From an uncultured Thermomicrobiales bacterium (lineage in GTDB: Bacteria > Chloroflexota > Chloroflexia > Thermomicrobiales > UBA6265), in NCBI GenBank assembly GCA_902806405.1, contig CADCWL010000072.1, positions 1-33,849 of the forward strand: 33,849 bases of DNA, read 5' to 3'. Below the pieces are notes generated by a model. The model was not told the DNA's origin. It ran no database searches and was given only the letters and a program-made list of their open reading frames with translations. The position numbers were made by a program, and so were the translations under genes. Within the stretch, counting starts at the first letter, position 1. Every line of letters begins with the position of its first letter. This document shows positions 1-33,849 of the stretch, one piece after another.

Positions 1-961
1 ACGGCGCCGGGTCCCGTCCCCGCAGCGTCAGGTTGAGCGCAAGGGCGAGCACGGCGACGGCCACTGGGAGGGCCGTCAGGTGGGGATGGAGATCGCCGAG
101 TAGAAAGCTGAAGAACGGGAACTCGTTGATCGTCTCAAGGCCGCTCGCGCAATCGTTGTCCACGCGCTGGCCGTCGCACACGATCCGGCTCGCCCGCCAG
201 CCGACCCCGACACGCTTGTCCCACCAATCCGCGGCCAGGGTCGCGGCCGGTGTCTGCAGGAGGCGGACGGCGGCGTACAGGTTGCCGACGCCGACGAGCA
301 GGACCGCCGCCAGGAGGCCGGAGGCGACGGCCAGCCTCCGCGAGAGCCAGGGACGGGCGGCGTTGAATCCGACGCCGGCCGCTGCAGTCGCCGCGGCGGA
401 GAAAGTGGTTGCCAGGGCCAGATTGAAGCCCGTCGTCGCCGCCACCCCCGCCAGCCGCGCCACGGCACCGTGCATCAAGTAGCCGAGGTAGTAGTAGTTG
501 ATCGGCTCCCCGGCGAACCACGGGTCGGGTGGGGGCATCGTCGTCGCCCGCGCGCTCGCCGCGAGGAAGGCCGCGTCCATCGGCTTCTCGGTGCCCAGGA
601 TGTCCGGCGTGAAGCCGCGCAACCAGAGGTACGCGGCAAACGCCGAGAGCGAGATGGCCTCGGCCAGGAGCAGCGCACGAAGCCATCGCCGGTCCACCGC
701 GCCGCGCCGCGTCACGATCGTCCACGCGACCGCGCCGGTCACGCCGACCGTCAGCCACAGCCCGAGCGTGGAGTAGGGGAGGAGGCCCAGGCTCGACAGC
801 AGCCAGCTCGGGTACACGACGCCGAGCAGCGCCAGCGGCCTGGCCACCAGGGCACCCCGGTCGGGGAGGCGGTCGCAGAGCAGCCGCACCAATGGCGCCA
901 CCGCCCAGGTTGCTAGCATCAGCACCAGGTACCAGCGGGTCGCCGCCTCGAACCAAGTCAC
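1..961 (-). CDS. YYY-family (DUF2298) polytopic membrane protein, C-terminus beyond window
   Basis: This gene runs off the left edge, so about the first 320 codons are visible. The GTG at 961 is chosen because it lies 25 bases after the preceding gene's stop and no in-frame start exists between them. The translation has several hydrophobic segments, a GTEKPMD stretch, a DPWF-A-GEPINYYYLGY motif at about residues 144-160, and later NEFPFFSFLLGDLHPH. The triple tyrosine followed by LG and the E-FPFF...DLH-H block are hallmarks of the Chlor_Arch_YYY/DUF2298 family, large integral membrane proteins of unknown activity with GT-C glycosyltransferase-like features. The upstream neighbour on the same strand carries the same domain, so the two form a probable operon of related membrane proteins, perhaps in lipid-linked sugar transfer. 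The family call is firm; the function is inference. Confidence 0.85.
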   Translation of the reverse strand, partial: MTWFEAATRWYLVLMLATWAVAPLVRLLCDRLPDRGALVARPLALLGVVYPSWLLSSLGLLPYSTLGLWLTVGVTGAVAWTIVTRRGAVDRRWLRALLLAEAISLSAFAAYLWLRGFTPDILGTEKPMDAAFLAASARATTMPPPDPWFAGEPINYYYLGYLMHGAVARLAGVAATTGFNLALATTFSAAATAAAGVGFNAARPWLSRRLAVASGLLAAVLLVGVGNLYAAVRLLQTPAATLAADWWDKRVGVGWRASRIVCDGQRVDNDCASGLETINEFPFFSFLLGDLHPHLTALPVAVAVLALALNLTLRGRDPAP

Positions 962-986
962 GATCGTCGCCGTCGAGGCACGCCGC

Positions 987-3900
987 TCACCGGCCGACGA
1001 TCGGGAGGACGCGATAGACGGTCGTGTCCCCCTCCGAGAACGCGACCTCTAGGTCCGTCCCCTCCATCCCCTCGAGCGCCACGATCCCGGCCGACGTGGG
1101 CGCCGCGGCGCAGCGATCGCGGGCATCGATTCGGATCCCGTCCCGCTCCAGTTGGCCGACGACCACGTACTCAACGTTGTACCGATCCAGGATGGAGCGT
1201 TTCTCCGCTACATCTGGCGTGGCGTACAGGCGCCGGACATCCTCGACCCGACCCGGCAGCACGTCCGGGCTCCGTTGCTGCCGCTCGTGCCGCTCCCAAC
1301 CGATGATCGTCGGCAGCCCCGTCCCGATCGAGATCCGCGAGCCGTTGCACCGGTAGGTGCCGATGCTCGCCTCGGCGACCACCGGCGACCCCTCCACCTC
1401 GCGGTTGAACCAGTCGATCGCCGCCCGATCTCCCGCGAACCCGAGCTCGTCCCGCACTCCGTTCCCGACCAGCGGCAACCGCCCGTACCCCATCCACTCG
1501 AGCGCGTCCAGCGTCCCCGACCCCAGATCGGGAGCAAACCGCTGGTCCAGACGGGGCAGCGTCGCCGTCAGCGGGTAGAGGAGCGACGCGGCGATCGAGA
1601 CACCGGTGACGGCCAATCCCGCCCGGCTCCAGTGACGCCGTGCCGCCTCCGAGGCAATCTCGCGTCGCCCCGTCCGCCTCTCGGATAGGGAGGCGGATGC
1701 CGCCCGCCCTGCCGGCACGATGCCGAGAGCGCTCGGGCCTGCCCAACCCGAACCCGCACCGGGCGAGGCCGGCGCCCGTCCTTCGGCCAGCATCGTCGTT
1801 GCCAGCGCCGCCCCGGCGAGCGCGACGAGCACCCAGATCTGGTTGTAGAACTTAAAGACCGTGTTCATCCGGTACCAATCGGTGCCGATCAGGTCATCAG
1901 CGAGGACCACCAGTTCCGTCCCGGCCCCGACGAATGCGCCGGCAGCGACCATCAGCCCCGCGAAGCGCGTCCCGTCTCCGTGCCCTCGAAGCCAAACCGC
2001 GATCGCGGCCGCGCCGACCGTGAGGAAAGCGGCCAGCACGAGCCGATCCGAGGCGATCGCGAGCCCGACCCCGAGGGCGGCGACCACGACGCCGCCCCGA
2101 AGCAGGGCGTGGGACCGCTCGGCGTCGCCGTCGGCCCCCTCTGAACGTCCCAACACGGCAACACCGAAGAGGACGGCGGCGAGCCCCAAGCTTCCCGCGA
2201 CCAGTCCTGCTTCCAGGCGAGCGTCCGAATCGCTCGCTGCAACGCCGGAGAGAAGGAGCGCGACGACCAGCAGGATCCCGCTCGCGACGGCGGCCGGGAC
2301 GAGCGGCTCGCCGAGCAGACCGACTCGGCCTCGTCGCGGCAGGAGGGCGACGACCAGTCCGAACGAGGCCACCGCGAAAAGTCCACCCAGGTGGCTCGCC
2401 GCGGCGACCGGCGGCGTCGGTGCGCGGACCCACTCGAGGGTGCCGAAGAGGGCGACGTAATGGGCGTAGAACGGCAGGAAAAGGAGGTAGGAGGCGGCCC
2501 CAAGACAAGCGCCGAGTCCCAGCACCGCCGCCATCCGGCGCGGCCAGGTCGGCAGCGTGCGCGCGCTCGTCAGGAGCGCAACGACCGCGAGCGCCACGTA
2601 GACCGGAACGTCCCACGCGTTTGTCGCGCTCAACGTCCCCAGGACGAGCGCGAGCAGGACGAGCCGGCTGGCGAGGACGATGCGAGCCTCCCGCGCCCTT
2701 CCGGCACCCACTGCCGAAGCCAGCACCCCGCTATCGCTTGCCAACGCGTAGCAGAGCGCGATCGCGAGGACCGTGATCGGCAAGGCCACGACGTGCGCAT
2801 GGAGGTCCGCGTAGAGGCCGGTGAAGAAGGGAAACTCGGTGATGATCGTCCCCCCGATGCCCCGGCTGGGGCCCCAGGTCCAGACGGAGAAGGGGTCGCC
2901 GACCGCAGGACCCCCCTCCAGCAGCAGCCGAAGCGTTCCCAGGTTGCCGACGCCGACCAGCATCAGCGCTCCGAGCGCCCCGCCCGCGAGGGCATACCCG
3001 CGCCCCTGACCCGGCCGCCGCCCGAGAGCGGCCGCGACGCTGAAGCCGGCGCTTGCCAGCAGCGCGATCACCGTCGGTTGGGCCAGGTTGAACCCGATCT
3101 CCGTCGGGATACCGGTCAGTTTGAAGCAGAAGGCGACGAGGTAGAGACCGTAGTAGTAGTAGTTAAGGACACCGTCGGCGTACCACGGATCGTACGGAGG
3201 GAAGTGGGCGCTGCGCAGCGTGGCGTTGAGGTGGGCGAACTCCATCGGTTTCTCGCCGCCCCAGATGGGGTGCCAGCCGTCCGGGTTCAAATATCGAAAA
3301 AGGAGGAAGATCGCAAAGACGACCCAGAAGGTGACCTCGGCGCCGACGGCCGCCCGCCGCTGGTGGCGACGAACGGCCCACGGCCCACCGTGGCGGCGCA
3401 TCCGGCGGTACAGCGTCCAGCCTGCTCCTCCGACCACGGCGAGGGTGGCGGCGGCCCACGCCGCCCGGAACGAGATCAACCGCGTGCTCGAGCCGAGCCA
3501 GACCAGGTAGCCGCTCGTGACCAGGGCGACGAGCCGTGCGAGTCCCCAGCCGGCGTCGGCGAATCGGCCGAATGCCAGCGACGCCAGCGGCCAACCCACG
3601 ATCTGAAGCACTGCGAGTAGGATGACCCAGGCCGCGAGCGCGCCGACGGACGAGCCCGTGACGGTCTCGCTCCAGCGCGCGTCAGCCACCACCGCCCGCT
3701 CCCCGACGGGCTCGTCCAAAAGAAGCGAACGTTCGGGCGCGTACCGCGTGTCCGACCACGGACGCGCGACAGCCCAAGACATGAGCCGCTCGTACGTTTC
3801 CCGCGGGACGAGCCCGTCCTTGCGAAAGATCAGCACCCGCGGGTGGTCGTAGTTGATGAACGATTCGTCCGCGTCGTGGTCGACGAACCGGAGCGGCCCG

Positions 3901-5561
3901 AGCGACGGCGGTCGCGCGAACTCCGCCGCCAGTTCGAACCCCAATCTGCCGCTCTGTAGGAGCTCGAAGTACCGGGTCTGGACCGGGTAGCGCCAAGGGG
4001 AGCGTGGTACCGCCGACGACACCCGATTCGACGAGAGGACGACGTAGTCGGCCCGTTCCAGCGAGCCATAGATCGCGCCGGCGACCTCGGCCGGCGGGTC
4101 TGCCGCGCTGTAGAGATCCATCTCGACGATCTCGTACTGCCGGTGGCTCTGGGTGAGGCCCGGGCCGAGATTCCGCGGTAGATCGTCGTCCCAGTACTCG
4201 TACGTCAGGCTGCTTCCCGATGGCACGTTGGCGTAGATCCAGCGCGATGCCGCCAATCGGGTGTTCTCTTGGGCGTAGACCGACTCGAAAGCCGCACTCC
4301 AGAGGGCGGTGCCCGCGATCAGGACCGAGACCGCGGCGACGGCCAGGCGGCGATGGCCCCGCTGCTCTAACGTCTTCCAGACCGCGTCGAGCGCAAGACC
4401 GGCCGTGACGGCCAGCACGGGGACGAGCGGTGCGAGGTATCGGAGGAACTTCGCCTCGGCGACCGAGATCACCAGCCCGTAGCCGAGAAGCCACGCAAGC
4501 GTGACCCACTGGCCGGCGGTTCTCTCGCGCCAGAAACGCCGGATCAGCATGACGCTGCCGGCAACCGACAGCAGGCCGGCCACCGGCCCGAACCCCCAGC
4601 GTAAGAACTGCTCAATCTGGTAAACAACGGGGACCGTGCCGACGTACCGCCGGGTGAACGGCACGTCGAAGGAGCCGCGGACGATCGCCGCTTGCTCTTG
4701 CAATGATTGAAGGAAAATATCGGGATTGAGGAGAGCGTACGGCTCGAAGCAGGCGAAGGCGGCAACGGCCACCGCTCCCGCAAGGGCGAGCCGGCGCGCG
4801 GAGCCGTTCAGCGCCCTCCGTCGGGGGATGCCGTCCCCGAGGCTGCGCCAAGCGACGTACGCGGCGGCCGCAACCAAGACGCCGGCGAGCGGGAAGACGC
4901 TCCCTTTGGTGGCCATGCCGAGGCCGAAGGCCGCGCCGGCGGCCGCGAACCACCGTCGGGACCCGGACTCCGCACTCCGGACCGAGCCGTAGAGGCAGAG
5001 CGCGACAAAGAAGGTCAGCCAGCTGTCGGTGGTGAAGAAGTGGGCGAGTTGGATCGCGATCGGCGCGAGGGCCGCCACGGCGGCTCCGAGCAGGCCCACC
5101 CGGCGGGAAAAGACGCGCGCCCCGAGCGCGTAGACCAGCAGGACGGTCAGCGTGTCGAGGATCGCCGAGACGGTGCGACCGACCAGGTAGACGCGGTCGG
5201 CGCTGCCCCACGGCCGCCCGTCGAGCCAGGACAGCACCCCGGCGACAGCGTCCGTGACCAGGAGCGGGAGGGCGCCGTAGGGGAACTGCCGGAACTCCCC
5301 GGTCTCGGGGTCCGCGGAGCGGGGGTTGAGGCCGCTTGTCGCGGGGTCGAGCAGTTGCGGCAGATTTGGCGGCCAGTCGAGCCGGATGCGCCCGATCAGG
5401 ACGTGGTCGACGATGTACATCTCGTCGGGGTGAAGCCGCAGGCCCCGATCCCAGTCCAGCCCGAAGACCCGCAGGCCGAACGCAGCCAGCAGCACGGCCA
5501 CCAGCGCGACGCCAACGGGGGAGGGGAAACGGGGGTGGATTGGCCGTGGGGTCCCGTTCAT
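987..5561 (-). CDS. GT39-like glycosyltransferase fused to YYY/DUF2298 membrane domain
   Basis: This is a 1524-residue, strongly hydrophobic protein. The N-terminal half (about 15-600) looks like a GT-C enzyme of the PMT_2/GT39 type: a first membrane helix followed by an acidic HPDE motif at 44-47, and a second acidic site in HFFTTDSW at 174-181. Such enzymes transfer sugars from polyprenyl-phosphate carriers outside the membrane. The C-terminal half (about 740-1500) is a YYY/DUF2298 domain with GGEKPMEF, DPWYADGVLNYYYYGLY near 790-806, and E-FPFFTGLYADLHAH. The ATG at 5561 has no strong Shine-Dalgarno site. The gene is followed after 25 bases by another YYY gene. The fold assignment is good; donor and acceptor cannot be told from sequence. 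Confidence 0.85.
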   Translation of the reverse strand: MNGTPRPIHPRFPSPVGVALVAVLLAAFGLRVFGLDWDRGLRLHPDEMYIVDHVLIGRIRLDWPPNLPQLLDPATSGLNPRSADPETGEFRQFPYGALPLLVTDAVAGVLSWLDGRPWGSADRVYLVGRTVSAILDTLTVLLVYALGARVFSRRVGLLGAAVAALAPIAIQLAHFFTTDSWLTFFVALCLYGSVRSAESGSRRWFAAAGAAFGLGMATKGSVFPLAGVLVAAAAYVAWRSLGDGIPRRRALNGSARRLALAGAVAVAAFACFEPYALLNPDIFLQSLQEQAAIVRGSFDVPFTRRYVGTVPVVYQIEQFLRWGFGPVAGLLSVAGSVMLIRRFWRERTAGQWVTLAWLLGYGLVISVAEAKFLRYLAPLVPVLAVTAGLALDAVWKTLEQRGHRRLAVAAVSVLIAGTALWSAAFESVYAQENTRLAASRWIYANVPSGSSLTYEYWDDDLPRNLGPGLTQSHRQYEIVEMDLYSAADPPAEVAGAIYGSLERADYVVLSSNRVSSAVPRSPWRYPVQTRYFELLQSGRLGFELAAEFARPPSLGPLRFVDHDADESFINYDHPRVLIFRKDGLVPRETYERLMSWAVARPWSDTRYAPERSLLLDEPVGERAVVADARWSETVTGSSVGALAAWVILLAVLQIVGWPLASLAFGRFADAGWGLARLVALVTSGYLVWLGSSTRLISFRAAWAAATLAVVGGAGWTLYRRMRRHGGPWAVRRHQRRAAVGAEVTFWVVFAIFLLFRYLNPDGWHPIWGGEKPMEFAHLNATLRSAHFPPYDPWYADGVLNYYYYGLYLVAFCFKLTGIPTEIGFNLAQPTVIALLASAGFSVAAALGRRPGQGRGYALAGGALGALMLVGVGNLGTLRLLLEGGPAVGDPFSVWTWGPSRGIGGTIITEFPFFTGLYADLHAHVVALPITVLAIALCYALASDSGVLASAVGAGRAREARIVLASRLVLLALVLGTLSATNAWDVPVYVALAVVALLTSARTLPTWPRRMAAVLGLGACLGAASYLLFLPFYAHYVALFGTLEWVRAPTPPVAAASHLGGLFAVASFGLVVALLPRRGRVGLLGEPLVPAAVASGILLVVALLLSGVAASDSDARLEAGLVAGSLGLAAVLFGVAVLGRSEGADGDAERSHALLRGGVVVAALGVGLAIASDRLVLAAFLTVGAAAIAVWLRGHGDGTRFAGLMVAAGAFVGAGTELVVLADDLIGTDWYRMNTVFKFYNQIWVLVALAGAALATTMLAEGRAPASPGAGSGWAGPSALGIVPAGRAASASLSERRTGRREIASEAARRHWSRAGLAVTGVSIAASLLYPLTATLPRLDQRFAPDLGSGTLDALEWMGYGRLPLVGNGVRDELGFAGDRAAIDWFNREVEGSPVVAEASIGTYRCNGSRISIGTGLPTIIGWERHERQQRSPDVLPGRVEDVRRLYATPDVAEKRSILDRYNVEYVVVGQLERDGIRIDARDRCAAAPTSAGIVALEGMEGTDLEVAFSEGDTTVYRVLPIVGR

Positions 5562-5722
5562 ACGGGCGCCATTCTAACGATCGACCCGAGCAGGGTCGAG
5601 GTTCGATGGGGGATGTGCCGCCGGGTGGGGGAATCGCAGGGACGATAGCGTTCGCCCCCCTTACGGTACGATACGTGCCGTCGTTCGATTGGCGGACGCC
5701 GCATGGAGGGGAGCACCGGCCC

Positions 5723-6697
5723 GTGCGCATCGTCTTCTTCGGCACCCCGGACTTCGCCGTTCCTTCCCTGCGCCGTATCGCCCCCGACCCCTCGGTCGAG
5801 ATTCTCCTCGTCGTCACCCAGCCCGATCGCCCGGCCGGTCGTGGCCGGGCACTCCAGCGATCGCCCATCGGTCGCGCCGCGGACGAGCTCGGTCTCCCCG
5901 TGTACCAGCCCCCATCGCTGCGCGATCCGTCGGCGCGCGCGCCGCTCGACCTCCACGCCGACCTCTTCGTCGTCGCCGCGTTCGGCCTCATCTTCGGGCC
6001 GAAGACGCTGGTCCTGCCCCGCCTTGGTTGTCTGAACGTCCACGCTTCACTTCTGCCCCGCTTTCGCGGCGCCAGCCCCATCGCCGCCGCGATCCTCGCC
6101 GGTGATTCGATCGCGGGCGTAACGCTGATGCGGATGGACAGCGGGCTCGACACGGGTCCCATGGTGGCGACGAGCCGCGCGGAGTCCGTTCGCGGCGACG
6201 ACACGGCCGAGAGCCTGACCGGGCGCCTTGCCCCGCTCGGTGTCGAGCTGCTCTCCGCGCTCTTGGCGGACCCGGAGGCCCGTATCGCGGCGGCCGTTCC
6301 TCAGCCCGAGCGGGGGGCAACGTTGACCCGACCACTGACGAAGGCGGACGGCTGGGTTGAGTGGCACCGTCCCGCTGGGGAGCTCGAGCGGCACGTCCGG
6401 GCGATGTGGCCCTGGCCTCGGGCTTGGACAACGCTGGACGGACTCCCCGTGCAGGTCCACCGGGTGAGTCTCGATTGTGAGTCGGCGGGAAGCGGCCCGG
6501 GTCGGGTGCTTGCCGCCGGCTCCTCGGTGAGCGTCGCCTGCGGAGAGGGGGCGCTGCGGCTCGACATCGTCCAGCCGGCAGGCGGACGCCCGATGACCGG
6601 GTCCGCATTCGTCGCCGGCCGGGCCGTCTCCCCGTCGGCAACCCTTGGCCTCGTCGCCGGGCCCGCGCCACGTCCACCGATCATCATCGACGTTTAG
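5723..6697 (+). CDS. fmt: Methionyl-tRNA formyltransferase
   Basis: The 324-residue enzyme formylates initiator Met-tRNA using 10-formyl-tetrahydrofolate. The start is GTG at 5723, preceded by GGAGGGG at 5705-5711, and the protein begins directly with the family's first strand, RIVFFGTPDFAVP. The formyl-folate site reads NVHASLLPRFRGASPI, with catalytic Asn105 and His107, and the catalytic Asp143 lies in SGLDTGPM. The C-terminal domain has the expected RPLTKADGWVEW element. Length and motif order are normal. An in-frame open extension upstream of 5723 overlaps the divergent glycosyltransferase gene and shows no family similarity. The gene is divergent from the glycosyltransferase across about 160 bases that must hold both promoters. 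Confidence 0.97.
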   Translation: MRIVFFGTPDFAVPSLRRIAPDPSVEILLVVTQPDRPAGRGRALQRSPIGRAADELGLPVYQPPSLRDPSARAPLDLHADLFVVAAFGLIFGPKTLVLPRLGCLNVHASLLPRFRGASPIAAAILAGDSIAGVTLMRMDSGLDTGPMVATSRAESVRGDDTAESLTGRLAPLGVELLSALLADPEARIAAAVPQPERGATLTRPLTKADGWVEWHRPAGELERHVRAMWPWPRAWTTLDGLPVQVHRVSLDCESAGSGPGRVLAAGSSVSVACGEGALRLDIVQPAGGRPMTGSAFVAGRAVSPSATLGLVAGPAPRPPIIIDV

Positions 6698-6738
6698 CGG
6701 CTAGGGGAGGACGAAAGGCCGGATAGACAAAAATCGGT

Positions 6739-6762
6739 TGCGGATAAGACGACTTATCCGCA
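6739..6762. repeat. Perfect 10-bp inverted repeat with 4-nt loop
   Basis: Arms TGCGGATAAG and CTTATCCGCA are separated by ACGA. The element lies 41 bases after the fmt stop and about 120 bases before the next start. There is no T-tract on either side. It could be a U-less terminator for fmt or an operator for the small gene downstream. The arms are AT-richer in their inner half than the surroundings, which suits a protein-binding site, but the choice is open. Confidence 0.6.
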
Positions 6763-6879
6763 TACCCACGGGAAAGCGGTGGAGGCTCTCCTCCGGGCCG
6801 CGATGGCTGGGGGGCGGTGGAACGAAACGCCCGTTGGGGCGATGGTCTACGAATGGTTCGAGGAGGAAGGTGGGATGAC

Positions 6880-7095
6880 ATGGACGAAGCGTCGGCCGGG
6901 GTCGCCGCCCGGGCGCAGCAGGCGCGCGCGAACCTGACCTCGGCCTTGCGGGAATGTTGCCTTCTCGCGGACGGCGTGGAGGAGCTCGACGGCGCCGAGC
7001 TCCTCGAGGTCCTCATCTATGTCGACAGCCTTCGCTTCGTCATGGCGGAGTCTGGGCAGCTCCTTCAGGGCGTCGTTCGGGGGCTCGAGGGATGA
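6880..7095 (+). CDS. Small hypothetical protein, 71 aa
   Basis: This short gene begins with ATG at 6880, preceded by AGGAGGAAGG at 6861-6870, one of the clearest ribosome binding sites in the window. An ATG at 6817 in the same frame is possible but lacks such a site. The product is acidic and alanine/leucine rich, with two or three predicted amphipathic helices and two adjacent cysteines (ECCLLAD) near residue 25. It has no signal peptide or membrane segment. I do not recognise the family. It stands alone between fmt and a convergent glycosylase gene, behind a 10-bp inverted repeat. Confidence 0.6.
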   Translation: MDEASAGVAARAQQARANLTSALRECCLLADGVEELDGAELLEVLIYVDSLRFVMAESGQLLQGVVRGLEG

Positions 7096-7117
7096 GTTTT
7101 GCTTCTTCTACTCAACC

Positions 7118-8104
7118 TCAATCCATCGCGTTCTCCAAGGGATATGTCGTGCCTGTCAGCGGTCTCTCTCCCCTCTTCGGCTTCTTAAACAGATCGGTCC
7201 AGAGTAAGCGTGCCGCCCAGGCGCGGTAGGGCCGCCATTGCTCGGCAGCGCGCGCCATACCGCTTCCGGTTAAAGCACGATCGCCGAACGACGCCCGCGC
7301 CGCGCGCAACAGGGCAGCGTCGCCCGCGGGATAGGCGTCGGCGGCCGCCACCCCCCAGATCAACGCCGAAGCTGCGGTCCAGGGGCCGACCAACGGCAGG
7401 CCCCGACAAACAGCATAGACTTCCTCCGGATCGCGGCGCGCGTGCTCGTCGCCCGGCAGTTCCCCCCGGACGACCGCCCGGCCGAGGGCGACCAGCGCTT
7501 CCGCCCGTCGCGTCGTGACCCCCGATCCGCGCACGAGCGCGACCGGAGCGTCCGCCAAATCGTCTGGGCGCGGCAGAGGCCAATACCGGCGGTCGCCGAT
7601 CTCCAGCCCCGGGTAGAACGCCCGGCTCAAGCGGGTTTGCGCCACCGCCGCCGAAGCCAGGCTGATGCTTTGTCCGACGATCGCGACCACGAGTCCCTCG
7701 TAGAGCGATCCGTACGCGAACGGGCGGAGACGGGCATAACGCCGGGCCAGCCCCGCGAGCACCGGATCCGCGAACGAGGGACACGCTCGTGTTACACCAA
7801 GGGTTCGCGCGGCCCACTCCCCATCGCGGGCGGCCTCCGCATCACCTTCCACCGCCACGCCTCTCGGCCCCGCCGATCGAACACGACGCCAGACCGCCTT
7901 CCCACCCTCCCAGCCGTACCAGAACAAGGACCCGTCGATCCAATCCACGTTCGGCAACCGGCCTCCGCTCCAGGCCACCGGTCCGCACGTCAGTCGGAGC
8001 GAGAACGGACCGGTCGTGGGACAGACTCGCAGCCGGCGGGGCCGCGGGCCACCGTTGCCGTCCCCTGGCCCCGATCGGACGCCCCGACTACGGTCGCTCT
8101 CCAC
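7118..8104 (-). CDS. DNA-3-methyladenine glycosylase II-like (AlkA type, HhH-GPD)
   Basis: The 328-residue protein belongs to the HhH-GPD base-excision glycosylases, which remove alkylated bases. The helical core opens with LYEGLVVAIVGQSIS (about 134-148), equivalent to the AlkA FEQ...ILGQ stretch. The helix-hairpin-helix reads LPLVGPWTA (236-244). The catalytic aspartate is best assigned to Asp262 in YPAGDAALLRA, matching the AlkA active-site Asp. The N-terminal ~110 residues would be the AlkA beta domain. The GTG at 8104 lies 13 bases after the stop of the upstream PAP2 gene, suggesting co-transcription. Longer in-frame starts would lie inside that gene. Substrate range is not readable from sequence. 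Confidence 0.85.
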   Translation of the reverse strand: MESDRSRGVRSGPGDGNGGPRPRRLRVCPTTGPFSLRLTCGPVAWSGGRLPNVDWIDGSLFWYGWEGGKAVWRRVRSAGPRGVAVEGDAEAARDGEWAARTLGVTRACPSFADPVLAGLARRYARLRPFAYGSLYEGLVVAIVGQSISLASAAVAQTRLSRAFYPGLEIGDRRYWPLPRPDDLADAPVALVRGSGVTTRRAEALVALGRAVVRGELPGDEHARRDPEEVYAVCRGLPLVGPWTAASALIWGVAAADAYPAGDAALLRAARASFGDRALTGSGMARAAEQWRPYRAWAARLLWTDLFKKPKRGERPLTGTTYPLENAMD

Positions 8105-8117
8105 GACGCCCCAAGAT

Positions 8118-9269
8118 CTAGGTCGATTGTCGGCGGGCGCGAACCGGGGCCGAGATGACTCCACCGCTCTCCTCTGGAGGCAAACCCAGCGGACCGAGCC
8201 GCGCCGCGCCACGACCTCGGACGGAGCGCCACCGCCATCGCCACCCACGGCCATCGACCAGAAACGGCCATGCAAACTGGACCGCAACGAAGCAGAGCGT
8301 GGCCCAGGCAACGCCTGCCACGATGTCGATCACCCAGTGGTGGGCGAGATAGACGATGCTGAACCACAGGATCGGGCTGTACGGGAGGAACCACAACCCA
8401 CGGAGCCCGAAGTACTTGACCGCGAAGAGGAGCACGAGCCAGGGAAATGCGGCGTGCAGCGACGGCATCGCCGCCACCGGGTTGCCGCTCACGTCGTCCC
8501 AGACCTTGAAGGAATCGAAGTTCTGGTATCCCTCCGGGACCATCGCTTGCATCGACTGCGCCGCCGGCCAGGCAACGCCTTCGAGATATCCGTACCGCTC
8601 CGCGAACCAGGGCGGCGCGGCCGGGTAGAACAGAAAGAAGGCGAAAGCGGCGTACGTCATCAGGAGGAAGCCGACGCAGAACTGCCAGAAGCGCTCTCGG
8701 TGCGCCACCCAGAGCATGAAGGCAAACGCAAGCGGGAAGACGAAGTGCAGCGCGTAAAAGAGCAGGGTCACGTAGTCGTACCAGTGCACCTGGCCCGCGT
8801 CGTAGAACCGGTCCTGGAGCCAGAGTGTCGGCAGTTGTCCCCCGAACAGGGCGCGATCGGCGGCGATCAACTCTTGAACGTGGACGTAACGACCCTGCTC
8901 GGCGACCATCGTGCCGGCGAGCTTGCGCATCAACTCGTATCCGGCGATCAGCATCACCAGCGGGATCCAGTCCCGCAGGAACGCAACGGCCTTGCCCATC
9001 ACCGCCGCCCCGATCAGCAGCAGGATCAGCCACCGGTCCGGGGTGAACGACGCCCCCCGCCAAACGTAGAGCACGACCGCGACCGCGACGTATGCGGCGA
9101 ACATGAACACGGCCAGGCGAGCGAACGAACGCTGCGCCGCCGTCGCCGACGTCTCGGAGCGTGACAGAGTCTGCCAGGTGGACATCTTCAATGGAACACG
9201 GCTCGCCGCGGTGGACACGTCTGGTTCGTCCGCTGGCAGCGGAGCCGGATGGTGGTTCCATCGTTTCAT
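8118..9269 (-). CDS. PAP2/Aur1-like integral membrane phosphatase or phosphotransferase
   Basis: The 383-residue protein has about six to eight hydrophobic segments and the two hallmark phosphatase motifs of the PAP2 superfamily: MPSLHAA (268-274, catalytic His272) and AHHWVIDIVAG (309-319, His311 and Asp315). The order, spacing and a long N-terminal membrane region fit the Aur1/Ipt1-like PAP2 subgroup, which moves phospho-head groups between lipids or dephosphorylates them at the outer membrane face. The ATG at 9269 sits about four bases after the predicted transcription start of a good promoter; Met29 (9185) is an alternative start. The gene is probably co-transcribed with the downstream AlkA-like gene. 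The lipid substrate is unknown. Confidence 0.88.
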   Translation of the reverse strand: MKRWNHHPAPLPADEPDVSTAASRVPLKMSTWQTLSRSETSATAAQRSFARLAVFMFAAYVAVAVVLYVWRGASFTPDRWLILLLIGAAVMGKAVAFLRDWIPLVMLIAGYELMRKLAGTMVAEQGRYVHVQELIAADRALFGGQLPTLWLQDRFYDAGQVHWYDYVTLLFYALHFVFPLAFAFMLWVAHRERFWQFCVGFLLMTYAAFAFFLFYPAAPPWFAERYGYLEGVAWPAAQSMQAMVPEGYQNFDSFKVWDDVSGNPVAAMPSLHAAFPWLVLLFAVKYFGLRGLWFLPYSPILWFSIVYLAHHWVIDIVAGVAWATLCFVAVQFAWPFLVDGRGWRWRWRSVRGRGAARLGPLGLPPEESGGVISAPVRARRQST

Positions 9270-9279
9270 AAGGGGGCGA

Positions 9280-9309
9280 ACCGTAGCGGAGCCGGGTCTT
9301 CTGCGTCAA
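9280..9309 (-). promoter_or_regulatory. Promoter upstream of PAP2 gene
   Basis: On the minus strand, TTGACG (9309-9304) and TACGGT (9285-9280) are separated by exactly 18 bases. The predicted start of transcription near 9273 leaves a leader of only about four bases before the ATG at 9269, so the message would be nearly leaderless. Confidence 0.5.
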
Positions 9310-9350
9310 GCGAGCATTAACGCCGGAAGGGGTAGGCTATCGCGCGAGGT

Positions 9351-10445
9351 CTACCGATTGCTCGCTGCGGGGCCATCGCTTACCCGCAGTTCGGCGACCG
9401 GGGTTCCGTCGCTCCACGTGCCCATGGTCCGCTGCCGGATGCTTCCGCCGAGCGCGTCATCACAGTCGAGGCCATCGTAGGCGCAGTCGATTAGCAGATC
9501 GAGCAACTTCCAGGCCCCGAACCAGTCGAGCGCGTCGGTCGTGCTTCCTCGCCCCTTGGTCTGGGGAAAGAGGTGGTCCGCCCGCAAGGGCGGCGACCCG
9601 TGATGGTCGCTTACCACCGTCACGTAATCTCGGTCAGCGGCGGGGACCGAGGTCGTCCCCGCCCAAATCCGCTTTGCCGCTCCGTCCCCAACCACATTGT
9701 CGGCGTCCCCCACCAGAACCAGGAGCTTGGTGGTGGCCGGTACCCGAGCGAGATCGGGTAGCGGCGCCCCTTGCCCCTCCGAAAGCGGAGGGCACCCGCC
9801 GCATCCACCCGGCTCCACCGCCATCACCACGTCGGCCGGGGGCACCCTAGCAGCGCTGGCCACGGCCGCGTAACCGATTGCCAGCACCCCACCAAGCGAA
9901 TGACCGACGACCGCCAGCCGCGTCAGGTCGACGTTGCCCCCCCCGCTCGACCGCAGTGACGCCAGGGCGCTGCGCACCGCGCCGATTGTGTTCGGGAGAA
10001 AGGTGCTCCAGTCGTCGCCGAGCGGAGTGGCGCGCTGATAATCGGGATAGACGACGACCGCCCCTCTGCGGACAATGTGATCGATCCAGAGCCGGTACCG
10101 CTCCGGGTCGACCGCCGTGAAGCCGTGCAGAAACAGGACGAGGGGCAAGGGATTGTCTGCGTCACCCCGGTTCTGATCAACCGGGCCCGCGGGCTCGAAG
10201 AGCCAGAAACCGAGCGGGGCGGACCCGCTCCTTGTGACCACGACCTCCTCGAACCGCCCCGCAGCGCCGCCCGGTCCCGATGGAGGTTGTCGCGGCGGGA
10301 GCGGCAATTCCTCCGCTCCTTGCGCTGCCCCGGCATCCGGCGGCGGCACCCTGCCAGCCAAGACCACGAACAGGGCAAGAAGGACCCCGAGCCGCGACGA
10401 GCGCCGCTTCACGAGCGGTCCACTCTGATCGGTTTCGACCGCCAT
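9351..10445 (-). CDS. Secreted alpha/beta hydrolase
   Basis: The 364-residue protein starts with a basic stretch (VKRRSSR) and a hydrophobic helix (LGVLLALFVVLAG) ending near DAGAAQG, a likely export signal. The fold is alpha/beta hydrolase: an oxyanion LFLHGF motif, nucleophile elbow GHSLGG with Ser183, acid in LVGDADNV (Asp247 or Asp249), and a candidate His in RADHLF (291). The region resembles dienelactone-hydrolase/chlorophyllase-like esterases. Several cysteines (CGGC; CAYDGLDC) could form disulfides outside the cell. The ATG at 10445 is taken as start; GTG at 10412 gives a more compact signal peptide and is almost as likely. Substrate unknown. Confidence 0.8.
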   Translation of the reverse strand: MAVETDQSGPLVKRRSSRLGVLLALFVVLAGRVPPPDAGAAQGAEELPLPPRQPPSGPGGAAGRFEEVVVTRSGSAPLGFWLFEPAGPVDQNRGDADNPLPLVLFLHGFTAVDPERYRLWIDHIVRRGAVVVYPDYQRATPLGDDWSTFLPNTIGAVRSALASLRSSGGGNVDLTRLAVVGHSLGGVLAIGYAAVASAARVPPADVVMAVEPGGCGGCPPLSEGQGAPLPDLARVPATTKLLVLVGDADNVVGDGAAKRIWAGTTSVPAADRDYVTVVSDHHGSPPLRADHLFPQTKGRGSTTDALDWFGAWKLLDLLIDCAYDGLDCDDALGGSIRQRTMGTWSDGTPVAELRVSDGPAASNR

Positions 10446-10671
10446 CGCGACGGACTCATACGGCGCGTTCCCCCGTCGGTGATCTCCCACCGCGGCGATC
10501 GGATCGCCGCCGCCGCCGCTCCAGCCACCCCATGGTACATATAGCTGTTGGCCCATGAGGGAACACCGGTCGGCCGTCGTGGCATCGGTGCCGTGCCTTA
10601 GTACTCGGTTACGGCCTCTCATCGGACGACACGCTGATCTGCCATCAGCCAGCGGCGACGAAAGGATCGGC

Positions 10672-11481
10672 GTGTCGGCTCACCCGCCCATCGTGATCGC
10701 CGTCGCTCTTGGCGACGATACCCGGTCGGCGCTTTCAAGCGGGCTAACCATCGCCGACCGCGAATTGGGAGGCCCGTGGCCGATTGGATCGAAGATCCTC
10801 GTCCTACGCGCGATCAGCGGGCCGGATGCCGTCGTTGCCACTGAAGTCCTTGTGGATTACCTCCGCCGGCGTTCCGATGTCACCGTCGCTTCGCTGGCAC
10901 CCATGCCGCTGCTCGGCGCCCGCTCGATCCTCGGCCGGCGTGCGGACTGGGTCGCCGTCGACCTTCCCGACCATTTTCGTCGTCGAACCCCTCTACGTCT
11001 CCCCCGCGATGTTGCGGCAGCGACTCAGCGCGCACTGGTGACGTCTTTGCCCGGCGACGGGACCGGGCGTGGCAGCCGACCAATGCTCGCCCTGACCCGG
11101 TTTGTCCACCCATCCCAGCGACTAGCGGCCGTTCTCGACGCTGGACCGTCCGGCACCGTCGCCGCCATCGGGAGCTTTTTCGCCCCCCGACCGATCGCGC
11201 TCGTCGGGAGCCGCCGCGGTCGGCCCCTCGCCGTCGTCACGTCCGACCTTGTGGCCGCCGAGCTCGCCTGGTTGGCCCTCGCGGTGGACTGCCCCCGCGC
11301 CGAGGCTGCGCTGATTGGACCGTGGGAGGATGCGATCGTCCAGAGCGCAACGGGGCACGATGTTGGCGCCCGGATCCCCTCGCAACTTGCCCTCGTCGCG
11401 CCGGTTGAAGCAGATGCGGGACGGCGGGCCGTCGCCGAGGGCCTCCTCGATCTCCTCCGCCTCCGGCTCGGGATCCGCTGA
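10672..11481 (+). CDS. Conserved hypothetical protein, remotely DUF362-like
   Basis: The 269-residue protein is started at GTG 10672, with AAAGGA at 10661-10666. A longer frame from ATG 10555 would overlap the divergent hydrolase's upstream region and begins with an uncharacteristic arginine-rich stretch. The order of elements resembles DUF362: a GSKILVLRA strand near the start, then a helix with VLVDYLRRR, and late in the protein VVTSDLVAAELAWLALAV, which looks like the DUF362 SrDPVAvDavaa element. The usual aspartate after the serine is not in place, and no Fe-S cysteines occur. The similarity is weak and could be misleading. No membrane helices or signal peptide are seen. Confidence 0.55.
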   Translation: MSAHPPIVIAVALGDDTRSALSSGLTIADRELGGPWPIGSKILVLRAISGPDAVVATEVLVDYLRRRSDVTVASLAPMPLLGARSILGRRADWVAVDLPDHFRRRTPLRLPRDVAAATQRALVTSLPGDGTGRGSRPMLALTRFVHPSQRLAAVLDAGPSGTVAAIGSFFAPRPIALVGSRRGRPLAVVTSDLVAAELAWLALAVDCPRAEAALIGPWEDAIVQSATGHDVGARIPSQLALVAPVEADAGRRAVAEGLLDLLRLRLGIR

Positions 11482-11634
11482 TACCGCACCCGCGTGAGCG
11501 TAGCTGGCACCTGGGATGCGAAACGACGGAATGGCTCTGCTCGCCTGGGGTTGCGGCGGACTACGGCACCCCGCGGATCCGCCCCCAGTCGCGAAGAACC
11601 GTCCGATCAAATCAGCCCATGAGGACTGCTGGCG

Positions 11635-12333
11635 ATGAGCGTCCCGGTCACCGCGATTCCCGTCTCATCGGCCGGCTCCTCGGAGCGCGCCCAGTTCATT
11701 CGCCGCACCTATGGGCACCTCGCCCTCGCCATTCTTGCCTTCGCCGGGCTCGAGTCCCAGCTCCTTCGCTGGCCCGGCGCACAGGAACTGGCCCAGCGGA
11801 TGACCCAGGGCTACAACTGGCTCCTCGTCATGGCCGCCTTTGCCTTCGTCGCGACGATCGCCGACCGTTGGGCACGGAACGCAACATCGATCGGGCAGCA
11901 GTACCTCGGCCTCGCACTGGCGATAGTCGCCCAGGCCGTCCTCTTTCTGCCCCTCCTCCTGGGGATCGCGGAGGAGGCCCGCGGGAGCGTCGTCTCCTCG
12001 GCGGGCATCATCACGCTGTTGTTGGCCGCGGGTCTGACCGCCGTCGTTGTCGTCACGCGAAAAGACTTTTCGTTCCTGCGGACGACGCTGGTCGTCACCG
12101 GGTTTGTCGCCCTCGGCCTCATTGTCGCGTCCATCCTGATCGGCTTGGATCTCGGTCTCGGTTTCGCCGCCGCGATGGTCGCGTTCGCCGCCGGCTCCAT
12201 CCTCTACCAGACCTCGAACGTGCTACGTGCCTACCGGACGGACCAGCACGTTGCCGCCTCGCTCTCGCTGTTCGCGTCGGTCGCCCTCCTCTTCTGGTGG
12301 GTCGTGAACATCGCGGCCGGACAGCGCCGTTGA
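11635..12333 (+). CDS. Bax inhibitor-1/YccA family membrane protein
   Basis: The 232-residue protein has seven hydrophobic segments after a short N-terminal tail containing RAQFIRRTYGHLALAI, the usual entry to helix 1 of BI-1/YccA/YetJ proteins (seven-helix, some pH-gated calcium channels). The ATG at 11635 follows GAGG at 11621-11624. Helix 6-7 features such as SILYQTSNVLRAYRTDQH fit the family's conserved tyrosine and acidic positions. It stands alone between the DUF362-like gene and uvrC, and is followed by a hairpin. Family assignment is good; the ion or partner is unknown. Confidence 0.85.
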   Translation: MSVPVTAIPVSSAGSSERAQFIRRTYGHLALAILAFAGLESQLLRWPGAQELAQRMTQGYNWLLVMAAFAFVATIADRWARNATSIGQQYLGLALAIVAQAVLFLPLLLGIAEEARGSVVSSAGIITLLLAAGLTAVVVVTRKDFSFLRTTLVVTGFVALGLIVASILIGLDLGLGFAAAMVAFAAGSILYQTSNVLRAYRTDQHVAASLSLFASVALLFWWVVNIAAGQRR

Positions 12334-12360
12334 CCCGGGCGGGAGAGCGGTCGCCGTGAC

Positions 12361-12389
12361 AGCGGAGGGGCATGAAGACCTCCCCCGCT
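12361..12389 (+). terminator. Probable terminator hairpin after BI-1 gene
   Basis: The arm AGCGGAGGGG (12361-12370) pairs with CTCCCCCGCT (12380-12389) with one A/C mismatch and one G-U pair. It begins 28 bases after the BI-1 stop and has no T-run after it. It lies just before the uvrC promoter, which fits a boundary between the two units. Confidence 0.4.
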
Positions 12390-12434
12390 CGCACACGCTC
12401 CGTCGTTCTGCCTCTTCCGTCAGCCGCTACGGGC

Positions 12435-12440
12435 TATAAT
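12435..12440 (+). promoter_or_regulatory. Consensus -10 TATAAT; leaderless uvrC start
   Basis: A perfect TATAAT ends six bases before the uvrC ATG at 12447. Transcription would begin at or within a base or two of the ATG, giving a leaderless mRNA, and no Shine-Dalgarno site is present before this ATG. No convincing -35 hexamer is seen at 16-18 bases. Confidence 0.55.
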
Positions 12441-12446
12441 TCGGCC

Positions 12447-14285
12447 ATGGTCACTTCCCGCCACGACTTCTCAAGCCGGCTTCGCGCCCTTGCCCCCTCC
12501 CCTGGCGTCTACCTGATGAAGGACGCCGGCGGCAATGTCATCTACGTCGGCAAGGCGATCCGCCTCCGCGACCGGGTCCGCTCCTACTTCCAGTCGCAGA
12601 GAGGACACGACCCGAAGACGCGCGAACTCGTCGCTCACATCGCCGACTTCGACGTGATACGGACCGACACCGCGACCGAGGCGTTGATCCTCGAGAACGA
12701 ACTGATCAAGCGCTACCAACCCAAGTACAACGTCATGCTGAAAGACAGTAAGACGTACCCCTACCTGAAGATCACGAACGAGGAGTGGCCTCGAGTCGTC
12801 CTCACCCGTCAGATCGTCGACGACGGCGGTCGGTACTTCGGACCGTACACCTCCGCGGGTGCGGCGTACCGCACCTTGAACCTGCTGAATCGGCTCTTCC
12901 CCTACCGGAAGTGCGACAAGAAGATTACCGGCCACGACGACCTCTGCCTCTATTACCACCTTCACCAGTGCACCGCCCCCTGCATCTCGGCGGTGGACCG
13001 TCCGACCTACATGGAGGCGGTCGATCGGACGGCCCTCTTCCTCAACGGGCAGGCGGACGAGATCATCGGCCCTCTCGAGACGGAGATGAACCAGGCGGCG
13101 GACGCCTGGAACTTTGAACGCGCCGCGGAGCTTCGCGACCGCGTCGCCTCGGTCCGCCATGTCATCGAGCGCCAGAAGGTCGTGAGCCCGAACGGCACCA
13201 ACGCCGACGTCATCGCGGTAGCCCAAGGGGCCGGCGGCGACGCCGGGGTCCAGGTTGGCTTCCTGCGGAACGGCAAGATCCTCGGCTCCGAGTTCTTCCC
13301 GATGCGGGCGATGGTCGAAGACCGGCCGGAGGGGCTCGTGGCCGGCTTCGTCAGCCAGTTCTACGCCGACGCGGCCGTTGTCCCCCCGGTCCTTCTCCTC
13401 GAACACCCGCTGCCTGAGGCGGAGGCGGACGTGATTGGCGCCTGGCTGCGGGAGCGCCGCGGCGGTGCCGTGACCGTCACCGTCCCCCAGCGGGGCCAGA
13501 AACGAGAACTGGTCGAGATGGTGGCCAAGAGCGCGTTGGAGAATCTGGAACAGAGCCGTCTCAAGTTCCTCTCTGACGAGCAGAAGCTGACGGGCGCCAT
13601 GGCCGAGCTTGGGGACGCGCTCGAGTTGCCGCGCATGCCGCGCCGCATCGAATGTTTCGACATCTCGAATCTGCAGGGCACGAACCCCGTCGCCAGCATG
13701 GTCGTCGTCGAAGACGGTCGCCCCGCGAAGAAGGAGTACCGCCGCTTCACGATCAAGACGGTCGAGGGGAGCAATGACTTCGCGATGATGCAGGAGGTCA
13801 TCGGGCGGCGCTTCCGCCGCGCCGCCGACGTCACCGACGAGCACGCCGGGAAGTGGACGGCCCTCCCCGACCTCGTCATCGTGGACGGCGGCAAGGGGCA
13901 GTTGAACGCCGCCCTCGAAACGCTGCGTGAGCTCGGCGTCTCCGGTCAGCCGATCGTCGGCCTCGCCAAGGAGAACGAGGAACTGTTCCTCCCGGGTCGC
14001 CGCGACCCGGTCGTCCTGCCCCGCGACTCGCAGGCGCTTTTCCTCGTCCAGAGGGTCCGGGACGAGGCGCACCGTTTCGCCGTCTCCTTCCACCGTCAGC
14101 GCCGCTCGAAGGCGACGTTCCACTCGCGCCTCGACGACGTCCCCGGCGTCGGTCCCAAGCGCAAGCAGGCGTTGATCCGACGCTTCGGCACAGTGAAGGC
14201 CGTGAAGAACGCCACGGAGCAGGAGCTGACGGCGGTCGCCGGCATTACCCCCGCGCTCGCGGCTCAGATCAAGGCCGCGCTCTAA
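12447..14285 (+). CDS. uvrC: UvrABC system protein C
   Basis: The 612-residue protein is the dual-incision nuclease subunit of nucleotide excision repair. The GIY-YIG domain for the 3' cut is at about 15-95 (PGVYLMKDAGGNVIYVGKA), followed by the four-cysteine Fe-S cluster region (RKC, DLC, HQC, APC). The UVR motif that binds UvrB (FERAAELRDRV) follows near 205-240. The RNase H-like domain for the 5' cut has ECFDISNLQGT and DLVIVDGGKGQ, and the C-terminus has tandem helix-hairpin-helix motifs (DDVPGVGPKRKQ, VAGITPALAA). The start at 12447 fits the family N-terminus; an ATG at 12372 in the same frame would lie upstream of the -10 box. It heads a long plus-strand run. Confidence 0.97.
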   Translation: MVTSRHDFSSRLRALAPSPGVYLMKDAGGNVIYVGKAIRLRDRVRSYFQSQRGHDPKTRELVAHIADFDVIRTDTATEALILENELIKRYQPKYNVMLKDSKTYPYLKITNEEWPRVVLTRQIVDDGGRYFGPYTSAGAAYRTLNLLNRLFPYRKCDKKITGHDDLCLYYHLHQCTAPCISAVDRPTYMEAVDRTALFLNGQADEIIGPLETEMNQAADAWNFERAAELRDRVASVRHVIERQKVVSPNGTNADVIAVAQGAGGDAGVQVGFLRNGKILGSEFFPMRAMVEDRPEGLVAGFVSQFYADAAVVPPVLLLEHPLPEAEADVIGAWLRERRGGAVTVTVPQRGQKRELVEMVAKSALENLEQSRLKFLSDEQKLTGAMAELGDALELPRMPRRIECFDISNLQGTNPVASMVVVEDGRPAKKEYRRFTIKTVEGSNDFAMMQEVIGRRFRRAADVTDEHAGKWTALPDLVIVDGGKGQLNAALETLRELGVSGQPIVGLAKENEELFLPGRRDPVVLPRDSQALFLVQRVRDEAHRFAVSFHRQRRSKATFHSRLDDVPGVGPKRKQALIRRFGTVKAVKNATEQELTAVAGITPALAAQIKAAL

Positions 14286-14286
14286 C

Positions 14287-15018
14287 GTGGCGGACGATCT
14301 GCTCCTCGGGAAGGTCGACGATGATCCCGAAGTCAGTAGTCATTCGCCTGGGAACCGCCGTGCTCCGGCGGTTGTCCTTGACGGGTTCGACGCCGAGGGC
14401 GTCGTGCGGACGGCCGACTGCCTTTTGACTGGCGGCGTCGTCGCGTTCCCAACCGACACCGTCTACGCCCTGGCCGCTTCGCTCGCGCATCCCGTTGCCC
14501 TCGACCGCATCTTCCGCCTGAAGGGTCGTCCCCGCGACAAGCCGCTCCCCGTCCTGCTCTCCGGTGTGGACCATCTCTCGTCCATCGCCCTCAATCTCGA
14601 CCAGCGGGTGACGGAACTGGTGGCCCGCTTCTGGCCCGGACCATTGACGGTGGTCGTGCCAGCCCGCCGAGGCCTGCCGGACCGCGTCATCGGTCCGCGG
14701 CATACCGTCGCGGCTCGGGTGCCGGACCACGCTCTCGCCGTCGCGGTGTTGGCCAGGGGGGGTGGCGCCGTGGCAGCCACCAGCGCCAACCGATCCGGCC
14801 TCCCGCCCGCCCGCACGGCCGAGGGGACCAAGGATCTCCTGGGAGACGGCCCGGATCTCATCCTGGACGGCGGGCCGACCCCCGGCGGAGTCCCCTCGAC
14901 AATCGTTCGGGTCGCCGAGGGCCGGCTACTCGTGGTGCGGGAAGGGGCCATCACGGCGCAGCATCTGCACGCCGCCTGGGACGATCTGTTAACCACTCGG
15001 CGGTGTGCGAACGGCTGA
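14287..15018 (+). CDS. L-threonylcarbamoyladenylate synthase (Sua5/YciO/YrdC family)
   Basis: The 243-residue protein begins at GTG 14287, one base after the uvrC stop, so it is translationally close-coupled. A 40-residue N-terminal extension precedes the YrdC fold. Family features are GGVVAFPTDTVYALA, the nucleotide-binding RIFRLKGRPRDKPLPVLL, FWPGPLTVVVPAR and AATSANRSG. These enzymes make threonylcarbamoyl-AMP for the t6A modification of ANN-decoding tRNAs. The single-domain length is like TsaC rather than two-domain Sua5. YciO-type paralogues look similar, so tsaC is probable but not certain. Confidence 0.88.
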   Translation: MADDLLLGKVDDDPEVSSHSPGNRRAPAVVLDGFDAEGVVRTADCLLTGGVVAFPTDTVYALAASLAHPVALDRIFRLKGRPRDKPLPVLLSGVDHLSSIALNLDQRVTELVARFWPGPLTVVVPARRGLPDRVIGPRHTVAARVPDHALAVAVLARGGGAVAATSANRSGLPPARTAEGTKDLLGDGPDLILDGGPTPGGVPSTIVRVAEGRLLVVREGAITAQHLHAAWDDLLTTRRCANG

Positions 15019-15078
15019 CGGTCCCGCGCGGCCCCCACCGAGCTACGGTTCGAAACGTCGCTCTCCCCGCGGGAAGGG

Positions 15079-15108
15079 TTGGCAGCATGGCCCCTTTATC
15101 GGTACGAT
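15079..15108 (+). promoter_or_regulatory. Candidate promoter before membrane protein gene
   Basis: TTGGCA (15079-15084) and TACGAT (15103-15108) are separated by 18 bases. Transcription would start near 15115, leaving about 20 bases before the ATG at 15137, enough to include its GGAAAGGG ribosome binding site. The downstream genes through rph could be read from here as well as from uvrC. Confidence 0.45.
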
Positions 15109-15136
15109 GCGCCCGGATGGGGAAAGGGTCGGATCG

Positions 15137-16162
15137 ATGACATCGCGTTTTGCGACCAATCCGGCCGACCGCGACGCGAGCCGACTCACCACGGACCGCG
15201 TAGCCCGGGAGCCGACCATCGCGGACCGAGACCCTCGTTCCGGCTCCTCCCTGACCGAGGAAGGCCTTCCCGGTCCGCCGGGCACCGCCCGCCCCAGCAG
15301 TCGCCCCGACCTCGGACCCCCAAGCCCCGGCGTTCAACCCGTCGATCAGCCAGGCTCCGGTCTGGGCCTGATCGTCAGTCTCGTCGTCGCCGCGGTGGTC
15401 CTCGTGCTCGCAATCTACGTGCAGGGCGACGGGAACGGCAGTCGCCTTCCGCTCGCTCAGCAGACGAACGCGCTCTACTGGCTGATAGGGGCATTCGCCG
15501 TCCTCCTCGCGTCCGGGGGCGCTCTCTACGCAGACCGCACCGCCGCGCGGGCGGCGAGCGCCATCGGGCGGTCCCGATCGGACAAGGAGCTGCCGACGGC
15601 GTGGACTGTCCCTGCAGTCGCCACCGCCGCCGCGGTCCTGCTCGTTGCCACTTACCACAACGTCACCATGCTCGTCGCCGGGCCCCTGATCGCGTTTCTG
15701 GGCAACGCGGGGGCGCTCTTCTCTCGCGATCTCCTCGACGATGCCGGTGACGCGGCGCAACGGACGGCCACGACCATCCACACCCTCGTCATACACGCGG
15801 TCGCCTTCCTCGCGCTGGGCGGTGTCTACCTCAACAAGCTCCCCACCCCTCTCTCCGCCCTCCTCGCCGCAATGATCGGCGGCCTCCTGACGCTGGAGAC
15901 GCTGGAGCGGGGCGACGCCGACCTGGAGACCCGCTGGCTCTACGCGGTGCTCGCCGGGTGGGGGTTGGCTCTTGCCGCCGTGGCCCTCAACTGGTGGCAG
16001 ACCTACGGCTGGACCGGGGGCGCAGTTCTCCTCGTCTGCTTCTACCTTGGCTCCGGTGTTCTCCTGGCCCGCACCCAGCGCTCGATCGTCCGCGGGCGTG
16101 ATTTGATCGAGTTCGGCGTCGTCAGCCTCGTTGCCTTTGTCGTCCTGGCAGCGACGGCGTGA
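15137..16162 (+). CDS. Polytopic membrane protein of unknown function
   Basis: The 341-residue product has a polar, proline/serine/arginine-rich N-terminus of about 75 residues that should be disordered, then roughly ten hydrophobic segments of 18-22 residues. The ATG at 15137 is chosen for its GGAAAGGG site at 15121-15128; an in-frame ATG at 15107 coincides with the -10 box. I see no catalytic motif; a few charged residues sit between helices (FSRDLLDDAGD, LERGDADLETRW). It is followed after 10 bases by a small coiled-coil gene and then rarA. I do not recognise the family. Confidence 0.75.
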   Translation: MTSRFATNPADRDASRLTTDRVAREPTIADRDPRSGSSLTEEGLPGPPGTARPSSRPDLGPPSPGVQPVDQPGSGLGLIVSLVVAAVVLVLAIYVQGDGNGSRLPLAQQTNALYWLIGAFAVLLASGGALYADRTAARAASAIGRSRSDKELPTAWTVPAVATAAAVLLVATYHNVTMLVAGPLIAFLGNAGALFSRDLLDDAGDAAQRTATTIHTLVIHAVAFLALGGVYLNKLPTPLSALLAAMIGGLLTLETLERGDADLETRWLYAVLAGWGLALAAVALNWWQTYGWTGGAVLLVCFYLGSGVLLARTQRSIVRGRDLIEFGVVSLVAFVVLAATA

Positions 16163-16172
16163 GCGGATCGAG

Positions 16173-16358
16173 ATGACTGCTCGACCCACCAAGAACGTCG
16201 AACCGCAGGATCGCGATCTCTACTCCCTGCTGGAGGAGATGGACCGCCTCGAGGACGTGCTGGAGGAGATGACCGAGCTCGGCGTCGCTTCCCGGTCCGA
16301 GATCGAGCTCCGGCTCGCCGCGCTGAACCGCGAAGTCGACGAACGCTCTGATGTCTGA
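16173..16358 (+). CDS. Small acidic coiled-coil protein, 61 aa
   Basis: The gene starts at ATG 16173 and overlaps the rarA start by eight bases, so the two are translationally coupled. Residues 14-58 are almost entirely helical and charged, with leucine/valine spacing (LLEEMDRLEDVLEEM, then IELRLAALNREV) that fits a short antiparallel or dimeric coiled coil broken by ELGVASRSE. No known domain is recognised. Coupling to rarA suggests, without proving, a partner or regulator of that ATPase. Confidence 0.65.
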   Translation: MTARPTKNVEPQDRDLYSLLEEMDRLEDVLEEMTELGVASRSEIELRLAALNREVDERSDV

Positions 16359-17709
16359 CGTTCGAACGCCCGATCTCTTCGAGGCCAATCGACGGCAGCG
16401 GTTGGTCGATCGGGCGCCACTCGCCACCAGAATGCGGCCCCGCACGCTCGACGAGCTGGTCGGACACCACGCCGTCGTCGGTCCCGGGTCGCTCCTCCGC
16501 CGCGCGATCGAAGCGGACCGGCTGTCATCGTTGATCCTTTGGGGTCCCCCCGGAGCCGGCAAGACGACCCTTGCCCGCATCGTCGCCGCCTCGACGAAAG
16601 CGCATTTCGCCGCCGTGAGCGCCGTCACCTCCGGCGTCGCCGACCTTCGGACCGCGATCAGAGAGGCGACCGACCGGCTCGGCATGAACGGGGACCGGAC
16701 GGTCCTCTTCATCGACGAAATCCACCGCTTCAACAAGGCACAGCAGGACGCAATCCTTCCCTTCGTCGAGGACGGGACGGTCATCCTGATCGGTGCCACC
16801 ACGGAGAACCCCTCCTTCGAGGTGAACGCGCCCCTCCTCTCCCGCTCACGTGTCGTCGTCTTGAACCCTCTCGGCGATGAGGAGATCAAGACCGTCGTTA
16901 CCCGAGCGTTGGTCGACGCCGAACGCGGGCTGGGGCGGGAGCACCTCCTCCTTGCCGACGACGCGCTCGCCCTCCTCGTCAACCTCGCCAACGGCGACGC
17001 CCGTTTCGCCCTCAACACGCTGGAGTTCGCCGCCTCCGGCGTCGGCTACGGGGAAACCCCGACGATTACCGCCGATCTCGTCCGTGAAGCGGCGCAGCGG
17101 CGGGCGGCCACATACGACAAAGCGGGAGACGGTCACTTCGACGCCATCTCCGCCCTCCACAAGACGCTGCGGGGATCCGACCCCGACGCCGCGCTCTACT
17201 GGCTCGCCCGCATGCTGGAGCGGGGTGACGACCCCCTCTACGTCGCCCGCCGCCTCGTCCGCTTCGCCTCCGAAGACGTCGGCCTCGCGGCCCCCGACGC
17301 GCTCCCGCTGGCGATGGCGGCGCAGCAGGCCGTCCACTTCCTTGGCATGCCGGAGGGGGCTTTGGCGCTCGCCGAGCTCGCCGTCTTTCTGGCACTCGCC
17401 CCGAAGAGCAACGCCGTCTACCGTGGCTACGGCGCCGCCCGCGACGACGTCGCCGCGACCCGCAACGACCCCGTCCCGCTCCATCTTCGGAACGCCCCAA
17501 CGGCGACGATGCGCGAGGCGGGCTTCGGGCAGGGGTATCGATATGCCCACGACCACGAAGGGGGCGTCGTTGCCCAGCAGAACCTACCCGCCAACCTGGC
17601 AGGTCGCCGCTATTACAGCCCAACGGACCGCGGTTTCGAGGAGGAGTTGGGCCGACGCTTCGAACGAATCCGCGCCGTCTACGCCTCGGCCGTCGACCCC
17701 TCGCCGTGA
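16351..17709 (+). CDS. rarA: Replication-associated recombination protein A (RarA/MgsA), AAA+ ATPase
   Basis: The 452-residue AAA+ protein acts at stalled replication forks, related to clamp-loader subunits and to eukaryotic Mgs1/WRNIP1. Motifs are [11 protein letters not shown] near the N-terminus, Walker A GPPGAGKT (65-72), Walker [11 protein letters not shown] (118-127), sensor 1 GATTENPSF and the arginine-finger region APLLSRSRV. The C-terminal oligomerisation domain shows [16 protein letters not shown] and YKYAHDH-like [10 protein letters not shown]. Length is typical. The start overlaps the end of the small coiled-coil gene, and the stop overlaps the start of rph (GTGA), so the three form one operon. 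Confidence 0.95.
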
Positions 17710-18473
17710 CCGATCTTCCCCAACCCCAACGCCGGGGCGGACGCGGAGCTGACGGTCTACGTCCGCTCGAGATCAGCCCCGGTGCAACGACGTACGCCGA
17801 AGGGTCGGCCCTGATCCGACTGGGTGAGACGCATGTCCTCTGCACCGCGTCGGTGGACGAGCGCGTCCCCCGGTGGCTCGCGGGGCAGGGTCGCGGTTGG
17901 GTCACGGCCGAGTACAGCATGCTCCCCCGAGCGACGCGACAACGGACGGCCCGCGAAGCGGTCGTCGGCAAACAGGGCGGCCGCACCGTGGAGATCCAGC
18001 GGTTGATCGGTCGCTCGCTTCGCGCCGCGGTCGATCTCGCCGCCCTTGGCGAACGGCAGATCGTCGTTGACTGCGACGTCCTCCAGGCGGATGGTGGCAC
18101 CCGCTGCGCCTCGATCACCGGCGGTTACGTGGCCCTCGCCCTGGCCATTCACCGTCTACGGTCCGAGAAGGGGGTGCGACGCGACCCACTCCGGCGCGCC
18201 GTCGCCGCCGTAAGCGTCGGCGTCATCGGCGGCGTTTCGCTACTCGACCTCGACTATGCCGAGGACGCTTCCGCCGACGTGGACTTCAACGTGGTGATGA
18301 CGGACGCCGGTGCCTTCGTCGAACTCCAGGGCACCGCCGAGAGGGACCCATTCGACCGCTCCACCCTTGACGACCTGCTCCGGTTCGCCGGCTCGGGTCT
18401 CGCCGCGCTCTTTGCAGCGCAGGAAGCCGCAATCCGTGCCGCGGTAACGCCGCCATCGCCGGGTCGGGGCTAG
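17706..18473 (+). CDS. rph: Ribonuclease PH
   Basis: The 255-residue phosphorolytic 3'-5' exoribonuclease trims tRNA 3' ends. It starts with GTG overlapping the rarA stop by four bases. Family landmarks are the early [12 protein letters not shown] strand, CTASV-E-VP, the [15 protein letters not shown] segment, the [14 protein letters not shown] helix, [13 protein letters not shown] and the SVGVIGG...[20 protein letters not shown] core, which contains the metal/phosphate-binding aspartates. Length matches the family. The stop codon shares the palindrome CTAG with the stop of the convergent aminotransferase-like gene. Confidence 0.95.
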
Positions 18474-19513
18474 AGGTCTGCGGCGATCTCGATCAGCGCC
18501 CGCTTGAGTCGGTCGGTCTGCTCCGGTCGGGTGGCGCTGATGCGGACGCACCCGTGTAGTACGGGGTGGTCCGGCCGATGCACGAGAATCCCTCGGCGGG
18601 CGAGCTCTTCCGAGAAGACGTCGGCGCTCCCCCGCTCGAACCGGGCCAGGACGAAGTTGCCCCAGGAGGGAAACGGGCGGATCATGTTCAGCTTGCGCAA
18701 CGTCCGGAAGAGCCGTCCCCGCTCCTCGCGTACCCTTCGGACCGTCGCCTCAACATACGGCAGATCGTCGAGCGTGGCCAGCGCCGCGACCGTGGCGCCC
18801 GCGGCGACGCCGTCCGGCCGGCCCACCTCCGCCAGCCACGCGATCACACGTGGCGGACCGACCGCGTAGGCGAACGGAAAGCCCGCCAGGCCAGCCCAGG
18901 TCTCGAACGACCGTAGCACGACCAGGTTGTCGAACTCCCTCGCCAACGGGAGCAGGCTCCGTCCCCCGTACTCACCATGCCGCTCGTCGACGAAGACGAG
19001 CGAGCACGAGCGTGCCAAGCGGACGGCCTCCTGGGGGCCAAGGACCGTCCCGGTCGGATCGTTCGGGGAGCCGACGATGGCGGTCGCTCCGTCCGGCAGG
19101 TCTGATGCCGTCTCGGCGTCCAGACCGAGCGCGAACGTCGGGTCGCGTTCGACCGCGACGACGTCGACGCCGTGGAACGCCGCCTGGCGCGCGACCGTCG
19201 GATCACAGGGGGGGAACAGCACCAGGGGAGCGCCTCCCCGGAGGCGGAGGAACACGCTCGCCAGCAGATCGTCCATCCCGTTCGCCAGGTACAAACGATC
19301 GGGACTTACGCCCAGGAGCTCGGCCAAACGACGGCGCAGCCGATTCAGGCGATCGGCCGCCGGTCCTTCCAGTGCCTCCCCCGCCGCCAGCATCTCCAGC
19401 GCGAGGAGGGACGGCCCGTACGTGTTCGAGAGCAGGTCGAGCCTCACCGTCCCCGAGGTGGTGGCAACTCGGGCGACATTCCCGTCCGGCCGGGCGCGCG
19501 GGCGACTGATCAC
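18470..19513 (-). CDS. HisC-like fold-type I aminotransferase homologue lacking the PLP lysine
   Basis: The 347-residue protein follows the histidinol-phosphate aminotransferase layout: LSNTYGPS at the N-terminus, [20 protein letters not shown] for the conserved NPNNPTG element, [11 protein letters not shown] with the PLP-ring aspartate (Asp176), and a substrate-carboxylate arginine in [15 protein letters not shown]. Where the Schiff-base lysine is expected (SK-x-x-GLAG), the sequence reads [11 protein letters not shown], with Glu204 and Thr205. The only two lysines in the protein are elsewhere. It therefore should not act as a normal aminotransferase. The GTG start at 19513 overlaps the metallophosphoesterase stop (GTGA), so the pair is one operon. 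The frame is intact and looks maintained. Confidence 0.8.
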
Positions 19514-20289
19514 GCCAGGCAGACCGCGACGGGGGCATGGTCGGGGCGCGGGCGACCATCACCACCATGGACGGGTGGCTCGAGGTCGTGGATCAACAAA
19601 CCGCCGGACACCGTCGAGGCAACATTCAGCACGGGAGTCCCGCCCCTCGTGCTCCCAGTCGGATTCCCCAGGTGGGCATGCCCGTGGAAGACGAGATCGA
19701 CACGGTGGCGATCGATGATCCGCCCGAGCTCCGAGTTTCCAAGCATCCAATACTTTCCGATTGGTTCCCGGCCGAGTGTCGAGCAGGTCGGCGCAAAGTG
19801 GGTGACGGCAATCCGGAGGTCCGCGTCGAGACCGCCGAGCGCGGCGTCGAGCCGCGCCGCTTCCCGTTTCGCCCGCACCGCCAGAGCTTTCATCGCGCGG
19901 CTGTGCAGCGCGTCGGGTCCCTCGACCGGCCAGAAACCGCCGCCAGCGCCGCCGACGCCGGCGAATCCGATCTTGGCGCCCGTTGAGGTCGTAAGGACGA
20001 AGCGGTCGCCATCGAGCAGCACTACGCCCGATCGCTCCAGCACCCGGCGGAAGGTGGCGCGGCGAAGGCAACGGAGGTCGTGGTTCCCAAGGACCGCCAC
20101 CACTGGGACCGCGACGGCGCGGAAGAGTTCGGCCGCTTGCTCCGCTTCGGTAAGCCGCCCGCCGTCCGTAATGTCGCCGGCCACAACAAGCGCGTCGACG
20201 CGCCCCCCAAGCGACCCAAGGTCCGACCAGAGCGAGTCGGACACGCTCGCCCGGATGTGCAGATCCCCGATCGCCGCAAGCCGAATCAT
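19510..20289 (-). CDS. Metallophosphoesterase
   Basis: The 259-residue calcineurin-like phosphoesterase has the full metal-binding set: GDLH (8-11), GDITD (38-42), GNHD (68-71), THFAPT with His164, and GHAH (203-206). The length and single domain fit predicted cytoplasmic phosphoesterases with unknown substrates. The ATG at 20289 gives a protein beginning two residues before the first strand; an in-frame ATG at 20331 would add 14 residues. It is coupled by a four-base overlap to the lysine-less aminotransferase-like gene. No signal peptide is visible. Confidence 0.88.
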   Translation of the reverse strand: MIRLAAIGDLHIRASVSDSLWSDLGSLGGRVDALVVAGDITDGGRLTEAEQAAELFRAVAVPVVAVLGNHDLRCLRRATFRRVLERSGVVLLDGDRFVLTTSTGAKIGFAGVGGAGGGFWPVEGPDALHSRAMKALAVRAKREAARLDAALGGLDADLRIAVTHFAPTCSTLGREPIGKYWMLGNSELGRIIDRHRVDLVFHGHAHLGNPTGSTRGGTPVLNVASTVSGGLLIHDLEPPVHGGDGRPRPDHAPVAVCLA

Positions 20290-20561
20290 GGCCGTCCCGG
20301 TAACGTCCGTCGCATCGATCGACCACGCCATCGGCGTGCCCCGTCCGGGCCGACCATTCGGAAGATCAGCGGGAAGGGAGTTTACCCCATCCCCCGTGTC
20401 AAGACCCTGCCCGGGGGAGGTCTCCCCCCTGGTCGAGATGCTATCCTGCGAAGGTCTCGTTTTCTTGGGCGTCCTGCGTCGACCGTTCAACCCGGGCTCA
20501 CCGCGCCCTTGCCCACCGATCGTGACCGCTGGCCGGTTCCAGACGGAGCGGTCGCCCGACA

Positions 20562-22091
20562 TTGGAGGCTCCCATCGAATCGGAAGAGCGGCTCCAGCGG
20601 GTCCTCGCCGCACGCGGCATCGGTTCTCGTCGCCGAGCAGAGTCGTTGATCGTTGCCGGTCGCGTCGCGGTGGATGGGCGCGTCGTGACCGAACTCGGAA
20701 CCAAGATCGACCCTCGCGCGCAGGACATCCGTGTCGACGGCAAACAGCTCCGCCCCCAGGTTCTCCGGTACGTGCTCCTCAATAAGCCTGCCGGGTACAT
20801 CACCACCACCAGCGACGAGCGGGGCCGCCGCACCGTGATGGATCTCGTGCCTGTGCGAGAGCGCATCTACCCGGTCGGGCGTCTTGACCGGGACACCGAA
20901 GGGCTCCTGCTGCTCACCAACGACGGCGACGTCGCGAACCGGGTGATGCACCCGCGCTACGCGCTGGCGAAGGAGTATCACGTCCTGACGCCGCAGCGAC
21001 CGAGCGACGCGACGATGCAGCGCGTCCGTACCGGCGTCCCGATCGACGGCCGGCTCGTCGTGCCGGACGAGTTCCGGCTCCTGCGAGAAACGCGCGAGGG
21101 AGTCTTCCTGACAATCGTCATCCACGAGGGTTTGTTCCACGTCGTGCGCCGCATGATGGACGCCGCCGGCGTCCCCGTGGCGGCACTCCGGCGCACCCGC
21201 CTCGGACCGCTCTCGGTCGTTGGCATTCCCGTCGGGGGATCGCGCGAGCTCACCCCCGGGGAGCGGTCGACGCTGTTCGAGGCGCTTCGTCTCAGTCCCG
21301 ATCGCGTTTCCGCGCCCACCCGATCCGCCGTTGGCTCCCGCCCTCGCACGGGACCGCCGTCGGTGCCGGATCGCTCGGCTCGAAACCCTATGCCGGCAAG
21401 ACCGGCGGCCACCGCTGATCCGGCTAATCACTCCGGGGCAAGCGAAGGACGCCCCCCCCGCTCGCGCGGGTCGCGACCTATGACGCAAGGCGACGCGAAG
21501 ACGTCCCGCACACACCGGGGCAAGGACCGACCCGTGAACGGTCGTCGCGCGAAACCGTCCCCCCCCGCGAAGCAGTCGGGCACGGCCGCATCTCCCACCG
21601 GTCGGGAGCGAACGAAAGGCGGCCGAGTCACTCCGACGCGAAATGGGTCCGGGAAGGCTGGGCCGGCAAACAAGCATCGCGGGCGTACGGTCGACGCAGG
21701 GGAGAACCGAAGCCGACGGGACGTGGGTAATCGCGGACCCGACGGCACGGCTCGCCGCGATGCCGAATCACCGAAACGGCGTGACGGAACCACGGACAGA
21801 GGCGTTACCGACCGCCCGACGCGAGCAACCGAGGGAAGGGATCGAGCCGTTGGTCGTCGCGGGCGGCAGCAGACGCGCCGTGAGGGCAGCAATCCCACGC
21901 CGGTCAGCACGAGGGGCCGACAAGAGGGCGTCGGGGGGGTCCGGGATGCCGGTCGCGGGCGCGGGGATGCGAGAGGTCCTGGGCGCCAGAACCGGAAAGA
22001 CCGCGGTTCAAAAGACCGAACGCCACCCGGTCGGAGCAGCGGTGACCAAGGGGAGCAGCGTGACGCGTCAGCCGAACGGACAGAACCATAG
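20562..22091 (+). CDS. RluB/RsuA-type rRNA pseudouridine synthase with long basic tail
   Basis: The first 250 residues are a complete RsuA/RluB-family enzyme: an S4 RNA-binding domain (about 8-60, RLQRVLAARGIGSRRRAE), LLNKPAGY, and the catalytic GRLDRDTEG (Asp109), followed by KEYHV and the GLFHVVRRM motif. These isomerise uridine in rRNA, in RluB at the peptidyl-transferase centre. Residues 250-509 form a tail rich in Arg, Lys, Gly, Ser, Pro and Thr, with almost no hydrophobic residues. The start is unusual: TTG at 20562 is the nearest usable codon, and GGAGG lies just inside it. The 3' end overlaps cmk by 32 bases. Confidence 0.88.
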   Translation: MEAPIESEERLQRVLAARGIGSRRRAESLIVAGRVAVDGRVVTELGTKIDPRAQDIRVDGKQLRPQVLRYVLLNKPAGYITTTSDERGRRTVMDLVPVRERIYPVGRLDRDTEGLLLLTNDGDVANRVMHPRYALAKEYHVLTPQRPSDATMQRVRTGVPIDGRLVVPDEFRLLRETREGVFLTIVIHEGLFHVVRRMMDAAGVPVAALRRTRLGPLSVVGIPVGGSRELTPGERSTLFEALRLSPDRVSAPTRSAVGSRPRTGPPSVPDRSARNPMPARPAATADPANHSGASEGRPPRSRGSRPMTQGDAKTSRTHRGKDRPVNGRRAKPSPPAKQSGTAASPTGRERTKGGRVTPTRNGSGKAGPANKHRGRTVDAGENRSRRDVGNRGPDGTARRDAESPKRRDGTTDRGVTDRPTRATEGRDRAVGRRGRQQTRREGSNPTPVSTRGRQEGVGGVRDAGRGRGDARGPGRQNRKDRGSKDRTPPGRSSGDQGEQRDASAERTEP

Positions 22092-22824
22092 CCGCGTGAT
22101 CGCGATCGACGGCCCGGCGGCGGCCGGAAAGTCGACGGTGGCCCGTCACCTGGCCGAAGACCTGGGCGCGATGCTGTTCGACACCGGAAGTCTCTACCGC
22201 GCGGTAACCCTCGCCGCGATCCGGGCTGGGGTGCCCTTCACCGATGGTCGCTCTCTCGCCGGCTTGGCGGAGGACCGGCACATCGACGTCGCACCGCCGA
22301 CCGCCTCGGACGGTCGCCTCTACGATGTTCACCTCGACGGCGAGGACGTGACGTGGCCGATCCGCGACCCCAGCGTCGAGGCGCACGTCTCCGAAGTATC
22401 GGCCCATCCCGAAGTGCGCGCCGCACTTCTCCCCGTCCAACGCCGAATCGCCGCGGCGGGCCCGGTGGTGATGGTCGGCCGGGACATCGGCACGGTCGTC
22501 GTTCCCGACGCCGGGGTCAAGATCTTCCTCCAAGCGAGCCTCGACGAGCGTGCCAGGCGCCGCCACGACGAGCTCCGGGTCCGGGGTGACGAAGTCACCT
22601 TCGCGGATGTCCTGGCGGACCTGCAGCGGCGGGACGGGGTCGATAGCGGCCGCCGCGCTTCCCCACTCCGCGCCGCGGAGGGCGCGTCGGTGGTCGTCAC
22701 GGACGGCGTCCCTTTGCTGCAGGTCGTGGAGCGGCTTCGAGATCTGGTTCTCGTGGCATGGCGCCATGACGGGGAACACGAGGAGACCGCGGCACACAGT
22801 CAATGCCGACCGAGCAGGTTATGA
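22060..22824 (+). CDS. cmk: Cytidylate kinase
   Basis: The 254-residue kinase phosphorylates CMP and dCMP. The start is taken as GTG 22060 with AAGGGGAG at 22048-22055; GTG 22042, with its own GGAG, is also possible. The P-loop is GPAAAGKST (18-26), followed by the family's DTGSLYRAV. The CMP-binding insert has VSEVSAHPEVR and the later GRDIGTVVVPDA, with the lid DERARRRHDEL. The gene overlaps the rluB-like tail at its start and plsC at its end (ATGA), so translation of all three is coupled. Confidence 0.95.
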   Translation: MTRQPNGQNHSRVIAIDGPAAAGKSTVARHLAEDLGAMLFDTGSLYRAVTLAAIRAGVPFTDGRSLAGLAEDRHIDVAPPTASDGRLYDVHLDGEDVTWPIRDPSVEAHVSEVSAHPEVRAALLPVQRRIAAAGPVVMVGRDIGTVVVPDAGVKIFLQASLDERARRRHDELRVRGDEVTFADVLADLQRRDGVDSGRRASPLRAAEGASVVVTDGVPLLQVVERLRDLVLVAWRHDGEHEETAAHSQCRPSRL

Positions 22825-23585
22825 CTACCCCCTCTCGGTTGGACCTCGAACGCGGCACGATTCGCGGTCGGCCGTTCCGCATCCTCCGGCCCCTTCTCCT
22901 CGCGCTTTTGACCCGCCTCGTCGGCTTGCGTGTAGAGGGCCTGGAGCACGTCCCCGCGAGTGGCCCGATCCTCGTCGTGGCCAATCACCTCCACAACGCA
23001 GATCCCGTCCTCCTGGCGGTCGCCTTTCCCCGCCCGCTCCACTTTATGGCGAAGAAGGAGTTGTTCGCGATTCCGGGCGTCAGCTGGATCATCCGCCGGG
23101 TGGGGGCATTTCCCGTCGACCGTGGCAAGCCGGATAGGAGCGCGATCCGCCGCGTCGAAGCCACGCTCGCGGCAGGGATCGCCGTCGAGATGTTCCCAGA
23201 AGGGACCCGAAGCAGCACCGGTGCCCTTGGCCGGGCCTTTCCCGGTGCCGCCTTCCTCGCGCTCCGCTCGAAGGTCCCGATCCTGCCGGTCGCTATCGTC
23301 GGCTCGGAGCGGCTCCCGTTCAACGGGACGAAGGGCACGCCGAGTTCGTCGAAGTGGCGATCGGCTGAGAGCGGCGACGGGATCGTCATCCGGATCCAAG
23401 CGCCGTTTTCCCTGCCCGCCGTCGTGGACGGTCGCCGTGTTCCGATGGAGGAGGCGTCGGACCACATCATGCGCCAAATCGCCGCTGGCCTCCCCCCGGC
23501 CTACCGCGGGCCGTACGGCAAAGCTGGCGATCCTGTAGCGGCGAAGATAACGCGGGACGCGATGGCATCTGGATCCGAACCGTAA
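22821..23585 (+). CDS. 1-acyl-sn-glycerol-3-phosphate acyltransferase (PlsC-like)
   Basis: The 254-residue membrane-associated acyltransferase has the LPLAT catalytic motif NHLHNADP (His56 and Asp61), the phosphate-binding FPEGTRS (125-131) and the VPILPVAIVGSE element. It would add the second acyl chain in phosphatidic acid synthesis. A hydrophobic stretch near 25-40 can anchor it. The ATG at 22821 overlaps the cmk stop as ATGA; ATG at 22803 adds six residues. The pairing of cmk and plsC in one operon is common in bacteria. Confidence 0.9.
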   Translation: MTTPSRLDLERGTIRGRPFRILRPLLLALLTRLVGLRVEGLEHVPASGPILVVANHLHNADPVLLAVAFPRPLHFMAKKELFAIPGVSWIIRRVGAFPVDRGKPDRSAIRRVEATLAAGIAVEMFPEGTRSSTGALGRAFPGAAFLALRSKVPILPVAIVGSERLPFNGTKGTPSSSKWRSAESGDGIVIRIQAPFSLPAVVDGRRVPMEEASDHIMRQIAAGLPPAYRGPYGKAGDPVAAKITRDAMASGSEP

Positions 23586-23671
23586 GTTTTTGGGCTCGTT
23601 CGACTCCAGCCCATGCGACTCGATTCGCCCGTTGGGATCGCAGCGGCAGACCCGAGGAAAGGTCCTTCCCT

Positions 23672-25021
23672 TCAATCCTCGTGTCGCCGCCGCCGGCTAG
23701 GCATGGGCGGCGCCCCGAGGGAATGCTCCTCGCCCCAAACCAGCTCCAGATCACCGATGTGAACGATATCCTGGGTGACGATCCCTTGCCGGCCGAGCTC
23801 CTGGGCGATGCCGCTCGTGTCCAAAACGTGTTGGAAGCGGCGAACCGCGTCCTCATTCCCGAAGTTCGTCATTTTGACGAAGCGTTCGAAGGCGATTCCG
23901 CGGACGGCGAAGTGGTGGGGCGACAAACGGTCCACCTCCCAGGCCCGCTCGTCGACGTTCGCGAGCGTGTATCGGCGGCGCTCCTGGGGCTTCTCCTCTT
24001 CCTGTTGCCGCGCCGCTGCCTCCCGCAGTGTTGTCGCCACGGCTGCCATCAGTTCGGGCACGCCCTTGCCCGTCGCCGCCGAGATCTCCATGACGGGAAA
24101 GTGTTCGCGCTCTAGAGTGGCCCGGAGCTCGGGCAACCGCTGCCGCGCCTCCATCAGATCGGTCTTATTGAGCGCCACCAGCATCGGCTTGTCTGCCAGG
24201 GTGTCATCGTAGGCGGCGAGCTCGGCGTTCACCGTCCGGAAATCGCCCAGGACGTCACGCTCCTCCAAACCTCCGGACGCGTCGAGGACGTGGACCAGCA
24301 CCCGCGTCCTGCTCACGTGGCGCAGGAACTCGTGTCCAAGGCCTGAGCCTCCCGCCGCCCCTTGGATCAGACCGGGAATATCGGCCAGCACGAACGTCTG
24401 CCCGCCGGCTCCACCGACCTCGACTACGCCCAGGTTCGGTTCCAGCGTGGTGAAGGGATAGTCGGCGATCTTGGGTCTCGCGGCGGAAGCTGCGGCCAGC
24501 AACGTTGACTTTCCGGCGTTCGGCAAGCCGACCAGGCCGACGTCGGCGATCAGTCGGAGCTCGAGGCGCAGCCACCGCTCCTCCCCCGGCTCGCCCAGCT
24601 CGGCGAGCTTAGGCGCCTGGCGCGTCGACGACTTGAAGTGGACGTTCCCGAGGCCGCCTCGCCCCCCCTTGGCGACGACCACCTCCTCGTCCGGCTCCGT
24701 CAGATCGGCGAGCACCTCGCCGGACTCGTCGTCGAAGACGACCGTGCCGGGTGGCACGTCGACATAGAGACGGCTCCCCTGCTTGCCGTGCTTCTGCTGC
24801 TTCGTGCCGCCGCCGCCGCGCTCGGCCGCAAAGTGGGCGTTGTACTGGAACGCCAGGAGGCTCGACAGATTGTCCTTCACGCGCAGCAGCAGATCGCCGC
24901 CGTGGCCTCCATCGCCGCCATCCGGCCCGCCGCGCGGCACGTACTTTTCGCGTCGGAAGGAGGCAGAGCCGTTCCCGCCGTCTCCAGCCTTGACGTGGAT
25001 GCGCGCTCGGTCGATCAGCAT
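23672..25021 (-). CDS. obgE: Obg family GTPase
   Basis: The 449-residue GTPase functions in 50S ribosome assembly and stress control. The N-terminal glycine-rich Obg fold is at about 1-158 (KAGDGGNGSASFRREK). The G domain has G1 GLPNAGKST (165-173), G3 DIPG (214-217), G4 NKTD (285-288) and G5 SAATGKG. The C-terminal OCT domain reads WEVDRLSPHHFAVRG and FQHVLDTSGI. The ATG at 25021 follows GGAGG with a spacing of six bases. The gene is 106 bases downstream of rpoD and convergent with plsC. Confidence 0.97.
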   Translation of the reverse strand: MLIDRARIHVKAGDGGNGSASFRREKYVPRGGPDGGDGGHGGDLLLRVKDNLSSLLAFQYNAHFAAERGGGGTKQQKHGKQGSRLYVDVPPGTVVFDDESGEVLADLTEPDEEVVVAKGGRGGLGNVHFKSSTRQAPKLAELGEPGEERWLRLELRLIADVGLVGLPNAGKSTLLAAASAARPKIADYPFTTLEPNLGVVEVGGAGGQTFVLADIPGLIQGAAGGSGLGHEFLRHVSRTRVLVHVLDASGGLEERDVLGDFRTVNAELAAYDDTLADKPMLVALNKTDLMEARQRLPELRATLEREHFPVMEISAATGKGVPELMAAVATTLREAAARQQEEEKPQERRRYTLANVDERAWEVDRLSPHHFAVRGIAFERFVKMTNFGNEDAVRRFQHVLDTSGIAQELGRQGIVTQDIVHIGDLELVWGEEHSLGAPPMPSRRRRHED

Positions 25022-25127
25022 AGATCCTCCGCCGTCGTTTGCCCTAAACGTCCAAGCCTAGGCCTCCGCGGGAGGGTTCGCAAGGCTTGCGGCCGAGGGA
25101 TCGGCGGGACCAGGACGGCAAGGCGGC

Positions 25128-26612
25128 CTAATCGAGATAGTCTTTCAGCTTTTTCGATCGGCTTGGGTGACGTAGCTTCCGCAGCGCCTTCGCCTCGATC
25201 TGACGGATGCGCTCGCGCGTCACCCCGAACTCTTTGCCAACCTCCTCCAGCGTCCGGCTGCGCCCGTCCTCCAGACCAAAGCGCATCGCCACCACCTGCC
25301 GCTCGCGGTCCGACAGCGTGGCGAGCACATCATCCATCTGCTCTTTCAGCATCTGGCGGGAGGCGGCGTCGGCCGGCGCCAGGATCTTGTGATCCTCGAT
25401 GAAGTCGCCGAGGTTACTGTCCTCTTCCTCGCCGATCGGCATCTCCAGCGACACCGGCTCCTGAGAGATCTTCAGGATCTCCCGCACCCGATCTGGCTCG
25501 ATCTGCAACTCGGCGCCGATCTCCTCCGAGGAGGGCTCGCGACCGAGGTCCTGTTGGAGTCGCCGCGACGTCCGGATAAGGCGATTGATCGTCTCCACCA
25601 TGTGGACCGGGATGCGGATCGTTCGCGCCTGGTCGGCGATCGCCCGCGTGATCGCCTGCCGAATCCACCACGTGGCGTAAGTGCTGAACTTGAACCCCTT
25701 GTGGTGCTGGAACTTCTCCACGGCCCGGATCAGGCCCAGGTTTCCCTCCTGGATCAGATCCAGCATCGACATCCCGCGCCCGACGTACTTCTTCGCAACC
25801 GAGACCACCAGCCGCAGATTCGCCTCCGTGAGGGCGACCTTCGCCTTCGTCCCGGCCTCAATGTAGTCGTCCCACCGTCGCCGTAGTCGATCCACCTGTT
25901 CACGGTAGATGTGATCGACCCACGCATCCTCCGGCCACTCCTCGGTGTCGCGGATCAGGTTCTGGATCGCGACGGGCAGCAGATCCCACTCAAGCGTCCG
26001 AAGCCGTAGCGACTCCTCCAGCTCCTCGGCCGAGAATCCGAGCGCGCCGCATGCGGTGGCGACGGCCTCGGTCGGGATCTGGGTCATCGGCAGCACACGC
26101 TTCAGGCAGAGCGTCTTCGGTGGCAGCCGATTCCGGCTGTGGACCTGCTCGTAGAGCACGGTGACGTGGGGCCAGCCGGCTCGGAACGAGTGGTAGATCG
26201 CGCGCCCGAGAACGTCGGCGTCCGCGTCCACCCCGAAGTCGTCCCGCACCTGCGTTCGCTTTGCTGCCAGGTACTCCCCACGCTCCATTGCCGTCGCCAG
26301 CTCGACCTCACGCCCTCCCGTCAAGAGCGGCACGCGCCCAATCTCGCGGAGGTACATACGAACCGGGTCGTCGAGGCTGATGCCGCCGATGTCGTAGTTG
26401 ACGCTCTGCAGGTCGAGTGCAGCCGGCTCCGTCTCCTCCTCCGCGTCGGACCGCCCAGGAAGCGTCGTTCCCGCTTCGTCAACCATCAGGGCGGCAAAGC
26501 CCGCTATCCGCTGATCCAGCATCTCGATCGCGGCTGCCCCGTCTTCCTCAGGCAGCACCGCGAGCAAGGCGTCGAGCGCGAGAGCCCCGTCGACGGTTTC
26601 CTCGTCCGCCAT
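25128..26612 (-). CDS. rpoD: Primary RNA polymerase sigma factor (sigma-70 group 1)
   Basis: The 494-residue version starts at ATG 26612, preceded by AGGGAGCGG. Region 1.2 is [11 protein letters not shown]...[16 protein letters not shown] non-conserved insert of about 130 residues precedes region 2. Region 2 has [34 protein letters not shown] and [13 protein letters not shown]. Region 3 begins [14 protein letters not shown]. Region 4 has [16 protein letters not shown] and the helix-turn-helix [20 protein letters not shown]. This set is that of the housekeeping sigma factor. The frame stays open upstream to GTG 27011, which would add 133 mostly polar residues; that extension does not resemble region 1.1. 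Confidence 0.95.
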
Positions 26613-27113
26613 CCCGCCGCTCCCTGGATCGGGCGGCTCCCCTGCTTCCCCGCCCCCACCAACACCGCTGCGGAGTCGACCCGCACGCTCGCCGGATACC
26701 CCTGCCGGCAGGCGACCCCGCATCGAGACGTTCAACGGTTGGTCGGCGGCGTTCGATCGTTCCGATCCGGCCTGAGCCTCCTCCGCTCGGGTTGCGCGGC
26801 GAGTGGCACCGGTATCGGCGCGAAGGTCGGCGCTGATTCGTCGTGCCACAGGCGATTGCTCCAGGGTGACCGGCGGACGTTCGCCGTTGCGTTGGTTGTC
26901 GTTCGTGCCCGACGTTATCGCCGCATTGAGGGCGCCGTCGGACTCGCGGCCGCGTGCCAAGCCGTCTCCCCCACCCGGAGCTGGCGGCTCAGCAGCCCGG
27001 CGGGATGCCACGAGGCGGACCGGGTCGGCGGGAGGGACGGTACGCTACTACGCCCCCGCGGGAGCTCGCAAGCAGGTGATCGCCCCGTCGACATCGCCCG
27101 CAGCGGCGCCGTC
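26613..27113. other. 501-base region between rpoD and lysA
   Basis: This stretch lies upstream of the chosen rpoD start and downstream of lysA. It holds an in-frame open extension of rpoD back to 27011, rich in Gly, Arg, Ala and Pro with no recognisable domain, and a candidate promoter at 27042-27071. I see no independent gene, RNA or repeat in it. Either rpoD has a long 5' leader or its protein is longer than annotated. Confidence 0.5.
27042..27071 (-). promoter_or_regulatory. Candidate rpoD promoter
   Basis: On the minus strand TTGCGA (27071-27066) and TAGCGT (27047-27042) are separated by 18 bases, with transcription predicted near 27035. This is about 420 bases before ATG 26612 and 24 bases before GTG 27011, so its use would favour a long leader or the longer protein. 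Confidence 0.35.
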
Positions 27114-28424
27114 CTACCGAGTCGGAACCGGCGCGTCGAGCGCCACCAGATCGTCGTACGTCTCGCGGCGACGCAGGAGGCGGACTTGCCCGTCCCGGAC
27201 ACCGACCACCGCGGGTCGCGGCGCCAGGTTGTAGTTGCTCGCCATCGCCAGGCAGTATGCGCCGGCCATCGGTACGGCCAGGAGATCCTCCGGTTCAAGG
27301 CGAGGGAGCGCGACCTCGTCGATCAGAATGTCTCCCGACTCGCAGAACCTGCCGGCGATGGTGACGGTCTCCAGCGGCCCCAGCGGGGCTCGGTTCGCAA
27401 TCGACGCGGTGTACCGGGCTCCATAGAGCGACGGCCGGATGTTGTCACCCATCCCCCCGTCGACCGACACGTAGGTGCGAGCGCCGGGTATCTCCTTGCG
27501 CGCTCCGACGCGGTAGACGGCAATGCCCGCGGGACCGATGATCGCCCGGCCCGGCTCGACGACGAGCTCGGGAGCGGGGAGACCCCGGGACGCGCACCCA
27601 CGGTGGAGCGCGTCGGCCGCGTTCCGCGCCCACTCCTCGATCGACGCGTCGTCCCCATCCGCCGAGTCGCTCACCCCGAACCCCCCGCCTGGGCTGAGCA
27701 CCTCCGGCACCAGGCCGTGCCGGTCCCTCACCGAGGCCGCGAGATCGAGCATCGAGTCGATGGTTCGCCGGACCAGACCGGGGTCGAGAACCTGAGAACC
27801 GACGTGGGCGTGGTAGCCGACCAGTGCCAATCCCGGGGTGGACACGATGCGGTCCACCGTCGCCATGGCCGCGCCGGTGGCCACGGCCACCCCGAACTTG
27901 GAATCGAGGGCCCCGGTCAGCATCTTCGCGTGGGTGGCCACGTCGACGCCCGGGTTCAGCCGCAGCAAAACCCGCAGTGGTGCGGACACTCCCTCTGTCA
28001 AGCGCCGTAGGAGGTCCACCTCCCGGTCGTTATCGATCGCGATCAGCCCGACGCCGGCGGCGACCGCCTCCGCCAGCTCGGCGGCGCTCTTGTTGTTGCC
28101 GTGGAACGTCATGGACTCGGGCGGTACCCCGCCCGCCTGCCCCACGTAGAGCTCGCCCCCCGAGACGACATCCAGCCCCACGCCTTCCTCCCACAGCAGG
28201 GCCGCGACGGTGGGCGAGAGATACGCCTTCGCCGCGTACACCACGCGAGACCTGGTATACGCCTCCTGGAAGAGGCCCCGAATCCGGCGTGCGCGTCCCC
28301 GCAGGTCCTCTTCGTCGATGACGTACAGGGGAGTTCCGAAGCGGTCGGCAAGCGAGGCGACGGCGATACCACCGATCGTCAACTCTCCCTGTTCCGTCCT
28401 TTGCGTCGTGACCGACCAGGGCAA
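27114..28424 (-). CDS. lysA: Diaminopimelate decarboxylase
   Basis: The 436-residue fold-type III PLP enzyme converts meso-diaminopimelate to lysine, the last step of that pathway. The PLP lysine is in AAKAYLSP (Lys66). Other landmarks are HVGSQ, the phosphate-binding GGGFG, EPGRAIIGPAG, GGMGDNIRPSLYG and the active-site CESGDIL from the partner subunit. The TTG at 28424 is chosen because a very strong site (GAGGGAGGGAG) ends two bases before it; GTG codons at 28472 and 28466 are in frame but lie before or at the predicted transcription start. The gene is divergent from the ABC-F unit. Confidence 0.93.
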   Translation of the reverse strand: MPWSVTTQRTEQGELTIGGIAVASLADRFGTPLYVIDEEDLRGRARRIRGLFQEAYTRSRVVYAAKAYLSPTVAALLWEEGVGLDVVSGGELYVGQAGGVPPESMTFHGNNKSAAELAEAVAAGVGLIAIDNDREVDLLRRLTEGVSAPLRVLLRLNPGVDVATHAKMLTGALDSKFGVAVATGAAMATVDRIVSTPGLALVGYHAHVGSQVLDPGLVRRTIDSMLDLAASVRDRHGLVPEVLSPGGGFGVSDSADGDDASIEEWARNAADALHRGCASRGLPAPELVVEPGRAIIGPAGIAVYRVGARKEIPGARTYVSVDGGMGDNIRPSLYGARYTASIANRAPLGPLETVTIAGRFCESGDILIDEVALPRLEPEDLLAVPMAGAYCLAMASNYNLAPRPAVVGVRDGQVRLLRRRETYDDLVALDAPVPTR

Positions 28425-28472
28425 GGCTCCCTCCCTCTCCCGGCCTCGCTCAAGGAGCGAAACCACCTGCAC

Positions 28473-28502
28473 AGTGTACGTACATCATTGACGCGGCTGC
28501 AA
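28473..28502 (-). promoter_or_regulatory. lysA promoter
   Basis: On the minus strand TTGCAG (28502-28497) and TACACT (28478-28473) are separated by 18 bases. The predicted transcription start is near 28466, leaving about 40 bases before TTG 28424 and its strong ribosome binding site. Confidence 0.5.
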
Positions 28503-28577
28503 CGGAGTGCAACGCGAAAGGCGCCGTTCCCAGACTTCGCCGGTGGCGTGCCCGGTCGTCGTCCCGCCGTCGACGGC

Positions 28578-28583
28578 TATACT
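28578..28583 (+). promoter_or_regulatory. -10 element TATACT before leader ORF and ABC-F
   Basis: TATACT ends six bases before an ATG at 28590, the same spacing as the TATAAT before uvrC. Transcription would begin at or next to that ATG. No clear -35 hexamer is seen. Confidence 0.45.
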
Positions 28584-28589
28584 CCGGCT

Positions 28590-28661
28590 ATGCGTCTCAC
28601 GCCGCCGATCCGAAGCGGCGGTCCAGGCGCGGCCCCGTCAACGGTCGAAACCCAAGGATAG
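28590..28661 (+). CDS. Putative 23-aa leader peptide upstream of ABC-F gene
   Basis: A 24-codon frame, ATG to TAG, starts right after a TATACT box and ends eight bases before the ABC-F ATG. Its last codons, CAA GGA TAG, contain the AAGGA sequence that is the only plausible ribosome binding site for the ABC-F gene. The frame also contains a 6-bp hairpin, CCGCCG with CGGCGG. The peptide (MRLTPPIRSGG...) has a consecutive proline pair. Some ABC-F genes are controlled by translated leaders, so this could be an attenuator; chance cannot be excluded for so short a frame. Confidence 0.4.
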   Translation: MRLTPPIRSGGPGAAPSTVETQG

Positions 28662-28669
28662 CGTTCCCG

Positions 28670-30610
28670 ATGGCGTCCCCGACGATCCTCAGCGTAACGG
28701 GCCTCGCGAAAGCGTACGGCTCCGAGTCGATCTTTGCCGACGTCTCTTTCCAGGTGGCGGAGCGGGAGCACGTCGCGCTCGTTGGCGTCAACGGCGCCGG
28801 TAAATCGACCCTTCTCCACATCATCGCCAGGACCGAACACGCCAACACCGGGACCGTCGTTCGCGCCGCGGGCGCCCGCGTCACCTACCTGCCCCAGGAG
28901 GCCCGCTTCTCCAGCGAGCGGAGCGTCCGCGACGAGGCGCGGCAGGCATTCCAGGCGACGCTCGAGGCGGCGGACCGGATGCGGGAGATCGAGCGGCGGA
29001 TGGGCGACGTCGGCAGCGACGAGCTCGATTCCTTGCTCGCGGAGTACGACCGGCTTCAGCAGCGCTTCGAGTCGCATGGCGGGTACGATCTGGAGCACCG
29101 CACGGACGAGGTGCTGATGGGGCTCGGCTTCGAGGAGGGCCAGTTCGACGAGCCGGTCAACCACCTCAGCGGAGGTCAGAAGACCCGCGTGGCGCTGGCC
29201 AAGGCGCTCCTGGCCGACCCGGACCTGCTGCTCCTCGACGAGCCAACGAACCACCTCGACCTCGAGATGCTCGAGTGGCTGGAAGGGTTCCTCCGGACCT
29301 GGTCCGGTGCCTGCCTCGTCGTCTCCCACGACCGCTACTTCCTCGACCGGGTCACTTCCCGCACGCTCGACCTCTCATTCGGGCGGTTGGAGGACTATCC
29401 CGCCCCCTACTCCCGCTACCTGGTTTTGCGCGAGGAACGCCTGGCCCGGCGGCGCCAGGAGTACGACGAGCAGCAGGCCTTCATCGCCCGCACCGAAGAG
29501 TTCATCCGCAAGTACAAGGCAGGCCAGCGATCCAAGGAGGCACGCGGCCGCCAAACCCGTCTCGAGCGGTTGGAGCGGCTCGATCGACCGCAGGAGCACG
29601 AGGCGCTGTCGCTGCGGATCAATCCCGCCGTGCGGAGCGGGAGGGAGGTTCTCACCCTCTCGCCACTCCGGATCGGCTACACCACGCAGGAGGGTTCGTA
29701 CGAGCTGCTGCGGACGCCCGAGCTCCAGATCGAACGGGGCGAGCGCGTCGGCCTGATCGGCCCGAACGGAGCCGGCAAGACGACGCTGCTGCGGACGCTC
29801 ACCGGCGAGATCCCTCAGCTGAAGGGCCGCTTCTCCTTCGGCGTGAACGTCAAGGTCGGCTACTACGCTCAGGGCCACGAGAGTTTGCCGATGGCGGGAA
29901 CCGCGCTCTCGGTGGTCCTCGCGGCACAGCCGATGGGGGAAGAAGCGGCGCGGACTTACCTCGGCCGGTTCCTGTTCAGCAACGACGACGTCTTCAAGCG
30001 CGTCGAGTCTCTTTCCGGCGGCGAGCGCTCTCGGCTGGCGCTCTCCGTTTTGCTCCTCCAGCAGGCCAACCTGCTGATCCTCGACGAGCCGACGAACCAC
30101 CTCGACATCCAGACACGGGAGACGCTGGAGGGGATGCTGACCGGCTTCGACGGCACGATCCTCTTCGTCTCCCACGACCGGTTCTTCATCGATCGGATGG
30201 CGACCCGGATCTGGGCCGTCGAAGACGGGACCGTCTCGTCGTTCCTCGGCAACTACACGGACTACCAGCGCAAGCTTGGCCGCCGATCGGATGCGGTCAC
30301 AAAGGAAGCAAACGCGACCGGGCCCACCGTGAAAGACACCGAAGCGCAGCTCCTCGTTCGACGACGGTCGGCAGACGTCTCCGCTCAGGTCGTGAAGTCT
30401 CTGGCGCAGGTAGAGCGGGACGTAGCTCGGCTCGAAGGGAAGCTCAACGAGCTGAGCGACGCGCTGACCGTCGCCGGAATCGATTCTGACAGCGCCGCCG
30501 TCGCCCGCCTCGGCGCGGAGTACGAGCGGACGCAAACGGAGCTGGACGCGGCCTACGCGCTGTGGGAATCGTTGACGGCACAGGCCGAACCGGCCGCCTC
30601 CGCCGTCTGA
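28670..30610 (+). CDS. ABC-F family ribosomal ATPase
   Basis: The 646-residue protein has two ABC ATPase domains and no membrane segment, as in ABC-F factors that act on the ribosomal E site. Domain 1 has Walker A GVNGAGKS (39-46), signature LSGGQ (166-170) and DEPTNHLD (190-197). The charged linker at about 240-315 is the P-site tRNA interaction motif. Domain 2 has GPNGAGKT (364-371), LSGGE (448-452) and another DEPTNHLD. A C-terminal coiled coil of about 70 residues (VERDVARLEGKLNELSDAL) resembles that of Uup/YfmR-type members. The ATG at 28670 has AAGGA at 28654-28658. Whether it gives antibiotic protection or is housekeeping is not decidable. Confidence 0.93.
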   Translation: MASPTILSVTGLAKAYGSESIFADVSFQVAEREHVALVGVNGAGKSTLLHIIARTEHANTGTVVRAAGARVTYLPQEARFSSERSVRDEARQAFQATLEAADRMREIERRMGDVGSDELDSLLAEYDRLQQRFESHGGYDLEHRTDEVLMGLGFEEGQFDEPVNHLSGGQKTRVALAKALLADPDLLLLDEPTNHLDLEMLEWLEGFLRTWSGACLVVSHDRYFLDRVTSRTLDLSFGRLEDYPAPYSRYLVLREERLARRRQEYDEQQAFIARTEEFIRKYKAGQRSKEARGRQTRLERLERLDRPQEHEALSLRINPAVRSGREVLTLSPLRIGYTTQEGSYELLRTPELQIERGERVGLIGPNGAGKTTLLRTLTGEIPQLKGRFSFGVNVKVGYYAQGHESLPMAGTALSVVLAAQPMGEEAARTYLGRFLFSNDDVFKRVESLSGGERSRLALSVLLLQQANLLILDEPTNHLDIQTRETLEGMLTGFDGTILFVSHDRFFIDRMATRIWAVEDGTVSSFLGNYTDYQRKLGRRSDAVTKEANATGPTVKDTEAQLLVRRRSADVSAQVVKSLAQVERDVARLEGKLNELSDALTVAGIDSDSAAVARLGAEYERTQTELDAAYALWESLTAQAEPAASAV

Positions 30611-30622
30611 CGGGTCCGGGGA

Positions 30623-31291
30623 GTGACGCGCCCGTTCCTGCTGGGCCTGACCGGGAACATCGCCTGCGGCAAGAGCACCGTGGCCGGGATGCTGGTGCAG
30701 CACGGCGCAACCGCGATCGACGCGGACCGGGTGTACCACGACTTGATCGTCCCCGGCGCGCCGCTCTGGCACGAGATCCGGCGTCGCTTCGGGGACGGCG
30801 TCGTCGCGGGCGACGGGACGATCGACCGTCCCTCGCTCGCGCGCACGGTCTTCGGCGATGCGGCGGCGCTCTCCGACCTCGATCGCTTGACCCACGCGCC
30901 AATCCTGGCAGAGCTTCGTCGCCGGGTGGCGGCGACCGAAGCGCAGCTGGTCGTCGTCGATGCCGTGAAGCTGTTCGAGAGCGGCTATGCGGCGGAGTGC
31001 GACGCCGTCTGGGTCGTCACGTGCCGGGAGGACCGTGAGGTCGAGCGACTCATGGCGCGCAGCAACCTGACTCGACACGCCGCGGAGCGGCGAGTCGCCG
31101 CCCAGCCTCCGCTCGGGGTCAAGATCGAGCACGCCGACGCAGTCATCGGGAACGACGGTACCCTCGACGAGACACGAGCCCAGGTGGAGCGCGCACTGGA
31201 AAGGCTCAGGCGGGATCGACAATTTGACAGCACGAGCGAACCGGAGTCCAATGGCGCCCGTTATCGCCCAGGTCCGGCAAAGGACAACTAG
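30623..31291 (+). CDS. coaE: Dephospho-CoA kinase
   Basis: The 222-residue P-loop kinase phosphorylates dephospho-CoA in the last step of CoA synthesis. The start is GTG 30623, 12 bases after the ABC-F stop, with CCGGGGA before it. The P-loop GLTGNIACGKST spans 8-19. DADRVYHDLIVPG, the RPSLARTVFGD motif, THAPI and the VVDAVKLFESGY segment follow in family order. The C-terminal 20 residues are polar and extend past the fold. The stop precedes the selenoprotein candidate by a single base, so the two are probably read as one operon. Confidence 0.95.
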   Translation: MTRPFLLGLTGNIACGKSTVAGMLVQHGATAIDADRVYHDLIVPGAPLWHEIRRRFGDGVVAGDGTIDRPSLARTVFGDAAALSDLDRLTHAPILAELRRRVAATEAQLVVVDAVKLFESGYAAECDAVWVVTCREDREVERLMARSNLTRHAAERRVAAQPPLGVKIEHADAVIGNDGTLDETRAQVERALERLRRDRQFDSTSEPESNGARYRPGPAKDN

Positions 31292-31292
31292 C

Positions 31293-31919
31293 GTGCGCGA
31301 CGATTACGTCTTCGACGTCTTCTACGACTACGGCTGACCCTTCGTCCACAGCGCAGCGGTCTGGCTGCGCGACGTGCAACAGCACCTCGGAGAACGGCTC
31401 CGCGTCAACTGGCGCTTCTTTCCACTCGAACAGGTGAACTCGGCCGAAGGCCCGGAGTGGAAGCTCTGGGAGCAGCCCGACAGCCATCGGAGCCGGGGGC
31501 GTCCGGCCTTTCAGGCGGCGATTGCCGCCAGACGCCAGGGCGACGCTGCATTTGAGCGGTTCCACTTCGCGCTCCTCCGCGCCCGCCACGAGGAGAACAA
31601 GGACCACGGCCGACGCAAGGTCTTGCTCGAGGTCGCGGAACAGGTCGGGCTCGATCGGGAACGCTTCGAGCGCGATCTGGACGATCGCTCTCTCTTGCCG
31701 CAGATCGGCGAGGATTACGAGCAGGGGCGGAACGTCGTCGGTGCCTTCGGCACCCCAACGTTCGTCTTCCCGAACGGCGAGGCGGCCTATCTCAAGCTGC
31801 TCCCCCCACCCCCGCCGAGCGAGACCATGAGTGTCTTCGAGCAGTTCGTGAGTCTGGGACGCGAGCGCCCTTACGTGCTGGAGTTGAAGCGCCCCCAGCG
31901 GCCGGACCCGGCTACGTAG
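31293..31919 (+). CDS. DsbA/FrnE-like thioredoxin-fold protein, candidate selenoprotein (in-frame UGA at codon 15)
   Basis: GTG 31293 follows AAAGGA (31279-31284), one base after the coaE stop. The first strand reads VFDVFYDYG, then TGA at 31335-31337, then [10 protein letters not shown]; the frame continues to TAG at 31919 (208 residues). DsbA-family proteins carry the first active-site cysteine exactly here (D-x-x-CP-x-x). The rest is a normal DsbA/FrnE-like protein: [12 protein letters not shown], a helical insertion, [27 protein letters not shown], and the cis-proline loop FGTPTF (Pro155). The second active-site position is valine and no cysteine codon exists anywhere, so Sec15 would be the only redox centre. 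A SECIS-like hairpin lies just downstream of the TGA. ATG 31251 is an alternative in-frame start. A nonsense mutation remains possible. Confidence 0.8.
31347..31376 (+). promoter_or_regulatory. Bacterial SECIS-like element
   Basis: GCGCAGC (31351-31357) pairs perfectly with GCTGCGC (31364-31370), enclosing the loop GGTCTG. CAC (31347-31349) can pair with GTG (31374-31376) below an asymmetric internal loop. The loop starts 20 bases after the TGA, within the range known for bacterial SECIS elements, and begins with GG. The loop matches the GGUCUG core seen in the E. coli fdhF SECIS. The TGA is followed by C, a weak termination context. Confidence 0.75.
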
Positions 31920-31931
31920 TGGACAATGCCA

Positions 31932-31967
31932 GAGGCGAGGACGGACGTGGCAGTCCGTCCTCGCCTC
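31932..31967 (+). terminator. Perfect 15-bp hairpin after the selenoprotein candidate
   Basis: The arm GAGGCGAGGACGGAC (31932-31946) is matched exactly by GTCCGTCCTCGCCTC (31953-31967), with the loop GTGGCA. It begins 12 bases after the TAG of the DsbA-like gene and lacks a T-run. Its position between one operon's end and a new -10 box suggests a U-less terminator. Confidence 0.65.
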
Positions 31968-31984
31968 CGGCGTCAATTCTGCCG

Positions 31985-31990
31985 TACACT
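31985..31990 (+). promoter_or_regulatory. -10 element TACACT; leaderless first mutY
   Basis: TACACT ends seven bases before ATG 31998, which has no Shine-Dalgarno sequence upstream. Transcription would begin at or beside the ATG, as for uvrC. No good -35 hexamer is seen; the -35 region coincides with the right arm of the terminator hairpin. Confidence 0.45.
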
Positions 31991-31997
31991 TGTTCGT

Positions 31998-33020
31998 ATG
32001 ACGTCTGAGGACTCCCTGGCAGCGCAGACTGCGCCGGGCAACGAGGATCTGGACTCGCCCAGATTCGCGCGCGTGCAGGGCAAGCTTCTGCATTGGTTCG
32101 GCGGGAATCGGCGCGACCTCCCCTGGCGCCGCTCCCGCGATCCCTACCAGATCCTCGTCTCCGAGGTGATGCTGCAGCAGACTCAGGTCGATCGTGTCCT
32201 GCCGTACTACCGGGCGTTCCTTGATCGGTTCCCCACGGCGGCGGCGTTGGCGGCCGCGCCGACGGCGGACGTGATCAGAACCTGGTCCGGCCTTGGCTAC
32301 AATCGGCGCGCGGTTAACCTGCAACGGACGGCCCGGTACGTGGTCGACGAGGAAGACGGCGTTTTCCCGCGAGATGTCGACGCGCTACGCAGGCTACCCG
32401 GCATCGGGCCCTACACCGCCGGCGCGATCGCCTGCTTCGCCTTCGAGCAAGATGTTGCGTTCATCGACACCAACATGCGCCGGGTGCTCCACCGGCTCTT
32501 TGTCGGCGTCGACGTGCCCGCCCCCCAAGTGCCCGACCGGACGGTGATCGCCATCGCGGAGCGCGCTCTTCCCCCTGGCCTCGGCTGGGACTGGAATCAG
32601 GGCTTGATAGAGTTCGGGGCGCTGCACTGCACCTCCCGTAAACCCGCCTGCGTGGTCTGCCCGCTGCAACCCGAGTGCCGCGCGTTTCCCGCTATTCAGG
32701 GCGTACTCGCGGCGGCCCGGGCCACGCCTCGCCCGCGTCGGGAGCCGGCGTTCGCAGGCTCGAACCGTTTCTATCGCGGGCGCATCATCGCCGCCCTGCG
32801 TGATCTCCCGGGCGGAGTCCAAAGCAGCGGCATCGATCTTCGCTCGCTTGGGCCACTGGTCCGTCCCGATTTTCGCGACGAGCATGTGCCGTGGCTCTCG
32901 TCGGTCATCGACGGCCTCGCCAGGGATGGACTGGCCCGCATTGCCGAGGAATGCCCCCCTTACGATGCCGGAACGGGCGAAGGCGGCGGCAGCGCTCGTG
33001 TGAAGGTTCGGCTCCCCTAG
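31998..33020 (+). CDS. mutY: A/G-specific adenine glycosylase (MutY), first of a tandem pair
   Basis: The 340-residue HhH-GPD glycosylase removes adenine mispaired with 8-oxoguanine. It shows SEVMLQQTQV with catalytic Glu56, GLGYNRRA with Tyr101, the hairpin LPGIGPYTAGAI, catalytic Asp157 in IDTNMRRV, and the [4Fe-4S] ligands Cys211, 218, 221 and 227 with the usual 6-2-5 spacing. In place of the C-terminal NUDIX-like domain there is a short SNRFYRGRIIAALRDLP...WLSSVIDGLARDG segment, like that of short actinobacterial MutY proteins. ATG 31998 is chosen for its -10 box; the frame is open to 31926 through the terminator hairpin. A second homologue starts two bases after its stop. Confidence 0.92.
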   Translation: MTSEDSLAAQTAPGNEDLDSPRFARVQGKLLHWFGGNRRDLPWRRSRDPYQILVSEVMLQQTQVDRVLPYYRAFLDRFPTAAALAAAPTADVIRTWSGLGYNRRAVNLQRTARYVVDEEDGVFPRDVDALRRLPGIGPYTAGAIACFAFEQDVAFIDTNMRRVLHRLFVGVDVPAPQVPDRTVIAIAERALPPGLGWDWNQGLIEFGALHCTSRKPACVVCPLQPECRAFPAIQGVLAAARATPRPRREPAFAGSNRFYRGRIIAALRDLPGGVQSSGIDLRSLGPLVRPDFRDEHVPWLSSVIDGLARDGLARIAEECPPYDAGTGEGGGSARVKVRLP

Positions 33021-33022
33021 CG

Positions 33023-33849
33023 ATGGGCAGGGCAGAAGACGCGATCGCGTCTGCAGCGGGCGCACCGATCGACACCGAGAAGGTGAGCGCGGTCCAAGCA
33101 GCCGTGCTTGCCTGGTTCGCCGAGAATCGCCGCGATCTTCCCTGGCGTCATACCCGCGACCCCTATCCGGTGCTCGTTTCCGAGGTGATGCTGCAGCAGA
33201 TCCAGGTGGCGCGGGCGATCCCCTTCTACCTCGCCTTCCTCAACCGCTTCCCAACCGTCCGTGACCTCGCGGCTGCGCCCCTCGCCGACGCGATTCGGGT
33301 CTGGGCGGATCTCGGCCGCTACAAACGTGTCGTCAGCCTGCACCGAACCGCCCGGATCATCGTCGCCGAGCACGGCGGGGTCGTTCCGCGCGAGATCGCG
33401 ACCCTCAGGCAGCTCCCCGGGATCGGACCCTACACCGCCGGGGCGATCGCCTGCTTTGCCTATGAGGAGCCGGTCGCCTTCGTCGACACGAACATGCGCC
33501 GGGTCCTCCAACGCCTATTCGTCGGGGTGACGGGCGATCGCTCCGCAGCCTCCGAGAAGCGGCTCCAGCATCTGGCGGAGGCCAGCGTCCCTCGCGACCG
33601 CGCCTGGGAGTGGAATCAGGGACTGATGGAGTTCGGGGCGCTCCATTGCACGGCGCGGCGACCCCGCTGCACCTCCTGCCCGGTGCAGGCGTACTGCGCG
33701 TCGTACCCGGAGATCGAGACCATACCGGCCGAGCAGCCCACGCGAACCGGCAACGTGCCTCCCTCCCGATACGAGGAATCGAACCGGTACCTCCGGGGAC
33801 GCGTTCTGGCCCGTTTGCGGGAGCATCCGGCCGAGGCGGAGGAGGGTGG
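33023..33849 (+). CDS. Second MutY-like adenine glycosylase, C-terminus beyond window
   Basis: This gene starts at ATG 33023, two bases after the first mutY, and is open to the window end (275 codons). It is clearly paralogous: EVMLQQIQV with Glu54, LPGIGPYTAGAIACFAY, catalytic Asp155 in VDTNMRRVL, WNQGLMEFGALHC, Fe-S cysteines 209, 216, 219 and 225, and the same ESNRYLRGRVLARLREHP segment. Two positions differ from the first copy and from MutY generally: LQQTQV is LQQIQV (Ile60), and the GLGY motif is DLGRY (96-100), moving the tyrosine by one. It keeps the catalytic acids, so it is probably active, perhaps on a different mispair. Confidence 0.88.
   Translation, partial: MGRAEDAIASAAGAPIDTEKVSAVQAAVLAWFAENRRDLPWRHTRDPYPVLVSEVMLQQIQVARAIPFYLAFLNRFPTVRDLAAAPLADAIRVWADLGRYKRVVSLHRTARIIVAEHGGVVPREIATLRQLPGIGPYTAGAIACFAYEEPVAFVDTNMRRVLQRLFVGVTGDRSAASEKRLQHLAEASVPRDRAWEWNQGLMEFGALHCTARRPRCTSCPVQAYCASYPEIETIPAEQPTRTGNVPPSRYEESNRYLRGRVLARLREHPAEAEEG

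Follow-up and report, generated by a model that had tools for sequence, protein, structure and literature searches.

The window analysed here (33,849 nt of DNA from an uncultured Thermomicrobiales bacterium) contains a gene of the DsbA fold in which the UGA at 31335-31337 is almost certainly read as selenocysteine (Sec), with decoding by SelB and tRNA-Sec that would be guided by a hairpin just downstream. Comparison with homologous sequences gives strong support to the view that this is a real selenoprotein gene, and the initial annotation, which had read it as such, was right in substance. The product is probably a cytoplasmic monoselenol reductase that would draw on external thiols.

Reading frame, fold and active site

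The frame runs through 209 codons from GTG at 31293-31295 to TAG at 31917-31919, with a single in-frame TGA at codon 15 and no Cys codons. The initial annotation had placed this TGA inside an otherwise continuous DsbA-fold frame, exactly at the active-site position, and it lies there to the base; likewise, the absence of Cys codons holds over the complete 209-codon frame, and the AAAGGA reported ahead of the GTG is present (Table 1). It had also been predicted that a standard gene caller would start downstream, for example at GTG 31374, and lose the active site. The mechanical ORF does start there, at codon 28 (open from 31374 to 31919), and for that reason lacks the active site: this short version is without the first 27 residues, which include an invariant D-x-x-[C/U]-P site.

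When the TGA is translated as an amino acid, the protein scores 54.6 bits on PF01323 (DSBA), above the cut-off of 25.6, which places it within the DsbA fold. Its AlphaFold model has a mean pLDDT of 95.2, and residue 15 is located directly before a helix that spans residues 16-35. In an alignment of 42 proteins the residues D12, C/U15, P16, Q47, W59, F152 and G153 are invariant, as are P155, T156, E197 and K199-R200-P201. Pro155 belongs to an FGTPT loop whose cis geometry we assume from the fold in general. Position 18 corresponds to the second Cys of classical DsbA and is occupied by V (37/42), A (3/42) or T (2/42), so the C/U-x-x-C pair of classical DsbA is missing. No model of the June 2026 NCBIfam release reached its cut-off for the window protein or for three homologues (L065, L036, L044), and because of this TGA-bearing copies are probably annotated as fragments that lack the active site.

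Table 1. Features of the selenoprotein gene and its surroundings in the window
Feature	Position	Strand	Basis
Putative selenoprotein gene, DsbA-fold, 208 residues, Sec15 the sole C/U residue	31293..31919	+	PF01323 E 1.5e-14, AlphaFold model, codon counts
TGA codon, almost certainly read as selenocysteine (residue 15, motif D-Y-G-U-P-F-V)	31335..31337	+	Homologue codons
AAAGGA, probable ribosome-binding site, 8 nt before GTG 31293	31279..31284	+	Sequence only
Predicted bacterial SECIS hairpin: 7-bp stem 31351-31357 / 31364-31370, loop GGUCUG 31358-31363	31351..31370	+	
Pro155 codon, presumed cis-Pro position of the thioredoxin fold (FGTPT)	31755..31757	+	P in 42/42 aligned proteins
ABC-F type ATP-binding protein, conserved further upstream neighbour	28670..30610	+	
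coaE (dephospho-CoA kinase), conserved neighbour; stop TAG 31289-31291, one base from the selenoprotein GTG	30623..31291	+	
HhH-GPD DNA glycosylase, MutY-like (which we take to be MutY), conserved downstream neighbour	31926..33020	+	

Codon 15 in homologues and the SECIS hairpin

A scan of genomes of named species yielded 13 loci, and the closest named relatives for the selenoprotein gene are MAGs of Thermomicrobiales and Sphaerobacteraceae. Profile searches gave 80 matches at E 1e-20 or better within the same phylum, spread over 78 of 400 genomes, and 39 matches at E 1e-30 or better within the same order, spread over 36 of 61 genomes. The active-site codon was read in those matches that were taken as loci and in six further places besides genome G073; the other phylum and order matches have no in-frame stop listed. 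Loci L022-L101 minus L034, which was excluded from the codon count for a gap at the active site, amount to 79 loci with 80 copies, 64 of them distinct over about 330 bases. Nine of the 12 closest named-species loci have a gene that agrees base for base, over 330 bases, with the one at other loci and was counted once, while near-copies such as L031 and L033 each count among the 64.

Codon 15 is TGA in 22 of these 64 distinct genes, TGC in 34 and TGT in 8, and it is never anything else. The proposed search of homologues for Cys at this position thus returned Cys in 42 of the 64, with the other 22 carrying TGA. Every one of the 22 TGA genes has exactly one in-frame TGA within the matched frame. 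The active-site residue is the only Cys or Sec of the matched frame in 56 of the 64 genes, and a single Cys is found in 36 of the 42 Cys homologues; judged by these sequences, the family is a monothiol/monoselenol one. The initial annotation had described Sec15 as the sole redox residue, which stands, and had called this an unusual single-selenol design. The single redox residue is not peculiar to the Sec form: since 36 of the 42 Cys homologues have only one Cys, the design is a trait of the family and not of selenium. Genome G448 has two copies of the family (C51:12929-13528 and C5:3316-3897); one of them carries an in-frame TGA, and the other has no stop in frame.

The hairpin downstream of the UGA had been described as having a 7-bp stem that begins 13 nt after the TGA and a loop GGUCUG that begins 20 nt after it, and it was recovered as such: the arms GCGCAGC and GCTGCGC enclose GGTCTG, with 13 nt from the TGA to the stem and 20 nt to the loop. 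Published bSECIS criteria comprise a loop of 3-9 nt, a stem of 4-16 bp, a G in the first two loop positions, a spacing of 16-37 nt from the UGA and a minimum free energy of at most -7.5 kcal/mol (PMC13188914). The 22-nt window hairpin, for which such scoring had been proposed, falls within all of these limits (loop 6, stem 7, GG, spacing 20), with a predicted energy of -15.2 kcal/mol. The folding energy of a 51-nt stretch is unexceptional (z -1.35; equalled or surpassed in stability by 23 of 200 shuffles), and a search of 31200-31600 against Rfam at E up to 10 gave no SECIS match. Because stability is unremarkable and a family match is absent, the case for the hairpin rests on comparison between genes.

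This comparison separates the two forms of the gene. On average 6.2 of the 7 stem positions are paired in TGA genes (n=15) versus 3.2 in Cys genes (n=27), a difference that was reached by none of 20,000 permutations in a test that ignores kinship; in the larger set the means are 6.0 (22 TGA genes) and 3.4 (42 Cys genes). Covariation was examined in an alignment of 15 TGA genes, 14 of them distinct, in which 89.8% of stem cells are paired. Eleven cells are changed on both sides of a pair and the covariation score is 0.323, values that were each matched by none of 500 shuffles, and shifting the stem partners by one to three columns abolishes the covariation signal. In the same test the number of pairs with a change on both sides (99/500 shuffles as high) and the number of further pair types (101/500) are not unusual. 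The two outer stem pairs are each unpaired in 5 of the 14 sequences. Compensation is clearest in L057/L058, where three successive pairs differ from the window on both sides and still pair, and one TGA gene (L094) retains just 4 of the 7 pairs. As far as the alignments indicate, almost every TGA gene has retained the hairpin, with compensatory changes, whereas the Cys genes have largely lost it. The common hairpin would serve as a ready reporter of UGA decoding for this bacterial group.

The most divergent TGA gene, L065 (196-759, genome G073), has TGA at the same codon in the context DPI-U-PWAW. It is without the common hairpin (3 of 7 pairs) and the loop of its own predicted fold does not begin with G, so that it might possess a SECIS element of a different shape.

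Selenocysteine machinery, alternative readings of the UGA and Sec/Cys exchange

The window genome, a 4.6-Mb draft in 266 contigs that is 90.9% complete, contains a tRNA-Sec (anticodon tca), selA (E 2.6e-122; TIGR00474 487 bits), two selB genes above the cut-off and a selD that carries its own in-frame TGA. All of selA, selB, selC and selD, whose absence would have spoken against a selenoprotein, are accordingly present. The two full-length selB copies, L011 (G000:C183:1116-2222) and L012 (C237:20350-21438), are 55% identical, and might reflect either a duplication or a mixed bin; the other 13 TGA genomes in which a selB was detected have one copy each. In the window genome's selD (L019, G000:C168:19646-20581) the in-frame TGA is followed by a predicted hairpin, and a selD with one in-frame TGA is present in 18 of the 19 genomes where selD was found.

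Among the 15 TGA genomes examined, selA is found in all (partial in G403), as is a selD with one in-frame TGA, and selB in 14, the search of G403 having found none. A clear tRNA-Sec was detected in 12 of the 15; the best tRNA-Sec scores in the other three (G400, G402, G403) are 41 to 50 bits, a range in which Ser and Leu tRNAs of the window genome also score. Incompleteness explains the missing tRNA-Sec of G402 poorly, because its gene (L026) agrees at every one of 330 bases with the copy in G424, a genome listed as 93% complete. A sixteenth TGA genome, G073, has selA and selD. The 27 compared genomes without TGA in the gene comprise 23 in which codon 15 was read as Cys and four (G191, G199, G167, G017) assigned by the absence of an in-frame stop only. 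Full-length selA was found in 23 of these 27, the exceptions being G214, G095, G202 and G098. Sec machinery thus looks necessary for the TGA form, yet does not force it. In genome G253, from the same family as the window genome, the gene (L036) is of the Cys form and selD has no TGA, while selA, selB and tRNA-Sec are kept; this genome may encode other selenoproteins or may be in the course of losing the Sec trait.

These data also bear on other ways of reading the UGA. It is very improbable that the codon is a true stop, in a gene that is decaying or has been split and yields a shorter protein from GTG 31374. The ORF 31374-31919 is open and draft assemblies do contain broken genes, but alignments of 13 and of 42 proteins show that the frame is conserved before as well as after the TGA, the short version would drop 27 residues together with the invariant site, and in each of the 22 TGA genes among the 64, codon 15 is the one place in the matched frame where TGA occurs. 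The decay that would have undermined the selenoprotein reading was thus looked for and not found. A mis-called TGC or TGT, as could arise in a draft assembly of 266 contigs, has a still smaller chance of being the cause: the same TGA recurs in other assemblies from several families, the named ones belonging to Thermomicrobiota and Chloroflexota, and it comes with a hairpin that Cys genes largely lack. UGA has been reassigned to Trp or Gly in other bacterial lineages, and a changed code or a suppressor might be envisaged here too. This we consider scarcely credible, since all 42 non-TGA homologues have Cys at the site and never Trp or Gly, the window genome has a tRNA-Sec (anticodon tca) as well as Sec machinery, and six Cys homologues end in TGA (L024, L025, L027, L028, L029, L032).

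With UGA read as Sec, the distribution of the two forms was mapped on a maximum-likelihood tree of 42 proteins, in which the active-site residue was masked. At least 7 changes between Sec and Cys are required on this tree, 4 of them forced by well-supported branches; good support is found for 17 of the 39 inner branches, but not for the deep ones. On this tree the family has exchanged Sec and Cys repeatedly, with 4 to 7 swaps as the minimum. Its 22 Sec and 42 Cys versions form a natural series for asking what selenium gains over sulfur, and a clean one, because most members have a single redox residue and no second thiol that could confuse the comparison.

Relatives, proposed activity and gene context

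The nearest solved relative of the window protein is the single-Cys DR_2335 of Deinococcus radiodurans (PDB 7DK9, native; 7DKA, C24S), not FrnE. The match is evident by structure (TM about 0.83, best E 6.4e-13) and by profile (E 2.7e-33), and the two proteins share the DsbA fold, their size, an aligned active-site Cys position and a C-terminal R-P end. They differ in that DR_2335 has Cys where the window protein would have Sec, and they are 28-30% identical in structural alignments. Together with the single Cys or Sec in 56 of 64 genes, these matches assign the window protein to the DR_2335 type. Rv2466c comes next in the structural ranking, with FrnE and GST-kappa more distant. FrnE (DR_0659) and Rv2466c, a mycothiol-dependent nitroreductase whose active site is CPWC, resemble the window protein in their DsbA fold with an active-site CP motif, but their profile matches (E 6.3e-10 for FrnE; 1.4e-13 to 2.1e-13 for Rv2466c) are weaker than that of DR_2335. 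The label "DsbA/FrnE-like" that had been given to the gene is therefore correct as to the DsbA fold (PF01323), while its FrnE part was too loose.

A 2022 review attributes one conserved Cys to proteins of the DR_2335 type and was aware of no experiments on what they do or how they are expressed (PMC8945050). FrnE is characterized in that review by a CP(W/F)C active site, often by a C-terminal Cys pair, and by a predicted cytoplasmic location (PMC8945050). The window protein lacks the CP(W/F)C motif.

DsbA-fold selenoproteins are already known as a class. UxxC-containing DsbA-like selenoproteins (form 1) were reported from the Sargasso Sea (PMC1088965, PMC13188914); they share with the window protein the fold and Sec at the first active-site position, and differ in having a second Cys, where the window protein has U-x-x-V and no other Cys. 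A 2026 catalogue lists in its Table 1 a "DsbA-like protein form 2" selenoprotein with the motif DxxUP (MDP6049977.1), which it credits to Peng et al. 2016 (PMC13188914). As described there, form 2 has in common with the window protein PF01323, one Sec and D-x-x-U-P in place of UxxC. Because DxxUP agrees with D12, U15 and P16, and D12 and P16 are present in 42/42 aligned proteins, the window family may be this catalogued form 2 under a poor name, as far as a comparison by motif and description goes. The same catalogue also names form 2 a crotonase/enoyl-CoA hydratase (PMC13188914), and the form 2 entry of a 2022 catalogue (KAA1296466.1) has the crotonase domain PRK06023 (PMC9312934); neither this naming nor the domain, as given in the two catalogues, fits the window gene. 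The word stems "Chloroflex-" and "Thermomicrob-" are absent from the main text of the 2026 review (PMC13188914), and a literature search found no published description of the family for Thermomicrobiales. A more tentative proposal, which we hold to be doubtful, is that of an undescribed family of one-selenol DsbA-fold reductases distinct from form 2, with Sec and Cys exchanged often and the remainder alike, that perhaps serves an unknown low-molecular-weight-thiol system in Chloroflexota/Thermomicrobiota.

Two other selenoprotein families were compared. Among NCBIfam models, NF041057, the Rcas_1661 family thioredoxin-like (seleno)lipoprotein and a selenoprotein family by name, is alone in touching the window protein; at 24.2 bits against a cut-off of 190 the window protein is not a member. 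The selenoprotein TsoY (NF047643) is listed with the motif UxxV (PMC13188914, Table 1), a motif that the window protein has as well, and NF047643 was not among the matches when the protein was scanned against NCBIfam at E up to 1.

With Sec at position 15, the gene would encode an oxidoreductase that has the DsbA fold and belongs to the single-Cys DR_2335 type, and the selenium of Sec15 would be its one redox atom. From the model and the alignment, the FGTPT loop is taken as the cis-Pro loop beside this residue. The selenolate might attack a disulfide, a small-thiol mixed disulfide or another electrophile, giving a selenenyl-sulfide or a Se-adduct. Because the protein has no resolving Cys, release would fall to an external thiol, either a low-molecular-weight thiol or thioredoxin. 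Such an activity would be that of a monothiol, glutaredoxin-like reductase and not that of a disulfide-forming DsbA. A cytoplasmic location is suggested, since the first strand stands at the very start of the frame. We favour this reductase mechanism, with modest confidence.

If Sec is inserted, the protein could also be a transferase or isomerase of the GST-kappa/HCCA-isomerase branch, in which the selenolate acts as a nucleophile or binds a thiol cofactor. The fold matches to GST-kappa (1r4w, TM 0.65) and HCCA isomerase (2imd, TM 0.64), the lack of a resolving Cys, and the invariant Q47, W59, E197 and K199-R200-P201 (42/42), which could line a small-molecule pocket, are in keeping with such an enzyme. 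In sequence and fold, however, the window protein is nearer to DR_2335 and Rv2466c than to either of these enzymes, thiol/selenol redox chemistry accords with a site that is strictly Cys or Sec and with the FGTPT loop, and HCCA isomerase has Ser at the corresponding place. We regard the transferase or isomerase as a serious though less likely rival and prefer the monoselenol reductase.

The order ABC-F, coaE, selenoprotein gene, mutY recurs in relatives. Across the other 42 loci searched (L022-L064 besides the window's own L035), many of which have short flanks, coaE was found at 14 and mutY at 9. Neighbours at other loci differ, and include phosphofructokinase, RNase III, a LUD-domain protein and DUF1015, among others. 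The coaE, mutY and ABC-F neighbours do not point to a pathway. In genome G193 (L041), selD (349-1302, minus strand) adjoins a TGA-bearing DsbA-like gene (1501-2091, plus strand) on the opposite strand.
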